Source: Pelagibius sp. Alg239-R121 (lineage in GTDB: Bacteria > Pseudomonadota > Alphaproteobacteria > Kiloniellales > Kiloniellaceae). From it: DNA of 64,000 nt. The position numbers and the translations under genes are program-made. Within the stretch, counting starts at the first letter, position 1. Each line of letters starts with the position of its first letter. Under the pieces are notes generated by a model. That model worked only from the letters and a program-made list of their open reading frames with translations, ran no database searches and was not told the DNA's origin. The stretch is taken from NCBI RefSeq assembly GCF_947331435.1, contig NZ_CAMZOF010000011.1:186001-250000 (forward strand), read 5' to 3'. This document shows, piece by piece, positions 1 through 64,000 of the stretch.

Positions 1-1203
1 CTGACCTCACTGCTCGGGTGGATCTGCGTTGTCGCCTCCTGGACGGCAATAGACACCAAGATCAAGACTTTCATGATCAACCTGTTGGTCATGCAGACCT
101 TCATGCTGGGCGTATTCTGCGCGCTCGATCTGTTCCTGTTCTACGTGTTCTGGGAAGCCATGCTGATCCCGATGTATGTGATCATCGGCGTCTGGGGTGG
201 CGACAACCGGGTCTACGCGGCATTCAAGTTTTTTCTCTACACCCTGGCAGGCAGCCTGTTGTTCCTGGTCGGTGTCGTGGTGTTGTATTTCGAGGGCGGC
301 CGCAGCTTCGACATTCTAGTGTTGATGGAACGTGATTTTCCGTTTCATATTCAAGCGTGGGTATTCCTGGCCTTCTTCGTCGCCTTTGCGGTCAAGGTTC
401 CCATGGTGCCGGTGCACACCTGGCTGCCGGATGCCCATGTCCAGGCGCCCACCGCCGGAAGCATCATCCTGGCAGGCGTCCTTTTAAAGATGGGCGCCTA
501 TGGATTCTTGCGCTTTTCCCTGCCGATGCTTCCCGATGCCGCGCAGTATTTTGCGCCATTTGTCATCGCCCTGTCGGCGGTCGCCATCGTCTATGGTGGT
601 TTCCTTGCGCTGGCCCAGGAGGACCTCAAGAAACTGATCGCCTATTCCAGTGTCAGCCATATGGGGTTCGTAACGCTTGGCCTGTTCACCTTTAAATCCA
701 ACGGTCTCAATGGCGCCGTGCTGCAGATGTTCAACCACGGAATCACAACCGGGGCGCTGTTTCTATTCGTCGGTCTGATCTACGAGCGCACCCATACCCG
801 CCAGATCGCGGAATATGGCGGTTTGATGAAGGTTGTGCCGGTCTACACGCTCTTTTTGGGATTGTTCAGCCTTGCATCGATGGCGGTGCCGGGCACCAAC
901 GGCTTCGTGGGCGAACTGCTGGTGTTGTCCGGTGCCTTTGCAACAGGCAAGGCCACCGGGGCGATTGCCATAGTTGGCGCCATGCTGAGTGCTGCCTACA
1001 TGCTGCGGCTGATACGCCGGGTCGGCCTCGGCCCACTCATCCACGACAAAACGAGGTCGCTTTGGGAAATTAACGGTCGGGAAATGTCGGCCGCCTTGCC
1101 GCTGGCAATTTTTGTCATCTGGGTGGGATTTTATCCCGCGCCATTTCTGGACATTCTCGGCCCGTCACTTGACCACCTGCTCGGGCAGGTTTTGGGCCCC
1201 TGA
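1..1203 (+). CDS. nuoM: NADH-quinone oxidoreductase subunit M (5' end outside window)
   Basis: Membrane antiporter-like subunit of respiratory complex I, which takes part in proton pumping. The reading frame is open from base 1 and already reads as NuoM before the first internal ATG at base 73, so the start lies outside the window and about 400 of roughly 490-510 residues are present. Visible family motifs are FYVFWEAMLIPMY, with the conserved TM5 glutamate, and the TM7-8 stretch KVPMVPVHTWLPDAHVQAP, followed by LAQEDLKKLIAYSSVSHMGF with the conserved lysines. It lies 12 bp upstream of nuoN. Identification is secure; only the N-terminus is missing. Confidence 0.96.
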   Translation: MTSLLGWICVVASWTAIDTKIKTFMINLLVMQTFMLGVFCALDLFLFYVFWEAMLIPMYVIIGVWGGDNRVYAAFKFFLYTLAGSLLFLVGVVVLYFEGGRSFDILVLMERDFPFHIQAWVFLAFFVAFAVKVPMVPVHTWLPDAHVQAPTAGSIILAGVLLKMGAYGFLRFSLPMLPDAAQYFAPFVIALSAVAIVYGGFLALAQEDLKKLIAYSSVSHMGFVTLGLFTFKSNGLNGAVLQMFNHGITTGALFLFVGLIYERTHTRQIAEYGGLMKVVPVYTLFLGLFSLASMAVPGTNGFVGELLVLSGAFATGKATGAIAIVGAMLSAAYMLRLIRRVGLGPLIHDKTRSLWEINGREMSAALPLAIFVIWVGFYPAPFLDILGPSLDHLLGQVLGP

Positions 1204-1215
1204 CGGAGAATTGCG

Positions 1216-2697
1216 ATGGATAAACAGGCAATCATCCGATCGATTATCGTGAGCTCCCCCGAGATCATCGTGATCCTCGGTGCCTGCCTGATGTTGTTTG
1301 TCGCGCTGATGAAAAATAAACATCAGCTCAACATCCTGACCGGCCTGTCGCTGGCCATTGTCGTCCTTGCAGCAGGAATAACGGCCGGCCTCGTGGGCGC
1401 ACCGCAATCGGCCTATGGTGACACGTTCGTCGTTGACGGCCTCGCCATTTTCTTTAAGGCGATTTTCTTCCTGGCGACCGCGTTGACGCTTTTCATTTCA
1501 AAGCGTTATCTCGAAGAGGAAAATATCGGGGAAGGTGAATACCATGCCCTCCTTCTCTTTGCGCTCGTCGGCATGATGATCATGGTTTCGGGCCGCGATC
1601 TTTTGGTTATCTATATGGGACTGGAGCTGCAGGCGCTGGCCTTCTATGTGCTTGTCGGTTATCAGCGCCGCGATCCGAAGTCGACCGAAGCAGCCCTCAA
1701 ATATGTCATACTAGGCGCGGTATCATCGGGAATTTTTCTCTATGGCTTGTCGCTGGTCTATGGCTTGACCGGAACCACCGAACTTTCCGCAATTGCCGTC
1801 TCGTTATCCGGCGAGGAGCCGCCCGGGCTGGCGTTGATCCTTGCGATCCTGTTTCTGATGACCGGCCTCTTGTTCAAGTTAGGCGCCGTCCCCTTCCACA
1901 TGTGGGTACCCGATGTGTATGAAGGCGCGCCAACGCCGATTACCGCCTATTTGTCGGTCGCCTCTAAAGCCGCCGCCTTTGCCATCGTACTGCGTATATT
2001 CCTGGAAGGCATGAACCAGGTTGGCACTATTTGGATCGACGCCGTAACCGTTATCGCCGTGATAACCATGGCGTTGGGAAGTTTCGTCGCGCTGGTTCAG
2101 ACCAATATCAAACGAATGTTGGCCTATTCCAGCATTGCTCACGCCGGAATCGCTCTGCTGGGGATCGTCGCCGGTGGCCAGGACGGGGTCGCCAGTGTCA
2201 TGCTCTATCTGCTGATCTATACCTTCATGAACCTCGGCATGTTCGCCATCATCGTGATGATGCGGAGCGGAGCGGTCCGCGGCGACAATATCGATGATTA
2301 TACCGGCCTGGCCACGAGCCACCCATTCTGGGCATTTCTGGCGTTGATATTTCTGTTCTCGCTGGCCGGTATTCCTCCGACCGCCGGTTTCTTCGCCAAA
2401 TTCTATATTCTGGTCGCGCTGATCAATCAGGGCTATGTGGTTTTGGCGGTCATTGCAGTTTTGCTGAGCGCGGTAGCCGCCTACTTCTACATCCGCGTCA
2501 TAATGGTGATGTATATGAAACCGCCGACCCGACACTTCGATCTCGCACTGACACCTATGCTTCGCATTTCCCTGGTCGTTGCCGGGATCGGAACCGTGGG
2601 TATTGGCCTCATACCAGGTTGGTTTCTGGATCAGGCGCAAAACGCTGCCTTTGAGGCTCCCCTGGCCCAGGCCAGGAGCAGTAGCCTATTGCACTGA
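1216..2697 (+). CDS. nuoN: NADH-quinone oxidoreductase subunit N
   Basis: Antiporter-like membrane subunit of complex I, 493 residues, the usual length, with about 14 hydrophobic helices. The conserved features are YMGLELQALAFYVLVGY with the helix-5 glutamate, FKLGAVPFHMWVPDVYEGAP, and QTNIKRMLAYSSIAHAG with the lysine of the antiporter fold. The start at 1216 is supported by GGAG seven bases upstream. nuoM is immediately upstream and nuoA follows after 87 bp. In most proteobacterial operons nuoN is the last gene, so its position directly before nuoA is unusual. Confidence 0.96.
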   Translation: MDKQAIIRSIIVSSPEIIVILGACLMLFVALMKNKHQLNILTGLSLAIVVLAAGITAGLVGAPQSAYGDTFVVDGLAIFFKAIFFLATALTLFISKRYLEEENIGEGEYHALLLFALVGMMIMVSGRDLLVIYMGLELQALAFYVLVGYQRRDPKSTEAALKYVILGAVSSGIFLYGLSLVYGLTGTTELSAIAVSLSGEEPPGLALILAILFLMTGLLFKLGAVPFHMWVPDVYEGAPTPITAYLSVASKAAAFAIVLRIFLEGMNQVGTIWIDAVTVIAVITMALGSFVALVQTNIKRMLAYSSIAHAGIALLGIVAGGQDGVASVMLYLLIYTFMNLGMFAIIVMMRSGAVRGDNIDDYTGLATSHPFWAFLALIFLFSLAGIPPTAGFFAKFYILVALINQGYVVLAVIAVLLSAVAAYFYIRVIMVMYMKPPTRHFDLALTPMLRISLVVAGIGTVGIGLIPGWFLDQAQNAAFEAPLAQARSSSLLH

Positions 2698-2784
2698 TTT
2701 CATATATAGTGGAACGAGTTCCGGTCTGTGCCGGGGTTTCGGCAATGATTGGTCCGGGGCTTGCTCTTCATAGGAGCACCCAAA

Positions 2785-3147
2785 ATGCTTCTGGATTACC
2801 TGCCAATTTTTCTGATGGTGGCCGTGGCCATCGGCCTCTGCTTGTTCATCCTGACCGTAGGGTCATTATTCAGGCCCTCCAATCCCTATCCGGAGAAAAA
2901 CCGCCCTTATGAGTGCGGGGTCGATCACGTAGGTGAGGCCTCCGGCGGATTGTTCCATATCCAGTATTTCGTGGTCGCCATATTGTTCGTCGTATTCGAC
3001 GTCGAAGCGATGTTCCTGTTCCCTTGGGCCGTCGTTCTCCAGGACATCGGCTTTATCGGCTATCTGGAAATGTTCGTCTTTATTTTCCTCCTGCTCGTGG
3101 GCTTCGTCTATGCCTGGATCAAGGGAGCGCTCGAATGGGTCTCTTAG
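2785..3147 (+). CDS. nuoA: NADH-quinone oxidoreductase subunit A
   Basis: Small three-helix membrane subunit of complex I, 120 residues. The hallmark stretch [19 protein letters not shown] carries the conserved cysteine loop, and the second helix [11 protein letters not shown] carries the conserved Asp/Glu. An upstream in-frame start at 2749 exists, but the ATG at 2785 has AGGAG at the right distance and begins with the typical NuoA N-terminus. The 3' end overlaps nuoB by 13 bases, so the two are translationally coupled. Confidence 0.95.
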
Positions 3148-3638
3148 AAAATCGGTTCCCCGACAACGTCTTCTTCAGCACCACCGACAGCATCATCAAC
3201 TGGAGCCGGAAGTCTTCATTGTGGCCGGAAACCTTTGGCATTGCCTGCTGCGCCATCGAGATGATCTCGACCGGGTGCTCACGCTACGACCTGGATCGAT
3301 TTGGCATCGTGTTCCGGCCCTCGCCGAGGCAGTCCGACGTGATGATCATTGCAGGCACAGTTGTTAAGAAGTTCGCCCCCGTCGTACGCCGCTTATATGA
3401 CCAGATGCCTGAGCCCCGTTGGGTTGTGGCAATGGGTACCTGCGCTATTTCGGGCGGCGTTTACAATACCTACGCAGTTGTTCAGGGATCTGAACTGATC
3501 GTTCCTGTTGATGTTTTTGTACCCGGCTGCCCGCCGCGGCCGGAAGCGCTGATGCATGGCCTCGTACTGTTGCAGGAAAAGATCATGCGCACGCACGTTT
3601 TGCGAAAGGAACCTGGACAAGCGGCATCGGAGCTATGA
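3135..3638 (+). CDS. nuoB: NADH-quinone oxidoreductase subunit B (N2 cluster)
   Basis: Peripheral-arm subunit that carries the terminal [4Fe-4S] cluster N2, which hands electrons to quinone. The protein is 167 residues. The ligands are visible as the adjacent Cys38-Cys39 (IACCAIEM), Cys103 (MGTCAISGG) and Cys132 ([10 protein letters not shown]), with normal spacing. The frame is open further upstream, but the conserved start is the ATG at 3135 inside the end of nuoA. The stop overlaps the nuoC start as ATGA. Confidence 0.96.
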
Positions 3639-4138
3639 GCGACCTACGGCCAGCCTTTTGCGATCAGATACTGCATCACTTCGGTGATAGGGTCGACGAC
3701 GGCGGGGCCGGCATCGACATGCACAACATTGAAGTGGCGCCGGAACATCTGAAGGAGCTGTGCGGCTTCCTCAAGGAATCGCCGGAACTGTCCTTCGACT
3801 TCCTGTCTGATCTTTGCGGGGTGGATTTTCTCCCAGACAGCCCACGGTTCGCGGTGGTCTACCACCTCTATTCAGTAGCCCACCAACACCGCCTGCGCCT
3901 CAAATGCCGATTGGGCGACCCACCGCATGTTCCCAGCATTACCGACATATGGACGACGGCCAATTGGCACGAGCGCGAGGCCTTCGACATGTACGGCATT
4001 GTCTTTGACGGCCACCCCAATCTCAAACGCATCTACATGTGGGATGAGTTTGAGGGCTATCCCATGCGCAAGGACTACCCGGTGCGCGGTTACAAGGACG
4101 CCTACAACCCTTTCGGTGAAGAACGGGGCGACCAATGA
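3635..4138 (+). CDS. nuoC: NADH-quinone oxidoreductase subunit C
   Basis: Hydrophilic 30-kDa-type subunit of the complex I peripheral arm, which docks NuoD and NuoB. It is 167 residues, a short single-domain form not fused to NuoD. Characteristic motifs are [20 protein letters not shown] and DYPVRGYKD near the C-terminus. It overlaps both neighbours by ATGA, which ties it into the operon. Confidence 0.95.
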
Positions 4139-5352
4139 CCAGCGTGACCGTATTGCAGGAAGCCGAAAACAAAAGCCGGGTCACGCAGGAAGTGCTGCTC
4201 AATTTGGGTCCGCAACATCCCAGCACCCATGGTGTCTTGCAGTTGGTGCTGCAACTCAACGGAGAAATCGTCGAGCGTACGGAGCCTCATATTGGATATC
4301 TGCATCGCGGCACCGAGAAGCTCGCCGAGACCTTTACCTACACGCAGATTTTTCCTCTAACCGATCGTCTGGACTACGTATGTCCACCGTCCAACAATCT
4401 TGGATTCGCACTTGCCGTCGAGCGTCTTCTAGGCATCGATGTGCCCGAACGGGCTTTATACATTCGTGTCATGATGGTCGAGCTCGCCCGAATATCGGGC
4501 CATCTTCTGATCGTCGGCGCGCTCCCGATGGATCTGGGTGCAATGACTGCCCTGCTCTACACCATGCGCGAACGCGAGATGCTCATGGACCTGATGGAAA
4601 TGATCACCGGGGCGCGCATGCACACCTCCTACATCCGCGTTGGCGGGGTACGCGAGGATCTGCCTGAGGGCGCAGCCGAACGCATTCGGGAATTCTGCGA
4701 GATCCTTCCAAAACGCTTGAAAGATTACGAACGCCTCGTCGCGGGCAATCGCGTTTTCTTAAATCGGACCAAGAACATTGGCGTCATAGCACCGAAGGAT
4801 GCCATCGATTTAGGACTGAGCGGCCCCAACTTGCGGGCGTCAGGGGTCGATTGGGATATGCGCCGGGACAGTCCCTATGAAATCTATGACCGCCTGGACT
4901 TTAACGTGATCACCCACGACGACGGCGACTGCTACGCGCGCTGGATCTGTCGCGTGCATGAGATGCGCGAAAGCGTGCGTATCATCGAACAATGCCTTGA
5001 TCATATGCCGCAAGGGGATTTCCAGGTGGCTCTGCCGACCATCGCTTTTCCTGTGGACAAGGGATTGCTGGAAACCTCCATGGAGACTCACATTCATCAT
5101 TTCGAACTTTCTGCCTACGGCTTCAAAGTGCCCAAGGGCGAAGTCTATGCCGCCATCGAAGCGCCGAAGGGCGAGTTGGGATACTACGTTATCAGCGACG
5201 GCAGCCAAAAACCGTTCCGGATGAGAGTCCGCGCACCGTCATTCGTCAACCTCCAGGCACTGGAGGGCAAGGTCGGCAACATGAAATACCTTGCCGATGT
5301 AATCGCCATGCTCGGCAGCCTGGATCCAGTCATTGCCGAAGTAGACAAATAG
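4135..5352 (+). CDS. nuoD: NADH-quinone oxidoreductase subunit D
   Basis: 49-kDa subunit that forms the quinone site with NuoB. It is related to the [NiFe]-hydrogenase large subunit but lacks its nickel ligands. The 405 residues include LNLGPQHPSTHGVL near the N-terminus, EPHIGYLHRGTEKL and TRLDYV-like TDRLDYV, and RMHTSYIRVGGV, and the protein ends in the typical LGSLDPVIAEVDK. The length is normal for a NuoD not fused to NuoC. Coupled to nuoC by ATGA; nuoE follows after 36 bp. Confidence 0.97.
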   Translation: MTSVTVLQEAENKSRVTQEVLLNLGPQHPSTHGVLQLVLQLNGEIVERTEPHIGYLHRGTEKLAETFTYTQIFPLTDRLDYVCPPSNNLGFALAVERLLGIDVPERALYIRVMMVELARISGHLLIVGALPMDLGAMTALLYTMREREMLMDLMEMITGARMHTSYIRVGGVREDLPEGAAERIREFCEILPKRLKDYERLVAGNRVFLNRTKNIGVIAPKDAIDLGLSGPNLRASGVDWDMRRDSPYEIYDRLDFNVITHDDGDCYARWICRVHEMRESVRIIEQCLDHMPQGDFQVALPTIAFPVDKGLLETSMETHIHHFELSAYGFKVPKGEVYAAIEAPKGELGYYVISDGSQKPFRMRVRAPSFVNLQALEGKVGNMKYLADVIAMLGSLDPVIAEVDK

Positions 5353-5388
5353 AGACTCATTTCTGAGACCGCATTTCAGGGAGATGAA

Positions 5389-5865
5389 ATGCAAGTTGAA
5401 ATGAAAGACCAGATCAATGCGGTGGTTGGCCGCTATCAGACGCGGCGATCCGCTATCATGCCGGCACTTGCCCTGGTCCAGGAAAGCGTCGACAGACTGC
5501 ACGGCGACGTTTTGAAGGAGGTCGCTGATGTCCTCGAAGTTCCGGAAATCTGGGTGTACGAGGTCGCCACCTTCTACGGCATGTTCAATACGGAACAAGT
5601 CGGCAAATTTCATCTTCAGCTCTGCACCAACGTCTCCTGCATGCTGGCACAAGCCGAACGGCTGCTGCAGCATCTGGAATCACAGCTCCATATCTCCAAA
5701 GGTGGCACGACCCCCGACGGTCTGTTCACCCTGAGCACCGTGGAATGCCTGGGATCTTGTGATACGGCGCCGGTGCTGATGGTGAACCAGGATTACCACG
5801 AAAACTTGAATGAACATCGGATCGACGAGCTGCTTGTTCAGTTGAAACGACAGGCAGCTACTTGA
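5389..5865 (+). CDS. nuoE: NADH-quinone oxidoreductase subunit E (N1a cluster)
   Basis: 24-kDa thioredoxin-fold subunit of the NADH dehydrogenase module, 158 residues. The [2Fe-2S] N1a ligands are seen as Cys79 and Cys84 (LCTNVSC) and Cys120 and Cys124 (VECLGSC). The ATG at 5389 is preceded by AGGGAG. A second ATG four codons in would make little difference. nuoF starts 19 bp downstream. Confidence 0.95.
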   Translation: MQVEMKDQINAVVGRYQTRRSAIMPALALVQESVDRLHGDVLKEVADVLEVPEIWVYEVATFYGMFNTEQVGKFHLQLCTNVSCMLAQAERLLQHLESQLHISKGGTTPDGLFTLSTVECLGSCDTAPVLMVNQDYHENLNEHRIDELLVQLKRQAAT

Positions 5866-5884
5866 CGCAAAGGCATATGCCGGC

Positions 5885-7147
5885 ATGTTCGAAAAGGTTT
5901 TGCTGCGTAGCTTAGATGTCCCGGAGTCGCAGGACTTGTCGGCCTACGAGGCTGCGGGCGGCTTTAAGTCCCTGGCGTCTGTGCTCGCCAACCACTCCCC
6001 CGATGAGCTGATCGAACTGGTCAAGGCTTCTGGCCTTAGAGGACGCGGTGGCGCTGGATTTCCGACCGGGCTCAAATGGAGCTTTGTGCCCAAGGACACA
6101 GAAAAACCCGTCTACCTCTGCTGCAACGCAGACGAGGCGGAGCCCGGAACCTTCAAGGACCGGGCCCTGATGGAAAACGACCCCCATATGGTGATCGAGG
6201 GCATTCTGATCGCTGCCTACGCTATCGGGGCTGCAACATCCTATTTCTATATCCGCGGTGAATATGGCGTCAGCACCGAACGGGTGGAAGCCGCGCTGGC
6301 ACAAGCCTATGCAAAGGGATTGTTAGGCCAAAACATCCTCGGCAGCGAATTCAGTCACGACATCTACGTGCACCGCGGTGCAGGCGCCTATATTTGCGGC
6401 GAAGAGACAGCGCTTTTGGAATCTATTGAGGGGCGTAGGGCGCAACCAAAGTTGAAGCCACCCTTCCCGGCGGTCGCGGGAATTTATGGATGCCCAACCG
6501 TGATCAACAATGTGGAAACCCTTTCCTGTTTACCGCATATCGTTGAAAGAGGAACGGATTGGTTCCGCAGTATCGGCCCAGAGAGCAGCCCCGGCCCGAA
6601 ACTCTTTTGCGTCAGCGGACAGGTCAAAAAACCCGGCCTTTATGAATTGCCAATGGGCATATCGATGCGGGAGCTGCTGGAGGATCACGCGGGCGGCCCC
6701 CTTTCAGATAATTTCAAGGCCGTCATCCCTGGAGGGGTTTCGGCACCGATGATCCCGGGAAGCGATATCGATGTCGGCATGGACTTCGATTCTCTGGCTG
6801 GTGCCGGCAGCATGCTGGGGTCGGCCGGTGTGATCGCACTCGACGACACAGCATGCGTGGTGCGGGTAGCCGCCAGGATCATGGAATTCTTCAATCACGA
6901 GTCTTGCGGCAAATGCACCCCTTGCCGTGAAGGCAACGACTGGGCGGCAAAAGTCTTGCGCCGACTGGAGGCAGGTAGCGGGCAACGGGAAGACCTGGAT
7001 CAATTGGCGTTTCTATGCGCTGGAATTTTTGGCAATTCCTTTTGCGCCCTGGGAGATGCCGCGGCTTGGTCACTGGGGGCCGCCCTCAAACACTTCCGCT
7101 ATGAGTTCGAGCAGCACATCGACGATGGAGAATGCCCGTTCCATTAG
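5885..7147 (+). CDS. nuoF: NADH-quinone oxidoreductase subunit F (FMN, N3)
   Basis: 51-kDa subunit that binds NADH and FMN and holds [4Fe-4S] cluster N3. It is 420 residues. GRGGAGFPTG (53-62) is the NADH/FMN glycine-rich loop. N3 ligands are Cys341, Cys344 and Cys347 (ESCGKCTPCREG) and Cys387 (NSFCALGD). No obvious Shine-Dalgarno sits at the ideal distance, so translation may be coupled to nuoE. An 80-bp spacer with a stem-loop follows before nuoG. Confidence 0.96.
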   Translation: MFEKVLLRSLDVPESQDLSAYEAAGGFKSLASVLANHSPDELIELVKASGLRGRGGAGFPTGLKWSFVPKDTEKPVYLCCNADEAEPGTFKDRALMENDPHMVIEGILIAAYAIGAATSYFYIRGEYGVSTERVEAALAQAYAKGLLGQNILGSEFSHDIYVHRGAGAYICGEETALLESIEGRRAQPKLKPPFPAVAGIYGCPTVINNVETLSCLPHIVERGTDWFRSIGPESSPGPKLFCVSGQVKKPGLYELPMGISMRELLEDHAGGPLSDNFKAVIPGGVSAPMIPGSDIDVGMDFDSLAGAGSMLGSAGVIALDDTACVVRVAARIMEFFNHESCGKCTPCREGNDWAAKVLRRLEAGSGQREDLDQLAFLCAGIFGNSFCALGDAAAWSLGAALKHFRYEFEQHIDDGECPFH

Positions 7148-7164
7148 AGCGGTTGATGTTTTTG

Positions 7165-7207
7165 TACTGAGCCAACCTCAAATGACCACATTCTGGTTGG
7201 CACAGTA
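7165..7207 (+). other. stem-loop between nuoF and nuoG
   Basis: The arms TACTGaGCCAACC (7165-7177) and GGTTGGCaCAGTA (7195-7207) pair over twelve bases with one A-A mismatch and enclose a 17-nt loop. There is no U-tract directly after it, only AAAAAGGAAGG leading into the nuoG ribosome site. It could be an mRNA processing or stability element that sets the NuoG level; this role is inference. Confidence 0.5.
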
Positions 7208-7227
7208 AAAAGGAAGGCCGGAGCGAG

Positions 7228-9759
7228 ATGGTTCATGTAACGATCGACGGTATCGAGCTTGATGTGTCCGAAGGCACGCTGATCCTGGAGGCAGCGCAAA
7301 GCCAGAACATCGCTGTACCGACTTTCTGCTATCAGAAACGCCTGGCGCCGCTTGCCTCCTGCCGTATGTGCCTGGTGTCTGTCGAAAACATGCCCAAACT
7401 ACAACCGGCTTGTGCAACCCCTGTCACGGACGGCATGGTCGTGCATACCGCAAGCGAACAAGTCGCCCTGACCCGCCAAAGCATGCTTGAACTGCTGCTG
7501 GCGAACCACCCGCTAGACTGCCCGGTTTGCGATAAGGGTGGCGAGTGCGAGCTGCAGGACATGGTTTTCGAGTACGGGGCGGGAGCCAGCCGCTTCCGGG
7601 ACCAAAAGCGCGTTTTCCGCAGCCGCGATCTGTCACTCAATCAGGTGATCATTTTCAACGCCAACCGTTGCATACAGTGCCAACGCTGCGTGCGTATCTG
7701 TGAGGATGTGGTCGGTGCTGTTGCGCTGGGAACCATAGACAAAGGCATGGACAGCGAAGTCACCGGTTTTGAAAACAGCCTTGATGATTGCGACCATTGC
7801 GGCAATTGCATCGAAGTATGCCCGGTCGGCGCGCTTATGAGCCAGCCCTATCGTTATAAGGCGCGCCCTTGGGATCTTGTTGAAACCGAAACGACCTGTC
7901 CGTTTTGTGGGACTGGATGCCAGTTGACGATTGGCGCGCGGGACGGCGAGTTGGCCCGGGTGCGGTCCAAGTACGAAACCGGTATCAATGGCGAAACGCT
8001 CTGCGTAAAAGGGCGCTTCGGAATTGACTACATCGACAGTGAACAGCGAATTGAAACTCCCTTGGTCCGCCGAAACGGAGCCCTTGAACCCGCCTCCTGG
8101 AATGACGCCTTCGATGCTATGCGTGGCCATATCGGAGATCAATCAGATATAGACGGTCGTCGCATCGGGGGTCTGGCGTCCGCACAACTGAGCAATGAGA
8201 CGCTTTATCTCTTCCAGAAGATGCTTCGCACGGTATTCCACACCAACAACATCGATAGCTCGAACCGCTGGACCGGTGGAATTTATGACGAGCTCCCAGG
8301 CCTGATTGGTGGTCTCTATTCAAGGCAATCACTGGAGGAAGTCATTTCGGCAGATGTGGTCCTTGTCGTCGGCAGCAACGTTACCGACGACAATCCGGTC
8401 ACCGATTATCTGCTCCGCAGCAAGATCAGACAGCAAAAGAACCATTTATTCCTGGCATCTGTGCGGCCATCACGGCTGGATGCTGATGCCAGCGCTTGCG
8501 TACGCCTGTTACCCGGCGATGAAGCTGTTTTAATCTCAACGATCACCAATAGGATATTTGATTCACGCGCCGGGACGCACCAGTCAGGGGTTGAGTCGCT
8601 CGCGGAATTCAGCCGGCAGTGCGCGGAAGCCGTCAAGGCCGCCACGACCGTTACAGTGCTGGTCGGCATGGATTTTTTACGCACACCAAACGCCAAGTTG
8701 GCCCTGCCGTGGTTGGACGGGTTGATACGGCGCCTGCAAGGGTCAGGCAAAGCGGCGGCTCTGCAATTCCTGTTTGATCGCTGTAACCAGCTGGGTGCGT
8801 GGGAAATGGGTGTTCTACCAAACCACCTGCCCGGCTGGCAGAAAAATGGAGAGCGTTTGTTTGAACAGGCCTGGGATGTGCAGCTTTCATCAGATCCGGG
8901 AGCAGATATCCATGAGATGCTGCGACGCTGCGCGGCGGGAGCTATGGATTGCCTCTATATCCTTGGCAGCGATCCGATGTCTGCATACCCGGATAGGATC
9001 CAGGTGGAAAATGCCCTCTCGTCAGCGGATCTTCTTATCGTACAGGCCTCTCATCACTCTGCGACCACTAAGCTTGCGGATATCGTCTTGCCGGGTGCCG
9101 CATTTGGTGAAGAAGCAGGCACAGTGATGAACAACGAGGGTCGGATACAGTCGATTCGTGCTTTCCGTCCGCCGATAGCAGACACGCGCCGTAACATCGA
9201 CATTCTCACGCAGATAACCGAAATCTTTGGAGGTAACTTCTGTGGATATAGCCTGGGTAATTTAAAGCCTGAGCATGTCTTTTCGGAGATAACACAGCTC
9301 GTACCCTCTTTTGCGGAACTGTCGCCCGCAAATGTTGCCGAAGAGGGCGCGCTGAGCAGGCGTGCGGGATATCGCGACATTCCCCAGTCGAGCGCCTTAC
9401 CGTTGCCATCCAGCGTCGAAAGGACAGGGCAAAGCAATGGAAAGCTGACCCTGGTCACAGGCGACTGCGGGTTTCACTCAGGCTACGCTTCTGAACATTC
9501 AGCCACTTTGAGTGGGATCAGGGCGGAGGCCTATGTGGAAGTCAGGCAGTCCGATTGCCAGGCAATGGGGTTTGCGCAAGGTGATTTGGTCAAGATCCGG
9601 TCCCCTCACGGCGAAACGACGTTATCAATTAGAACGAATAAGCAATTTCCGCCGGGACTGGCTTTTGTCCCGGAGAACTTTGCAAGCCAGCACCTGAACC
9701 GACTCTTCAAGCAGGGGGAATTTTCATGCCTTGTTGAAATCCTGCCGAATGAGCTGTGA
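7228..9759 (+). CDS. nuoG: NADH-quinone oxidoreductase subunit G, extended type
   Basis: Iron-sulfur backbone subunit of the NADH module, 843 residues against about 690 for the common alphaproteobacterial form. Ligand sets in order are: N1b Cys34, Cys45, Cys48, Cys62; N5 His94, Cys98, Cys101, Cys107; two ferredoxin-type sets around CIQCQRC (148-154) and CDHCGNC (188-194); and an extra N7 set Cys224, Cys227, Cys231, Cys259 (TCPFCGTGC...LCVKG). A molybdopterin-oxidoreductase-like domain and a C-terminal aspartate-decarboxylase-like barrel follow, as in formate dehydrogenases. The start has AAGGAAGGCCGGAGCGAG upstream. It is the last gene of the cluster seen here. Confidence 0.95.
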   Translation: MVHVTIDGIELDVSEGTLILEAAQSQNIAVPTFCYQKRLAPLASCRMCLVSVENMPKLQPACATPVTDGMVVHTASEQVALTRQSMLELLLANHPLDCPVCDKGGECELQDMVFEYGAGASRFRDQKRVFRSRDLSLNQVIIFNANRCIQCQRCVRICEDVVGAVALGTIDKGMDSEVTGFENSLDDCDHCGNCIEVCPVGALMSQPYRYKARPWDLVETETTCPFCGTGCQLTIGARDGELARVRSKYETGINGETLCVKGRFGIDYIDSEQRIETPLVRRNGALEPASWNDAFDAMRGHIGDQSDIDGRRIGGLASAQLSNETLYLFQKMLRTVFHTNNIDSSNRWTGGIYDELPGLIGGLYSRQSLEEVISADVVLVVGSNVTDDNPVTDYLLRSKIRQQKNHLFLASVRPSRLDADASACVRLLPGDEAVLISTITNRIFDSRAGTHQSGVESLAEFSRQCAEAVKAATTVTVLVGMDFLRTPNAKLALPWLDGLIRRLQGSGKAAALQFLFDRCNQLGAWEMGVLPNHLPGWQKNGERLFEQAWDVQLSSDPGADIHEMLRRCAAGAMDCLYILGSDPMSAYPDRIQVENALSSADLLIVQASHHSATTKLADIVLPGAAFGEEAGTVMNNEGRIQSIRAFRPPIADTRRNIDILTQITEIFGGNFCGYSLGNLKPEHVFSEITQLVPSFAELSPANVAEEGALSRRAGYRDIPQSSALPLPSSVERTGQSNGKLTLVTGDCGFHSGYASEHSATLSGIRAEAYVEVRQSDCQAMGFAQGDLVKIRSPHGETTLSIRTNKQFPPGLAFVPENFASQHLNRLFKQGEFSCLVEILPNEL

Positions 9760-9812
9760 GGCACTGTCATATTAACGGCACAGTGGGTGCAAGAAGACTT
9801 CTCTCTAAGGAT

Positions 9813-9992
9813 TCAAGCGGCTACAGCTGCGTGCCATTCGTCCATGGCGGCAATACGAATTTCACCAAGCGTTCGTCGGGATATCAGGTGGCGCTGGATG
9901 TTAAAATGATTGTAGACAGCGGCATGGATTGAAAGGAAACATTGAGCAGATCCTGGCGACTTGAAATGTAGTAGTTCGGACTCGATCTGATA
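9813..9992 (-). pseudogene. C-terminal remnant of an IS6-like DDE transposase
   Basis: Reading leftward from 9992, the frame encodes about 59 residues ending in TGA at 9813, including the recognisable C-terminal stretch FKSPGSAQCFLSIHAAVYN and NIQRHLISRRTL. This is the tail of an IS6-type transposase; the catalytic domain is absent. The remnant begins exactly where the IS481-type element starts, suggesting that insertion or deletion by that element truncated it. Family assignment rests on recall of the tail motif. Confidence 0.6.
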
Positions 9993-10905
9993 GTTACCGG
10001 TTTTGATGTGGCGTCTGTCAGGTCAAGTTTGGTCTACAAACTTTTCCTTCCAGATAGTCTTGCCTTCCACCAGGGTCTGCAAGGGCGTTCGACCTTCGCA
10101 GATTTTACCCAGATGAGTGCGTTCATTGTTGTAGTAGACGATCCATTCGTCCAGGTCGTTTTGCAGCTGCTCGATGGTCTCATAGAATGCTAAAACCTTG
10201 TCGTTGAGCATGTCGGCTGCCGTGATCGGGGTCTTGGTGGTGTAGAGCTTGGCCTGAGCAACCTTGGCGTAGGTGTCAATGTAGGTTTGCTGATAGACCC
10301 GGCCGACGCCCTTCAACGTACCGACATAGAATGTGTCCTGTGAGCCAAGATAGCCAGGGTGCGCGGTCTCGATCTCGCTCCAGGCCTCATCATCCAGCTT
10401 CTTCTTTTCCAGTGCCTGGACCTGAGCCTCGGTGAGGACAATGCCTTCTTCGGCGACCTTGGCCTCCAGGGCTTTTAATCGTTTCTTGAAGTTGGCCAGG
10501 TCATGACGCAGCCAGATAGAGCGTACCCCGCTGGGCGACACGAACACGCCCAACTTGCGTAGCTCATTGCTGACACGGACTGGGCCGTGGGCAGGGTATT
10601 CAATGGCGTAATCGATAACCACATTCTCGATCTCAATATCAACACGGTTCCTCGGATTCGGAACCCGGCGCGTTCGTTCCAGCAGCGCCTCTACGCCACC
10701 TTCCTCGACCGCATCCCTGTAACGGTAAAATGTATCGCGTGACAGGTCTATGACCTGACAGGCGCGCGATACGTTGCCCAGCTCTTCTGCCAGATTGAGA
10801 AGACCGACTTTGTAGCGAATGACTTTTTGATTATTCTGCAACATGAGGGTTACCTCCGTGAAGTGTTTCGATGGTTGGGTTTGCACCACCATCAAAACCG
10901 GTAAC
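9993..10905 (-). mobile_element. IS481-type insertion element with internal deletion
   Basis: A 16-bp perfect inverted repeat, GTTACCGGTTTTGATG at 9993-10008 and its complement at 10890-10905, bounds a 913-bp segment containing one IS481-family transposase gene on the minus strand. No clear target duplication is visible. The true ends may lie slightly further out, because both flanks also contain related TCGATCTGAT / ATCAGATCGA sequences (9982-9991 and 10933-10942). Both flanks carry remnants of other transposases. Confidence 0.65.
10023..10844 (-). pseudogene. IS481-family transposase with in-frame loss of catalytic core
   Basis: The product would be 273 residues; intact relatives are about 340-350. 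The N-terminal helix-turn-helix region (NNQKVIRYKVGLLNLAEELG) and the first part of the integrase core (HPGYLGSQDTFYVGTLKGVG, with the first catalytic Asp) are intact. After TPITAADMLNDKVLAF the sequence jumps directly to ETIEQLQNDLDEW and YYNNERTHLGK. The block that normally carries the second Asp (DRGTEYCG-like) and the catalytic Glu (NGICERFHKT-like) is missing. The frame is preserved, but a DDE transposase without two of three catalytic residues should be inactive. The ATG at 10844 has GGAGGTAACC upstream; an earlier ATG in frame lacks this. Confidence 0.8.
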
Positions 10906-10930
10906 CTTCGCTCCTCCAGCGGAGCAGTGC

Positions 10931-11140
10931 CAGATCAGATCGAAACTAATTCACCTTAACAATATCGTTGAACAGGATCATCAATTCATCAAACGGCAGA
11001 TCCGTCCGATGCTGGGGTTCAAGTCATTCTCATCTGCAGCTGCAACCCTTGACGGCATCGAAATCGCCAACATGATTCGAAAGGATCAATTTAGGGGCGA
11101 AGTCTGCCCATTTCTCCGGTTTGCCCAGATTGCTGCGTAA
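10931..11140 (+). pseudogene. C-terminal remnant of IS6-family transposase
   Basis: The open frame reads LNNIVEQDHQFIKRQIRPM, then GFKSFSSAAATLDGIEIANMIRKDQ, the typical C-terminal part of IS6-family transposases after the catalytic Glu region. The N-terminal two thirds are absent; the frame runs back into the inverted repeat of the IS481-type element. No start codon belongs to it. Together with the oppositely oriented remnant on the other side of the IS, it marks an old insertion hot spot. Confidence 0.7.
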
Positions 11141-11262
11141 TCGGCTGTCATCTTCATCGCGGCGCCCTTCTCTGTAATTTCCCCTCCGATATAAACATGC
11201 TACTTGCAAATTGCCAGTTATAAATCTAAACTTGCTGAAATCAGCTGATCTAGAGGGGGCCT

Positions 11263-11934
11263 ATGCCTAACGAGATGACCGCAATTTCCACCGTCGACGC
11301 AGTCGTTCTTTCTATCCTGGAGGGTGAACTCAAGGTCCTGCTTCACTGCCGCCCGGTTCAGCCCTACGAAGGCTCTTGGGCGTTGCCTGGCGGCTTTATT
11401 CGTGTGGACGAAGATGCGGACGCCGAGAGCGCCATACGCCGGATTTTGAAGGACAAAGCCGGAGTTACAGGCCTGTACCTTGAACAGCTTGCGACCTACT
11501 CCGGACCGGATCGGGACCCGCGCGGATGGTCGATCTCAATTGCGCATCTCGCCCTGGTTCCAGGCGCCAAGCTGGCGATCGACGAAGGTAAGGCCGCGTT
11601 GGTGTCAATCGACGATTTACCCAAGCTTCCGTTCGATCACGGCAAGATAATAAAGGATGCCGTCGCCCGCCTCCGGGGAAAGGGCGCTTACTCCACGCTC
11701 CCGGCGTCCTTCCTTGGAAAGAACTTTACGCTGACGGAGATGCAAAGCGCCTACGAAACTGCACTGGGAACGAGAGTCGATTCCAGCTCGTTCCGCCGCA
11801 AGGTCCTCAGCCTTGGAATCCTGACTGACACCGGCCGCAGCCGTCAGGGCGACAATCGTCGGCCGGCCAAGGTGTACCGCCTCACCAAGGCTGTGGGAAC
11901 TTTCGACCGGACGCTGGGGCATTCGGCAGGTTGA
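11263..11934 (+). CDS. NrtR-like Nudix-related transcriptional regulator
   Basis: 223 residues: an N-terminal Nudix fold (about 8-140) and a C-terminal winged-helix domain (about 145-215). The start of the Nudix region is well kept (GSWALPGGFIRVDED, 38-51). The catalytic box is degenerate: where REUxEExG is expected it has RILKDKAG (60-67), so the metal-binding Glu pair is replaced by Asp-Lys. That pattern is known for NrtR regulators, which use the dead Nudix domain to sense ADP-ribose-type ligands and control NAD metabolism. No NAD biosynthesis gene is adjacent, so the target is unknown. Start chosen at the ATG after GAGGGGGCCT. It stands alone between two mobile elements. Confidence 0.8.
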   Translation: MPNEMTAISTVDAVVLSILEGELKVLLHCRPVQPYEGSWALPGGFIRVDEDADAESAIRRILKDKAGVTGLYLEQLATYSGPDRDPRGWSISIAHLALVPGAKLAIDEGKAALVSIDDLPKLPFDHGKIIKDAVARLRGKGAYSTLPASFLGKNFTLTEMQSAYETALGTRVDSSSFRRKVLSLGILTDTGRSRQGDNRRPAKVYRLTKAVGTFDRTLGHSAG

Positions 11935-11975
11935 TGGGGACTGCGCAGCGAAGGCCTCACTCGGGCTCAAGGGGT

Positions 11976-12013
11976 AGTTCGTTGCATTCTGAAGCAATGT
12001 CGGCTGTGCGGAG
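11976..12013 (+). repeat. dispersed repeat, copy A
   Basis: The 38-base segment starting AGTTCGTTGCATTCTGAAGC matches 29 of 38 positions of the segment at 14063-14100. The IS1182-type element is inserted at the end of this copy. It may be a degenerate intergenic repeat family of the genome; its function is unknown. Confidence 0.45.
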
Positions 12014-13519
12014 ATGCTGTTGAAAAAGTCGTTGTTTGTGTTGGGTTTGACAAAGCGATGAGCGTGGTCGGTTCGGCCATCACGCTGGGTTCGGCGCCAG
12101 CTTTGCGAGCTTGCGAAGGTTTTGGACTGTCGCGGCTATCAAGAACTCATCTTTTGCGCCGTTGGGTCCTCGGAGACGCAGGCGATCAAGCCTGATGATG
12201 CGTTTTAGGTGGGCGAACAGCATCTCGACCTTCTTGCGGGCATAGCTTGCGGCAACGTAGGCGTCGGTCTTGGTGATGTCGCGCGCCATATTGCGTGCGC
12301 CCTCGTGGATAGAGCGCAGGACTTTTCGGGCTGGCTCCTTCGGGCAACAATGCTGCTTCAGCGGACAGACATCACAGTCCTTTTTGCTAGCCCGATAGCG
12401 CATCAGGCCTTCCTTATCGATGCCGGAGCGTGGCTTCTTGTAGGTGCGCCTGAATCGCACAAGCTGTTTGCCACCAGGGCAGGTGTAGCTGTCGCTGTCA
12501 TGGTCATAGGTGAAGTGGTCACGCGAGAAGGTGCCGTCTTTGCGTTCAGACTTGTCGATGACGGGGATGTACGGTTCGATCCCTTCCTCTTCGACCAGCC
12601 AACTCAGCATGGGCGCTGAACCGTAGGCCGTGTCGGCCACCAGCTTCGCGGGGTACAAACCGAACCGATCTCTGGTTCGCAGGATCATCTCCTTGGTGAT
12701 CTCGACTTCCGCCTGCCGGATTGGAGCGGTCGCATCGACATCGACGATAACGGCATTGTCCAGATCGACCAGATAGTTTGTGGAATAGGCAAAGAACGGC
12801 CGGTCGCCATTGGCGCCTGTATAGCGCGCTGCCGGGTCAGCCGGAGAAATGGCCTTGGGTTGCACGGGCGTCGAACCGCCGAAAGCCGCATCATCCAGCG
12901 TGTCGAGATACTCTCGCGTTGCTCTCGACACCTGATCGGGGACTGACCAATCGGCCATCTCGATCTTCGTATAGCGGCTGGCGTCAGCCTTGATGAGCGA
13001 TGCATCAACACCGAAGTCATCGCCACCGACCAGGCCTTCAGCGATGCAACGTGTCAGCACCGTGTTGAACAGGTGGCGGAACAGATCGCTCTCACGGAAG
13101 CGGCCATGCCGGTTCTTCGAGAACGTGGAGTGATCGGGGATCGCATCGTTCAGATCCAGCCGGCAGAACCAACGATAGGCGAGGTTCAGATGGACCTCTT
13201 CGCACAAGCGCCGCTCAGACCGGACACCCATGCAGTAGCCGACAAGCAGCATGCGGATCATCAACTCGGGATCAATCGAAGGACGACCAATGGAACTGTA
13301 GTAAGGCGCTAAAACTGAGCGGATGTCGGACAAATCCACAAACCGGTCAATCTGGCGTAGCACGTGGTCAATCGGCACGTGCCGATCTAGATTGAACTCA
13401 TAGAACAGCGCCGCCTGCGGTTCCTTCCTCGGGCCCATCATCGTCAGCAATCTCCCAAATCAATGGGAAAACTGAATCAGCCGATTAGAAGGCGATCAAG
13501 AGACTTTTTCAACAGCATC
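12013..13519 (-). mobile_element. IS1182-type insertion sequence, apparently complete
   Basis: An 18-bp perfect inverted repeat, GATGCTGTTGAAAAAGTC at 12013-12030 and its complement at 13502-13519, encloses one full-length transposase gene. The flanks show a possible 4-bp direct repeat CGGA (12009-12012 and 13520-13523). The outer flanks also contain an inverted GCAATGTC / GACATTGC pair, fitting the preference of this group for palindromic targets. Confidence 0.8.
12080..13441 (-). CDS. IS1182-family transposase
   Basis: 453 residues with the usual layout: an N-terminal DUF772-type domain (YEFNLDRHVPIDHVLRQID, then GRPSIDPELMIRMLLVGYCM), a DDE core (GGDDFGVDASLIKADAS and KLVADTAYGSAPML), a cysteine-rich insert (KKDCDVCPLKQHCCP) and the C-terminal KVEMLFAHLKRIIRLDRLRLRG block with the catalytic Glu. 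No frameshift or stop interrupts it, so the element may still be mobile. The start at 13441 (second of the nearby candidates) has GGAG upstream at slightly long spacing. Confidence 0.92.
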   Translation of the reverse strand: MMGPRKEPQAALFYEFNLDRHVPIDHVLRQIDRFVDLSDIRSVLAPYYSSIGRPSIDPELMIRMLLVGYCMGVRSERRLCEEVHLNLAYRWFCRLDLNDAIPDHSTFSKNRHGRFRESDLFRHLFNTVLTRCIAEGLVGGDDFGVDASLIKADASRYTKIEMADWSVPDQVSRATREYLDTLDDAAFGGSTPVQPKAISPADPAARYTGANGDRPFFAYSTNYLVDLDNAVIVDVDATAPIRQAEVEITKEMILRTRDRFGLYPAKLVADTAYGSAPMLSWLVEEEGIEPYIPVIDKSERKDGTFSRDHFTYDHDSDSYTCPGGKQLVRFRRTYKKPRSGIDKEGLMRYRASKKDCDVCPLKQHCCPKEPARKVLRSIHEGARNMARDITKTDAYVAASYARKKVEMLFAHLKRIIRLDRLRLRGPNGAKDEFLIAATVQNLRKLAKLAPNPA

Positions 13520-13607
13520 CGGACATTGCGGACTTTGAGGTTAACATTAGATTAATTGAAACGACGGTACATACGCTGAGAAGAATTGGCTGAAGTCCTA
13601 GCAATTG

Positions 13608-14003
13608 ATGTTTTTAAGATTTGTTCGTTCCAAGACGGTAGACGGTTTGGCTGCGAGAGAAGGTTTCTTCTGTGCGGCGTATGAATTGCGCGAGAATGCA
13701 ACCTTGGACCGACACTCGTTGGAACGTCTTGAAACCTTGTTGGCGTGGTTTCGAAAGCATTTAACAATTCCCAATAAGTTCAACAAATCAACGTCAAAGG
13801 GCGCATATAGGCGCGATGCAAAGGGGCTGAGTTGGTTTAAACCGAACGCAAAAGATGCGCTTGCGAAGTCTTTCGAACTAATCTCATTGCTCGAAGAAAA
13901 TGGGTGCAGGATCGAAATGCTGAAATCCAAACGTATCGGATACATTGTTTATGAAGATGAGAGCCAAGTCGTCGCAGAGCCATTTTCAGACACACCCAAA
14001 TAG
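13608..14003 (+). CDS. conserved hypothetical protein, about 130 residues
   Basis: Small soluble protein of 131 residues with no signal peptide or membrane helix. Notable parts are RLETLLAWFRKHLTIPNKF in the middle and KSKRIGYIVYEDESQVVAEP near the C-terminus. It matches my recollection of a family of uncharacterised stand-alone proteins with the same closing motif; no function is known to me. ATG 13608 was preferred over the adjacent TTG 13605; no clear ribosome site is visible. It lies just outside the IS1182-type element, and its base composition is more AT-rich than neighbouring core genes. Confidence 0.7.
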   Translation: MFLRFVRSKTVDGLAAREGFFCAAYELRENATLDRHSLERLETLLAWFRKHLTIPNKFNKSTSKGAYRRDAKGLSWFKPNAKDALAKSFELISLLEENGCRIEMLKSKRIGYIVYEDESQVVAEPFSDTPK

Positions 14004-14062
14004 CAAGCGGATCTGATCACTGTTGTTAGATCTGAAGGGATGCACTTTGGGCGCAGAGCCGA

Positions 14063-14100
14063 AGTTCGTTGCACCTTGAACCAATGACGGCAACGCGGAA
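14063..14100 (+). repeat. dispersed repeat, copy B
   Basis: Partner of the segment at 11976-12013 (29 of 38 bases identical). It lies in the otherwise empty 214-bp spacer after the small hypothetical gene, which holds nothing else I can support. Confidence 0.4.
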
Positions 14101-14217
14101 CAAAAGCCGCCCTTGTTTCACGTTGATACAGCCTGCCTCACCGAGGCTTATCGGCTTCTTTTATCGCGCGGACGCCAGACCTGTGTAAGGCCTCCTTCGC
14201 TTTATCGCCGGCAATCC

Positions 14218-14610
14218 TCAAGCCTTGGAAGGAGCGTATGCAGTGACCTCAATTTCAATACGCATCTTGGGGTCGATAAGCCCGGCCTGAAGCAATGTGG
14301 AGGGCGGGCGCACCTCGCCGAAAACGGCTTGCAGCTGTGGCCAACAGCGCTCGAATTCCGTCCGGTCCGGAAGAATATAGGTTACGCGCACGACATCGTG
14401 GAAACTAAAGCCGGCCTCGGTAAGCGTGCGCTCGATCGTCTGCAATGTGTTTTTACATTGCTCCTCAATGTCATCGGGCAAAACCCCTGTTTCCACATCC
14501 AGGCCTGTTGAGCCGGAAACAAAACACCATGCGCCATCGACTAGCGCGCGAGAATAGAACCCGGCTTTCTTTTCAAAGAATGAGCCGGAGGAAATCAGGC
14601 GGCGGGACAT
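14218..14610 (-). CDS. RidA/YjgF family protein
   Basis: 130-residue Rid-superfamily protein; such proteins hydrolyse reactive enamine/imine intermediates, or act on related small metabolites, as trimers. Family features are WCFVSGSTGLD, DDIEEQCKNTLQTIERTLTE, and the C-terminal PKMRIEIEVTAYAP with the conserved Arg that binds the carboxylate. A longer frame exists, but the ATG at 14610 has AGGAG eight bases upstream. It is divergent from the LysR gene, which may control it and the TRAP genes beyond; that link is inferred from position. Confidence 0.88.
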   Translation of the reverse strand: MSRRLISSGSFFEKKAGFYSRALVDGAWCFVSGSTGLDVETGVLPDDIEEQCKNTLQTIERTLTEAGFSFHDVVRVTYILPDRTEFERCWPQLQAVFGEVRPPSTLLQAGLIDPKMRIEIEVTAYAPSKA

Positions 14611-14798
14611 TGCGTTACTCCTGTGGGTTTTGATCATGGACGCTTCGGCAAAGACCGGTCTGAAGCTCATCATTCATCAGCTGTGCGCCTCGATCGGTTG
14701 CCGGCCTCTCAATCTGGACAGTGGCACGGCTTCATGTTTCAATAAAACGAATAGAATTTGCTTATGCTATCAGGAAAATTCACAGAAAAATCCAAACC

Positions 14799-15683
14799 AT
14801 GAACGTGACCTCAAAAGCCCGCACACCCCTTTTGGATCTCGATCTGCTGAACACGCTGGTGATGATCTCGGAAACCGGAAACTTCTCTGCGGCGTCAGAG
14901 CTGCTGTTCCGGACGCCTTCGGCGGTTTCCATGCAGGTAAAGCGGCTTGAAGACCAATTGGGCAAAGCGATCTTCCACCGAGGCGCCCGTTCGGTCACGC
15001 CGACTGAGCACGGGATGCTCCTGATCACGCACGCGAGAAGGGTTTTGGCGCTCAACCGGGACATCGTGGAAAAATTCATTGCCCCTGAGATTTTCGGGAT
15101 CGTGCGGCTTGGGGTCCTGGTCCACGCCGCGGAGCGGTACCTGCCAAACCTGCTGCGCCAACTGGCGGATACGCACCCTGGTATCATGGTTCACATAACT
15201 GTCGAAAACTCGCCGCAGTTAGTACAGAAAGTCCGCAGCAGGCAGCTCGACATTGCAATCATCATCGTTGATTCCAGCGATGCCAGGAGCGAGGAAGTCG
15301 AAACGGTCTATCACGAAGCCTTGGCCTGGGCCGGTCTCAAGAACGGTATCGCCGTTGAACAGACCCCCTTGCCGGTTTCGGTTTGGGAAGATGGCTGCGC
15401 CTGGCGCACGATGGGCCTGACGGCTCTCGAAAAACAAGGCCGCGACTATCAGATCGTGTTCGACAGTGCGCATATATCAGGTCAAAAAGCCGCCATCCTG
15501 GCCGACCGCGCAATCGCGCTCATTCCGGTTTCGGCCTGCGACAATTCCATCATTCCCCTTGGCCCGGAACATGGATTGCCCGAACAATCCAGCTATCCAA
15601 TCGGAATGATGACCGGCAAAGAAGTCACGGCGCCGGTATCGGCTGTCGCCGATCACTTGAGAGCAACCTTTGCCGATACGTAA
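14799..15683 (+). CDS. LysR-family transcriptional regulator
   Basis: 294 residues: N-terminal winged helix-turn-helix (about 15-75, LNTLVMISETGNFSAASELL, then TPSAVSMQVKRLEDQLG) and a periplasmic-binding-fold effector domain (about 100-290, starting IVRLGVLVHAAERYLPNLL). The ATG at 14799 begins the conserved domain closely; an earlier in-frame ATG would add 26 unconserved residues. It is divergent from the RidA gene and convergent with the TRAP operon. Effector unknown; probably the TRAP substrate or a RidA-related amino acid intermediate. Confidence 0.88.
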   Translation: MNVTSKARTPLLDLDLLNTLVMISETGNFSAASELLFRTPSAVSMQVKRLEDQLGKAIFHRGARSVTPTEHGMLLITHARRVLALNRDIVEKFIAPEIFGIVRLGVLVHAAERYLPNLLRQLADTHPGIMVHITVENSPQLVQKVRSRQLDIAIIIVDSSDARSEEVETVYHEALAWAGLKNGIAVEQTPLPVSVWEDGCAWRTMGLTALEKQGRDYQIVFDSAHISGQKAAILADRAIALIPVSACDNSIIPLGPEHGLPEQSSYPIGMMTGKEVTAPVSAVADHLRATFADT

Positions 15684-15907
15684 AGAGGCCATTTGGGTTC
15701 AAAGGGTGAATTCGCTGCGCGCCTCACCAGTGACGACAGTAGGGGATAATTTTTGCCATTGGCTTACACGGGAGGTACGGGCGGGTGCGGGGATTGCTCT
15801 GACAACAGATCAGACGCGTATCGCGTGGTTTCAGCCCCATCATAAAAGGCAACCACAGGACCAAAAGTTTTCGGTTTCGCTTTCACACTCGTTGGTGTTC
15901 TGCGATC

Positions 15908-17200
15908 TCAAAAAAGGAGATTCGGAAGGAAAAGAGCGAGCATTGGGAACAGCGTCAGTATCACGATCGCACACAAATGGATCAGCCAATAGGGTACGGT
16001 TGCGTAAGCGACACGCCCCAGACTGACCTCGTTTTTCGTAAGCGCTGTCAGAACGGAAAGGTTCAGCCCGACCGGGGGGGTGATTTGACCGATTTCGATC
16101 ACGATGGTGATAATCACCCCGATCCATATTGGATCAAAACCAAGACCCGTCAGCAACGGAAACACAACTGGCAAGGTCATGATCATCAAGGAAAGACCAT
16201 CAAAGAAACAGCCCAAAATAAGATAGATCAAGACAACGATCATCAGAACGCTGTATTTGCCGAACCCGCTCTGGGCGACGGTCTCCAAAATCTGTTGGGG
16301 AAGGCCTAGGATACTGACCGATTGCGCTAGGATCGTTGCCCCCAACACCAAAAAGCCGATCGACGAGAACAGTAAAACTGACTGATACACCGCCTCGATC
16401 AATTTGGAGAAGGTCAGATCACCCCACATCGAGCAAATGACAATGGCCAGCACCACGCCGACGCCAGCAGATTCTGTTGGTGTCGCGATACCCGCAACGA
16501 TAGAGCCAATCACTGCAAAGATCAGCACAAGCAGCGGCCAGATGTGTCGGAACCCAACAAAGATCTCGCCAATCGAGGATTTGTGCGGATCGCGCGGAGC
16601 AATAGCGGGGTTCTGGATGCACTTCACCAGAAGATACAGCATGAACATCGCCCCCACCATAATTCCCGGGATAATGCCTGCCGCAAACAACCTGCCGATA
16701 GATGTTTCTGTCAGTGCGCCGTAAATCAGAAAGGACAGACTGGGTGGGATCAAAAGGCCCAACGTGCCGCCGCCAGCAAGGCTGCCGACCACCGTATTTT
16801 TGTCATAGCCGCGCTTTGACATCTCGGGGTAAGCCACCGATCCTACGGCAGCAGCCGTTGAAAGGCTTGACCCACTGACGGCGCCGAACAAGGTGCAAAC
16901 AGCGATGTTGGTGTGCAAAAGACCGCCGGGTATCCGACGAAAGACAGGCGAGAAAGCGGAGTAAGCTTTTTCGCTGATGCCACTGCGCAAAAGGATTTCA
17001 CCCAGTAGAATAAACATCGGGACGGCACTTAGGGTGAAGGAGTTAAAGACGTTCCAAATCGCGTCAATCGCGACCGACGTTGCCCCGTTGGAATAGAATT
17101 GCAGTATGAAAAGGCCGGTAATGCCAAGTGCTGCGCCCAACGCAACACCCGTTCCGGCAGTCGCAATAACGCCACCGACCAATGTAAGCCAAAGCGACAT
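15908..17200 (-). CDS. TRAP transporter large permease (DctM type)
   Basis: 430-residue membrane protein, the ion-coupled transport channel of a tripartite ATP-independent transporter. It has about 12 hydrophobic segments and DctM signatures such as AVPMFILLGEILLRSGI, LFGAVSGSSLSTAAAVGSVA, GTLGLLIPPSLSFLIYGALT and ATPTESAGVGVVLA. The ATG overlaps the stop of the small permease gene by one base (TAATG). Together with the two upstream genes it forms a complete TRAP system. Confidence 0.95.
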   Translation of the reverse strand: MSLWLTLVGGVIATAGTGVALGAALGITGLFILQFYSNGATSVAIDAIWNVFNSFTLSAVPMFILLGEILLRSGISEKAYSAFSPVFRRIPGGLLHTNIAVCTLFGAVSGSSLSTAAAVGSVAYPEMSKRGYDKNTVVGSLAGGGTLGLLIPPSLSFLIYGALTETSIGRLFAAGIIPGIMVGAMFMLYLLVKCIQNPAIAPRDPHKSSIGEIFVGFRHIWPLLVLIFAVIGSIVAGIATPTESAGVGVVLAIVICSMWGDLTFSKLIEAVYQSVLLFSSIGFLVLGATILAQSVSILGLPQQILETVAQSGFGKYSVLMIVVLIYLILGCFFDGLSLMIMTLPVVFPLLTGLGFDPIWIGVIITIVIEIGQITPPVGLNLSVLTALTKNEVSLGRVAYATVPYWLIHLCAIVILTLFPMLALFLPNLLF

Positions 17201-17730
17201 TAGCGCGCCTCACCGGACGTTGGCAATTTGCTTTCGGTGTTCTCTTCGCGCTCAAGTATCCCGACCAAGCGGGCGACCAGGATGGCACCGGTCACGGCCA
17301 AGGAAAGCGGCATCAAAGCCATCCACGGATAAAGCAGTATCCGTGTCGTTTCCGTTTTGAGGCTACGTTTGAAGGCAAATTCAAACCAAGGAATGGTTTC
17401 CCAGATCAGCCAGCCAAAGAACCCGATACCGACCAGCAATCCTGCGACTTGCAACACAGCCCTGCTTTTGCTTGTGACATAGGTGGTAAGCAGTGAGACA
17501 CGCACATGTTTTGACCTTAGCGTCACCATCGGCAACCCAAGGAACAGCGCAACGCTTAGCAAAAGGCCAACGACTTCTTCGGTGATATGCAGGGGTGAAT
17601 TTGCGAATTTGCGCATCACGACGCTGGTCACGATAATGCCGACAATAAGTGTCAGGCCCAAAGCCGCCAGTGCCGCGAAGGCCAGGGCCAGATACTCCAG
17701 CCCCAGCGCAACGGTGTTTTTAATCCGCAT
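17200..17730 (-). CDS. TRAP transporter small permease (DctQ type)
   Basis: 176-residue protein with four predicted membrane helices, the small subunit that pairs with DctM. The middle region contains the family-typical ITEEVVGLLLSVALFLGLP and the stretch RSKHVRVSLL. The ATG at 17730 sits right after GAGG; a TTG two codons upstream is possible. It lies between the solute-binding protein gene and the large permease. Confidence 0.9.
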   Translation of the reverse strand: MRIKNTVALGLEYLALAFAALAALGLTLIVGIIVTSVVMRKFANSPLHITEEVVGLLLSVALFLGLPMVTLRSKHVRVSLLTTYVTSKSRAVLQVAGLLVGIGFFGWLIWETIPWFEFAFKRSLKTETTRILLYPWMALMPLSLAVTGAILVARLVGILEREENTESKLPTSGEAR

Positions 17731-17745
17731 CCTCAAGCACGCGCC

Positions 17746-18756
17746 TTAGCGCCCCAATGCCTTAAGAACACGCTCACGGTAAGCAGGTGCATTGCCGCCC
17801 GCTTCTTCAGCCAGCATCTTCCATGTCTCGGTGACGGAGGACACGAATGCTTCGCGGTCTTCATCCGAGAAATCCTCACCCCAGGCGATGCCCTGTTCGC
17901 CCAGCTTGTCGCGGGCCTCTAGTTCGCGCTGATAATCAGCCTCGTACTGGTTCGTGCGTTCCCACAAGTCATCAGCTGCATCCGAAATTGCTGCTTTGAC
18001 AGTGTCGTCCGTCTTTTCCCAACGGTCTGTCGAGACGCCAATCACATAAGGGCCAGAGGCCATCGGATATAGGAACGACGCAAACTTAGATACTTCCTGC
18101 AGCGATACGGTATGCGCGTAGAGAGCGGGATACAGTGCGCAATCCACAACGCCAGTTTTCATGGCGACATACATTTCTTCTTGCGGAATGATCTGCGCGG
18201 ACACGCCAAGACGGGTGAAGGCTTCAACCTGATCGCGTGCCCAGACCCGCAGTTTCTTCGACTTAAGACCTTCGATTGTCCGGACGGGCTCTTCGCGGCA
18301 AAATACCGAAACAGACAACATCGGGATTGCAACGTAGCCCACTGAAGCAACGTCCCATTCAGCGAACTCTTCTTCGTAGATATCACGAACAGTCGGGATC
18401 GCTTTTTCAAACTCTTCAATAGAACCGATGGTGCCCTGAACCACGACAGAGCTAAGTGCGGGCGCATCACGGCCCAGGTAGTTTGCCCACATCAGGCTCA
18501 TCTCTACCGCGCCCTTAGGCAAGAACCGAAGTGTGTCTGTATTGGGAAGACCCAAAGAGCCACCACTATAGAGCTTAAGGGATGTCTCTCCGCCAAGCGC
18601 TGCGTTCACTTCGGAAACGAACTGCTCAAGCTGCGCACTTTCCGGACGCGTTTCCGGAAGAAAATTGTTGAAACGCCATTCCTCTGCCGAAGCCGCAGAC
18701 ATGCTGAGGCCGATACCGGTCAGACCGATAGCGAAGCGTTTGAAGATCTCGTTCAT
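17746..18756 (-). CDS. TRAP transporter solute-binding protein (DctP type)
   Basis: 336-residue periplasmic receptor that delivers substrate to the permease pair. An N-terminal signal peptide (MNEIFKRFAIGLTGIGLSM, cleavage after ASA) is followed by the DctP fold. The Arg used for carboxylate binding in this family should lie in KLRVWARDQVEAFTRLGVSA. The ATG at 18756 has AGGGGAAA upstream. The ligand cannot be read from the sequence; most family members bind organic acids. First gene of the operon. Confidence 0.93.
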   Translation of the reverse strand: MNEIFKRFAIGLTGIGLSMSAASAEEWRFNNFLPETRPESAQLEQFVSEVNAALGGETSLKLYSGGSLGLPNTDTLRFLPKGAVEMSLMWANYLGRDAPALSSVVVQGTIGSIEEFEKAIPTVRDIYEEEFAEWDVASVGYVAIPMLSVSVFCREEPVRTIEGLKSKKLRVWARDQVEAFTRLGVSAQIIPQEEMYVAMKTGVVDCALYPALYAHTVSLQEVSKFASFLYPMASGPYVIGVSTDRWEKTDDTVKAAISDAADDLWERTNQYEADYQRELEARDKLGEQGIAWGEDFSDEDREAFVSSVTETWKMLAEEAGGNAPAYRERVLKALGR

Positions 18757-19300
18757 ATTATTTCCCCTGCTGAACACGTTATATTTCTAGAGCAATACAT
18801 AGGATTGGCGAGAAACCGTCACCCCATTTCTTGAAATAAACCAGTACCATGGGTCGGTTTCTGGCCTTGAAACCATGAGAAGTGCCCTTTGAAAGGTGGT
18901 CCATGCGCCAGAAAACAGCGCTTAATCTGTTGATTTTCTTAATCATAAGATTTGTCCGCGTCGCACTGAATAGATGTGTTGCGACATTTATGACGGCCTT
19001 CAGATCACAAGGGGTCGGCTTTCGAACGCTGAGCACCAAAGCAGTATACTCTAGAGGCTAAAAGGATCTATGAAACAGCGCCAAGCCGGGGTGCGCGCTA
19101 CCTTGGCCTACCACTCTTGCCGCGCCGTCCATTTCAAAAACTCCAACATGGCACGAAAGGAATTGATCGCACTGTACGATCAAAGCCGCTTTTCTCAGGA
19201 TTTTCACAATCCTTCAAAAACACCCCCGTTTCTAAAAACAATTAACGGGTTAACGAACTCGCAAGTCTGGGAAGAGAATTCAAAAATCCGCGATTTCGCT
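18757..19300. other. intergenic region, 544 bp
   Basis: No gene is supported. It must hold the promoter of the TRAP operon (minus strand). The only structures seen are an inverted repeat TTGATCG / CGATCAA (19163-19169 and 19177-19183) and a small GGATT / AATCC hairpin near 19200-19215. A possible short frame starting at 19070 has an AAGGATCT ribosome-like site, but it runs on antisense through the next gene and looks like nothing known. The region is clearly more AT-rich than the genes to its right. Confidence 0.4.
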
Positions 19301-20005
19301 CTAGCGCCCCCCGGTTACCGGCACCAGCGCGCCGCTGACCGCCCGTGCCTCCGCCGAAGCCAGAAAGGTGACGACCGATGCCAGGTCGGCGGGCGCCACC
19401 CAGTTTGCGGGATCCGCCTTGGGCATGGCCGCCCGGTTTTGCGGCGTATCGATGATGCTCGGCAGGACCGCATTGACCGTTACGCCCTTGCCGGCCAGTT
19501 CCCCGGCCATGGCTTCGGTCAGGCGCATGACCACGCTCTTGGTGGCGGTGTAGGCGCCCATGCCGGCAACGCCGCTGCGGGCGGCCGCCGCGCCAACGGT
19601 CACGACACGCCCCTGCCCCTGCGCCACCATCCCCGGCACCAGGGCTTTCACCGCGTTCAGGAGCGTTTGCGCGTTGAGGCCCAGCATCAGGTCCCAGACC
19701 TCCGCCGAAGTTTCATGGACCGCTTCGCCCATATGAAACCCGCCGGCAATGGCGCAGAGCACGTCGCAGGCGCGGCCATCCGGCAGGACCTCTGCCAAGG
19801 CCGCGGCTGTCGCCGCTTCGTCGCGCAGATCCACCGCCAGTTTCCCGCGCCTGGCGGAGCTGCCGGGATAGACTTCGTCCAGTCGCGCGGCATCGACATC
19901 GACCAGTATCAGCTGCGCCCCTTCCGCCGCAAAGGCGGCAGCGACCGCCTGGCCCAGGTTGCCCGCCGCCCCTGTGACGACGACGGTCTTATCGGTAAAT
20001 CTCAT
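19301..20005 (-). CDS. short-chain dehydrogenase, probable dihydropteridine reductase
   Basis: 234-residue Rossmann-fold SDR with TGAAGNLGQ (cofactor loop) and the catalytic YTATK. Several stretches resemble animal quinonoid dihydropteridine reductase: the AGG after strand 4 (LCAIAGGFHMG) and especially IIDTPQNRAAMPKADPANW. It ends the phhA-phhB operon, overlapping phhB by ATGA. A pterin-recycling step is needed there to return quinonoid dihydrobiopterin to the tetrahydro cofactor. The function is inferred from these two facts; a generic 3-oxoacyl or sugar SDR is the alternative. ATG 20005 has GGAGGA six bases upstream. Confidence 0.72.
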   Translation of the reverse strand: MRFTDKTVVVTGAAGNLGQAVAAAFAAEGAQLILVDVDAARLDEVYPGSSARRGKLAVDLRDEAATAAALAEVLPDGRACDVLCAIAGGFHMGEAVHETSAEVWDLMLGLNAQTLLNAVKALVPGMVAQGQGRVVTVGAAAARSGVAGMGAYTATKSVVMRLTEAMAGELAGKGVTVNAVLPSIIDTPQNRAAMPKADPANWVAPADLASVVTFLASAEARAVSGALVPVTGGR

Positions 20006-20298
20006 GCTGCGATCCTCCGGCTTGACATCACCTGCTCCATCGCCCGCGCCAGGGCGAAATCCTTCTCCGTCACCCCACCGGCGTCGTGCGTGGTCAGGCA
20101 CACCACCACCCGGTCATAGACGTTGGACCATTCGGGGTGATGATCCAGGCGCTCAGCGGTAAAGGAGACCTGCAGCATAAAGGACATCGCCGCGGGAAAG
20201 CTGTCGCATTGGTAGGTCTTCACGATGGCCTTGCCGCCCGCCTCTTCCTGCCAGCCGGCAGCCGCAAGATCTTTGGGCAGTTGATTATCCATGGACAT
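20002..20298 (-). CDS. phhB: pterin-4a-carbinolamine dehydratase
   Basis: 98 residues; dehydrates the 4a-carbinolamine formed during aromatic amino acid hydroxylation. Family marks are the LDHHPEWSNVYDRVVVCLTTHDAGG stretch, of which the His-His-Pro-Glu-Trp core is the active site, and the FALARAMEQV helix. It overlaps phhA upstream by 14 bases and the SDR downstream by 4. The ATG follows AGGGAGGGCGCG. Confidence 0.95.
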   Translation of the reverse strand: MSMDNQLPKDLAAAGWQEEAGGKAIVKTYQCDSFPAAMSFMLQVSFTAERLDHHPEWSNVYDRVVVCLTTHDAGGVTEKDFALARAMEQVMSSRRIAA

Positions 20299-21220
20299 CG
20301 CGCCCTCCCTTGCTCATGAACTCATTTGCTACAGGGGACCGGTCGAAGTAACTGCGATCGCCCGTAGTTATAATCCGATCCCCGGGAACCAGCGCGTCCG
20401 CCTCCAGATCCGTCTGAGAACCCAGCCGGTCGTAAAGCCCCGCGAAGTCGACGTAACAGTCGTCGAGCAGCTGTTGAAAACTCTCGATCACGAAGTAGCT
20501 CTGCTGGAAATCGTCGATGATGTAATTCGTGCGCATCACCCGTTCCAGATCGAAGCCGATGCGGTTGGGCGAGGCGGAATCCAGGCTGAAAACCGATTCC
20601 GCCGGCGACGACAGAATGCCCGCGCCGAAGATGCGCAAACCCTCCGCCGTCTGGATCAGACCGAACTCAACGCTGTACCAGTAGAGCCGCGCCAGATTGG
20701 GAAGCTGCCCGCGGGCCAGGGCACGCTGGCCACCTTGACCATAGGCCTGCATGAAATCGGCGAAGACCGGATCGGCGAGCAGCGGCACATGGCCGAAGAC
20801 ATCGTGAAAAACGTCCGGCTCCTTCAGATAGTCGAGCTCCGCCTCGGGCCGGATAAAGGCGCCGGCGGGAAAGCGCCGGTTCGCCAGGTGATCGAAAAAG
20901 ATCTCGTCGGGAACCAGCTCCGCCACCGGAACGACCCGCCAGCCGGTCAGGTCCTGCAGGCGGTCGCTGAGTCGCTCGAATTCGGGAATCCCCGCTTCGG
21001 AGAGTTTCAGCTTCGCCACGGCCTCCAAAAAGCTATCGCAGGCCCGCCCCGGCAGGATTTCCGACTGGCGGGCCAACAGACGGTCCCAGCGGTCATGTTC
21101 CTCAGGTGTGTAACTCGACCAGGCCTGATCGATGGTGAAGTCGGCGGCCCGCTGCGCACCGGCGGTGCGGTTCTTGGGGATATCGGCCGAAGGCCCTTCG
21201 GCACGCAGTTGCGGCAACAT
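20285..21220 (-). CDS. phhA: phenylalanine 4-monooxygenase
   Basis: 311-residue non-haem iron hydroxylase that converts phenylalanine to tyrosine with tetrahydropterin and oxygen. The iron ligands are visible: His139 and His144 (VFHDVFGHVPLL) and Glu185 (WYSVEFG). This is the monofunctional bacterial type without a regulatory ACT domain. ATG 21220 (AAGGAAC upstream) was preferred over a GTG 13 codons earlier. Two strong palindromes in the 155-bp leader suggest regulated transcription from here. phhB and the SDR overlap downstream. Confidence 0.97.
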   Translation of the reverse strand: MLPQLRAEGPSADIPKNRTAGAQRAADFTIDQAWSSYTPEEHDRWDRLLARQSEILPGRACDSFLEAVAKLKLSEAGIPEFERLSDRLQDLTGWRVVPVAELVPDEIFFDHLANRRFPAGAFIRPEAELDYLKEPDVFHDVFGHVPLLADPVFADFMQAYGQGGQRALARGQLPNLARLYWYSVEFGLIQTAEGLRIFGAGILSSPAESVFSLDSASPNRIGFDLERVMRTNYIIDDFQQSYFVIESFQQLLDDCYVDFAGLYDRLGSQTDLEADALVPGDRIITTGDRSYFDRSPVANEFMSKGGRDVHG

Positions 21221-21252
21221 GGCTCGTTCCTTGTTTGCTCGAGTCTGATCGT

Positions 21253-21273
21253 TTTTCACTATTTTAGTGAAAA
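21253..21273. promoter_or_regulatory. palindrome in phhA leader, possible operator
   Basis: TTTTCACTA (21253-21261) and TAGTGAAAA (21265-21273) form a perfect 9-bp inverted repeat around a 3-base centre, about 35-50 bp upstream of the phhA start. Length and symmetry fit a dimeric repressor or activator site. No regulator gene is adjacent; the cognate protein is unknown. Confidence 0.55.
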
Positions 21274-21319
21274 GCGTGAATCAGCCTCGATTCCATTTAG
21301 TTAGAGGGCGATTCACGTC

Positions 21320-21338
21320 CTTGATTGCTTCAATCAAG
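21320..21338. promoter_or_regulatory. second palindrome in phhA leader
   Basis: CTTGATTG (21320-21327) and CAATCAAG (21331-21338) form an 8-bp perfect inverted repeat with a 3-base centre, the same geometry as the palindrome 47 bp away. A looser CGTGAATC / GATTCACG pair (21275-21282, 21310-21317) lies between them. It could alternatively act as an RNA hairpin after the aminotransferase gene. Confidence 0.45.
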
Positions 21339-21375
21339 AACGATCGCACTCTCGAGTCTGATCGTTGAGTGAACG

Positions 21376-22617
21376 TTAGGCGGCCCGCCGGTGGCGCAGT
21401 TCCGACAAGGCTTCGGCCAGCGCCGGAATCTCACGCTCGCGCAGGGCGGCGAAATTGATCCGCCCGCCGGGCACCAGGTAAATCGCCTTCTCATCGCGCA
21501 GCCAGGAGACTTCCGCGTCACTCAGGCCCAGCAGCGAAAACATGCCGTTCTGCGACCCGATCTGCGCCCAGGAACCGTCGTCATTGAACCCGGCCAGCGC
21601 GGCGGCCAGTCCCTTGCGCAGCGACGTCAGGCGTTCGCGCATGCCTGACAGTTCTTCGGACCAGAGCTGGCGAAGCGCCGGATCTTCCAGCACCCGATGC
21701 ACGACCGCCGCGCCATGATGCGGCGGCATGGAATAGAGCTTCCGGCCGATGGCGGCCAGGTTATCGGACGTCCGCCGGCTTAGATCAGGGTCGCGGTTGA
21801 TCACCAGCGCCGCGCCGACCCGGTCCCGGTAGACGCCGAAATTCTTCGAACAGGAAACCGCCACCAGAACCTCGGGCAGGCTGTCCGCCAAAATCCGCAG
21901 CCCGGCGGTATCTTCGTTCAAGCCCTGCCCCAATCCGGCGTAGGCCAGATCCACGAGCGGGATCAGCCCCCGCGCCGAAAGGACTTCGGCGAGCGCCTGC
22001 CACTGCCCGGGCGACAGATCGCAGCCCGTCGGGTTATGGCAACAGCCATGCAGCACGACCACGTCGCCGGCTTGCGCCTCCGCCAGTCCGGCAAGCAGCG
22101 CTTCGAAATGCAGGCTCTGCTTTTCACGGTCGAAGTAGGGATAGCTTTTACAGCGCAGCCCGGCGCCCCGGAACAGGGCCAGATGGTTCGGCCAGGTCGG
22201 GTCGCTCAGCCAGATCGTTGCACCGGGATTGGCCGCGATGACCAGATCCGCCAGCACGCGCAGCGCACCGCTTCCACCCGGGGTCTGCGTGGCAGCGACC
22301 TGCGCACCCGTTATCTGTGTGGCGGCGACCTGTGAGCCCGTTACCTGCGAACCGGCGATACCATCGCCGAGCACCAGCCGGCGGATCCCTTCACAGAACC
22401 CCGGATCGCCCAACAGCCCGACGTAGGCCTTCGAGTTTTGATCCCGAAGCACCCGCGCCTCGGCCAGCCGCACCGCCGCCATCACCGGCGTGCGCCCCTC
22501 CGCATCCCGGTAGACCCCTACCGTCAGGTCGAGCTTGCCGGGCCGCTCGTCCGCGCGCACCTGCTGCATCAAAGCCAGGATCGGGTCTCCGGCCGGCTGT
22601 GGAAGCTGTTCAAGCAT
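21376..22617 (-). CDS. aromatic amino acid aminotransferase (class I, PLP)
   Basis: 413-residue fold-type I aminotransferase of the AspC/TyrB group, likely taking tyrosine (made by PhhA) to 4-hydroxyphenylpyruvate. The PLP lysine is Lys258 in VSCSKNFGVYRDRVG; HGCCHNPTG and INFAAL (substrate Arg region) are also present. Near residues 89-113 there is a ten-residue repeat (GSQVAATQIT, GAQVAATQTP plus a partial GSQVT) where relatives have a single copy. The ATG has GGGGAGG upstream. It lies just upstream of phhA on the same strand with its own leader. Confidence 0.9.
   Translation of the reverse strand: MLEQLPQPAGDPILALMQQVRADERPGKLDLTVGVYRDAEGRTPVMAAVRLAEARVLRDQNSKAYVGLLGDPGFCEGIRRLVLGDGIAGSQVTGSQVAATQITGAQVAATQTPGGSGALRVLADLVIAANPGATIWLSDPTWPNHLALFRGAGLRCKSYPYFDREKQSLHFEALLAGLAEAQAGDVVVLHGCCHNPTGCDLSPGQWQALAEVLSARGLIPLVDLAYAGLGQGLNEDTAGLRILADSLPEVLVAVSCSKNFGVYRDRVGAALVINRDPDLSRRTSDNLAAIGRKLYSMPPHHGAAVVHRVLEDPALRQLWSEELSGMRERLTSLRKGLAAALAGFNDDGSWAQIGSQNGMFSLLGLSDAEVSWLRDEKAIYLVPGGRINFAALREREIPALAEALSELRHRRAA
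22279..22353 (-). repeat. in-frame 30-bp tandem repeat inside the aminotransferase gene
   Basis: Two 30-bp units encode GSQVAATQIT and GAQVAATQTP, with a 15-bp partial unit (GSQVT) before them. The units differ by several bases, so the duplication is not fresh. It lies just before the TPGGSGALR loop that contacts the cofactor phosphate in this family. Confidence 0.75.
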
Positions 22618-22814
22618 CGCGTGCCTCCCCGAACGACCTCTGCAGCCGGAATCCCGCTGGCAAGTTCTCCATGCTCATCCCTCTCACCGTTAAACGCTGT
22701 TGTTTGCCCGGCGTATCGGCAGCCGGTGCTTTATGGCTTTTAGGCTTTAAGGATAGGAGAAAAGGGCCGCAAAGTGCGTGCTTTTTGGGACAATTTGGGC
22801 CGTGATTTACACGA

Positions 22815-22846
22815 TTCCTGCATTGATTCCCCTTTTGATGCAGGAA
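22815..22846. promoter_or_regulatory. inverted repeat between copA and the aminotransferase
   Basis: TTCCTGCAT (22815-22823) and ATGCAGGAA (22838-22846) form a perfect 9-bp stem with a 14-base loop, 22 bp beyond the copA-side stop and about 200 bp upstream of the aminotransferase start. No U-tract follows on the minus strand. It may be an operator for the aminotransferase promoter. The rest of this 250-bp spacer shows nothing else clear. Confidence 0.35.
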
Positions 22847-22867
22847 ACCGTCATCGGCCTTTTATGA

Positions 22868-25138
22868 TCAGATCTGCGGCTTCCAGCGCTTCAAGAGCAG
22901 AGAATTCGCCACCACGCTTACGCTGGAAAAGGCCATGGCCGCCCCGGCAAAAGCCGGGTTCAGAACGCCGGATACGGCAAGGGGAATGCAAACCAGATTG
23001 TAGATGAAAGCCCAGAAGAGGTTCTGCCGGATCTTCGAAAGCGTCGCCCGCGCCACTTGCAAGGCCGCCGGCACCAGGCGCGGATCCGGACGCATCAGCG
23101 TGATGCCCGCCGTCTCCATGGCCACGTCGCTGCCGCTGCCCATGGCGATCCCGACATCCGATTCCGCCAGCGCCGGTGCGTCGTTGACCCCGTCGCCGAT
23201 CATCGCCACCACCCGCCCCTCTGCCTTGAGGCGCGCGAGTTCGGCGACCTTGCCCTCCGGACGCAGCGGCCCAAGGGACCGGTCAAGTCCGAGGATCCCG
23301 CCGATGCGCGCGACCACGGCCTGATTGTCACCGCTCAGCATGAGGGTTTCGATCCCCGCGCTCTTCAATTGGGCGACCGCCTCCGCCGAGGTTTCGCGCA
23401 GCGGGTCGCTCAAGCCGAAGAGGCCGCGCAGCACGCCGTCCACCGCGATCAGCACCGGTGTCTCTCCCGCCCCTGCCATCGCGTCCTGCTGGCCCTTCAG
23501 AGCGCCCGTATCGATGCCGGCTTCCGCCATCATCTCGGGATTCCCGATCACCAGGTCCAGATCTTCGACCCGGGCCGCAATGCCCCGGCCCGGGCGGCTT
23601 TCGAAACCTTTCACCGGGGAAAGTTCCAGCGCCTTATCCGCCGCCAGCCGCAGAAAGGCCTTCGCCAGCGGATGCTCGCTGCCCTGCTGCGCAGAGGCCG
23701 CCAGCCGCAGCAGCGCGTCGCCCTCGCCCTTGCTCTCGCTATTGCCCTCGCCATCAAGGCTTTCAACGGTGGTGATCGCGGGGGCCCCCTCGGTCAGGGT
23801 GCCGGTCTTGTCGAAGGCCACGGCGGTCACTCGGTTGGCGCGCTCCAGGGCCTCGACATCCTTGATCAGAATTCCCGCCTTCGCTGCCGCGCCGGTCCCC
23901 GCGACAATCGCGGTCGGGGTCGCCAGTCCCAGGGCACAGGGACAGGCGATGACCAGCACGGAAACCGCCGCCACCAGCGCCGCCTCGAAGCCGGCTCCGG
24001 CCAGCAGCCAGCCGCCGAAGGTCGCGATCGCAATGAGCACGATGACCGGCACGAAGACCGCGCTGATGCGGTCGACCAGCTGCTGCACCGGCGCCTTGCC
24101 GCTTTGCGCCCGCTCGACCAGCCGGATGATCCGCGAAAGTGTGGAGTCCGCGCCGACCGCCTGCGCTTCCAGCTTCAACAGTCCGCTGCCGTTGATGGAC
24201 CCGCCGATCACGGCCGCGCCCCCGGCACGCAGAACAGGAAGGCTCTCGCCGGTCACCAGAGCCTCGTCCACTTCGCTGGCGCCTTCGGTGACCAGACCGT
24301 CGACGGGGATCTTCTCCCCCGGCTTGACGATGACCACATCGCCCCGGCGCACCTCGGCGATGGCCAGGACCGCTTCGATACCGCCGCGCACGATCCTTGC
24401 AGTTTCCGGGCGCAAAGCCATCAATTCCCGAATCGCCGAAGTCGTGCTCCGCTTCGCCCGCGATTCCAATACCTTACCGGCAAGGATCAGCGTGATCACG
24501 ATCACCGCTGCCTCAAAATAGAGGTGCCCTTCGGCTAGCGAAAGCGGGATCACGGACTCCGCCGACAGCAGAACTGCGAGGCTGTAAAAAAAGGCCGCCG
24601 AGGTGCCGAGCGCGACCAGAACGTCCATGTTCGCAGCACCGGAACGCAAGGCATTCCAGGCGCCGACGTAAAATCTGCGACCGATCCAGAACTGCACAGG
24701 GAGTGCCAAAGCAAATTGAAGCCACCCTGACAGCAGTTCACCGAAGCCCAGAAACATCAGGATCATCTGAGCGACGAACGGCAAGCTAAGCAGCGCCGAG
24801 ACCACGAGCTGACCCAGCTCGCCGGAAAGGCCAAAGATCGCCGTTCCGGACTCTAAAGCATTCCCAGTCCGCGCAGCGGGATCGACTGCGGCATAGCCGG
24901 CGTCGCGCACGCTCTCGAACAGGGTCGCGCGATCCACGGCACCGGTCACGTCAGCCTTTTCCAGGGCAAAGCTCACATCCGCCTTCAGCACGCCGGGCAC
25001 CTTGCGCAACGCCTTCTCCACGCGCTGAGCACAGTTGGCGCAAGTCATGCCCTCAATCGCGAAAACGTATGAACTCACGGTGTTATCCAATTTCTCTTTG
25101 GCGCGGGTACGACCCATAGGCCCTGCAGGAGCGAACAA
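22868..25138 (-). CDS. copA: copper-exporting P1B-type ATPase
   Basis: 756-residue inner-membrane Cu(I) pump. One N-terminal heavy-metal domain (MTCANC, Cys33 and Cys36), TGES (296-299), the membrane CPC (399-401), DKTGT with the phosphorylated Asp443, the SEHP histidine-proline (489-490), GDGVNDAP (648-655) and the last-helix MAFSSVSVVANS give the P1B-1 signature. The start is uncertain: TTG 25138 has GGAG six bases upstream, while ATG 25117 and GTG 25078 also precede the metal-binding domain. A MerR/CueR-type promoter lies directly upstream. No CueR gene is nearby. Confidence 0.95.
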   Translation of the reverse strand: MFAPAGPMGRTRAKEKLDNTVSSYVFAIEGMTCANCAQRVEKALRKVPGVLKADVSFALEKADVTGAVDRATLFESVRDAGYAAVDPAARTGNALESGTAIFGLSGELGQLVVSALLSLPFVAQMILMFLGFGELLSGWLQFALALPVQFWIGRRFYVGAWNALRSGAANMDVLVALGTSAAFFYSLAVLLSAESVIPLSLAEGHLYFEAAVIVITLILAGKVLESRAKRSTTSAIRELMALRPETARIVRGGIEAVLAIAEVRRGDVVIVKPGEKIPVDGLVTEGASEVDEALVTGESLPVLRAGGAAVIGGSINGSGLLKLEAQAVGADSTLSRIIRLVERAQSGKAPVQQLVDRISAVFVPVIVLIAIATFGGWLLAGAGFEAALVAAVSVLVIACPCALGLATPTAIVAGTGAAAKAGILIKDVEALERANRVTAVAFDKTGTLTEGAPAITTVESLDGEGNSESKGEGDALLRLAASAQQGSEHPLAKAFLRLAADKALELSPVKGFESRPGRGIAARVEDLDLVIGNPEMMAEAGIDTGALKGQQDAMAGAGETPVLIAVDGVLRGLFGLSDPLRETSAEAVAQLKSAGIETLMLSGDNQAVVARIGGILGLDRSLGPLRPEGKVAELARLKAEGRVVAMIGDGVNDAPALAESDVGIAMGSGSDVAMETAGITLMRPDPRLVPAALQVARATLSKIRQNLFWAFIYNLVCIPLAVSGVLNPAFAGAAMAFSSVSVVANSLLLKRWKPQI

Positions 25139-25159
25139 TCGTGGCTCCGGTTCAAAGCA

Positions 25160-25190
25160 AAGATAAGAATTCCAGTAACTGGAAGGTCAA
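25160..25190 (-). promoter_or_regulatory. CueR-type (MerR family) promoter of copA
   Basis: On the minus strand TTGACC (-35, 25185-25190) and TATCTT (-10, 25160-25165) are separated by 19 bases, the over-long spacer that MerR-family activators untwist. The spacer contains the dyad TTCCAGTTACTGGAA, like known CueR sites. Transcription would start about 15 bases before the TTG start of copA. Confidence 0.8.
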
Positions 25191-25262
25191 GGGCGCAACG
25201 CAGCCCTCGCGAAAAAATCGCGTCCGCTTGACGTCTGGCCGATTCTCGTCTCCGATGAAACC

Positions 25263-26081
25263 ATGATGATCGTCGCTCAAATCACCGATACCCATATCAG
25301 ACCTCCCGGATCCTTGGCCTATGGCCGGGTCGATACCGGCGCCTTTCTCGCGCAGGCGATTGCACATATCAATGCGCTCGACCCGGCACCCGACGTCGTT
25401 ATCTTGACCGGCGATGTTGCTGATACGGGCGCGGTCGAGGAATACGATCATGTCGTTAAACTCCTCGCTCCCTTGAAGGCGCCGCTGCTGGCCCTGCCCG
25501 GCAACCACGACCGGCGCGAAACTTTTCGAGCAGCCTTCGCCGGACGTATGGAGCTGCCATCAGGCAACGCACACCTCAGCTACGCCGTGGAGCGTTATCC
25601 TCTGCGCCTGGTCATGATCGATGACACAGTGCCGGGCAAGCCCCACGGTGAAGTAACCGCTGGGCATGTGGACTGGCTGGAAAACACACTGGCATCAGAA
25701 CCGGAAAAACCGACCCTCGTCGCCATGCATCATCCCCCCTTCCTTACCGGCATCGGGCATATGGACGTGCAAAACTGCCGGGGTGCCGAGGCCCTCGCGG
25801 AGGTCCTGTCCACACATCCGCAGGTGCTCGCCCTGGCCTGTGGTCATGTCCACCGCAACATCCTGACCCGCTTCGCCGGCAAGCCCGCTTCCATCTGTCC
25901 CAGTCAGGCTCACGCGGTTAGTCTCGCGCTTGGCCCGGGCGCGCCTTCCAGCTTTCACATGGATCCGCCCTCTCTACATCTACATGTCTGGCAGGACGAT
26001 GGTTCAAGGTTCGGAAGCCTGTTGATACATCAGAGTTTCATCGGCGACATCGATGGTCCGCATCCGTTTTTTATCGAGTGA
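25263..26081 (+). CDS. GpdQ/CpdA-like metallophosphodiesterase
   Basis: 272-residue calcineurin-type dinuclear metal phosphodiesterase. All five family motifs are present in order: DTH (residue 9), GDVAD, GNHD, MHHPP and GHVH. The overall pattern (TDTHIRPPGSLAYGRVDT near the N-terminus, MDVQNC, and the long C-terminal part after CGHVHR) resembles the glycerophosphodiesterase GpdQ more than cAMP-specific CpdA. The substrate could be a phosphodiester such as glycerophosphodiester or cyclic nucleotide. It is divergent from copA. Two adjacent ATGs make the start uncertain by one residue. Confidence 0.85.
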   Translation: MMIVAQITDTHIRPPGSLAYGRVDTGAFLAQAIAHINALDPAPDVVILTGDVADTGAVEEYDHVVKLLAPLKAPLLALPGNHDRRETFRAAFAGRMELPSGNAHLSYAVERYPLRLVMIDDTVPGKPHGEVTAGHVDWLENTLASEPEKPTLVAMHHPPFLTGIGHMDVQNCRGAEALAEVLSTHPQVLALACGHVHRNILTRFAGKPASICPSQAHAVSLALGPGAPSSFHMDPPSLHLHVWQDDGSRFGSLLIHQSFIGDIDGPHPFFIE

Positions 26082-26196
26082 ACGTCGGCATTTCAATGAC
26101 ATGCAGGGTCCAAAAACTTCGGCCACGAATCGGTCACTTGACTTCTGACGGGAATGCCATCGTAGACTGAGTGATTGAACAACGCTCACCGAGAAG

Positions 26197-27540
26197 ATGA
26201 TCGCAACACAGATCATAAATCGGGGGGTGCCAGAGGCAATCGTCGAACGACAAAAAGCCACGTTTATAAAGCGAAGAGTTAATTTCTCCGAAATCTCGGA
26301 GCGCAGCAAATTTAAGTCCTATCCTCTTGTGCTGTTCTTAGGCTGTCCTGATGCCTTATCTGACCAAATAGTTTTGGAAGCGGGTGCCTGTGGCACCCGG
26401 ATTGCCGCTGTTCTACCCTCGGACTGTAACCCGGATCCGCATGCGGTCTGGTCTCTGGTGACGCGCGGCTGCGAAGATGTTCAGATCTGGTCTGACGACA
26501 CCTGCGCCGACCGCATATCCAATCGCGTGTCGCGGTGGCTGAAGGTTGAATCCCGCGTACGTTCCCTGGATTTCCAAAAAGTCGCGCTCGGACAAAGTGT
26601 ATGCTGGATCCGGGCCATGCGCCGGATTGCTGAAGCAGCACTCTACTCCGACGCGCCTGTCTTGCTCACCGGCGAAACCGGGACTGGCAAGGAAGTCGTG
26701 GCGCGCGCCATGACCTACCTCATCTCAGGCGCGCCGGACACCATGAGAGTCGTGGATTGCGCCACCCTGTCACCCGACCTTATCGGCAGCGAACTTTTCG
26801 GCCATGAACGAGGCGCCTTCACGGGCGCGACTTCCATGCGTGAGGGCGCGATCGCCCTTGCCGATGGCGGCGTTCTGTTCCTGGACGAAATCGGTGAATT
26901 GCCCATTGACTTGCAGGCGCAGTTCCTGCGTGTGCTGCAGGAGGGTACCTATCGCCGGCTGGGTGGCAACACCTGGCGAGAAAGCCGGTTCCGCCTGATC
27001 TGCGCCACCAATCGGAATCTCGAGACTGCGATGCAGGAAGGGCGTTTCCGGTCCGATCTTTATCACCGAATTGCGGCGCTGACGGTTCATCTGCCACCAC
27101 TTGCAGACCGCCCCGAAGACATCATACCGCTTTCAACGCGCTTCGTGCGTGCCGCAGCCGGGCTGAACGCCGATCCGGTTTTCGATCCCATTGTGCGTGA
27201 CCACCTGCTTGACCTGTCTCCAGACGGCAACGTGCGGGCCTTGCAGCAGCTCTGCCGTCGTATCGCCGTCGGCTTGACCGGAACCGCCGTGTCAGTCGGA
27301 GATCTGATTGCAGCCCTCCCGGATACGCGGAATTCACGACCACCCAGCACCCCTCTGCACAAGGCTGTGGAGACGATGGTCGAACTTGGCCGCAGCCTCG
27401 CCGAGATCAAGGAAAGCGCCGCCGAACAGGCCGTAACGGCCGCGCTGCGATTGGAAGCCGGATCTGTTTCCAAGGCGGCCCGGCGACTGGGAATTACGCC
27501 GCGCGCGATCCATCTGCGGCGCAGCAAACATGATGTTTGA
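26197..27540 (+). CDS. sigma-54-dependent enhancer-binding regulator
   Basis: 447 residues. The N-terminal part (about 1-125) is a divergent sensing domain I do not recognise; it is receiver-sized but lacks an evident phospho-Asp pocket. The AAA+ domain follows with GETGTGKE (Walker A, 159-166), GAFTGA (206-211, the loop that contacts sigma-54) and LFLDEIGE (Walker B, 227-234). The C-terminus has a Fis-type helix-turn-helix (GSVSKAARRLGITPRAIHLR). It should remodel sigma-54 RNA polymerase at a -24/-12 promoter. A matching promoter lies at 33943-33958, in front of the convergent five-gene operon that ends 18 bp away. Confidence 0.9.
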   Translation: MIATQIINRGVPEAIVERQKATFIKRRVNFSEISERSKFKSYPLVLFLGCPDALSDQIVLEAGACGTRIAAVLPSDCNPDPHAVWSLVTRGCEDVQIWSDDTCADRISNRVSRWLKVESRVRSLDFQKVALGQSVCWIRAMRRIAEAALYSDAPVLLTGETGTGKEVVARAMTYLISGAPDTMRVVDCATLSPDLIGSELFGHERGAFTGATSMREGAIALADGGVLFLDEIGELPIDLQAQFLRVLQEGTYRRLGGNTWRESRFRLICATNRNLETAMQEGRFRSDLYHRIAALTVHLPPLADRPEDIIPLSTRFVRAAAGLNADPVFDPIVRDHLLDLSPDGNVRALQQLCRRIAVGLTGTAVSVGDLIAALPDTRNSRPPSTPLHKAVETMVELGRSLAEIKESAAEQAVTAALRLEAGSVSKAARRLGITPRAIHLRRSKHDV

Positions 27541-27557
27541 TGGACGTCGCACGTCCG

Positions 27558-28607
27558 TCACGACACCCAGGCTGTGATATCCCGTTTTACCCTGTCGGTT
27601 ATCCGTGTCGCAGATGACGAAATCACGTTGTCGTCATCGTCCAGCGTGCAGGCATGATTGATGCCGATCAGATTGCGGACGCCCTTCCAGCGCAGCCATA
27701 CCGGCCCGCCGCTCATTCCGGGTGCCACGTCATGATCAAGCGTCAACTGCGCAAAAATCGCAGGTGCCGAGCCGGCCGATCGGACGCGGTCGAAGGAATA
27801 CCATGGCACAGAGCCGCGATCTGCGGATCTGCAGGCAGAGAGGTCCGTTTGGGAGATCGATCCTCTTCTCGGACGACCCATGCACTTGTCTCCGGGATAA
27901 CCGACGGCATTGACCTTCACATTCTTAACCCGCTTGGGCGAAAGTACACGTATCCGCGTTCGTCCGCGATGCGTCGACACGCCCCAGTTTCCAAGCCGGC
28001 GGTTTTTGAGAGCCTTGAACCGCCGGCGCCCGATAGGGGCCGCCAGCTTGATCACGGCGTAGTCCAGGTGTGCAAACTGTCTGCCGCTCTTTTGCATGGC
28101 AGAGCGAAACAGCGAGTTTGTTCGAAAGGCTGTCCCCTGGCTCCACCCAAAGGGCATGGTATCGGCCGCGCGGCTTCTGCGACGTCGCCGGCGCCCATTC
28201 AGTCCGGGAATAACAACCACGGCACCGGCATCGATCGCGCGCAGGAATTTGCCGTCATCATCCTCCACGGCATCCATCAAAACGTGCGCCGCCGTCAGCA
28301 CGAACTGATCCGCGATCAACAGGCCGCTTCCTTCGGTGTAACTCACCGCGCCCGTATCCGGATCGACGTAAGCAACCTGAAGCTTGCAGAGCCAGCGGTT
28401 GGGAGCAGCCAGCATATGGCGCAAAGCGGCGCGGTCGTCATCGCCATCGTTGCAGATATCGAGCGTATTCGCTGGCGGCAGGCTGATCGCCGTCTCATCA
28501 AACCGAATACGGTCGGGAACCATCCCCTCGAACACCTCGTCCGGATTGTCCAGATCGACCCATTGATCTTCATCTTCAGCAGCGGCCTGTTTGTTTGCCT
28601 GTTGCAT
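27558..28607 (-). CDS. trypsin-fold serine protease (V8/S1B-like)
   Basis: 349 residues with a chymotrypsin-type triad: His108 (FVLTAAHVL), Asp182 (HLDYAVIKL) and Ser299 (APGMSGGPVW). An acidic N-terminal extension (residues 1-60) could be a propeptide; a run of arginines (GRRRRRRSR, 138-146) is inserted between the His and the Asp. No signal peptide is visible. The closest type I can name is the glutamyl endopeptidase-like S1B group, but specificity is not deducible. ATG 28607 (GGAGAC upstream) was preferred over an ATG six codons earlier that overlaps this site. Last gene of the sigma-54-linked operon. Confidence 0.85.
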   Translation of the reverse strand: MQQANKQAAAEDEDQWVDLDNPDEVFEGMVPDRIRFDETAISLPPANTLDICNDGDDDRAALRHMLAAPNRWLCKLQVAYVDPDTGAVSYTEGSGLLIADQFVLTAAHVLMDAVEDDDGKFLRAIDAGAVVVIPGLNGRRRRRRSRAADTMPFGWSQGTAFRTNSLFRSAMQKSGRQFAHLDYAVIKLAAPIGRRRFKALKNRRLGNWGVSTHRGRTRIRVLSPKRVKNVKVNAVGYPGDKCMGRPRRGSISQTDLSACRSADRGSVPWYSFDRVRSAGSAPAIFAQLTLDHDVAPGMSGGPVWLRWKGVRNLIGINHACTLDDDDNVISSSATRITDRVKRDITAWVS

Positions 28608-28671
28608 AACAATGTCTCCTTCCACGCGCCGGCGTCACCTACCAACACTTCGACGCCTCCAGACGAGTACC

Positions 28672-29850
28672 TCAGAGATCGAGCCTGCAACCGGGCCTGT
28701 GGCCGCAGCAGGCTTTTATCCTCGGGTATTTGAAATTGCAGAAGCGCAACATCGTCTCGGATTGGGGAAACTCGTGCGGATCGACACCTTTTTTCCGCTT
28801 CAGAACGGCCCACAGGGCGTTGAAGGCGTGCTTGACGAAGGATGCCTTACCGCCCGCATCCGAAACTGCTTTTAGCAACACTTTCAGGGTCCTCGGATTC
28901 TCGCGCTTCATTGTCTGTATCCTGCGGCGCATCTTTTGATAGCCGGTCGAGAAACCGTCCCGGATATTGAGTGGAATCCCCCTGGGTTTTCGCAACTCGT
29001 CCGACGATCTTTTTTTCCCGGCCGCAGTGTCAACCAGGGCGTAAGCCATGCCCATGGCAACTCCCCTGACAACGAAAGGCCGGTCCTGCCGCTCTGTATC
29101 AAACTGCCGAAACACCTGAAGGATAAATCCTGGTCCTATGGGATTAGCTGAGCCAACCAAGCCATCTACAGCCGCCTTTAAACCTTCAATCGCGAACTTC
29201 GCTATCTTCAGATTTCGCTTCCACGCAGAGTCCGAAGGCTTCTCGCCTAAAATCGCCCAAACCATCAGCTTGGCCGTGGCCGCATCGATCGGCGTTTTGG
29301 GCACCGAACGGGGCTTCGGACGTGGTTTAGGCCTCTTTTTGGGAGCCCGGCGCGCCCTAAGGAATATCTCCACCCGCCGGTTTAGGGCGCGGTCCCGGCG
29401 CGACTTCTGGCTGACACTGGTCGATGAGTAAGCTATTCCTCGCCAGGGTTCGTTGTCAGACCGGCCGTCCGTAACGATCCTTACGCGTTTGGCAACACCA
29501 GAGTCGAGAAGAAGAATCAACTCGTTTCCGGCATTACCTGCACGCTTTATGGCGCGATGTTCCAACTGCTTACGCGAGGTGCCGCGCCATGTCGAAGAAT
29601 GACCAACAATACGCACTTTGGTAATCGGCGTTGACGTCCGAAAACTTCGCGCGATCTTCGCCGCGATCCATTTCAAATGCGCCTGATGCTGCTTCGTCGG
29701 CCTGGCACCGAATGCCGGAAAGCAATGCAGCACGTAGGGATTTCCAGGCGTAACGCAGGAGCGCCCCCCCGACGCCTCCAACTCCGCTTCAGGCGCGACC
29801 AATCCATGAGCGGTATCGACGCCGGTTTCGGAATAGCTGTCATAAATCAT
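28672..29850 (-). CDS. OmpA-like domain protein of the sigma-54-linked operon
   Basis: 392 residues. An OmpA C-terminal-like domain spans about 40-165: KVRIVGHSSTWRG, a RA-rich helix, RVRIVTDGRSDNEPW and RALNRRVEIFLRARR, which matches the closing RNRRVEI motif of peptidoglycan-binding domains. After a basic, proline-rich linker (KKRPKPRPKPR) comes a helical domain (about 190-392) of unknown type. No signal peptide or lipobox is seen, so export, if any, is non-classical. ATG 29850 has AGGAGG five bases upstream. A 144-bp gap separates it from the preceding gene. Confidence 0.75.
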   Translation of the reverse strand: MIYDSYSETGVDTAHGLVAPEAELEASGGRSCVTPGNPYVLHCFPAFGARPTKQHQAHLKWIAAKIARSFRTSTPITKVRIVGHSSTWRGTSRKQLEHRAIKRAGNAGNELILLLDSGVAKRVRIVTDGRSDNEPWRGIAYSSTSVSQKSRRDRALNRRVEIFLRARRAPKKRPKPRPKPRSVPKTPIDAATAKLMVWAILGEKPSDSAWKRNLKIAKFAIEGLKAAVDGLVGSANPIGPGFILQVFRQFDTERQDRPFVVRGVAMGMAYALVDTAAGKKRSSDELRKPRGIPLNIRDGFSTGYQKMRRRIQTMKRENPRTLKVLLKAVSDAGGKASFVKHAFNALWAVLKRKKGVDPHEFPQSETMLRFCNFKYPRIKACCGHRPGCRLDL

Positions 29851-29994
29851 ATCAGCCTCCTAGGAATTCGAAGACCAGAGTGCTCGAGTTGTGGGCTTAA
29901 AGAGCTGTCTTAAAATCAAGCTCGATTGGCTCGGCTTCCGGGATCGCGGTCATCTAAATACCCGACCCCGGAAACCTTGCGCACTGCACCGGTC

Positions 29995-31863
29995 TTACTT
30001 GGCAGGTGCAGCAATCTTCGCCTGTGCGTTCAGCAGGGCTGCCGGACTGGTTCTGCGGCGTTCGAGCAGCGACTGATTGGCCTGGTCACCGTCAGCGGAC
30101 AGATCGACGCCTGTGACGGCACGGTAGGCATTGTTGTAGGCCTGCAGTTCCTGGCGCCAATACTGAGCCCAGACCATGGCGACATTTTCGTCAATCTCGT
30201 CGCTCCAGTTACCGAAGCGGATCGACAGCAGAATCATCTCTCCGTACACAGCTAGATCCTGGAAGTGCCGGATCGAGGCGCCGCGCCAACCCATCAGATC
30301 TCGCATCTGCTCGACTGCCGGCATCCACTCTTCCGGATAGGGGACCATTGCGCGCCTGCTCAGGAAATCGCGCGTTTCGGGGCGGGCCAGCAGCCACTGT
30401 TCGATCAGCATTTCCTGCCGCGCCGTCCAGGGTAACTCTCCGTACTGGTTATGGGCGCCTTGGGCGAGCAACAGATGACACTCCTTCAGCGCATTGAGCA
30501 GCGGATAACCGTCAGGCACCTTTGTGGTATCGGCTTGCTCCTTAAAAAAGATGGAGACCCGATGAAGCAGACTGTGGAACGAGGGCAAGAAACCGATGCG
30601 GCTATCCGCCGGCTCAATCTTCGGAACAGCTTTGCCGACGATGGTAAATCCGTAGTGATGATCGTATTCGTAGGCGCGCCGGGCCAGCGTGAGCCGATTG
30701 TGTTCGTCCTGGACATACCCCCAGATGATGTTGCTGAGCGGGCGCAGGGGATCGAGGTTCATAGAGGCGAGCGGATTGCCGCCTGCCGCTGTCCTCTTCA
30801 GAGTGCGGTTCTGGAACCGCATACTGATCGCTTTCAGTGTCTGAACCAGCATCCCTTCTTCATTCCAATAGGACCAGATCAGTTCGAGCAGAACCGGTGG
30901 TGCAATCCGGGATTTCAAGATGCCGTAACAGCCCTCGGTCGGGGCGCCCGGCGGCTTGAGCGGAATTTCCGAGAGTCTGTCCCGGATCACCGCAAAATAA
31001 GGAAAGGTGCGCGTCTCGTCGTCCAAACTGGTCAGATAAGCGTCTCGATTGCTCTCCAGATCAGCTTTCGCCTCTTCGTCGGATGAACCCGCCAGCTGTG
31101 GCAGCCGGCGCCTTTCCTCCTTGCCGTCAAAAGCAATGTCTTGGTGGGCTATGCCGGTCTCGTGCATCAGGAATGCTTCAGTCGCCTTTTTCAGAATTTC
31201 ATAGGCGTCGGTACCCCGGTAGCGCAGCTCGCCGAGGTCGCGCGCCGGGTCGCTGGAGGTCTCGGGGACTTTTCCGTCGCACATCACCGCATCGACGAAC
31301 TTTTTGTAATTGTTGAAGCCGATCGCTTCGGCCCGGTTGCGGATAATGGCCCATAGAGCCTTTTGCGGCCCCAACGGCGGATGTTGCCGCTGCAGACGAA
31401 TTGCGTCACCGGGCAGACCCTGCTTGAGAGCCGCAACGCCCGCGTCGATTTTTTCGAGCACTTCGTTGGGCAATGCCGCCGGTGTCACCTCGATGCTATG
31501 GCTCAGCACAATGGGGTCGCCAGCCGTATCCGGCGATGGCGGCGTTGCCGCGCGGCTGCGCTTTTGGCCCCGGGTGGAAGATGGCTTTGGCGGCGTGCCA
31601 GGATCGGCGGACCCCTGAGTGATCGTCGCACGGATGATATAGGATGCCGCCATCTCCGGCGGCGATGTCCATACGGTTTTCAGACCCGCCTTGCTGTCCG
31701 GATCAAAACCACCCCGATCAGGATCGGCAGACCAGGCCACCACAAAATTCACGTCTTCCGTCGTTTTGACCTCGAGTGTAACGGCACCGTTGGGAACCTG
31801 GGTGCGGTGCGAGGCAACGAGTTTGAAGTTTTCGGCGACAAACTTTCCATTTTCGCTAGGCAT
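29995..31863 (-). CDS. 622-residue protein of unknown family
   Basis: Large soluble protein. The N-terminal 70 residues look beta-rich (VPNGAVTLEVKTTEDVNFVV), followed by a low-complexity linker (PGTPPKPSSTRGQKRSR) and a long mostly helical region with many aromatic residues. The part around GYVQDEHNRLTLARRAYEYD and GFLPSFHSLLHRVSIFF looks structured and conserved in character. No signal peptide, membrane helix or catalytic motif is recognised. ATG 31863 has GGAGG eight bases upstream; earlier in-frame starts overlap the preceding gene. It lies 22 bp after the metallopeptidase-like gene. Confidence 0.75.
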   Translation of the reverse strand: MPSENGKFVAENFKLVASHRTQVPNGAVTLEVKTTEDVNFVVAWSADPDRGGFDPDSKAGLKTVWTSPPEMAASYIIRATITQGSADPGTPPKPSSTRGQKRSRAATPPSPDTAGDPIVLSHSIEVTPAALPNEVLEKIDAGVAALKQGLPGDAIRLQRQHPPLGPQKALWAIIRNRAEAIGFNNYKKFVDAVMCDGKVPETSSDPARDLGELRYRGTDAYEILKKATEAFLMHETGIAHQDIAFDGKEERRRLPQLAGSSDEEAKADLESNRDAYLTSLDDETRTFPYFAVIRDRLSEIPLKPPGAPTEGCYGILKSRIAPPVLLELIWSYWNEEGMLVQTLKAISMRFQNRTLKRTAAGGNPLASMNLDPLRPLSNIIWGYVQDEHNRLTLARRAYEYDHHYGFTIVGKAVPKIEPADSRIGFLPSFHSLLHRVSIFFKEQADTTKVPDGYPLLNALKECHLLLAQGAHNQYGELPWTARQEMLIEQWLLARPETRDFLSRRAMVPYPEEWMPAVEQMRDLMGWRGASIRHFQDLAVYGEMILLSIRFGNWSDEIDENVAMVWAQYWRQELQAYNNAYRAVTGVDLSADGDQANQSLLERRRTSPAALLNAQAKIAAPAK

Positions 31864-31885
31864 CGTCCTTTTCCTCCAATATGCG

Positions 31886-33163
31886 TCAGTGCGAACAACC
31901 GCAGTGCTTGGCGAATTGCCGCTGAATCGCCCAAGTTCTGAGCAAATCGCCGGCGACACGTGCTTCGTCTTCCGGCGAGATCTGACTGTCCGCCCGTGCC
32001 TGTCCCAAGACCGCCAAAGCGGCAGTAGGCTTGAGGCGCGTAAGGCGGCGCGCAGACAGTTTCGTTTTCATCGCGAGAGACCGCAGGGTTTTCGGCTGCC
32101 GGTCGGCGAGCGGAAATATTTCACGCAGACTGCGCCCGCGAAGCGCGGCAGGACGGTGGCTCACCAACAAGGCCACGAAATCCGGGATCGATTGCTCTAC
32201 GTCCCTAAAGACCTCCCGGATCCTCGGGTCCAATCCACCCGGCGGGTAGAGCCGCGACCAGACCCGAAGCAAATCATCCCATTGCGGGTCGGGGTAAAGC
32301 GTCCGTCCCAAAGTGGCGCTCAACCGCACCCGGACCCAGGGCGGCGGATGGGGATCGTCGAGAGAGAGCCTGAAGATGAAGGCGCGCGGCAGAGCCACAA
32401 CACCGATCATGCCGTAGGTCGCGCCGATTCCGAGTTGTGCGACCGACCAATAGTCCGCCACGATTTCGGAGATCCAGCGTTCCCAGAGTTTCCAGGCGGA
32501 CTGCCGGCGGCCCGTCGCCTCGTGCTTGGCCTGAAGAGCTGGTCGAAGCGAGTCGACCAATCCCAGCAATGCGGCCCCCTGATGTCCCACCTCGTGGACC
32601 AGGGAACCTCCCACGCTGCTTCCAACCATACGCTCCCTGGGCACGCGGATGATCGCCACCGGGTTCAAGCCGCCGCCGGGAAGCCTGGTCCGCGCCCGGC
32701 GTATCGCGGCGCCAATGCCCCGATCCAGATAGCAAAGCAGAGGCGGCGACCGATAGGGCGCCTGGGATATCGCAAGGGCGTCGTCGGCAAGAACGTCGAG
32801 ACCCGCAAGCCACACGCCAAATTCATGCTCGCTTCGCTGTGTCAGGACATCCGCGAACAGATCGAACTGCGTCAGCAGTTTTTGAAACTGCAAGCGAACC
32901 ACCGTGAAACGGCGTTGTGCGACATGATCTTCCGCCGCCTTCCCTCCTGGCCCATTAAGCCAGGCGAGAAGCTCCGACAGCATGCCCGTGAGCCGGTGCT
33001 TTGCACTTTCCAGAAAGATCTCGATCTGTTGGCGTGCCGCCACCGCCGGCGCAGCTGCCCCGACCATCGGCATGTGCAAAGCAAACGGCTTGACTTGCTC
33101 GAGGCGGGTCATCAAGGCACCCGCATCGTGGGTCAACAGCCGGGCAGCGGCGGGGGAGACCAT
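31886..33163 (-). CDS. putative zinc metallopeptidase (HExxH)
   Basis: 425 residues. SLVHEVGHQ gives His190, Glu191 and His194 of a zincin motif, and Glu233 with Asp237 in WISEIVADYW is well placed as third ligand (EhxAD type). Other parts are helical with no signal peptide or membrane helix, and the protein ends in HCGCSH. I do not know the family by name. It starts four bases after the stop of the acidic/cationic protein gene, so it is co-transcribed and probably coupled. Confidence 0.7.
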   Translation of the reverse strand: MVSPAAARLLTHDAGALMTRLEQVKPFALHMPMVGAAAPAVAARQQIEIFLESAKHRLTGMLSELLAWLNGPGGKAAEDHVAQRRFTVVRLQFQKLLTQFDLFADVLTQRSEHEFGVWLAGLDVLADDALAISQAPYRSPPLLCYLDRGIGAAIRRARTRLPGGGLNPVAIIRVPRERMVGSSVGGSLVHEVGHQGAALLGLVDSLRPALQAKHEATGRRQSAWKLWERWISEIVADYWSVAQLGIGATYGMIGVVALPRAFIFRLSLDDPHPPPWVRVRLSATLGRTLYPDPQWDDLLRVWSRLYPPGGLDPRIREVFRDVEQSIPDFVALLVSHRPAALRGRSLREIFPLADRQPKTLRSLAMKTKLSARRLTRLKPTAALAVLGQARADSQISPEDEARVAGDLLRTWAIQRQFAKHCGCSH

Positions 33164-33167
33164 TGCC

Positions 33168-33890
33168 TCACACGCCCATCAGGACAATACGGCGTCCGCG
33201 ACGAATCCATCGTCCCGCATTGCGCATTCCTTTTCGACCGACACCGGCACCTCGAGCCAACCCGGGTGCATGCCGGCGCACGGCCTGCTGTACCGCGCCA
33301 CGCGCCGCTTCATCGTCCTCGATTTCTTCTGGCATATCGGCGGCTGCAAGTGCCGCTTCGCCGGTCATTCGAACGACCCGGCGGGCCACTTCGAATTCCT
33401 GATCCTCAGGACTCATGCCTTCGAGTTCGAGACCAAATGCCCTGCCCGCGCCGGATGCCAGGCGTCCGCCGATCGCAGCCCCAACAGGACCGCCGAAGAA
33501 ACCGCCTGCAGCGCGGCCTGCGCCCTTTAAGGCACGCCGTGCAACCGAGCGAAGTCCGCGACGTAAACGCCGCCCGAGCCGGCCCCGGATCGCCCGCCTT
33601 GCCCTTTTTTTGAGCTTGCGAAATCCGCGCCTTAACGCACGGCCAAAGAACATTTCGAGCTCTGCGTCATCCGAGACTTCGAGCAATTCCAGAGCGAGCT
33701 CCATTTCCTCGCCTTCATCGAAAACGGACGTACCGGCAGAGCTTTCCCACTCTCCTTCCAACTCGCCCAATTCTTCTTCGTCGTCTTCGAATTCGTACTC
33801 GCCGAGTTCTTCTTCGTCTTCGAACTCCTCTTCATATTCGAGCTCGTCATCGAAGTCGGCTTCGAGTCGCGTTCGATCCAAGTTATGCAT
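33168..33890 (-). CDS. acidic-cationic glycine-rich protein, first gene of the sigma-54-linked operon
   Basis: 240 residues with extreme charge segregation. Residues 10-80 are dominated by Asp/Glu. Residues 84-123 are dominated by Arg/Lys (RALRRGFRKLKKRARRAIRG). Residues 123-150 form a glycine-zipper-like stretch (GAGRAAGGFFGGPVGAAIGG). A helical region follows, then an Arg-rich C-terminus ending RWIRRGRRIVLMGV. Such glycine/alanine stretches insert into membranes in several toxins; the acidic N-terminus could mask the cationic part. That role is inference. ATG 33890 has GGAGATAAG upstream, and a sigma-54 promoter lies 53 bp further. Confidence 0.75.
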   Translation of the reverse strand: MHNLDRTRLEADFDDELEYEEEFEDEEELGEYEFEDDEEELGELEGEWESSAGTSVFDEGEEMELALELLEVSDDAELEMFFGRALRRGFRKLKKRARRAIRGRLGRRLRRGLRSVARRALKGAGRAAGGFFGGPVGAAIGGRLASGAGRAFGLELEGMSPEDQEFEVARRVVRMTGEAALAAADMPEEIEDDEAARGAVQQAVRRHAPGLARGAGVGRKGMRNAGRWIRRGRRIVLMGV

Positions 33891-33942
33891 GACTTATCTC
33901 CATGAATGCGCAAACGAACCAAGGGGAATGCACAGATCACGG

Positions 33943-33958
33943 AGCAAGCATCATGCCA
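33943..33958 (-). promoter_or_regulatory. sigma-54 (-24/-12) promoter
   Basis: On the minus strand the sequence TGGCATGATGCTTGCT matches the sigma-54 consensus TGGCACG-N4-TTGCW at every fixed position but one (T for C), with exact spacing between GG and GC. Transcription would begin about 43 bp before the ATG at 33890. The rest of the spacer up to the MarR gene (33959-34196) shows no gene. Confidence 0.75.
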
Positions 33959-34196
33959 TGTGTATTTTATCGATTTTTCAATAGCTTAAGAATTTTCACC
34001 TGGGAAGCTGGGTTCGCATCTTCAGGACTTTTCAAAACATTCCGCGAATCCCGCTTCACACCTTTGCCGCTGCACTTTGTCGCGCGGGTGTCCCGTCTGC
34101 GTCAGATGACAAAGCCTGATAGCTTCGCCCCTGCGCAAAAAACGACGCAGCGGTTTTCAACGTGGCGGCATGGACCTACGCCTGCCCCTTCGTGCG

Positions 34197-34646
34197 TTAA
34201 AAGGCCTTTGGATCGAGATGAGCAGCCCAGCGCTCAAGCAGGCTGCGCAAGGCAGCGGCGTCCTGTTTGCCGAGCACTTTGACAGCTTCCTGATCCAGAG
34301 CCTCGAAGACGGACACGGTGTCCTGAACCAGATCCCTGCCCCGGCGCGTAAAGCAGACGCGCATGGCACGACCGTCTGTTTCATCCGGCTGCCGAGTCAC
34401 ATATCCCTGCGCCTCGAGTTCTTGAACCAGTTTGCTGACCGCCTGTTTTGAAATTCTCAGACGCTCGGCGAGTGCCGTCACGCGGCTGCCCTCGGCCTCG
34501 ATGTGCACCAGCAGGGATTTCTGCGCAGGCGGCAGGTTATGGCTAACATTTCCCCGCTCTTCGAGCCGGCGCTGGTAAGCCATGGACAAGCGCGTCACCA
34601 GCCGGCCGATAAGCCGCGAGCGACGCTGATCAAGATTCTCCTGCAT
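34197..34646 (-). CDS. MarR-family transcriptional regulator
   Basis: 149 residues with the winged-helix MarR fold (SRVTALAERLRISKQAVSKL, then YVTRQPDETDGRAMRVCFT with the wing Asp/Arg). It is divergent from a pair of SDR genes. Two near-identical palindromes lie in the shared promoter region, pointing to autoregulation and control of the SDRs. The inducer is unknown. Confidence 0.9.
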   Translation of the reverse strand: MQENLDQRRSRLIGRLVTRLSMAYQRRLEERGNVSHNLPPAQKSLLVHIEAEGSRVTALAERLRISKQAVSKLVQELEAQGYVTRQPDETDGRAMRVCFTRRGRDLVQDTVSVFEALDQEAVKVLGKQDAAALRSLLERWAAHLDPKAF

Positions 34647-34674
34647 GACCGCACTATGGTCAGGTGCGTTAATT

Positions 34675-34693
34675 TTGTCAATTTAGTTGACTA
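34675..34693. promoter_or_regulatory. MarR-type operator 1
   Basis: TTGTCAATTTAGTTGACTA has the half-sites GTCAA / TTGAC around five bases. It matches the complement of the element at 34717-34735 at 17 of 19 positions and lies 29 bp before the MarR gene start. Confidence 0.7.
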
Positions 34694-34716
34694 ATTGAAA
34701 ATAATCTCCTAATAAA

Positions 34717-34735
34717 TAGTCAACCAAATTGACTA
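34717..34735. promoter_or_regulatory. MarR-type operator 2
   Basis: TAGTCAACCAAATTGACTA has the extended half-sites TAGTCAA / TTGACTA. It lies 66 bp before the SDR start and is 42 bp centre to centre (four helical turns) from operator 1, so both sites face the same side of the DNA. Confidence 0.7.
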
Positions 34736-34800
34736 TATGGCCGGTTCACTGGGACTGTCGATTTTCATCAATTCGCCCCAAGGCCAACAGGGATCTCCCT

Positions 34801-35622
34801 ATGTATCAAAGAGTTATTGAACCCCTCCGGCCCTCCCATCACGCCGGGCTGAAGAACCGGGCGGCAGGCGCAGGGACCGTAGGTTCGCGGTTGCATTCTC
34901 GTCAGTGGGCGGGCAAGCGTGTCGTGATCACCGGTGGAACCGACGGCATTGGCAGGCACCTCGCGAAGAAACTGGCAATGCGTGGCGCCGACGTACTGAT
35001 CGTCGGCAGACGCGCCGAGACCGAAGTCGAACCCCTGCTGACACCTCGACAAAGTTACGTTCGTGCAGATCTCTCTCACGCGGATGGCCCGACGCAGGTG
35101 ACGGAAGCCCTGACCCGGATCGGCTGGCAGCAGGTCAACATGCTGGTGCATAACGCGGCGGTCGGATGGATCGGCCCATCGGAGCAGCAGTCGGCGGACT
35201 CCGTAGACGAGTTACTTGTGACCAACCTGCTGAGTCCCGTTGCCTTGACTAGCCTCTTGCTGCCGCATCTTCGGTGGGCACGCGGCAAGATTGTCTTCAT
35301 AGGTTCGGTCGCGGCCGGGGTTCCCTGCCCTTCCTTTGCAGTCTACGGCGCGACCAAGTCGGCTCTAACGGGATTCGCGCGCAGCCTCCGGCTGGAACTG
35401 GCCGGAGAGGTTGGTGTGCAAATTATCCATCCCGGGCCGACCCGCACCGGATTTCATGCCAAATCGGGGGTTCGATCTCACGGCCTCGCCCGCCTTTTCA
35501 TGGATCCCGAGGGCGTTGCAGAGAGAGTCTTGCGGGCAATGCAGAGCAACCGAGCGGTCTCGACACTCGGCTACAAAGCCTTGCTCGGGGAATGGGTCCG
35601 TCATGCCGGAGGGCTGATGTGA
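34801..35622 (+). CDS. short-chain dehydrogenase/reductase
   Basis: 273 residues. After a 40-residue extension the Rossmann fold begins with VVITGGTDGIGRHLA; NAAVG and the catalytic YGATK follow. The C-terminal part (VLRAMQSNRAVSTLGYKALLGEW) is longer than in minimal SDRs, as in enzymes that act on lipid-like substrates. ATG 34801 was chosen because the upstream frame crosses the operators. It overlaps the next SDR by four bases and is divergent from MarR, so probably MarR-controlled. Confidence 0.85.
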   Translation: MYQRVIEPLRPSHHAGLKNRAAGAGTVGSRLHSRQWAGKRVVITGGTDGIGRHLAKKLAMRGADVLIVGRRAETEVEPLLTPRQSYVRADLSHADGPTQVTEALTRIGWQQVNMLVHNAAVGWIGPSEQQSADSVDELLVTNLLSPVALTSLLLPHLRWARGKIVFIGSVAAGVPCPSFAVYGATKSALTGFARSLRLELAGEVGVQIIHPGPTRTGFHAKSGVRSHGLARLFMDPEGVAERVLRAMQSNRAVSTLGYKALLGEWVRHAGGLM

Positions 35623-36398
35623 GAATTGTTGTTACCGGAGCCGCGAGTGGCCTGGGTGCCGCGTTGTCGACGCGCTTTCTCTCGGCCCGCCATACGGTCC
35701 TGGGGATCGACTGTGCCTGGCCGCAGGACCAACACGAAGAGACCAACGTTCCCAACGCCATAATGCGGTATCGGGCCGATCTCGCCGATCGCACTGCGAT
35801 CGCCGGACTGGTTGAAAGGATCTGCGAGGCGGGCGCCATTGATGTGGTCATTCACAACGCCGGAATCAATGCGGCGGGACCCTTCGAAAATCTTGACCAA
35901 CCTGCGATGCACCGGATTATCGCCGTCAACCTGCGCGCCCCGATGCTCATGACTGCGGCGCTCCTGAAACAGGGCCTCATCTCGGAAGGCGGAAGCCTCG
36001 TCTTCGTCGGATCGCTCAGTTCCTACCTCAGCTATCCGGGGGCGGCGACCTATGCAGCAAGCAAAGACGGACTGCTGGCCTATGCCAAGAGCCTGACGCC
36101 TGCGCTCGCACGCCGCCGGATCGCCTGCCTCTCAGTCCTGCCCGGACCGCTCGATACGGCACATGCCCGTATACATGCCCCGCCAGGCGCAGATGAACGC
36201 GGCCGGCTGGACCCGGCAGCAGCCGCGGACGAGATCTACCGGGCGGTTCAGAGCAAACGGGAAAGCCTGGTGCCGGGTTGGCGCGCCAAGCTCTATAGCG
36301 GGATCGGCATCGCGTCTCCCAGGCTGGCCGAACGCATGATGCGTAAAATCATCTTCCTGCCGTTGCGCGATGCGGCACGTGCACAGCCCCTGTCCTGA
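35619..36398 (+). CDS. short-chain dehydrogenase/reductase
   Basis: 259 residues. The GTG start at 35619 overlaps the upstream SDR stop (GTGA), with GGAGG upstream; the fold begins at once with IVVTGAASGLGAAL. NAGIN and the catalytic YAASK are present. The C-terminal extension (RLAERMMRKIIFLPL) is amphipathic and may attach to membrane. As the second SDR of the pair it may act on the same substrate; this is not known. Confidence 0.85.
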   Translation: MRIVVTGAASGLGAALSTRFLSARHTVLGIDCAWPQDQHEETNVPNAIMRYRADLADRTAIAGLVERICEAGAIDVVIHNAGINAAGPFENLDQPAMHRIIAVNLRAPMLMTAALLKQGLISEGGSLVFVGSLSSYLSYPGAATYAASKDGLLAYAKSLTPALARRRIACLSVLPGPLDTAHARIHAPPGADERGRLDPAAAADEIYRAVQSKRESLVPGWRAKLYSGIGIASPRLAERMMRKIIFLPLRDAARAQPLS

Positions 36399-36491
36399 CA
36401 GGCCAATGCCCGCCAAGCCAATCAACCGCCATGAAATTTATGACGAATGCAATCTTCGGCAGGCGCTCGCTTTGTCAACGCAGCAAGTGCT

Positions 36492-37163
36492 TTATCCCGC
36501 CGGTCGGCTATACCCGCGTAGAAACACCTGAACAGCGGAACTCACCACCCGCTCGACATCCGCCTCGCTCGGTTTTGGGCCAACCCCAAGCACCAGACGC
36601 ACGAAATAGTCGCTTTTGACCAGGGCCAGGAACTGCGCCGCGGCCATCTCTGGGTCGGCGATCTGGAGCTCTCCGGCACGTTCGCGGCCGCGCAGATATG
36701 CGGCCAGGTTCTGAATCGAACGCTGTGGGCCAGCCCGGTAAAAGGTGTCGCCGAGTTCGGGAAATCTTGCGGATTCCGAAGCGGCAATCCGAAAGATGGT
36801 GAGGACCATGTCCGAGGAGATGATCTTCAGGAAATTACGGCCGACGCAGGGCAGAACCTGATCCGCGGGATCGTCCGGCAGGTCAGCATTCGACATCCCC
36901 GTTTCGCTCTCGCAGAGGTCGGTCATAACCGCCTCGAACAGAGCGTCCTTGCCGGGGAAATAGCTGTAGACCGTGCGCTTGGAGACCTCGGCTTCTGCGG
37001 CGATCGCATCCATGCTGGTTTCACCGTAGCCGGAATCGAGGAACAGACGCGACGCCGCACTGACGATCGCATTGCGCTTCGGTGTTGATTCGACGCCAAT
37101 GTGTACTGCAGAGTGACCGGCAGCAGCCTCCATTGCGCGCCTATCTCCAGCCTTCAGAACCAT
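36492..37163 (-). CDS. TetR-family transcriptional regulator
   Basis: About 223 residues. The TetR helix-turn-helix is plain (AIVSAASRLFLDSGYGETSM, then VSKRTVYSYFPGKDALFEAV), followed by an AefR-type C-terminal domain (SAVQVFLRGYS). The start is uncertain: ATG 37163 follows AGGAG very closely, ATG 37133 has GGAG at long spacing, and an earlier ATG exists. It is convergent with the SDR pair and divergent from the ArsR operon. Ligand and targets unknown. Confidence 0.85.
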   Translation of the reverse strand: MVLKAGDRRAMEAAAGHSAVHIGVESTPKRNAIVSAASRLFLDSGYGETSMDAIAAEAEVSKRTVYSYFPGKDALFEAVMTDLCESETGMSNADLPDDPADQVLPCVGRNFLKIISSDMVLTIFRIAASESARFPELGDTFYRAGPQRSIQNLAAYLRGRERAGELQIADPEMAAAQFLALVKSDYFVRLVLGVGPKPSEADVERVVSSAVQVFLRGYSRPAG

Positions 37164-37392
37164 AACTCCTACCATCAACGCTTTATGGCCCAGACCTCTA
37201 GCGCTGTCGCCCAAGCCTGATCAACTGCATCCATTATGCAGATTTCTGCGGAAAGATCATGATGACATAAATCAAGTTTGTGCGAATACAAGGAATTTAC
37301 GCAGAACCAGCTGTCAAATTATTGGATTTCCGACCGCAATCAGGTGTTTTATCGCCTGGCGCGTATTGCTGCGAGGAATGATTTGACTCTAT

Positions 37393-37432
37393 TTCGTTTC
37401 ATATGTAAGAAATTTCTGACATATGAAACGAA
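37393..37432. promoter_or_regulatory. 40-bp near-perfect palindrome, probable ArsR operator
   Basis: TTCGTTTCATATGT (37393-37406) and ACATATGAAACGAA (37419-37432) are exact complements. Between them lies AGAAATTTCT (37408-37417), itself a perfect palindrome; only the pair 37407/37418 mismatches. It ends 12 bases before the ArsR start codon and covers the expected ribosome site, so bound repressor would block its own expression. Confidence 0.75.
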
Positions 37433-37444
37433 GAGATCGCTTTT

Positions 37445-37771
37445 TTGCAAAAAGCTACTGAAGATCAAATGCTGACGATGTTTGCCGCCTTGGCGAACCC
37501 TCACCGGTTGCGCATTCTTGCCTCCCTGAGTGCCAACGGGCGCAACTACGTAAGTCAGCTCGCCAGAGAGGCAGGGATTAGCCGCCCGCTTCTGCATCTT
37601 CATCTGCAAAAACTCGAGGATGCAGGGCTCGTCACGAGTGAGTTCGAAGTTATGGACGACGGAAAAGCCCGCAAGTTTTTTACCGCTTCGGATTTCAGTT
37701 TCGAACTGACTCCCGAGGCTATCGCAGCCGCCGTCAGGTCGCTGCCACCCCACTCTGCAAACGCCAAATAG
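37445..37771 (+). CDS. ArsR-family (SmtB-fold) transcriptional regulator
   Basis: 108 residues with the ArsR winged helix (FAALANPHRLRILASLSANG, then VSQLAREAGISRPLLHLHLQ). No metal-binding cysteine or CxC motif is visible, so it probably senses something other than metal. TTG 37445 is used here; ATG 37469 would remove eight residues. It leads an operon of three small membrane proteins and has the large palindrome directly upstream. Confidence 0.85.
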   Translation: MQKATEDQMLTMFAALANPHRLRILASLSANGRNYVSQLAREAGISRPLLHLHLQKLEDAGLVTSEFEVMDDGKARKFFTASDFSFELTPEAIAAAVRSLPPHSANAK

Positions 37772-37785
37772 CAAAGGAACCCGAT

Positions 37786-38049
37786 ATGACTGAACAGGCG
37801 GATACCTTTCTGCTCTTAACGATCCTCTCTCTCGTCACCATTCTACTCGTGTTCGGCATGAAGTATTTCTCGGCGCTACAACGGACACGACAGCTCCTTG
37901 CGAACGAAGGCACCTATCAAGAACTGGCCGCCCGAACCGCCACCATCCAGTCAGCCAGCGCCGCGGTACTGGCACAGCTTGAGACCGATATCGCCGAGAT
38001 GAAGGACCGGATGACCGGCATCGAGAAGGTTCTGCGCGAAGTCGAATGA
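37786..38049 (+). CDS. small membrane-anchored coiled-coil protein
   Basis: 87 residues: one N-terminal membrane helix (LLLTILSLVTILLVFGMKYF) and a helical, coiled-coil-prone soluble part (QLETDIAEMKDRMTGIEKVL). No named family is recognised. It starts 14 bp after the ArsR gene and overlaps the next gene by ATGA, so it belongs to the operon. Confidence 0.75.
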   Translation: MTEQADTFLLLTILSLVTILLVFGMKYFSALQRTRQLLANEGTYQELAARTATIQSASAAVLAQLETDIAEMKDRMTGIEKVLREVE

Positions 38050-38387
38050 GATATCCGGACGCGGCAAGCATTGAGGCGGCGCGCACGCAGATGCGTTGGA
38101 TGCGGTTTGTGTCCCTGCTGGAAGGCACGACGCTCGTCGCTCTGGTCTTTATCGCCGTCCCGCTCAAGCACTTTGCAGGCTTTCCAGCGGCAACCTCGGT
38201 CATGGGACCAGTCCATGGATTCGCGTTCCTGCTCTACATCTGGATGCTGGCACAGGCGGCTTCGTCCTTTGCCTGGCCCAAAAGCGATATCATTCCACTC
38301 TTCGTCATGGGGTTCATTCCCTTCGGCGCGTTCGTCAACGAGCGCAGGCTGAAACGAATTGAGACTGATCTGACCCTATCTCGCTGA
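38046..38387 (+). CDS. DUF3817 family membrane protein
   Basis: 113 residues with three membrane helices. The pattern RFVSLLEGTTLVALVFIAVP, GPVHGFAFLLYIW, and PFGAFVNERRLKR at the C-terminus matches DUF3817, whose function is not established. Its position between two other small membrane proteins under an ArsR regulator suggests an envelope stress or transport role; that is inference. Confidence 0.82.
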   Translation: MRYPDAASIEAARTQMRWMRFVSLLEGTTLVALVFIAVPLKHFAGFPAATSVMGPVHGFAFLLYIWMLAQAASSFAWPKSDIIPLFVMGFIPFGAFVNERRLKRIETDLTLSR

Positions 38388-38399
38388 TCGGAAACAGCT

Positions 38400-38828
38400 A
38401 TGGAATACCTTTGGTTCAAGGCTTTTCACGTTGCAACTGTGGCAATCTGGATCGGCGGCATGCTGATGCTGTCGCTTGCCGTCGCAGCGCTGCCGGCATC
38501 GGCTTCGGGAACTCCAGCCACTCCGTCACCGATGATAGAGGCCGTGGCACGCTGGAACAGGTGGGTTACCTCTCCTGCCATGCTTCTCGCCTGGGGCCTC
38601 GGGATCACTATGGCGGTTCAGGCGGACTGGTTCACAGCCCCTTGGCTGCTCATCAAGCTGCCGATCGTCCTTGGCCTTTCGGCCGTGCATGGCGCGCTGT
38701 CGGGCCGATTACGTCGGCGGACAGGACTGGCGGGGCAGGAAACACCGTCCCTTCTGCGTTTCGCCGGACCTGCGACGGTCGTCGGCATTGTCGTGGTCGC
38801 GATACTGGCGGTTGCCAAGCCCGTCTAA
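38400..38828 (+). CDS. CopD/HemJ-like four-helix membrane protein
   Basis: 142 residues with four membrane helices. The start YLWFKAFHVATVAIWIGGML and the later WLLIKLPIVLGLSAVHGAL, with conserved His and Lys, recall the CopD and HemJ (protoporphyrinogen oxidase) superfamily, which binds copper or haem through helix histidines. It is shorter than CopD proper. Last gene of the ArsR operon. Confidence 0.65.
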   Translation: MEYLWFKAFHVATVAIWIGGMLMLSLAVAALPASASGTPATPSPMIEAVARWNRWVTSPAMLLAWGLGITMAVQADWFTAPWLLIKLPIVLGLSAVHGALSGRLRRRTGLAGQETPSLLRFAGPATVVGIVVVAILAVAKPV

Positions 38829-38841
38829 CTGCTGCGGAGAC

Positions 38842-39825
38842 CTATCCGCCTTTTTTACCGGCGACACACTCGGCAAGCAGGCAGATGATCTCGAACATCA
38901 TAGTCACGCCAACCAGCGCCGTATTGCCGCTGGGATCAAAGGGCGGCGAAACCTCGACCACGTCTCCGCCGACCAGATTGAGCCCGCGCAGACCGCGAAT
39001 CATCTGCTGGGCATCCCGGGTGCTGAAGCCACCGATTTCCGGCGTGCCGGTACCGGGTGCATAGACCGGATCGAGTCCGTCGACGTCGAAGCTGATGTAG
39101 GTCTTGCCGTCACCGACGACCCGCCGGGCTTCTTCGATCACCGCCTCGACGCCCAGGTCGAAGTATTCTTCGATGGTGATCACGCGGATGCCCTGCTCCA
39201 GACCCCAGTCGTTGTCGAAATCACCGTAAAGACCACCGCGAATGCCGATCTGGACGGTCCGCTTGGGATCCAGCAGGCCTTCCTCGATCGCACGGCGGAA
39301 CGGTGTGCCGTGGGTGTATTTCGAGCCGCCGAAATAACGGTCCCAGGTATCGGTATGGGCGTCGAAATGCACCATGCCGATCGGACCCTTATCGCAGATC
39401 GCACGCATAACCGGCAGGGTAATCAGGTGGTCGCCGCCGGCGGTCAAGGGCACGACGCCGGCATCGTGAAGAGTCCTGTAGTAGGTCTCGACCCGACTGA
39501 GCGTATCCTCGATATCGATCGGATTGACCGGCGAATCGCCTAGATCAGCGCAGTTCGCCAGTTCGAAGGGTTTCAACTTCGAGACGTGATGAACGCTGCG
39601 GACCATGGTCGAGAGATCGCGCATCTGCCGCGGACCATGGCGCGCGCCCGGCCGGTTGGTGGTGCCGCCGTCCCAGGGAACCCCGCAGACGCCAATATCA
39701 ACATCATCGAGATCATCCAGCGCGATGTTCGGCAGGCGCATAAAGGTCGGGATGCCCGCATAGCGCGGCAGGACCGCACCGGAGACGGGTTTAAAGGATC
39801 TCGATTTAGGCTCTTCCGAAGACAC
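38842..39825 (-). CDS. ureohydrolase (agmatinase/guanidinobutyrase-like)
   Basis: 327-residue binuclear manganese hydrolase that removes urea from a guanidino compound. Metal ligands are seen in GGDH, HFDAHTDT and SFDVDGLDP. The spacing is that of the agmatinase branch, but agmatine, guanidinobutyrate or related substrates cannot be told apart by eye. GTG 39825 with GGGAG seven bases upstream is preferred over GTG 39849. It sits downstream of coxG on the same strand, 78 bp away, perhaps read through from the cox operon. Confidence 0.88.
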   Translation of the reverse strand: MSSEEPKSRSFKPVSGAVLPRYAGIPTFMRLPNIALDDLDDVDIGVCGVPWDGGTTNRPGARHGPRQMRDLSTMVRSVHHVSKLKPFELANCADLGDSPVNPIDIEDTLSRVETYYRTLHDAGVVPLTAGGDHLITLPVMRAICDKGPIGMVHFDAHTDTWDRYFGGSKYTHGTPFRRAIEEGLLDPKRTVQIGIRGGLYGDFDNDWGLEQGIRVITIEEYFDLGVEAVIEEARRVVGDGKTYISFDVDGLDPVYAPGTGTPEIGGFSTRDAQQMIRGLRGLNLVGGDVVEVSPPFDPSGNTALVGVTMMFEIICLLAECVAGKKGG

Positions 39826-39903
39826 TGGCGGCTCCCTGGCAGTCGCCACCCCTAATGACGGCTCTTGCGTTGAACCATTGCGGATGACGAACGAATCTGA
39901 TGT

Positions 39904-40575
39904 TCAGGACAGACTAATCAGAACGGCCACGGCTGCAAGCAGGATCACGCCGACAACCCAGACCATCGGGCTGAGCCCGCCGGATTTTTCAGGCGCCTGA
40001 GTGCTGGGTGCCGCCGCAGGCTTCGGTGCTGCGGCAACGGGCGCAGGTTCGGGAGCAGCAGACGCTTCCTCCGCTGCCGGCGTTTCGGAGGTCACCTCTT
40101 CCGCGGGTGCTGCCGCTTCGGCTGATTCCGCCTGCGCTCCATCGACCAGTCCGGCAAAGGTTTCGAAGAAATCCTTGGCCATCTTCTTGGCGGTCCCGTC
40201 GATCAAGCGGCTGCCGAGCTGGGCCAGCTTACCGCCGATATCGGCATGCACTTCGTAATGCATCAGAGTTCCATCGCCATCCGGCTCCAGACGGACCTTG
40301 GCGCCGCCCTTGGCAAAACCCGCAGCACCGCCCTTGCCCTCACCGGAAATGGTGTAACTTTCCGGACGGTTCAAATCTGAGAGAGTCACTGCACCACTGA
40401 ATTTGGCTTTCACCGGCCCGACCTTGGCCACGACACGGGCCGTCATTTCGGTGTCGGAGGTCTTGTCGATTTCCTCGCAGCCGGGAATGCACTGCTTCAG
40501 TATTTCCGGATCGTTCAAGGCATCGTAAACCGCTTCGCGGGACGCATTGAGCCGATATTCACCTGTCATATCCAC
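39904..40575 (-). CDS. coxG: CoxG family protein (carbon monoxide dehydrogenase subunit G)
   Basis: 223 residues. The N-terminal 150 residues are the SRPBCC-fold CoxG domain (DMTGEYRLNASREAVYDALN, then CIPGCEEI and GSRLIDGTAKKMAKDFF). It is followed by an Ala/Pro/Glu-rich linker and one C-terminal membrane helix (MVWVVGVILLAAVAVLISLS). CoxG proteins anchor mature CO dehydrogenase to the membrane, which fits this layout. GTG 40575 gives the family-typical start and has AAGGAG nine bases upstream. Confidence 0.92.
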   Translation of the reverse strand: MDMTGEYRLNASREAVYDALNDPEILKQCIPGCEEIDKTSDTEMTARVVAKVGPVKAKFSGAVTLSDLNRPESYTISGEGKGGAAGFAKGGAKVRLEPDGDGTLMHYEVHADIGGKLAQLGSRLIDGTAKKMAKDFFETFAGLVDGAQAESAEAAAPAEEVTSETPAAEEASAAPEPAPVAAAPKPAAAPSTQAPEKSGGLSPMVWVVGVILLAAVAVLISLS

Positions 40576-40653
40576 CGGCAGGTTCTCCTTACATCTCTGG
40601 ATTGGTTTTGCGCAGACTCGCGATAGCAAGACATCTGTCAAGTATTCATAAGT

Positions 40654-41550
40654 TCAATCCCGCTTGGCGGGTTGCGTACGGGAGGCACTTTCTATGGGTC
40701 TATCCTGCGGGGTTGACGAGGCCTCGCCACCAGCTGCAACGCCTGCTTCATTCACGTTGCGGCGGCGCAGTTCGGTGATTTCGGCCAGGATGGAAAGCGC
40801 GATCTCCTCATGCCCGATAGCACCGATGTTCAATCCGGCGGGTGCCTTCAGGCGCGCAACCAGCGATTTCTCCAGGCCCAGTTCAAGCAGCTGTACGCAC
40901 AGAACCTCCGCCTTCTTCCCACTGCCGACGAAAGCCACATAAGGCACCGATGATCGAAGAGCTGCAGCCAATGCCTCCCGGTCCCGCCGCCCTTGAGTGG
41001 CGACCACGATGAAGGACTGCTCCGGCCTGGCGAGGTCTTCCAGACCATAATCGGTCTTTCGGATGTCAGCCTCCGCAAAACGCGCCTGCATGTCGTCAGG
41101 CGCAAGAACGACAAGACTGAAACCCAGGCGCCGTCCCAATTCGGCAACGGCAACCCCTACAGGTGAGGCGCCGAACACGACAAGCTGCGGGCGCGGCAGC
41201 ATCGCCTCGACAAAGATTTCAACCGTTCCCCCGCTCGGACAGGCGCTCTTATGGAGTTCGACTCCGTCCACATCGACCGGCGCGACAACCTGATCTTTGG
41301 GGCGCACGCGGATGAGATGGGCCTCGGCACCTGTTATGACTTCAGCGGCCGCTTTTCGCACCGCCCCCTGCACACAGCCGCTACCGATCCAGCCAACAAT
41401 GTCACCGCTTTGCCGGACAATGGCCTTGGCACCTGCCTTTGCAGAGGTCGCATCGCGGGTCCTCACCACCGTGGCAAGCGCGAACGCTTCTCCCGTCCCA
41501 CGCAATCGGGCCATCTCGTCCATAATTTCGTCGCCGTAGGGACCGGTCAT
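40654..41550 (-). CDS. coxF: XdhC/CoxF family maturation protein
   Basis: 298 residues with an N-terminal XdhC domain (GWIGSGCVQGAVRKAA) and a C-terminal Rossmann domain (LVVFGASPVGVAVAELGRRLG). Such proteins bind and sulfurate or deliver the molybdenum cofactor of xanthine dehydrogenase-type enzymes. Its place between coxE and coxG matches coxF of Oligotropha. The start overlaps the coxE stop by one base. Confidence 0.88.
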   Translation of the reverse strand: MTGPYGDEIMDEMARLRGTGEAFALATVVRTRDATSAKAGAKAIVRQSGDIVGWIGSGCVQGAVRKAAAEVITGAEAHLIRVRPKDQVVAPVDVDGVELHKSACPSGGTVEIFVEAMLPRPQLVVFGASPVGVAVAELGRRLGFSLVVLAPDDMQARFAEADIRKTDYGLEDLARPEQSFIVVATQGRRDREALAAALRSSVPYVAFVGSGKKAEVLCVQLLELGLEKSLVARLKAPAGLNIGAIGHEEIALSILAEITELRRRNVNEAGVAAGGEASSTPQDRPIESASRTQPAKRD

Positions 41551-42737
41551 CAGAGCTTCGCCAGATAGGGTTCGAGTGCCGCAAGGCTCTCCAGGTTGTG
41601 GGCCGGCGCGAAGAGATCGATATGCGGCAGCGCGGCTGCCATCCCTCCGGCGACCGGCTCGTAACCGGACCAGCCGATCATAGGGTTGAGCCAGACGATA
41701 CGCTTACAGCGCCGGCGCAGCTTGATCAGGGACTCGCCAAGCTTGTCGGAAGACCCGGTATCGTAGCCGTCGCTGACGACCATCACCACGCTGCGCGAAT
41801 TCAAGACCCGCTGAGCATGGAGGCGGTTAAAGGCATCCAAGCTCTCACCGATCTTGGTACCGCCACTCCAGCCCTGCGAGATCAGGGTCATGCGCTCCAG
41901 CGCCTTTTCGGCGTTACGTTCCTTGAGCGCCTCGGAGATATGGACCAGGCGGGTATGGAAGACGAAGGCCTCCGCCTGCCGGAAGTTATCAAGCACACCC
42001 AGGATGAAGCGCAGGAAGAAAAGGCTGTAGTGGTTCATCGAGCCCGACACGTCCAACAGCACGACAATCCGCAATGGCTTGTCCCGGCGCTGCCGGCGAA
42101 AGAGCTCAATCGGCGTGCCGCCGTGGGCGATGTTGCGATGGATCGTCTTGCGCAGGTCGATTCGACGGCCTTTCCGGCGTTCCCTTTCCCGCCGCGACAG
42201 GCGGCTGCGCATGCGTGCGGCCAAACGGGCCGTCAGCTCGTGCACCCGTGCCAGTTCCTCTGGATCACTGATCTGCCGTAGATCGGCTTTTTCGAGCGAT
42301 TCTGCCGCACTGGCTCCGCGCTGGCGGGTTCCGGCCGGACCGGCCTGTTCGCCACCATCCGCCGCACTTCGCTCAACGGCGGCGGCCAGAACACTGGGCT
42401 TGGTTGCAGGCCCGCTGCCTGGCAGACGGCGCAGACCCTGAGGCCCCGATCCGCTGACTGTGGCAACCCGCTTTAAGCCGCGGCGCAGCCAGAAGGCATC
42501 AAACATCTCATCAAAACGCCGCCAATCGGCCGTCGTCGTGCAAAGCAGGGAGCGTAACCCCTGGCGCAATTCATCGGCCGACAGCATCTCATCGCCATCG
42601 AGAAACCTCGCGGCGTCATGGGCTTCGGCGGCACCGACCACATAGCCGTTGTCCCGCAGCATGCGCAAAAACCGGACCAGACGCAGAAGAGGATCGGACA
42701 AAACAGGGAGCGCAGGTATGTTTTGAGCGGAGGCCAT
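41550..42737 (-). CDS. coxE: CoxE, von Willebrand factor A domain protein
   Basis: 395 residues. The MIDAS motif DVSGSMNHYS near residue 230 and the closing NPMIGWSGYEPVAGGM and LPHIDLFAPAHNLESL stretches are typical of CoxE. It works with the AAA+ protein CoxD to insert sulfur and copper into the CO dehydrogenase active site. The middle (about 120-190) is low-complexity and charged. It starts three bases after coxD. Confidence 0.93.
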   Translation of the reverse strand: MASAQNIPALPVLSDPLLRLVRFLRMLRDNGYVVGAAEAHDAARFLDGDEMLSADELRQGLRSLLCTTTADWRRFDEMFDAFWLRRGLKRVATVSGSGPQGLRRLPGSGPATKPSVLAAAVERSAADGGEQAGPAGTRQRGASAAESLEKADLRQISDPEELARVHELTARLAARMRSRLSRRERERRKGRRIDLRKTIHRNIAHGGTPIELFRRQRRDKPLRIVVLLDVSGSMNHYSLFFLRFILGVLDNFRQAEAFVFHTRLVHISEALKERNAEKALERMTLISQGWSGGTKIGESLDAFNRLHAQRVLNSRSVVMVVSDGYDTGSSDKLGESLIKLRRRCKRIVWLNPMIGWSGYEPVAGGMAAALPHIDLFAPAHNLESLAALEPYLAKL

Positions 42738-42740
42738 GAC

Positions 42741-43622
42741 TCAGGCCACTTTCCCGACGATGCGCTCGGTGATCTCGGGCGATACAGCCCGCCGGTCGTG
42801 GTCGGTCTTCAGCAGGCAAAGCAGGCTGTCATACACCGCCTCGGGGTCCTCCCGCAGATCGGCGATCTCCAAACCAACGAGTGCCGCAGCCCAATCGAGG
42901 GTCTCGGCAATCCCCGGCTTTTTGTCGATGTCTTCCTTGCGGATGGATTGAACGAAACGGACCACCTGGCCGGCCAGCCGAAGATCTATTCCAGGCATCC
43001 GGGCCTGCAGAATCCGGATTTCTTTTCCTTCGTCGGGATAGTCGACGTAGTGGTAGAGGCACCGTCGGCGCAGGGCGTCCGAGAGCTCGCGCGTTCCGTT
43101 GGATGTCAGAACCACATAGGGGACCGACTTGGCCTCGATCGTCCCTAGCTCGGGAATCGAGATCTGGAAATCGGACAGCACCTCGAGCAGAAAGGCTTCG
43201 AACTCCTCGTCGGCCCGGTCAATCTCGTCGATCAATAATACCGGTGGCGTTTCCTGACTGATGGCCTCCAGCAGAGGCCGGCGCAGCAGGAAATCTTCCT
43301 GGAAGATATGTTGCTCCTTTTCAGAAGCACTGATCTCTTCCTGCTCCCAGATCTTGATGGCCAGTAACTGCCGCTGATAGTTCCACTCGTAAATCGCGGC
43401 GTTGGCATCGAGACCTTCGTAGCACTGAAGTCGGATCAGCCGCGTATCCAGAACGCGCGCAAGGCCCTTGCCGACCTCGGTCTTGCCGACCCCGGCATCG
43501 CCCTCCAGCAGCAGCGGCCGTTGCAGCCGCTGCATCATGAGAACGGCCATAGCCAGCTGAGGATCGGCCACATAACCGGTCTCGCCAAAGCGCCGCAGGA
43601 TATCTTTGCGTTCTTCCTTCAT
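42741..43622 (-). CDS. coxD: CoxD, MoxR-type AAA+ ATPase
   Basis: 293 residues with Walker A GDAGVGKT (41-48), Walker B LLIDEIDRAD, and sensor residues around VVLTSNGTRELSDALRRRCL. CoxD is the ATP-driven chaperone for assembly of the [CuSMoO2] centre in form I CO dehydrogenase. Located between coxL and coxE, as in the known cox clusters. Confidence 0.94.
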   Translation of the reverse strand: MKEERKDILRRFGETGYVADPQLAMAVLMMQRLQRPLLLEGDAGVGKTEVGKGLARVLDTRLIRLQCYEGLDANAAIYEWNYQRQLLAIKIWEQEEISASEKEQHIFQEDFLLRRPLLEAISQETPPVLLIDEIDRADEEFEAFLLEVLSDFQISIPELGTIEAKSVPYVVLTSNGTRELSDALRRRCLYHYVDYPDEGKEIRILQARMPGIDLRLAGQVVRFVQSIRKEDIDKKPGIAETLDWAAALVGLEIADLREDPEAVYDSLLCLLKTDHDRRAVSPEITERIVGKVA

Positions 43623-43643
43623 GGACCGGTCGCTTACGCTCCG

Positions 43644-46067
43644 TTACTTCGTCAGCCCCAGCTCCTGACATTGTTTCCACACACGCCAGGCGGTGTGCGG
43701 CATCGGCATATGCTTCACACCGAGATGCGAGAAGGCGTCGATGACCGCGTTCGAGAACGCGGGCACACCGCCGACATTCGGGCTTTCGCCAACACCCTTG
43801 GCACCGATCGGATGGTGCGGGCTCGGGGTCACCGTGAAGTCGGTTTCCCAAATCGGCGTTTCGACAGCCGTCGGCAGGAAGTAGTCCATCAGGCTGGCCC
43901 CCTGGACATTGCCGAGTTCGTCGTAAGCAATCTCCTGCCCCATTGCGATCCCAAAGGCTTCGGTCAGGCCGCCGTGCACCTGCCCTTCGATCACCATCGG
44001 ATTGATGCGGGTACCGCAGTCGTCCAGAGCGTAGAAACGCCGAATGGCAGACTCACCCGTGTCAATGTCGATGTCGATCACACAGAGGTAGGCACCGAAG
44101 GGGTAAGTCATATTGGGCGGGTCGTAGTAGTCGACCGCCTCCAGACCCGGCTCCATGCCTTCCGGCAGATTGTTGTAAGCAGCCCAGGCGATCTCCTTCA
44201 TGGTCGCCTCTTTCTCGGGCAGACCTTTGACCTTGAAGCGGTCGATCTCCCACTCCAGATCGCCCTCGGCGACCTCAAGCAAATGAGCGGCGATCTTCTG
44301 CGCCTTGGCCCGAATCTTCCGGCCCACACGCGCGGCCGCTGCACCGGCAACCGGAGTCGACCGGGATCCATAAGTGCCCAGACCGTAAGGCGCCGTGTCG
44401 GTGTCGCCCTCCTCGATGCCGATGTCTTCGGAGGGAATCCCGATCTCGGTGGCCAGGATCTGTGCATAGGTAGTTTCGTGTGCCTGCCCCTGCGACTTGG
44501 TGCCGAGCCTTGCGATGGCGCTGCCTGTCGGATGGACCCGGATCTCGCAGGAATCGAACATGGCCACGCCGAGGATATCGCAGTTACGGCTCGGACCCGC
44601 GCCGACGATCTCGGTGAAGAAGGCCACACCGATACCCATCAACGAGCGACTCTCGCCACGTGCCACCTTGTCCCGCTGCTCAGCCTGTTCCTTCCGCAGG
44701 CCGGCATAGTCGACCGCCTGCATCATCTGGTTCATAGCCGTGGGATAATCGCCGCTGTCGTATTCCCAGCCGAGCGCGGAGTTGTAGGGGAACTGGGCCG
44801 GCTGCACGAAGTTCTTCAGCCGCAGTTCAGCCGGATCCATCTCCAGTTTTTGAGCCAGCACGTCAATCATGCGTTCGATCATATAGGCCGCTTCGGTCAC
44901 CCGGAAGGAACAGCGGTAGGCCACACCACCCGGCGCCTTGTTGGTATAGACGCCGTCGACCGAAACATGGGCCACCGGGATATCGTAAGACCCGGTGCAG
45001 ATGTTGAAGAAGCCGGCCGGCCACTTGGTCGGATCGGCGCAGGCATCGAAGGCACCGTGATCGGCCAGTACATGACACTTCAGGCCGGTGATCTTGCCAT
45101 CTTTGGTCGCCGCCAGCTCGCCGGTCATATGATAATCGCGGGCAAAGGCGGTGGCCGAGAGATTCTCGATCCGGTCCTCGACCCACTTTACCGGAATACC
45201 CAGCACAATGGACGCGACGATCGAGCAGACATAGCCCGGATAGACACCGACCTTGTTGCCGAAGCCGCCGCCGATGTCAGGCGCAATCACGCGGATCTTG
45301 TGCTCTGGAATCCCGGACAGCAGGGACGCCACCGTACGCACCACATGGGGCGCCTGGAAGGTGCCATAGACCGTCAGCTCGCCCTTGATTTTATCCATCG
45401 AGGCGATCGAGGCACAGGTTTCCAGCGGCGAAGGGTGCACACGCTGGTAGGTGATCAGTTCCTTGACCGTCACCTCGGCGTCCGCAAGAGCTTTATCCGC
45501 CCCCTCCAGATCGCCGATTTCCCACTCGAAGATATGATTGTCGTGCTTGCGCAGGCCATGGGCACCCTCGGTCTTGCCCTGGATATCTTCACGCAGACAG
45601 ATCGCACCTTCGTCCATGGCCTTGAAGGCATCGACGATCGGTGGCAGTTCCTCGTAATCCACCTCGACCAGTTCTGCCGCGTCAGATGCAATGTAGCGGT
45701 CGTCGGCGACGACGAAGGCCACTTCCTGGTTTTGGAACAGCACCTTTTCTTCCGCCAGCACCGCCTGGACGTCACCGGCCAGAGTCGGCATGTAATGCAG
45801 ATTCAATGGTTTGAGATCGGCCGCGGTCAGGACCGCCTTGACCCCGGGCACCGCCAGCGCCGCTTCGGCATTGATGGATTTGATGCGGGCGTGGGCATAG
45901 GGACTGCGCACGAAGTCACCGAACACCATGCCCGGCAGTTTGACGTCATCGACGTAATTGCCGGCGCCCTGGATGAAGCGGACGTCTTCCTTACGCTTGC
46001 GGGCGGTACCGACACCACCTAGAGTCGCTTCGCGCTCTTCCAGCGTCATTGTCTGTGCATCACTCAT
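43644..46067 (-). CDS. coxL: carbon monoxide dehydrogenase large subunit, form I
   Basis: 807-residue molybdopterin subunit that oxidises CO to CO2. The active-site loop reads VAYRCSFR (382-389) with Cys386, which ligates copper in the Mo-Cu centre; this motif separates true CO dehydrogenases from the form II relatives. The catalytic Glu is Glu761 in GAKGVGESPNVGG. The start overlaps the coxS stop (TAATG) with GGAGGC upstream. Cytoplasmic, forming a dimer of heterotrimers with CoxM and CoxS at the membrane. Confidence 0.97.
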   Translation of the reverse strand: MSDAQTMTLEEREATLGGVGTARKRKEDVRFIQGAGNYVDDVKLPGMVFGDFVRSPYAHARIKSINAEAALAVPGVKAVLTAADLKPLNLHYMPTLAGDVQAVLAEEKVLFQNQEVAFVVADDRYIASDAAELVEVDYEELPPIVDAFKAMDEGAICLREDIQGKTEGAHGLRKHDNHIFEWEIGDLEGADKALADAEVTVKELITYQRVHPSPLETCASIASMDKIKGELTVYGTFQAPHVVRTVASLLSGIPEHKIRVIAPDIGGGFGNKVGVYPGYVCSIVASIVLGIPVKWVEDRIENLSATAFARDYHMTGELAATKDGKITGLKCHVLADHGAFDACADPTKWPAGFFNICTGSYDIPVAHVSVDGVYTNKAPGGVAYRCSFRVTEAAYMIERMIDVLAQKLEMDPAELRLKNFVQPAQFPYNSALGWEYDSGDYPTAMNQMMQAVDYAGLRKEQAEQRDKVARGESRSLMGIGVAFFTEIVGAGPSRNCDILGVAMFDSCEIRVHPTGSAIARLGTKSQGQAHETTYAQILATEIGIPSEDIGIEEGDTDTAPYGLGTYGSRSTPVAGAAAARVGRKIRAKAQKIAAHLLEVAEGDLEWEIDRFKVKGLPEKEATMKEIAWAAYNNLPEGMEPGLEAVDYYDPPNMTYPFGAYLCVIDIDIDTGESAIRRFYALDDCGTRINPMVIEGQVHGGLTEAFGIAMGQEIAYDELGNVQGASLMDYFLPTAVETPIWETDFTVTPSPHHPIGAKGVGESPNVGGVPAFSNAVIDAFSHLGVKHMPMPHTAWRVWKQCQELGLTK

Positions 46068-46564
46068 TATTCAGCCGCCTCCCGCGTTGTATCGTTCAGC
46101 TTGTTGGCCGCATAACGCACGGCTTTGACGATGTTCTGGTATCCGGTGCAGCGGCAGAGATTGCCTGAGATACCCCAGCGAATTTCCTCATCAGTGGGGT
46201 TTGGGTTTTCCTGCAGCAGCCGATGGGTGCGCATGATCATGCCAGGCGTGCAGAAGCCGCATTGCAGGCCGTGTTCCTGCATGAAACCTTCCTGGATCGC
46301 GTGCAGCGTGCCGTCAGCGGCAGCCATGCCCTCGACCGTCGTGATATCGGCGTTTTCGGCCTGAACCGCAAACAGGGTGCAGGATTTCACCGAGCGCCCA
46401 TCGAGATCCACCGTACAGGCGCCGCAATGACTGGTTTCGCAGCCGATATGCGGGCCGGTCAGCCCGAGATCTTCGCGCAGGAAGTGGATCAGAAGCGTTC
46501 GCGCCTCGACGTCGCCTTCGACCGTCTTGCCATTCACGGTCATTTTCACGTGTTTCTTGTTCAT
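46067..46564 (-). CDS. coxS: carbon monoxide dehydrogenase small subunit
   Basis: 165-residue iron-sulfur subunit with two [2Fe-2S] clusters. Plant-type ligands are in [15 protein letters not shown] and SVKSC; the second set is in QCGFCTPGM and [11 protein letters not shown]. It passes electrons from CoxL to the flavin of CoxM. The ATG has GGGAGG upstream. Confidence 0.96.
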
Positions 46565-46616
46565 GCTTCGCGCCTCCCTGTCTGAGCGCCAGTTTTGCTG
46601 TTTGTTGCTCTGTGGA

Positions 46617-47480
46617 TCATTGGGCCCGCTCCTTGGCTTCTTCGATGGCCCGGCGCGTCATCACGCCCGCCATCTTGGTGCGGTATTCCGCCGGCCCGCG
46701 GCCATCTGACGCGGGTTCGGTAATGGATTCTGCCAGGGCCACGGCCTGATCGATGGTCGCCGCATCGAGTGCGGTTCCCACCAGAGCGTCGGATGCCGCC
46801 TGGGCGTAGAGCGGCGTATCCCCCACATTGGTAAGCGCGATCGACGCTGAGACACAGCTCCCGCCGTTCATCGACAGAATGACGGCTGCCGCGGCTGTCG
46901 CGTAATCGCCGACTTTGCGCTTCAGCTTTTTGTAAGCGTAGCCATGTCCCACCACAGGCTTTTCGAAGCGGACCCCGGTCAGGAGTTCACCGTCCTTCAA
47001 CTCCGTGAAGTAGGCTGCCTCGTAATAGTCTCGCGCATCGACTTCGCGTGTACCGTCCGGCCCCTGCAACAGATAGGTTGCGCCGAGGCACTGCATCAGC
47101 GCGGGCATATCATTGCCGGGATCGCCATTGGCGACATTGCCGCCGAGGGTGCCGCAGTAGCGCACCTGGGGGTCTGCGATCAGCAAGGCTGCCTCGCGAA
47201 TGATCGGGCAGTTCTCGGCCAGAACCTTGGAAGCGATCAATTCGGTCTGAGTGGTCATGGCACCGATGGTGATTGCGCCGCCATCCTCGGACACTCCCAC
47301 CAGACCGGCGACATCCTGCAGATCAACCAGATGCTCTGGAGCGGCCAAACGCAATTTCATCATCGGAATCAGGCTGTGTCCGCCCGCAATGACGCGCGCT
47401 TCGTCGCCGTGGGTCGAGAGCAAGCTCACGACCTCGCCTATCGAATTGGGACGGTGATATTCGAAATCGCCCGGAATCAT
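46617..47480 (-). CDS. coxM: carbon monoxide dehydrogenase medium subunit
   Basis: 287-residue FAD subunit. The flavin-binding motifs are AGGHSLIP and [16 protein letters not shown]. It passes electrons on to the quinone pool. ATG 47480 has GGAGG six bases upstream; seven extra codons are possible. First structural gene of the cox operon, about 525 bp downstream of the MHYT-LytTR regulator. Confidence 0.96.
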
Positions 47481-48005
47481 GCCAGCCTCCTCATCAGTCA
47501 AAGCTCCCTATGAACCCTATGTCGTTCGGACACGCGTAACGAGGGTTCGAGAAAGCTGCGGGAGAAGGACTTAACTGAATGGCGGCCATTGCCTGACCGC
47601 TTGGAACTTTCACCAAAATCAAGACACAGGTTTTCAGGCAGCGGTTTGAGGCGCCAGCCTGAAATAACGATTAGTGATGCGACTTGAGTTCAAAACATCC
47701 TCCCGGCCCGCTGGGGATTCTCGAATGTCCCTCTTTGCGTGCAGATGGTCAGGATTCATCCACAGCGCAGAACGGCCCGCTAGCAGAGCGGCACCAACAC
47801 CCCAGATTTTTTAATGAATGGCGGTTCGTGCGCACGAACGACGGAAGATTTTCCACGAGTCATGCGTACAGAATTGAGCGAAAAACCGGATACGCCATGA
47901 TCAATCACAACAATCGGAAAATGAGACATGTTATGTCTTATGCGTTGAATTGCCTATCAAAAGACGGTCGACCAAGTGTACGTACGCGCGACGTACATCC
48001 AAACC
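47481..48005. other. intergenic region upstream of coxM
   Basis: Holds the likely CO-responsive cox promoter (minus strand) and no convincing gene. Two structures are seen: an inverted pair GAACCCT / AGGGTTC (47512-47518, 47542-47548) just before coxM, and a perfect hairpin TGTACGT / ACGTACA (47977-47997) just after the regulator stop. A frame at 47684-48052 on the plus strand looks non-coding. Confidence 0.5.
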
Positions 48006-49157
48006 TCAACCCGCAAGAACCGCCTGCAAGCGCGTCACATTGCCCCGGCTGACCGGTACAACCCTGTGAGCCATGCTCCGAAGCAGGACGGCGCCGTTCT
48101 CGTTCTTACGTTCAAAGGATTCAATGGCTTCCAGATTGACGATATGACTTCTATGCACTCGCAGGAACTTACCGGAGTCCAGAAGGGATTCGAGTTCGGA
48201 GATGGAGAATGCGCAGAAGTAGCTCTGTTCGTTGGTAAAGATCTTGGTGTAACGGCCGTCAGCCTGAATGGCGGCTACCGTATCGGCGTCCAGAAACAGG
48301 GTCTTATTGTTGAGATCGACCGGGATCTTCACATCAGAGTTGATATGCGCCGCATGTTCCTGTCCTGTCCCTGCTTGATTCCCCTGCGCCGTTGCATCTG
48401 CGAGGCCCGGATTCAAGATCGAATGGTCGAGGCTGCTTGCGGTCTGCCGCTTCTGGCCGTCGGGCAGAACCGAAAGAATGGCGAAGCCCAGAATAAAGAA
48501 AGTGGTCAAGGCGACGATAATGGCCAGGGTCGAGGGGTCCAAAATGGGTTCGGCAACCGAGACCAGATACTCTAACGGTACGAAGGTCGCGGCCCCCATG
48601 GCAACATAATGCATGCCCGCCATTGCGAGCCCCATCACGATGGCGGCGCAGACGACCTGCCAGCGTTTTTTGTCGCGGGAGGCCAGATAAAGCGCCAGGG
48701 TCGAGGCGAGAACCCCGATCATAACCGAGGCGATGACCAGCCAGGGCGTATAGGCGATGCTGCAGTTGGCCCGGACCGCGGACATGCCGACGTAATGCAT
48801 GGTGGAAATGCCGCCGCCCATGGCGACGCCCGCGGCAGCCAGCTTTATCGTCGTCACGCGCCCGTAACTGATCAGCGCGAGACCGGCACCGGTCATCAGG
48901 ATCGAAACCAGGGCGGAAATCAAGGTGGTGAGGATGTCGTAATTGATGGTCACCGGCAGCTTTAGGGCCAACATTCCGATGAAGTGCATCGACCAGATAC
49001 TCACACCGATCGCGACTGCCGAGGCCGCCAGAATCGACTTGCGGACGACACCGGACAGCAGCACCATGCGCTCGACCATATGCAGGCCCGTGTAGGACCC
49101 GATAATCGCCACGGCGAGGGAAAGTGCAATCAGAGCCGGGTCGTACTGCACCAGCAT
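48006..49157 (-). CDS. coxC: MHYT-LytTR regulator, CoxC/CoxH-like
   Basis: 383 residues. Seven membrane helices carry three MHYT-type motifs (SMHFIGM, TMHYVGM, GMHYVAM), thought to bind copper and sense CO, NO or oxygen. A variable linker leads to a C-terminal LytTR DNA-binding domain (about 275-383, ending with FLRVHRSHIVNLEAIESFER). CoxC and CoxH of Oligotropha have this same architecture and lie beside the cox genes. So this membrane-bound protein probably activates the cox promoter in response to CO. ATG 49157; ribosome site weak. Confidence 0.88.
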   Translation of the reverse strand: MLVQYDPALIALSLAVAIIGSYTGLHMVERMVLLSGVVRKSILAASAVAIGVSIWSMHFIGMLALKLPVTINYDILTTLISALVSILMTGAGLALISYGRVTTIKLAAAGVAMGGGISTMHYVGMSAVRANCSIAYTPWLVIASVMIGVLASTLALYLASRDKKRWQVVCAAIVMGLAMAGMHYVAMGAATFVPLEYLVSVAEPILDPSTLAIIVALTTFFILGFAILSVLPDGQKRQTASSLDHSILNPGLADATAQGNQAGTGQEHAAHINSDVKIPVDLNNKTLFLDADTVAAIQADGRYTKIFTNEQSYFCAFSISELESLLDSGKFLRVHRSHIVNLEAIESFERKNENGAVLLRSMAHRVVPVSRGNVTRLQAVLAG

Positions 49158-49399
49158 CACGACGCACCATTATCCGTAAACTGCGGGCGATAGGTCGCTG
49201 CCGCCGTCATCTCTACTCCCCATTCCACCTCACGGACCGCCCGCCGGTCTTAATCGATGCCGCCGCTGTTTCGAGCCGATTTTCCCAAGATTACCACTGT
49301 TGCAGCGATTCCTGTAGTAAATCCCGATTGACGGCAAAGTGATCCCGCCAGCATAAGGAACCGCAAATGTGACAAAGGCAAAACGCGAGAGGGGTATTG

Positions 49400-49978
49400 A
49401 TGGCTTCACCGAGAGCCTGGCAGCGCATGTTAAGTGGCCGGCGGCTCAATCTGCTCGACCCCTCGCCTCTCGATATCGAGATTGAGGATATTGCTCAGGG
49501 CCTCTCCCGGGTGGCGCGATGGAACGGTCAGACCTCGGGCGACTGGGCCTTCAGCGTAGCACAGCATTCGATGCTGGTTGAGGATCTGGTCGGCAGGTTG
49601 AAGCCCGAGACACAGACCAAGTGGCTGCGCGCCGCCCTTTTGCACGATGCGCCCGAATACGTGGTCGGCGACATGATCACGCCCTTTAAATCGGCCATCG
49701 GTCCCGACTACAAAGACCTTGAAAACCGGCTTCTCGCCGCGGTCCACCTGCGCTTCGGTCTCCCTGCCGCAATCCCGCGGGACATTGCCCGCGATATCAA
49801 GCGCGCGGATCGGGCCGCTGCCTACCTTGAGGCCACCCAACTCGCGGGTTTTGCGCCAAGCGAGGCGAAGCGTCTCTTCGGCGACGCGGTCGAGGGCGAG
49901 GAAATACTGCTGGTTCCGATGGAGCCTGATGAGGCAAAGACGTCCTTCCTCTTGCGCTTCTCCGCGCTCACCGAATGA
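49400..49978 (+). CDS. HD-domain phosphohydrolase
   Basis: 192 residues. HD-type metal ligands are visible in VAQHSML, ALLHDAPEYVVGD and the late KRADRAAAYLEA. The pattern resembles YfbR-like 5'-deoxynucleotidases, but the substrate is not certain. ATG 49400 after GAGAGGGG. It stands alone, divergent from the MHYT regulator and upstream of hpnC. Confidence 0.8.
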   Translation: MASPRAWQRMLSGRRLNLLDPSPLDIEIEDIAQGLSRVARWNGQTSGDWAFSVAQHSMLVEDLVGRLKPETQTKWLRAALLHDAPEYVVGDMITPFKSAIGPDYKDLENRLLAAVHLRFGLPAAIPRDIARDIKRADRAAAYLEATQLAGFAPSEAKRLFGDAVEGEEILLVPMEPDEAKTSFLLRFSALTE

Positions 49979-50120
49979 CTCTCGCGAATGATCCGGCAGA
50001 TGTGCCTGTCACGACGGAGTTTGCGTCACGGTCCGCCACACGGTTAAACTCCCGCGGTCCGCGCGGCTCGAGCGCTGTTTGAACCGCAGACCGGCGAAAC
50101 TCTCAAGGCGAAAACGCTCC

Positions 50121-51041
50121 GTGCCGCATAGCCCCAAGCCACAGGCGATCCCAAGTTCGCCGACCGAACTGACTTCGGGCAAGACGGCGCGCGACGAAAA
50201 TTTTCCCGTCGGCTCCTGGCTGATCGAAGCCCGGCTGCGGCCTCATATCATGACCTACTACCGCTTCGCCCGGGCAGCCGACAACATCGCCGACAATCCG
50301 GATCTGGCGGCTGGCGACAAGATCTCGCTGCTCTCTCTCTTCGAAGATCGGCTGACCAATGCCGCGGACCGCGAAAAAGATGTGGTTGCGGACATGCGCC
50401 AGAGCCTTGCAGCAACGGCGATTGCGCCGGTGCGCTGCCTCGACCTGCTCTACGCCTTCATGCAGGACGCCCGTAAATCCCGGCGCGAATCCTGGGATGA
50501 CCTTCTGGACTATTGCCGTCTTTCGGCAAACCCCGTGGGGCGCTACCTGCTGGACCTGCATGGAGAGGAGCCGGCCGCCTATGTGGCATCCGATGCTCTG
50601 TGCAGCGCTTTACAGGTGCTCAACCACCTGCAGGACTGCGGCAAGGATTACCGGCAGCTCAATCGAGTCTACCTGCCGATGGACTGGCTGACATCGCAAG
50701 GCCTGACTGAAGAGGTTCTGCGCTCCGATCGGACACCACCGGCGCTCCGCCGGGTAATCAACCTTTGCCTGGACGGCGTCGACAGTCTGCTCGAAGACGC
50801 CGTTTCTTTACCCCGGCAGATGAAAAACCGAGGCCTCTCGATGGAGTCTGCGGTCATTTTGCGTCTGGCGCTGCGCCTTTCCGCGCGTTTGCGCAAAGAA
50901 GATCCGCTAGCAGTAAATGTTTCGCTTTCTAAATTAGATTTCTTGATTTGCGCATTGCGCGGCATCCTGGCGGTTCTCGCCGGCCGGCTGCTCGGATCCC
51001 GAAACGCCCCGGACATCGAAACGGCAGGACCTCATGGCTGA
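50121..51041 (+). CDS. hpnC: hydroxysqualene synthase HpnC
   Basis: About 306 residues; a squalene/phytoene synthase-fold enzyme that turns presqualene diphosphate into hydroxysqualene. Recognisable parts are ARDENFPVGSWLI, the first acidic motif ARAADNIADNPD, and LNHLQDCGKDYRQLNRVYLP. GTG 50121 is my choice; TTG 50079 would add 14 residues and neither has a strong ribosome site. The end overlaps hpnD by eight bases. The three hpn genes make squalene for hopanoids. Confidence 0.88.
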   Translation: MPHSPKPQAIPSSPTELTSGKTARDENFPVGSWLIEARLRPHIMTYYRFARAADNIADNPDLAAGDKISLLSLFEDRLTNAADREKDVVADMRQSLAATAIAPVRCLDLLYAFMQDARKSRRESWDDLLDYCRLSANPVGRYLLDLHGEEPAAYVASDALCSALQVLNHLQDCGKDYRQLNRVYLPMDWLTSQGLTEEVLRSDRTPPALRRVINLCLDGVDSLLEDAVSLPRQMKNRGLSMESAVILRLALRLSARLRKEDPLAVNVSLSKLDFLICALRGILAVLAGRLLGSRNAPDIETAGPHG

Positions 51042-51906
51042 CAGTTTCGATCTCCTGGAAACAACCGGCGGCGACCGGCCCGACGACTATGTCCGCGACC
51101 TGGTCCGACGGGCGGGCTCATCGTTTCTTTGGGGCATGAGGCTGTTACCGCCATCCCGACGGCGGGCAATGTATGGAATCTATGCTTTCTGCCGAGCGGT
51201 TGACGATATCGCGGACGGCACTGCCGAGGAAACGCGGAAATATGCGCAGCTCGAGGCCTGGCGGCAGGAAGTGCATATGCTCTTTGCAGGAAACCCGAAG
51301 CATCCGATCATGCGGTCCCTGCAGGAAGCTACAAGCGCATTCGAATTGCCGAAAGAGGAATTCCTGGCCGTGATCGACGGCATGGAAATGGACGTTCGAA
51401 CGCCGATCCGTGCACCTTCCAGAGAAGACTTCACCCTTTACTGCCGGCGCGTTGCCGGGTCAGTCGGTCTGCTTTCCGTCCATGCCTTCGGCGCCAGGGA
51501 CGGAGTTGCGCAAGAACTGGCGGTCATTGAAGGCGAGGCGCTTCAGATCACCAACATCCTGCGCGACCTCAAGGAAGACGCCGCCCGCGGGCGGCTCTAT
51601 ATCCCGCAGGAAATGCTGGAACAGCAGGGTATTTCAGATTTCGATCCGGCCTCCGTCCTCGCTCACCCGGAGTTCGCGACGGTTTACGCTGCCTTGTGCG
51701 CGGAGGCACGAACCCGCTTCGTGCGGGCGCGCGGCCTGATCCGGCAGGTTGAGGGCTCTGCCCTGCGGCCGGCCCGCCTTATGCTGGAACTCTACAGCCG
51801 GCTGCTCGATCGGTTGGAGGCCGTTGGCTGGCCGAACGGCGAGCAGAGAGTCCGCGTCCCAAGGCACGAGAAATTCCTGCTCATCCTGCGCTTCGGGCTG
51901 TTCTGA
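51034..51906 (+). CDS. hpnD: presqualene diphosphate synthase HpnD
   Basis: 290 residues, joining two farnesyl diphosphates. The two Asp-rich motifs are CRAVDDIADG and LRDLKEDAARGRLYIP; SSFLWGMRLLP near the N-terminus is typical of the family. It sits between hpnC (8-base overlap) and hpnE (3-bp gap). Confidence 0.94.
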   Translation: MADSFDLLETTGGDRPDDYVRDLVRRAGSSFLWGMRLLPPSRRRAMYGIYAFCRAVDDIADGTAEETRKYAQLEAWRQEVHMLFAGNPKHPIMRSLQEATSAFELPKEEFLAVIDGMEMDVRTPIRAPSREDFTLYCRRVAGSVGLLSVHAFGARDGVAQELAVIEGEALQITNILRDLKEDAARGRLYIPQEMLEQQGISDFDPASVLAHPEFATVYAALCAEARTRFVRARGLIRQVEGSALRPARLMLELYSRLLDRLEAVGWPNGEQRVRVPRHEKFLLILRFGLF

Positions 51907-51909
51907 ATT

Positions 51910-53181
51910 TTGAAACAGGTCCATGTCATCGGTGCCGGCCTGTCGGGCCTTTCCTGTGCCCTCCGCCTTAGCCGTGCAGGTGCAACGGTATCGCTTTACG
52001 ACGCGGCAGCCCAGGCCGGCGGCCGCTGCCGGTCTTATTGGGACGGTAAGCTCGACCGGCGGATCGACAACGGCAATCACCTGCTGCTCTCCGCCAATCA
52101 TGCGACGTTGGACTATCTCGGCGAAATCGGCGCCCGGAACCGCTTCGTCAGTCCCCCGCAGGCCAGCTTTCCCTTCGTCGATCTTTCGACCGGTGAACGC
52201 TGGACGATTTCGCCGGGCCCCAGTCCTATTCCCTGGTGGATCTTTCAAAGGGACCGGCGCGTTCCCGGCAGCCACCCGTTCGACTACATCTCGTTCCTCC
52301 AGCTCGCGGCGGCGCGCGCAGACATGACCGTCGCCGCTGCACTGCCGAAACGCAACCTGCTCTGGGACCGCTTTTGGCGCCCCTTCTGCACATCGGCGCT
52401 CAACACGGCGCCGGAAGAAGCCTCCGCTCAGCTTCTGTGGCGGACCATCAGGGAAACCTTCGCCAAAGGATCTGGGGCCTGCTTGCCGCTGGTGCCGAAA
52501 GATGGGCTCAGCGATAGTTTCGTCGACCCCGCACTAAGGATTATCCAGGCCAGCGGTAACTTCGTGCGCTTCAATCACCGGCTCCGCAGCTTTGAGTTCG
52601 ACGGCAGCCGGATTGTCACTCTCGACTTCGGCGACAGGCGGATCGAACTTGGCGCCAACGACATGGTCGTAGTTGCTCTGCCACCTGGAAATGCAGGACA
52701 GGTCCTGCCGGGCCTCAAGACTCCGGACGACAGCCGCCCAATCGTGAACGTCCACCTTCGGATCGATCTGGATTCCACGACCTCCCCGTTGTTGCCTCTC
52801 AATCTGCCGTTTCTGGGACTGACCGGTGGGTCTTTCGACTGGGTATTCCTCCGGAGGGACGTAGCCAGCTTGACGGTCAGTGCCGCCGCCGAACTGGCCG
52901 AGCAGCCGGCTGAACAGATTGCGCAGCAGGCCTGGGCAGAGACAGCGCAAGCACTGATGTTGGACCCCGCCACGGCCCACGAAGTCCGCGTGGTGAAAGA
53001 ACGTCGGGCGACCTTTGCACAAACACCGGCGGCCCTGAAACTGCGCCCTGGCGCCAGGACCGCTTGGCATAATCTTCTGCTCGCCGGCGATTGGACCGAT
53101 ACCGGCTATCCGGCCACGATCGAGAGCGCGGTACGCTCCGGCAACAATGCCGCTGCGCTGGCTGCGGAAATGCTGCGCTGA
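51910..53181 (+). CDS. hpnE: hydroxysqualene dehydroxylase HpnE
   Basis: 423-residue FAD enzyme that reduces hydroxysqualene to squalene. The dinucleotide motif VIGAGLSGLSCALRL begins at residue 6 and the C-terminal LLAGDWTDTGYPATIESAVRSG closes the flavin site. The conserved N-terminus leaves TTG 51910 as the only sensible start, three bases after the hpnD stop. No separate ribosome site is seen, so it probably depends on coupling. Confidence 0.92.
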   Translation: MKQVHVIGAGLSGLSCALRLSRAGATVSLYDAAAQAGGRCRSYWDGKLDRRIDNGNHLLLSANHATLDYLGEIGARNRFVSPPQASFPFVDLSTGERWTISPGPSPIPWWIFQRDRRVPGSHPFDYISFLQLAAARADMTVAAALPKRNLLWDRFWRPFCTSALNTAPEEASAQLLWRTIRETFAKGSGACLPLVPKDGLSDSFVDPALRIIQASGNFVRFNHRLRSFEFDGSRIVTLDFGDRRIELGANDMVVVALPPGNAGQVLPGLKTPDDSRPIVNVHLRIDLDSTTSPLLPLNLPFLGLTGGSFDWVFLRRDVASLTVSAAAELAEQPAEQIAQQAWAETAQALMLDPATAHEVRVVKERRATFAQTPAALKLRPGARTAWHNLLLAGDWTDTGYPATIESAVRSGNNAAALAAEMLR

Positions 53182-53403
53182 AGCTGTCTTTCGATAGAGC
53201 CTATGCGAAAATGTATAGGCCTGAACAAAAATGAAGATTTCCTTCGAACCGGCCTGACTTAAATCGAGTCCGGATGGAGGGAAATCAGGATTGAGACAAG
53301 CAGTCCCGTCCCGATATTTCTCCCAATCTGCACGGTGTAAACAGCGGCGTTGACGCAGATAAGCACGGATTGGGTTCCGGTCGCTCTAGGTATGGAGAAT
53401 AAG

Positions 53404-54147
53404 ATGTTCCGGAAATTCATTCTTGCGTCGGCCTGTCTGGCCGTCCTGTTTCTTGGCGCCGCCACGGATACCGGCGCGACACCGCTAAACGCCACAGAGC
53501 GCGGCACCTATCGCGACAACGGCCTGTTCGGTACAGCCGGGTCCGGGACATCGGTCGGCAACTACATAACCGGTGGTCTCGCGAATGGTGCCGAGTTCCG
53601 CAGCTTCTTCAATTTCGATTTGAGCGGCGTCACGGGCACGGTCACCGAGGCGGTTCTGACACTATCGCTGAACCGCACCGTTGCTTTGAGTCCCGACCCC
53701 AGCGAAAGCATCGCATTCTTCGACGTCACGGAAAGTCTTCCGGACCTGATCGACGGCAGCGGCGGCAGGGCAGCCTTCGACGATCTTGGAAGCGGCAGGC
53801 GGTACGGCTTCGGCACGCTGTCGACGGATTTGACCAGCGGCGTGCTCTCCGTCGCCTTAAATGCGCTTGCCTTGCTTGACCTCAACGCAGCCATCGGCGG
53901 CGACTTTGCACTGGGCGGTGCGCTGACGAGCCTCTCAGGCGAGACGGAATTGCTCTTTGGATTCTCCAATTTGGGACAGCAACAGCCAACACAACTCAAT
54001 CTGACGACGGTTGCGCAGGCTCCAAATCCTGTCGCCATCCCAGAACCAGGCAGCTTCACCCTCATTAGCCTCGGGCTGTTTGCGCTTGCGATGGGACGCT
54101 GGAAGTTTCGCATAGGCCAACGCACCGCATGCAACGGGCAATCGTGA
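53404..54147 (+). CDS. PEP-CTERM sorting-domain protein
   Basis: 247-residue exported protein. A signal peptide (FILASACLAVLFLGAATDTG) leads a beta-rich body (FFNFDLSGVTGTVTEAVLTL). The C-terminus has IPEPGSFTLISLGLFALAMG followed by WKFR, the PEP-CTERM tripartite signal for exosortase processing and surface export, often with exopolysaccharide. No exosortase is in the window. ATG 53404 has GGAG six bases upstream. The last 10 residues after the Arg cluster are unusually long for a PEP-CTERM tail. Confidence 0.82.
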   Translation: MFRKFILASACLAVLFLGAATDTGATPLNATERGTYRDNGLFGTAGSGTSVGNYITGGLANGAEFRSFFNFDLSGVTGTVTEAVLTLSLNRTVALSPDPSESIAFFDVTESLPDLIDGSGGRAAFDDLGSGRRYGFGTLSTDLTSGVLSVALNALALLDLNAAIGGDFALGGALTSLSGETELLFGFSNLGQQQPTQLNLTTVAQAPNPVAIPEPGSFTLISLGLFALAMGRWKFRIGQRTACNGQS

Positions 54148-54149
54148 CA

Positions 54150-54704
54150 TCATCGCTCCAGCAGGATAGTCGGCCCGTCGTGATAGCGCGTACGTGCGTA
54201 TTCGCGATAGCCGCATTTCTCCGCAACACGTAAAGAGGCCAGATTGTCCGGGTCCACCAGACAAACCGTCCGGCAGCCCTGCCCAAGATTTGCCTCCACC
54301 CAACCAAGGGCAGCCAGCACGGCTTCGGTTGCATAGCCCCTGCCATGGGACCAGGTTGCAAGCACCCAGCCCATTTCCGGTATCCCCTCAATGGAGGGTT
54401 CGATATCACGCTTGAAATCTCCAAGGCCGACCTGACCTGCAAGTCGGCCGGAGGCTTTCTCCTCCAGCGCCCAGTAACCATATCCCATCATAGACCAATG
54501 ACCGCCATGCCGCAGAAAACGGCCCCAGGACTCTTCGCGGGAAAAGACCCTGCCGCTGATGTGGCGGGTCACGTCCGGATCGGCCCAGATCGCAGCATGT
54601 TCATTGAAATCCTGGAAACGAAACCCACGCAACAACAGACGTTCGGTCTCGACGACAGGGACATCGATGCTCAAGATCGGCTTTGGATTCAAGGCGGTTT
54701 CCAT
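54150..54704 (-). CDS. GNAT-family N-acetyltransferase (RimJ/RimL type)
   Basis: 184 residues. TERLLLRGFRFQDFNEHAAI opens the domain. EMGWVLATWSHGRGYATEAV is the acetyl-CoA-binding beta4-alpha3 segment, and LASLRVAEKCGYREY closes it. The substrate could be a protein N-terminus or small molecule. It ends two bases from the end of the convergent PEP-CTERM gene. Confidence 0.88.
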   Translation of the reverse strand: METALNPKPILSIDVPVVETERLLLRGFRFQDFNEHAAIWADPDVTRHISGRVFSREESWGRFLRHGGHWSMMGYGYWALEEKASGRLAGQVGLGDFKRDIEPSIEGIPEMGWVLATWSHGRGYATEAVLAALGWVEANLGQGCRTVCLVDPDNLASLRVAEKCGYREYARTRYHDGPTILLER

Positions 54705-54737
54705 CTTCCTAAAGACAACGCAGGTCAGACTGCTGCT

Positions 54738-56048
54738 TTAAGCAGTTGACCGCGATTCCTGCAAACGGTCGAGCAGCTGATAGTAACTATAGGTCGCCTG
54801 TGCCGCGATCGCCCCGACGATCCGGCCGCCGGTCCATTGCAGACCGTAGCGTGCAAACAGGCGGTAACGGTCGTCGCCTTCCGCAATAGCAGAGGCGATC
54901 AGCTCCCCGCCCATGGTGGTCGCCGCCATGCCGTGTCCGCCATAACCCATACAGTACCAGACACCGGGCGCCTGCTGTCCGAGCTGCGGCATTTTGTGGA
55001 CGGGATAGCCCATCAGCCCCATCCAGGCATCTTCGGCCTGGACGCCGGTCAATTGGGGAAACACAGACACCAGGTCCGCGATCATCTGCTTTGCCAGATG
55101 CCGCGGTGCGCGTGTGCGTGCCGTGATGTCACCGCCCCAAAGGATTCGGCCGCCACTCACCGTGCGGAAATAATTCCCGGCCAGCCGGGTATCGGAGATG
55201 GCATAGGGCACCCGGATCGCCCGCTTGATGTCTTCGCCGAGCGGTTCGGTGGTGACGACATAGGTCGCTACGGGAAGTGTGGCACCCGCCAGTGCCGGCT
55301 GTAATCCATCGATGTAACCGCCGCAGGCAATGACGACCTGTTTGGCCCTGATCGACCCGGAGACCGTCTGAACCGATTTTTCAGGGCTCTCCAGGTCGAG
55401 CCAGACCGCCGGCGTATCCTCGTAGATTTCCACGCCCCTGCTTTCCGCCGCCGCGGCGACGCCCAGCGCATAGTTCAGCGGATGAAAATGAAAGCCGGAA
55501 GCGTTGTAGAGTGCATGGTGATATCTCTCGGTCAGGAGAACTTCCCGCAGGCGCTCACGTGACCAGAGTTCGGACTCGACTCCAAAGACCTCGGACATAA
55601 AATCGCGGTCACGGGCCAAGTATTCAGGATCGTGATAGCGCAAAACCTTCATACGGCCGTCAATCACGGGAACCCCGGGTAAGTCGAACGCAGCAATGCG
55701 ATCGCGGATGAGGCCGACCGCATCGCGGCTCAAATCGTAGACTTCGCGCGCCTGCTGTCTGCCCAGGTCCTTCACGATCTGCCGGGACGAAAGTGAAAAG
55801 CCTGCAGAAACGAATCCGCCGTTGCGTCCCGAAGCCCCCCATCCGACCCGGCGGGCCTCGATCAGAATGACCTTCACGCCCCGCTGCGCAAGGCCGAGTG
55901 CGGTCGACAGGCCCGCAAGTCCACCGCCCACAACGCAGACTTCCGTTTCCCGTGATTGCGTCAGGGCAGGACGCGGACTATGCGCCGCAACAGTGCGTGC
56001 GTAGTAGCTGTCGACATATCGCGACGCTGTGCTGGATGAGGATGACAC
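54738..56048 (-). CDS. FAD-dependent amine oxidase (PuuB/OrdL-like)
   Basis: 436 residues of the D-amino acid oxidase fold: VCVVGGGLAGLSTALGLAQR binds FAD, GWGASGRNGGFVSAGF follows, and MGYGGHGMAATTMGG closes the cofactor site. The N-terminal YVDSYYARTV is typical of gamma-glutamylputrescine oxidase-type enzymes, but substrate is not certain. The start at GTG 56048 lacks a clear ribosome site. The GNAT gene lies 33 bp downstream on the same strand. Confidence 0.85.
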   Translation of the reverse strand: MSSSSSTASRYVDSYYARTVAAHSPRPALTQSRETEVCVVGGGLAGLSTALGLAQRGVKVILIEARRVGWGASGRNGGFVSAGFSLSSRQIVKDLGRQQAREVYDLSRDAVGLIRDRIAAFDLPGVPVIDGRMKVLRYHDPEYLARDRDFMSEVFGVESELWSRERLREVLLTERYHHALYNASGFHFHPLNYALGVAAAAESRGVEIYEDTPAVWLDLESPEKSVQTVSGSIRAKQVVIACGGYIDGLQPALAGATLPVATYVVTTEPLGEDIKRAIRVPYAISDTRLAGNYFRTVSGGRILWGGDITARTRAPRHLAKQMIADLVSVFPQLTGVQAEDAWMGLMGYPVHKMPQLGQQAPGVWYCMGYGGHGMAATTMGGELIASAIAEGDDRYRLFARYGLQWTGGRIVGAIAAQATYSYYQLLDRLQESRSTA

Positions 56049-56099
56049 TGGGGATCCGGCTTCGTTTATATAGTTTTTTGGGGTTTCAGCGGAGGTAGA

Positions 56100-56933
56100 T
56101 TACTGGGGCTTTTGCGCAATGAAGGCACATTCCTCAGGGTTGATGGCAAATCGACGATAATCCTCGAGAGCATCGAGTTCCATCACATCAACCTGGAAAC
56201 CCGCACTTTCGAGGCGCCGGACATAGTCCTGTTTCTCATATATCCGGACATGATCCGACTGGCCGTAGCGGGCGATCCGCTCCGCGTTTGTGATGACCGA
56301 GAAATCTTCTTCTGTCGTCTCTATCGCTTCTGAATAGGGCACCTGCAACAGGGCTTTTCCGCCAGGCTTCAATACCCGCTTGATCTCCGACATGGCCAGA
56401 TCATCGGTCGGAATATGCTCCAGGACGTGATTGCAGATGACGAAATCAAAGACCTCGTCGCCGAAATCGAGCTTGGTCAAGTCTTGCTTTATAATGTTCG
56501 GTACCCCCGGCCGATCTTCCGGAAAGAGGTCGCAGGCAACAAGACGCCCAGTGATGATCTCGATCAGATATTCGTGGAGTTTCGGTTCCGGTCCGACATG
56601 CAGAACGTGATGCTGCGGCAGCACCCCCATCCGTTCATCCAGCATCAGGCGCGCAAGCCGCTCACGGTCCATCGAGCCGCACACAGGGCAAACCACATTG
56701 TCGCGCAGACCGCCGGCGACGATCTGTTTTTCTCTGATGACCGGATAACTCATGCCCGACGGCATAAAACGCGCGTGGCTGTGGTCACAATAGACACAAA
56801 CGTAGGTATCGCCTTGGTTTTGTGCCGAGAAGCGACTGGCTTTAATATCTCGGCGTCGCTGATCGATCGCGTCCTGCACGCGAGGCGGAAGTTCGGCAGC
56901 CAGAAATGCCTTCAGTCCTTGGACCAGTATCAT
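56100..56933 (-). CDS. SAM-dependent methyltransferase with N-terminal zinc-ribbon-like part
   Basis: 277 residues. A cysteine-bearing region (VCVYCDHSH and VVCPVCGSMDRERLARL) precedes a class I methyltransferase fold with FDFVICNHVLEHIPTDDLAM and LKPGGKALLQVPY. The layout, two CxxC knuckles then LHVGPEPKLHEYL, is common in uncharacterised methyltransferases near cell-surface sugar genes. ATG 56933 has AGGAG seven bases upstream. Substrate unknown. Confidence 0.82.
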   Translation of the reverse strand: MILVQGLKAFLAAELPPRVQDAIDQRRRDIKASRFSAQNQGDTYVCVYCDHSHARFMPSGMSYPVIREKQIVAGGLRDNVVCPVCGSMDRERLARLMLDERMGVLPQHHVLHVGPEPKLHEYLIEIITGRLVACDLFPEDRPGVPNIIKQDLTKLDFGDEVFDFVICNHVLEHIPTDDLAMSEIKRVLKPGGKALLQVPYSEAIETTEEDFSVITNAERIARYGQSDHVRIYEKQDYVRRLESAGFQVDVMELDALEDYRRFAINPEECAFIAQKPQ

Positions 56934-57087
56934 CCGCCACTCCTGTTTAGACTTTGCCTGCTTCGGCAAAATCTCTCCGGCCCCAAAACAGACCTATCGC
57001 CTTAATGTTAAGCTATAAATAAAGCCGGCATTGAAAATTCCTTGCCTGCAGAATCGAACTTATCCCGCCCCGCGGGGATACGGAACA

Positions 57088-57119
57088 TAAAAATAGCTGG
57101 GGCGGCCCGCAGCCGCCCC
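57088..57119 (-). terminator. rho-independent terminator after metZ
   Basis: On the minus strand CCGCCCC-side and GGGGCGG-side arms (57113-57119 and 57099-57105) pair over seven GC pairs with a seven-base loop, followed four bases later by TTTTT. It lies 35 bp after the metZ stop. Confidence 0.65.
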
Positions 57120-57153
57120 TTTCCCCGCATTACCGCCGCGTGATTTCCCGCCG

Positions 57154-58344
57154 CTAGATCCGAAGTGCCTGCGCGAAATCTTCTTTCAGATCTTCGACAT
57201 CCTCCAGCCCGACCGAGAGCCGGATCAGGCCGTCAGTGATTCCCACTGCGGCGCGCTCTTCTTCTGAAAACCGCTGGTGCGTCGTCGTTGCCGGATGGGT
57301 CGCCAGGCTTTTCGCATCTCCTAGATTATTGGAAATGTCGACATTTCGCAGGGCATCCAGAACGGCGAACGCCTGTTCTTTTCCGCCGTCGACTTCGACG
57401 GCGATCAAGGTACCGCCCTTCGCCATTTGCTGCATCGCCAGCGCATGTTGTGGATGGCTTTCCAGGCCTGGGTAGATCACCCTTCGGATGCCAGACAGGC
57501 CTTCTATGAAAGTCGCCAGCTCAAGCGCGTTTGAACAGTGCCGTTCGACCCGAAGATCCAGAGTTTCCAGCCCCTTAAGCATAACCCAGGAATTGAAAGG
57601 GCTGGCAGCCGGTCCGGTGTGGCGGAGAAAGTTGGTCAGATGATCGTCGGCGAACTGTTGCGAACAGAGAATTGCGCCGCCGAGACATCGACCCTGCCCG
57701 TCGACATGCTTGGTGGTGGAATAGACGACAATATCAGCACCCAGTTCCATTGGCCGCTGCAGCACCGGCGTGGCAAAGACGTTATCAACCACGACCAGAG
57801 CGCCGGCGGCATGCGCCATCTCGGAAACCGCGCGCAGGTCGACGACTTCCATGGTCGGATTTGACGGTGTTTCCAGAAACACACAGTTCGCACCGCGCGA
57901 AAGCGCAGCTTCCCAGGCGTCAAGATCCTTACCATCGACGAACTCGCTCTCGACCCCAAAGCGGGGCAAAATTTCGCCGACGATATATTGGCAGGAACTG
58001 AACAACGCGCGGGAGGACACGATGCGGTCACCTGCTTTAAGCTGGCTCATGAGCGCAGCATTGACCGCCGACATGCCGCTGGCCGTGGCCCTGCAGACTT
58101 CTGCGCCGGCGCCTTCGAGCAAACGCAGGCGTTCCTCAAACATGCCCACCGTTGGGTTAGCGTAGCGCGAATAGACGAAACGTTCGATATCGCCGCTAAA
58201 GGCGGCCGCCGCTTCCGCTGCTGAACTATAGACATACCCCGATGTGAGATAGATAGCTTCGCTGGTCTCATCGAAGGGGCTACGGGCCAGACCGCCGCGC
58301 ACGAGCTCGGTTTGAGGTCGTCTCACCACCTTTTCGTCTAACAT
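57154..58344 (-). CDS. metZ: O-succinylhomoserine sulfhydrylase
   Basis: 396-residue PLP enzyme of the Cys/Met metabolism family, making homocysteine from O-succinylhomoserine and sulfide. FVYSRYANPTVGMFEERL, the PLP lysine in VYSTTKHVDGQGR, and NLGDAKSLATHPATTTHQR are characteristic. ATG 58344 was chosen over two earlier ATGs because it gives the typical N-terminus (LDEKVVRRPQTELVRGG) and has AAGG eight bases upstream. A SAM-II riboswitch and a terminator precede it, so methionine synthesis is shut off by S-adenosylmethionine. Confidence 0.94.
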   Translation of the reverse strand: MLDEKVVRRPQTELVRGGLARSPFDETSEAIYLTSGYVYSSAAEAAAAFSGDIERFVYSRYANPTVGMFEERLRLLEGAGAEVCRATASGMSAVNAALMSQLKAGDRIVSSRALFSSCQYIVGEILPRFGVESEFVDGKDLDAWEAALSRGANCVFLETPSNPTMEVVDLRAVSEMAHAAGALVVVDNVFATPVLQRPMELGADIVVYSTTKHVDGQGRCLGGAILCSQQFADDHLTNFLRHTGPAASPFNSWVMLKGLETLDLRVERHCSNALELATFIEGLSGIRRVIYPGLESHPQHALAMQQMAKGGTLIAVEVDGGKEQAFAVLDALRNVDISNNLGDAKSLATHPATTTHQRFSEEERAAVGITDGLIRLSVGLEDVEDLKEDFAQALRI

Positions 58345-58443
58345 TCTTATGCCTTGTCCTATCTCGGAACCCACGTCCGCGGCGAGTGAATTTTGGCGAA
58401 GCATCACTGCTTCATGGCAAACTCACCTCAGCCATGGCCCAAT

Positions 58444-58475
58444 AAAAAAAACCGGCTGCAAGTCGCAACCGGTTT
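58444..58475 (-). terminator. attenuator between SAM-II riboswitch and metZ
   Basis: On the minus strand AACCGGTTGC and GCAGCCGGTT form a ten-pair stem with one G-U, a five-base loop, then TTTTTTT. It starts about 20 bases after the riboswitch and lies 100 bp before the metZ start. It fits a SAM-dependent transcription terminator. Confidence 0.8.
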
Positions 58476-58492
58476 GGATTCCCAACACGGCC

Positions 58493-58545
58493 CTTTTAGC
58501 GACTTTTTTAACGTGGCTGCAAGCCGGCCGGCCCAAATCACCACG
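58493..58545 (-). ncRNA. SAM-II riboswitch
   Basis: On the minus strand the element reads CGTGGTGATTTG, a loop, GCTTGCAGCCACGTTAAA, a short spacer, then GCTAAAAG. GTGG pairs with CCAC (P1), and the GCTAAA end supplies the pseudoknot strand, as in the known SAM-II (metA) class of alphaproteobacteria. It lies about 150 bp upstream of metZ and is followed by an intrinsic terminator. The remaining spacer up to the rhodanese gene presumably holds the promoter. Confidence 0.9.
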
Positions 58546-58748
58546 ACGAGTTTGGTAGCACGCCGAACCAAGACGGGCAATGGAAAATGATTGCGGCCCG
58601 AAATCGTCACAAATCCGACTGGGGTCTCATCAGAATCACCTCGAAGTCGGCGCTTAGTTGATGCACTCGAACATGAGAACCGCCTGGTAATCATACGAAG
58701 CAGGAATTGGAACGCTCTGTTTACCGAGTCACTGGAAACAATCTGGCG

Positions 58749-59171
58749 TTAGGACTGCTCCCAAGGCAATCCCGCTGCCTTCCAGCCGTCAGTGGTGCCG
58801 CGATGACGCTGGTCGTCGTGCGGGCCTTCGAAACCGCCCAGCACGTTGTAGCAATTCTGGTATCCCGCTGCGGTCATGGCTGCTGCAGAGGACATGGAAC
58901 GGACCCCGGAACGGCAGAGCATCAGGATTTTGTCATCGGGCTCGACCCCATGCTGCGCGACATCCTGCGCAAACGACCCATTGACCTGCATGCTCGGAAA
59001 GACGTTCCAGCAGACACGCACGAGGTTTTTTCCGATGCCTGTCAAAGCTGGGACGCCAACGAACGCCCATTCCGGTTCGGTGCGAACATCCACCAGCACC
59101 GTCCTCGCATCACTCTGCAACAGATCCCACGCCTGCTGAACCGTGACGTCACCTGCATACTGGCCGTTCAT
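58749..59171 (-). CDS. rhodanese-like domain protein
   Basis: 140 residues, one rhodanese domain. The active-site loop LCRSGVRS carries the catalytic Cys; VLVDVRTEPEWAFVG opens the fold. Probably a thiosulfate sulfurtransferase or persulfide carrier. ATG with AGGAGAC upstream. Upstream of metZ on the same strand, but with the riboswitch and its own promoter region between them. Confidence 0.9.
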   Translation of the reverse strand: MNGQYAGDVTVQQAWDLLQSDARTVLVDVRTEPEWAFVGVPALTGIGKNLVRVCWNVFPSMQVNGSFAQDVAQHGVEPDDKILMLCRSGVRSMSSAAAMTAAGYQNCYNVLGGFEGPHDDQRHRGTTDGWKAAGLPWEQS

Positions 59172-59442
59172 AGCGTTGTCTCCTGTCCCACAAGCACGTT
59201 ACCCAGCCGGTCCCTTGACGGACGGCGATCCTACACGCTGCCTATAACCGCAGGTAATCATGCAGATGTACCCCACACGTGCAAGAGGGAAGGACGCGGG
59301 AAAGCCTGTAAAAAAAACACCTGGAGACCCGCGTTTCAAATCCCGTGTTTTAATAAAATGTAAATTATTGAAGCTCAATCATACTGCGGCATTGAGCCCG
59401 TTTCAGGGCTCCGGAACTAACAATCTTCGGGTAATTCTGCTC

Positions 59443-60735
59443 ATGAGCGATATCAATGAACTCCGCCTTCGCGTCGAAGCCGCAGAAGAACAATTTGGTT
59501 TGGTCGATGACCGTCAGAAAAAATACGGTGCGCGCCTCCTCAGTCTGATGAACGCGGTCGAGGGCGGCCTGAGCCGTAAGCAGACGGCACTCGAACAGTG
59601 CATGGCTGATCTGGAACAAGCCGAAGCTGAAAACGAACAGCTGCGCGGTATGCTGCATTCACTGCTGTTGGCAATCGAATCCAACAGCGAAGACCGCCTC
59701 GACACGACCATGCACAGCCTTGATTCCATGGTCACGGCCTTGACCGCGGGCGGATCTGCAGCGGAAGCCGATACAACCGAAGACACCGGTGAAGCAACAG
59801 GGACCGAAGCTGTCCTGGTCGAGGATGCCGCCGAAGACGCGACAGATGAATCAGCCGGTGAAGTAGTTGACGATGATGTAGTAGCCGGCGAACCCGAGAC
59901 TCCTGAGCTCGAAGCCCCTGAGCCCGAGGCTGCTGAGCTCGAGGTTGCTGAAACCGAAGCGGCTGATCTCGCGACTGAAGTTACTGAACCCGAGGTCGCC
60001 GAAGAAGATGACATCGTAGAAATTGATGAAGCGCCAGCCGCCGAGGAAGTCGCAGAGACAGAGGACGTCCCGGAGACAGAGGACATCCCGGAGACAGAGG
60101 ACATCCCGGAGACCGACGAAGTAGATATGGAAGTTGAAGATCTGGAAACCGCAGATCTGGAAACTGCAGAGTTAGGCGAAGACGATACAGCGGAGAGTGC
60201 CGCTGCGGCTGACGCAGGCGCTGAAACTGCCGACATGGACATCGCTGCCGAAGCCGCCGTTCAGGAAGAGCCCGAAGCCGAACTGGCTGACGATTCGGGA
60301 GAGATCGAAGCTGAGGAAACTGAGGTGGCAGAAGCGGATGCAGAAGCCGTAACGGAGAAGCTAGAGATTGAAGCGGCGGAAGCCGAGGTAGCGGAAATTG
60401 AGGTCGCCGAAACTGAAGTCGCCGGTTCTGAGGTCGCCGAAACTGAAGTCGAAGAGACCGAGGCTCTAGAACCTGATACGGCAGAAGCCGCGGAGCCCGA
60501 GGCCGCAACCGAATCCGAGGCCGCCGAAGATGCCCCGGTATCCCGCTCCCCAGTCGGTGACATCATCGAGCGCATCAGCCAGAAGACCAAAGATTTCCCC
60601 AGCGAGGAAGTCGTGATGGCGAGTCTGGCGGAAATCGAAGCTGGTGTTATCGCAGCCGAGGAAGATCTGGAAGCAGCAGCTGAAGAATCTGAGGCGACTG
60701 CAGAAGAAAAGCCGAAGACCGCAGCCGCATCCTAA
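59443..60735 (+). CDS. very acidic Glu/Ala-rich repeat protein
   Basis: 430 residues. The first 90 form a coiled coil (DINELRLRVEAAEEQFGLVD, and later LEQCMADLEQAEAENEQLRG). Residues about 110-370 are low-complexity Glu/Ala/Val/Thr with short repeats such as EVAETEV and the tandem ETEDIPETEDIP. The C-terminal 60 residues (SPVGDIIERISQKTKDFPSE) look conserved. No signal peptide or membrane helix. I do not recognise a function; a scaffold or cell-pole organiser would fit the layout but is a guess. ATG 59443 begins the coiled coil; the frame extends upstream without conserved content. Confidence 0.75.
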   Translation: MSDINELRLRVEAAEEQFGLVDDRQKKYGARLLSLMNAVEGGLSRKQTALEQCMADLEQAEAENEQLRGMLHSLLLAIESNSEDRLDTTMHSLDSMVTALTAGGSAAEADTTEDTGEATGTEAVLVEDAAEDATDESAGEVVDDDVVAGEPETPELEAPEPEAAELEVAETEAADLATEVTEPEVAEEDDIVEIDEAPAAEEVAETEDVPETEDIPETEDIPETDEVDMEVEDLETADLETAELGEDDTAESAAAADAGAETADMDIAAEAAVQEEPEAELADDSGEIEAEETEVAEADAEAVTEKLEIEAAEAEVAEIEVAETEVAGSEVAETEVEETEALEPDTAEAAEPEAATESEAAEDAPVSRSPVGDIIERISQKTKDFPSEEVVMASLAEIEAGVIAAEEDLEAAAEESEATAEEKPKTAAAS

Positions 60736-60744
60736 CGTGAGATC

Positions 60745-60769
60745 GTTCTTGACCATAACGGTCAAGAAC
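60745..60769. other. perfect hairpin after the acidic repeat gene
   Basis: GTTCTTGACC (60745-60754) and GGTCAAGAAC (60760-60769) form a ten-pair stem with a five-base loop, ten bases after the stop. No T-tract follows, so it is more likely a 3'-end protecting stem or operator than a terminator by itself. Confidence 0.5.
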
Positions 60770-60812
60770 GTGATTCACACTCCAGCCTAAGCGCAATTCA
60801 CAGACAATATTG

Positions 60813-60850
60813 ATCCCGCCGGCGACCGAGACAGCGCCGGCGGGATTTTT
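60813..60850 (+). terminator. rho-independent terminator
   Basis: ATCCCGCCGGCG (60813-60824) and CGCCGGCGGGAT (60835-60846) form a perfect 12-pair stem with a ten-base loop, then TTTTA. It ends the transcript of the acidic repeat gene. Confidence 0.85.
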
Positions 60851-60970
60851 ACTGTGTGCGCGAAACCACAATATCTAGCAATTCTCGAGAGACATCACAC
60901 AAGACTTGACAGGCGATGCAAGAAATGTCGCAGTGTTTTCATTGGTGCAACAGAGAAAGGAGGTGATCAG

Positions 60971-61039
60971 ATGTCTAACCTTATGGTGAGGCCTAGTGCC
61001 GTGGAGACTTCGATCACATCCCTCGGGGTAAAGAACTGA
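60971..61039 (+). CDS. 22-residue mini-gene with extreme Shine-Dalgarno
   Basis: ATG at 60971 opens a 22-codon frame (begins MSNLMVRPSAVETS, ends GVKN, TGA). Upstream, AGAAAGGAGGTGATC (60954-60968) is complementary over 15 bases to the usual 3' end of bacterial 16S rRNA, far stronger than any other ribosome site in the window. A TTGACA lies at 60906-60911. The unit is bounded by terminators at 60813-60850 and 61119-61172, so it is an independent small transcript. The peptide has no signal or membrane segment and no family known to me. It could be a functional small protein, a leader peptide, or an sRNA with a decoy ribosome site. Confidence 0.5.
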   Translation: MSNLMVRPSAVETSITSLGVKN

Positions 61040-61118
61040 AGTCACTGGTACCGGGTTAGCCGAATGGCAGATTGACGGTTCGCGATAAAGCCGCAATCTC
61101 ACCTAACGGTACACAACT

Positions 61119-61172
61119 GACCGCCGATTCCGACCGGGCCAGGCCCGGCAAGGATCGGCGGTCTTTCTGTTT
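61119..61172 (+). terminator. rho-independent terminator after the mini-gene
   Basis: GACCGCCGAT (61119-61128) pairs with ATCGGCGGTC (61154-61163); inside sits a second stem CCGGGCC-A-GGCCCGG (61134-61148). TTTCTGTTT follows. It lies 80 bp after the stop of the 22-residue frame. Confidence 0.8.
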
Positions 61173-61293
61173 CAATTCGCTTTTTCAGAAAATTCGAAAC
61201 TTTCGCCGCGGCACAATTGGCCCGCGGCGCTTTGTCCTTGGACCGCTTAGGTCGAAAAGGATAGACTGCGCCACCTCTTCGTTCTGGTGTCCC

Positions 61294-61677
61294 ATGGATC
61301 GTCGCCGCATCTTTGCTTGGGTAACGCTGTTCTGCTTTGCAGTTGCCGCTGCGCTGCCGAGTTTTGCAGCCATGCTGCCTAAAGAAGACGGATCGATCTC
61401 GATCGTCATCTGTTCAGCCGATGGTTTCAAGACCATTGAAATCGAACAGGCTAGCGAAAACCCGAAGACGGAAACGCATCCGCGATGCGATGTTTGCCAT
61501 ATCCATTGCGGCATGGGCATCGGCGTTCAATTGGCCGGCTGGGCCTTTCCGCAAGCCGGGCTGGATGAGCAACAGCTTATTCCACAGACTTTTACGCGTC
61601 CCCTGGCGGTCGCGCTCGGTCCTAAGCTCCCAAGAGGGCCTCCTCTCCAAGATAGAAAACCTTACGAGCGGGCCTGA
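61294..61677 (+). CDS. DUF2946-like exported protein
   Basis: 127 residues. An N-terminal membrane/signal segment (IFAWVTLFCFAVAAALPSFA) precedes VICSADGFKTIEI and a Cys/His cluster RCDVCHIHCGMG, the pattern of DUF2946 proteins, which occur beside copper-handling genes. ATG 61294 starts directly before the signal segment; the longer frame upstream crosses a terminator. The PCuAC copper chaperone gene follows. Confidence 0.7.
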   Translation: MDRRRIFAWVTLFCFAVAAALPSFAAMLPKEDGSISIVICSADGFKTIEIEQASENPKTETHPRCDVCHIHCGMGIGVQLAGWAFPQAGLDEQQLIPQTFTRPLAVALGPKLPRGPPLQDRKPYERA

Positions 61678-61902
61678 GCACGCATCAAAGCAAATTATCG
61701 TGCAGAGTCTACGCCTCATCCTTCGTGCGGACGGCTAGGTTCGACCCAGGCCAGAGGAAGCCGATAACCTCCGGTCTTCGCCATTCATCGAGCGAAAATG
61801 GCCGCGTTCAAAAGCTTTGCAAGCCAAACCCCGAAACAAGACTTCTATGACGAAACATCGCGACCAACCTCGATCAGGTCCCGTCGCACCAGGAGATTAG
61901 AG

Positions 61903-62487
61903 ATGCTGAAACGAAAATCCTTCGCCGCCGCCCTGATAGCTGTAACCTTTGCCCTGGGCGCCGTCAGCGCAATCACCGGGACAAGCCCGGTCACCAGCCT
62001 TCAGGCCCACGAGTTCAAAAAGGGCTCGTTGATGATCGACCACCCCTTTGCACGCGCCAGCATTCCGCAGCGTCCGGGTGCGGCCTACGCCAAGATCATG
62101 AATATGGGTAGCGAAGACGACAGGCTGGTCGCTGCCAGCTCGCCGGCAGCCGAACGAGTAGAGCTGCACACGCATCTGATGGAGAACGGTGTTGCCAAGA
62201 TGCGCCCGATCGAGGCAATCGACATACCGGCCGGCGGTGGAGCCGAGCTCAAGCCGGGCGGCCATCACATCATGATGTTCAAGCTCGCGGCGCCCTTGAA
62301 GGAAGGCGACAAGTTCCCGATGACGCTGACATTCGAAAAAGCCGGTGAGGTCGAGGTCACCGTGACGGTGGAAGCTATGGGTTCAAGCGGCGGCATGAAA
62401 CATGGCACCGAAATGAAACACGGCACCGAAATGAAACATGACGAGGGCATGAAGCACGGCGAAGACATGAAGAAGAAGTCCAACTGA
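61903..62487 (+). CDS. periplasmic copper chaperone, PCuAC family
   Basis: 194 residues. A signal peptide (ending near SLQAHEF) precedes the cupredoxin-like PCuAC domain with the H-M copper ligands in ELHTHLMENGVAKMRPI and GGHHIMMF. Such proteins deliver Cu(I) to cytochrome oxidase. The last 30 residues add four Met-Lys-His units (MKHGTEMKHGTEMKHDEG), a likely extra copper-binding tail. ATG 61903 has AGGAG upstream. Confidence 0.9.
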   Translation: MLKRKSFAAALIAVTFALGAVSAITGTSPVTSLQAHEFKKGSLMIDHPFARASIPQRPGAAYAKIMNMGSEDDRLVAASSPAAERVELHTHLMENGVAKMRPIEAIDIPAGGGAELKPGGHHIMMFKLAAPLKEGDKFPMTLTFEKAGEVEVTVTVEAMGSSGGMKHGTEMKHGTEMKHDEGMKHGEDMKKKSN

Positions 62488-62512
62488 ACTGAAATTTTCA
62501 GCTGACCAAAAG

Positions 62513-62542
62513 AAAGGGCGGCTCACAGGAACCGCCCTTTTT
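62513..62542 (+). terminator. rho-independent terminator after the PCuAC gene
   Basis: AAAGGGCGG and CCGCCCTTT form a nine-pair stem with a short loop, followed by TTC. The symmetric A/T ends mean it could also serve the converging hupE transcript. Confidence 0.8.
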
Positions 62543-62579
62543 CTATGGCTTGCAGCCGGAAAAATTCCCGGCAGTGTGA

Positions 62580-63215
62580 TCAGACGCTGAACAGCATGCC
62601 TTCGATATTTTCGATAAGGAACGCGGCACCGACACCGGCAACCACCGCACCGGCGAGGCGTGGCTGAATGGCGAGCGCGTTTTCAGCCTTCCAGACTTTA
62701 CGGGCCAGAGCCCCGGCACCAACGGCAATAGCGTATTGGATCACGGCAAAGCCGATCAAATAGGCCGTCAGCGGCGTCGTCTCGGCACCGATGATGCTCT
62801 GACCGTAAGCCCAGCCGTGGAACAGGCCGGCGGCCGCAAAGGCCCCCATATAGACCGTGGCGTTGATGGACTTGCCCGACAGAACCATCGCGCCCAGCAC
62901 CACGATCGAACCGGCAATGACGATCTCTGCGATCGGTAATGTCACGCCGGTCAAAAGTGCGGCACAGCCAAGCAGCGTTGCAACGACGAATGCCAGAGGC
63001 GTCAAGAAGCGGTTCGGTGTGAAGGCCGAAGCCAAACCCACCGCAATGATAAAGGCCAGATGGTCGACTCCGATGACCGGATGACCAAAGCCGGATAACA
63101 GGCCCTGCGTGAAGGTCTCCGGCAGACCACCGTCCATGACATGATGAGCCAGCGCCGGTGTTGAAGCCGCAGTCAGAGCTCCGGACAGCGCAAATCCCTT
63201 GATAAATCTCTTCAT
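62580..63215 (-). CDS. hupE: HupE/UreJ family cobalt/nickel permease
   Basis: 211 residues: a signal peptide (IKGFALSGALTAASTPALAH) and six membrane helices. The metal motif HHVMDG follows the cleavage site, and HPVIGVDHLAFIIAVG is the family signature. No hydrogenase or urease genes are in the window; the cobalamin riboswitch directly upstream points to cobalt uptake for B12. The ATG has GGGAGAG upstream. Confidence 0.92.
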   Translation of the reverse strand: MKRFIKGFALSGALTAASTPALAHHVMDGGLPETFTQGLLSGFGHPVIGVDHLAFIIAVGLASAFTPNRFLTPLAFVVATLLGCAALLTGVTLPIAEIVIAGSIVVLGAMVLSGKSINATVYMGAFAAAGLFHGWAYGQSIIGAETTPLTAYLIGFAVIQYAIAVGAGALARKVWKAENALAIQPRLAGAVVAGVGAAFLIENIEGMLFSV

Positions 63216-63257
63216 AATTCTCTCCCTTCCGTCTCACCCGACGGCATAAAGTGTTGG

Positions 63258-63432
63258 CCTCTCAGATGGCAGGTCTCCTGGCTTGCGGATCTTCGGTCCA
63301 GCTCCGGCCTTCCCGGGATGAAAACACACATCCCAGTGGCGCCAGTGGAGCTCCCTAGCCGCTCACAGTTGCGGGGGCAGCCACGGTCTTGGTCCCTGAT
63401 GGGTACGCCGCACCGTGTTCCCTTTTCATCCG
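63258..63432 (-). ncRNA. cobalamin riboswitch of hupE
   Basis: On the minus strand the conserved parts appear in order: AAAAGGGAACACGGTG, GGCTGCCCCCGCAACTGTGA, CCACTGG, CCCGGGAAGG, GATCCG and the B12 box AAGCCAGGAGACCTGCC (63268-63284). This is the full adenosylcobalamin aptamer. It ends about 45 bases before hupE. No clear terminator lies between, so control may be at translation. Confidence 0.95.
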
Positions 63433-63573
63433 TCATCGCGTTCGCTTTGACGAAACCATCTGGGCGCAAGCTAAACGCGGTTTTTCTCGCCGTAAAGCGT
63501 AACTTCCCGCCGGCCTTGTGGAAGATCTGATCAAAGATTCGGGAGTTCGAAGAGCGGTAGAACCACCGCGTGC

Positions 63574-64000
63574 TTAATCGAGTCCGTAAACCCGCAGCAG
63601 AAAGCCATAAACCAACGCCACTTCCTTCAAACGGTCGAAACGCCCGGAAGCACCGGCGTGCCCGGCATCCATATTGGTGCGCAGAAGCAGCAAGTTCGAA
63701 TCGGTCTTGAGTTCCCGCAATCGGGCCACCCACTTCGCAGGCTCCCAATAGGTCACCCGGGGGTCCGTCAGCCCCGCCGTCGCCAGAACATGCGGATAAG
63801 CCTGAGCCGTCACATTGTCGTAGGGTGAATAGGAAGCGATATAGTCATAAGCTTCGCCATCCGCGATCGGATTGCCCCATTCCGGCCATTCCGGCGGGGT
63901 CAGGGGCAGCGTGTCGTCGCACATGGTGTTGAGCACGTCGACAAAAGGCACCTCGCCCACCACCGCCTTCAGCAGGTCGGGCCGCATATTGGCCACCGCA
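63574..64000 (-). CDS. ptrB: oligopeptidase B, C-terminal part (continues past window)
   Basis: The frame is open to the window edge and gives about 142 C-terminal residues of a prolyl-oligopeptidase-family (S9A) enzyme. [40 protein letters not shown] and the catalytic His in [12 protein letters not shown] match oligopeptidase B. The catalytic Ser lies just outside the window. It is upstream of the B12 riboswitch on the same strand. Confidence 0.93.

What the first reader, a model, noticed from the sequence alone, without database searches (positions are those of the whole stretch)
26197..33958. Sigma-54-controlled five-gene protease / cationic-protein locus that matches no system I know
The sequence shows an enhancer-binding protein with GAFTGA next to an opposing operon whose only visible promoter is a near-consensus sigma-54 site (16 of 17 informative positions, exact spacing). 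The operon combines an acidic/cationic glycine-rich protein, an HExxH protein, a 622-residue unknown, an OmpA-like protein without signal peptide, and a trypsin-fold protease. Sigma-54 regulators often sit beside their own targets. Inference: the proteases process or release the cationic protein, giving an inducible antagonism, lysis or envelope-remodelling module.
Basis: partly seen in the sequence, partly recalled or inferred. Interest (0 to 1): 0.85.

Follow-up and report, generated by a model that had tools for sequence, protein, structure and literature searches.

The report
Sigma-54-locked tagged-effector gene island
The window holds one member of a widespread bacterial gene island for which no description was found: a sigma-54-controlled set of three unknown core proteins plus swappable cell-wall-cutting, protein-cutting and nucleic-acid-altering enzymes, which in the actinomycetes examined carries the very transcription factor it needs.

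Summary
A GAFTGA enhancer-binding protein (R) faces a five-gene operon: A (acidic/cationic), B (HExxH), C (622 aa), H (weakly OmpA-like), G (trypsin-like), behind a sigma-54 site (11 of 12 core positions). Comparison turns it into a recognisable system. Of 84 records selected by C, from at least seven phyla, 70 have A-B-C in that order; R is present in 66 of 68 with 8 kb of room. A, B and C match no curated family over cut-off; models of B and C match no solved fold. H and G are not core: they sit in a cargo slot that elsewhere holds peptidoglycan hydrolases, proteases, GIY-YIG nucleases and APOBEC-type deaminases. Many cargo proteins share a short N-terminal tag (FExxPF; 38 of 97 versus 3 of 803 other genes; motif chosen after seeing them), without a hydrophobic N-terminus. 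Sigma-54 control looks intrinsic: in 394 actinomycete genomes the only three clear RpoN genes lie in the only three copies of this locus. Best reading: a self-contained sigma-54-gated effector island, A/B/C handling tagged cargo. Delivery route and target are inferred.

The parts
26197..27540 (+). R: sigma-54 enhancer-binding protein, divergent N-terminal domain + AAA+ (GAFTGA at 26812-26829) + Fis-type HTH; convergent with the operon
   Evidence: Pfam PF00158 2.8e-56, HTH_8 1.6e-5; homologue in 70 of 84 records, convergent on C in 69 of the 70
27558..28625 (-). G: trypsin-like serine protease, cargo-slot gene; His, Asp and Ser motifs present; no tag match
   Evidence: PF13365 2.6e-9; family in 9 of 84 records; motifs by simple patterns, tag absent
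28672..29850 (-). H: weakly OmpA-like protein with a basic C-terminal part; cargo-slot gene; no tag match
   Evidence: NCBIfam OmpA-type hit 3.2e-5, below cut-off; weak similarity (23.9 bits, E 0.008) to the OmpA part of a Nitrosospira cargo protein; no family relatives in the other records; tag absent
29995..31863 (-). C: core protein of unknown fold; N-terminal beta-sandwich and all-helical conserved domain
   Evidence: no Pfam, NCBIfam or PHROG hit at E 0.1, no PADLOC hit at 0.01; 39-row AlphaFold model pLDDT 77.8, pTM 0.69; no PDB or viral fold match at E 0.001
31886..33163 (-). B: core gluzincin-like protein, HEVGH (32582-32596) with invariant Glu233 and Asp237
   Evidence: invariant residues; model pLDDT 87.6, pTM 0.86, nearly all helical; no PDB match (best E 0.97)
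33168..33890 (-). A: core protein with acidic N-terminus (38 D/E in 90 aa), basic Gly/Ala-rich middle, conserved C-terminal GRWxRxGxxIxLxGV
   Evidence: all hits of the family lie within this locus in 23 of 23 host genomes (places compared with the ranges)
33943..33958 (-). sigma-54 (-24/-12) promoter of the operon, TGGCATGATGCTTGCT
   Evidence: score reached by 1% of 200 random segments of the window; similar sites upstream of A in many other loci

Best explanation
This is one copy of a widespread, self-contained gene island that is switched on as a unit by sigma-54 and its own enhancer-binding protein R. Turned on, it makes a locus-specific glycine/alanine-rich protein (A), a gluzincin-like probable metalloprotease (B), a largely helical protein of unknown fold (C), and a changeable set of effector enzymes that attack peptidoglycan, proteins or nucleic acids. 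Many effectors, and some A proteins, share a short N-terminal tag (FExxPF or similar) in place of a signal peptide. Proposed mechanism: the tag routes effectors to a particle, pore or export complex built with A; B cuts tags or A's acidic pro-region during maturation; C is a scaffold or adaptor. Effectors then act outside the producing cell's cytoplasm, on a competitor or host. Shown by computation: gene set, order, promoter, tag, cargo variety, linkage to sigma-54. Inferred: protease activity of B, role of the tag, export, target. In the window the cargo is G and H, which lack a clear tag.
For: A-B-C order in 70 of 84 records with R in 66 of 68 having at least 8 kb downstream, 33 of 35 without Oxalobacteraceae. 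Sigma-54 site upstream of the first A: 40 of 74 loci score at least 10/12, 33 of 74 beat 95% of random segments of their own locus, 3.7 expected; without Oxalobacteraceae 17 of 42. In 394 actinomycete genomes clear RpoN (over 80 bits) occurs in 3 and protein C in the same 3, with RpoN beside A. In the five locus-borne actinomycete RpoN the RpoN box is intact in 5 of 5; a site of 11-12 of 12 stands directly before A in 4 of 5. Cargo: PG_binding_1, Amidase_2, Glucosaminidase, DUF2272, VanY, M74, muramidase, trypsin, papain, GIY-YIG, APOBEC-type deaminase. Tag in 38 of 97 cargo, 3 of 803 other genes, 0.76 expected after shuffling; without Oxalobacteraceae 18 of 63 against 3 of 420. No hydrophobic N-terminal stretch in 38 of 38 tagged cargo and 49 of 49 A proteins with the MHxxDR start (crude test). 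7 of 23 hosts lack both VipB and eCIS_core.
Against: No secretion channel or energy-providing ATPase was recognised in the core; A of the window has no clear transmembrane helix. No immunity gene was noticed next to nuclease or deaminase cargo (looking over; not tested). The tag is missing in 59 of 97 cargo ORFs and in the window's own G and H, and its pattern was chosen after looking at these proteins. 34 of 74 loci have no site scoring 10 of 12 upstream of A, among them all four Bacteroidota (6-8 of 12). The activator-interacting domain of the actinomycete RpoN passes its Pfam cut-off in only 1 of 5. 38 of the 80 scanned loci are Oxalobacteraceae by genus name, so counts are not independent.
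Confidence: 0.5

Rival explanations
1. Programmed self-lysis or altruistic release: the operon is induced in a few cells, the peptidoglycan hydrolases and proteases act from inside, and A helps to open the membrane, releasing enzymes or public goods.
For: Cargo rich in murein hydrolases; tagged cargo without hydrophobic N-termini; sigma-54/EBP control; no immunity genes noticed.
Against: Murein hydrolases need access to the periplasm; no clear transmembrane stretch in the window's core proteins; deaminase and nuclease cargo and the PG-binding domains on cargo fit action on others better.
Confidence: 0.2
2. Intracellular defence or programmed death (anti-phage): proteases, nucleases and deaminases are armed inside the cell, like the multi-protease conflict systems of multicellular bacteria.
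For: Trypsin-like peptidases and varied effectors also in those conflict systems (PMC7159879, passages only); patchy distribution, 4 of 391 good genomes of the phylum.
Against: PADLOC gives the window genes only AAA+ hits of R and a 26-residue hit of G; PG_binding_1 in 27 of 71 scanned proteins does not fit phage defence; no match of B in phage records, none of C in viral contigs.
Confidence: 0.1
3. Nutrient scavenging or wall remodelling: a sigma-54 operon secreting hydrolases to feed on dead neighbours; amidohydrolase E, M20 peptidase and PLP enzyme D process the products.
For: E (Amidohydro_2), D (Aminotran_1_2) and an M20 peptidase beside the cargo; D in 61 and E in 51 of 84 records.
Against: Deaminase and GIY-YIG cargo; shared tag instead of Sec signals; window and nearest relative L005 lack D and E.
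Confidence: 0.12
4. Large-protein modification system of RiPP type: the tag is a leader for modification by D, E or C, and B removes it.
For: Short shared N-terminal tag, a probable protease, and enzymes of families seen in RiPP clusters (RiPP parallel recalled).
Against: D and E are missing from many records; cargo are large enzymes; no core peptide recognised.
Confidence: 0.08

Closest known systems
Polymorphic toxin systems (Zhang et al. 2012, PMC3482391; start of abstract and passages seen)
   Same: Exchangeable effectors of the same broad kinds (deaminase, nuclease, peptidase, PG-binding, OmpA) with a shared N-terminal part linked to trafficking
   Different: Here the effectors are separate genes in one locus with a tag of only about 6-12 residues, and no cognate immunity gene was noticed; the held text has 0 occurrences of 'NtrC' and of 'sigma factor'
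Multi-protease/NTPase conflict systems of multicellular prokaryotes (Kaur et al. 2020, PMC7159879; passages seen)
   Same: Trypsin-like peptidases and varied effectors under tight control
   Different: 0 occurrences of sigma54/sigma-54, one general mention of NtrC; A, B, C not recognised in the passages seen
T6SS and extracellular contractile injection systems
   Same: Can deliver PG hydrolases and OmpA/PG-binding effectors; T6SS genes are often sigma-54-controlled (recalled)
   Different: No such gene among the window's six; other loci were not scanned for sheath or tube genes; 7 of 23 hosts lack both VipB and eCIS_core
FleQ/PspF/RtcR-type enhancer-binding proteins
   Same: R's AAA+ domain scores best with these, below their family cut-offs
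   Different: No N-terminal domain found by Pfam in the window's R; the RtcR hits do not cover the CARF part; N-termini diverge strongly among R
Canonical RpoN
   Same: Locus-borne RpoN keeps core-binding and DNA-binding domains and the RpoN box
   Different: Sits beside A/B/C, is the only clear RpoN of its genome, and lies on long branches away from the RpoN of 12 other hosts

Membership tests
Sigma-54/EBP-controlled operon | EBP with sigma-54-contacting loop GAFTGA and AAA+ domain | tested here: met
   some relatives have GAFTNA or GSFTGA
Sigma-54/EBP-controlled operon | -24/-12 promoter in front of the operon | tested here: met
   transcript start not mapped
Sigma-54/EBP-controlled operon | Host encodes RpoN | tested here: met
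   29 of 30 hosts, window genome included; the exception, Actinomadura L012, also lacks R in the stretch held
Polymorphic toxin system | Variable toxin domain behind a constant trafficking part | tested here: inconclusive
   varied effectors and shared tag, but tag in 38 of 97 only and effectors as separate genes
Polymorphic toxin system | Adjacent immunity gene | not tested
   none noticed by eye in the gene maps
T6SS effector locus | Depends on T6SS (sheath TssC/VipB in the genome) | tested here: not met
   VipB in 10 of 23 hosts; several hosts are draft genomes
eCIS effector locus | Depends on eCIS (marker eCIS_core in the genome) | tested here: not met
   eCIS_core in 11 of 23 hosts; marker only, structural genes not searched
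Known anti-phage defence system | Hits PADLOC system proteins | tested here: not met
   six window genes and one D and one E: only AAA+ hits of R and a 26-residue LmuA hit of G
Gluzincin metallopeptidase (B) | HExxH plus a downstream Glu zinc ligand | tested here: met
   H190, E191, H194 and E233 conserved; zinc and activity not testable
Gluzincin metallopeptidase (B) | Zincin fold | tested here: inconclusive
   confident model, no PDB match at E 0.001, best E 0.97

The most novel reading that the evidence does not exclude
A new class of effector-deployment machine: A, B and C assemble or mature a carrier into which cargo is sorted by a short N-terminal tag, the whole locked to sigma-54 so firmly that the island has brought its own sigma-54 into Actinomycetota, a phylum that a 2025 survey concluded effectively lacks a functional RpoN.
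Probability: 0.4. Interest if true: 0.92.

Novelty: categorically new. Interest (0 to 1): 0.8.

Why it matters
Three protein families with no curated model over cut-off (and, for B and C, no solved fold relative) form a conserved unit across at least seven phyla, next to effectors ranging from murein hydrolases to APOBEC-type deaminases. If it exports tagged proteins it is a new delivery route, and the tag could be tested directly. Separately, it offers a concrete explanation for rare actinomycete RpoN genes, a class that a survey dismissed (PMC12316311): in our two samples each clear one is part of this island, mostly next to near-perfect sigma-54 promoters, which makes sigma-54 activity in actinomycetes directly testable.

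Tried and rejected
Rejected: (1) the five genes as a fixed unit, since H and G are not conserved partners. (2) A T6SS reading of the OmpA hit. (3) A CARF/RtcR reading of R: hits cover the AAA+ part and HTH only. (4) My own first idea that Chloroflexota loci also bring their own sigma-54: Chloroflexota carry RpoN in 56 of 156 genomes but C in 2 of 156, so the claim is kept to Actinomycetota; one Anaerolineae genome does have RpoN beside an R homologue. In the tree the group labelled 'locus' therefore mixes five actinomycete locus genes with four Chloroflexota genes not shown to be in the locus, and long branches make their placement unsure. (5) L029's neighbour that I noted as a likely RpoN is not one.

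Led nowhere: viral-contig scan, phage records, PDB sequence search for C and B, fold searches, ten paper searches. Of these one search gave the directly relevant paper PMC12316311, which searches returned again. No description of the locus was found, but the library is open-access only and the terms were mine.

Limits: one search reported 149 relatives and kept 80; all gene-map counts are on 84 records (80, three plasmid loci and the window), all chosen because they hold C. Genes were called by a simple ORF rule, so some starts are too long. Cargo ORFs are same-strand ORFs of at least 130 aa between C and R (within 7 kb of C where no convergent R is held), A proteins only from 330 aa. The tag pattern was written after reading those ORFs; its p-values are descriptive. 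One search tested 74 of 84 loci (others had under 250 bases upstream) and mis-set the operon head in at least two (L014, L071). Searches scanned 71 proteins: 70 of the 97 cargo ORFs, chosen by hand to drop near copies and doubtful ORFs, plus L006:13488-13862; 25 of 28 families were shown. The Oxalobacteraceae list was made by hand from genus names. Of the weaker Sigma54_DBD hits, the 4 (20-23 bits) lie in genomes without C; the 19 (20-25 bits, partial) were taken as chance and not checked further. In the eight relatives of G my simple Asp and Ser patterns did not match; three of them do match Pfam trypsin models. Whether the actinomycete RpoN named in PMC12316311 lie in this locus could not be checked.
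Full report
OBSERVATION. R is a sigma-54 activator by sequence (Sigma54_activat 2.8e-56, HTH_8 1.6e-5). The minus-strand genes are closely spaced (4, 22, 144, 46 bp). The sigma-54 site TGGCATGATGCTTGCT starts 68 bases before the A start codon and is the only hit in the window at up to one mismatch, with 1.53 expected by chance. It scores 11 of 12 core positions and 12 of 17 in the long consensus as I recall it, not 16 of 17. The window's A, B and C have no hit better than E 0.05 in Pfam, NCBIfam or PHROGs, and none at 0.01 in PADLOC; one of 33 B sequences hits DUF533 at 0.0055. G is a trypsin-fold protease with His, Asp and Ser motifs in place. H is only weakly OmpA-like.

CO-OCCURRENCE. C is absent from the 97 relatives searched beside the window genome (single-sequence query) and found in 4 of 391 good genomes of the phylum, the window's included, so it is patchy. 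A plasmid search found C in four records of Rhizobium (2), Ensifer and Paraburkholderia; the three fetched have A-B-C in the same order and an R homologue converging from the other end. A scan of a collection of 84,980 species genomes gave 149 relatives of C, of which the best 80 were kept. On 84 records (80, 3 plasmid loci, window) the counts are B 80, A 77, R 70, D 61, E 51, G 9; C is in all by construction. A-B-C in that order is found in 70 of 84; the rest are contigs cut short, missed ORFs, or true variants such as B-rpoN-A-C in Nocardiopsis. The common plan is A(1-2)-B-C-D-cargo-E-<R, where D is a PLP enzyme and E an Amidohydro_2 protein. R is present in 66 of 68 records with at least 8 kb after C, and 69 of 70 R genes converge on the operon; without Oxalobacteraceae R is in 33 of 35. 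Pairwise distances of B, C, R, D and E correlate (Spearman 0.57-0.85), not corrected for species trees. The nearest relative of the window by C, L005 (Ectothiorhodospiraceae MAG; 59% in the alignment, 56% in the scan), is A-B-C-Amidase_2-trypsin-<R, likewise without D or E. In 23 of 23 host genomes every hit of the A profile lies within this locus (compared).

SIGMA-54. Upstream of the first A, 40 of 74 testable loci have a site scoring at least 10 of 12, and 33 beat 95% of random segments of their own locus (3.7 expected; binomial 1.7e-23); without Oxalobacteraceae 21 and 17 of 42. All four Bacteroidota score 8 or less. Of 30 host genomes 29 have RpoN; the exception, Actinomadura L012, also lacks R in the stretch held. 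In Nocardiopsis terrae, Nocardiopsis NRRL B-16309 and Streptomyces nymphaeiformis the only Sigma54_DBD hit of the genome lies inside the locus. A sample of 394 genomes of the class of the Streptomyces, drawn by the tool, gave 7 with Sigma54_DBD hits, of which 3 are clear (over 80 bits, the others 20-23); C occurs in 3 of the same 394, the same three. One of them was the centre of the draw; without it, 2 of 2 in 393, p about 1.3e-5. In 297 genomes of the order of Nocardiopsis, 3 of 22 hits are clear. The five distinct clear RpoN of both samples all sit beside A in the locus. Those five proteins have core-binding and DNA-binding domains over cut-off and an intact ARRTVxKYR box; the activator-interacting domain passes its cut-off in one (L071), which is a point against full function. 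Sites of 11-12 of 12 stand right before A in L008, L053, L071 and L134, and before B in L008 and L053; in L135 such sites exist but the calls of A and RpoN overlap, so their position is not clear. A 2025 survey (PMC12316311, section on phylogenetic distribution read) found 4 RpoN in 173 Actinomycetota, set one aside as misclassified and concluded that the phylum effectively lacks a functional RpoN. Control: Chloroflexota often have RpoN without the locus (56 versus 2 of 156).

CARGO AND TAG. Between C and R lie 97 same-strand ORFs by the rule given under limits. Pfam on 71 proteins (70 of the 97 and one more) gave PG_binding_1 27, Amidase_2 9, Trypsin_2 8, OmpA 4, M20 4, GIY-YIG 3, Glucosaminidase 2, DUF2272 2, VanY 2, APOBEC-type deaminase 2, and single muramidase, M74, papain, beta-lactamase-like and HEAT proteins. 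The two deaminases (L034 and L059, Bacteroidota; APOBEC_N 6.3e-10 and 3.4e-7) have HAE...PCxxC. F[END]xxP[FL] lies in the first 110 residues of 38 of 97 cargo ORFs and of 3 of 803 other genes (one of which, L006, looks like cargo too); also in 15 of 157 A, and in 0 of 80 B, 84 C, 71 R, 61 D and 51 E; 0.76 of 97 expected on shuffling. Fisher 7e-37, and 1e-14 without Oxalobacteraceae (18 of 63 against 3 of 420); the motif was chosen on these data, so both are descriptive. It sits on different folds: PG-binding amidase, PG-binding glucosaminidase, VanY, trypsin, PG-binding + A. None of 38 tagged cargo proteins nor of 49 A proteins with the MHxxDR start has a hydrophobic N-terminal stretch by a crude test, against 95 of 803 other genes. 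The window's G and H have no tag.

CORE PROTEINS. B: H190-E191-x-x-H194, E233 and D237 are conserved throughout; the model is confident and helical but for two strands (pLDDT 87.6, pTM 0.86) and has no PDB relative (best E 0.97). C: conserved helical part after a variable beta-sandwich (pLDDT 77.8, pTM 0.69); the sandwich resembles PKD/Ig domains only weakly, and nothing reaches E 0.001. A: 38 acidic residues in the first 90, a basic Gly/Ala-rich middle (20 K/R and 27 G/A in 65 residues), and a C-terminal W-R pattern in 126 of 157. A's structure was not predicted.

MECHANISM. The most economical reading is an inducible effector island: R and sigma-54 turn on A, B, C and cargo together; the shared tag marks cargo and some A proteins for one destination; B is the likely maturation protease; C is a scaffold or adaptor. 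Cargo acting on peptidoglycan without Sec signals must reach it by a non-Sec route or by lysis. Independence from T6SS and eCIS is indicated by 7 of 23 hosts lacking both marker families (several are draft genomes). Export, the tag's role and B's activity are inferences.

NOVELTY. No paper found describes the locus (ten searches, listed under Tried and rejected; passages of PMC7159879, PMC12419801 and PMC3482391). Absence from this open-access library is not proof. I rate it categorically new for its core and control; the effector types themselves are known.

Noticed in passing
window 63251-63475 (-): Cobalamin riboswitch (132.7 bits).
   Followed up: no
window 58475-58554 (-): SAM-alpha riboswitch (79.6 bits), pointing to an alphaproteobacterial host.
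   Followed up: no
window 22868-25138 (-) and 25263-26081 (+): By eye a heavy-metal P-type ATPase and a metallophosphoesterase-like gene beside R; no domain search done.
   Followed up: no
window 34197-34646 (-) and 34729-36398 (+): By eye a MarR-type regulator divergent from two short-chain dehydrogenase-like genes; no domain search done.
   Followed up: no
L034:12583-13674 and L059:12604-13668: APOBEC/SNAD-type deaminases of Bacteroidota as cargo of the island; possible link to the bacterial roots of AID/APOBEC enzymes.
   Followed up: partly
L138:3263-6017 (Anaerolineae genome G514): An R homologue and an RpoN gene 22 bases apart on a 6.9-kb contig in which A, B and C were not found.
   Followed up: partly
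L134 (G797, actinomycete): A strongly diverged copy of the island (C 424.7 bits against 684.5 and 747.8 in the other two) still with RpoN, two A, B, C and R in order.
   Followed up: partly
L002:6905-8209 (-), L079:4974-6596 (-), L084:4935-6242 (-): Divergent A-like proteins encoded upstream on the opposite strand in rhizobial loci.
   Followed up: no
G000 contigs C8 and C2: The window's own genome also has T6SS sheath genes and three eCIS_core hits, on other contigs.
   Followed up: no
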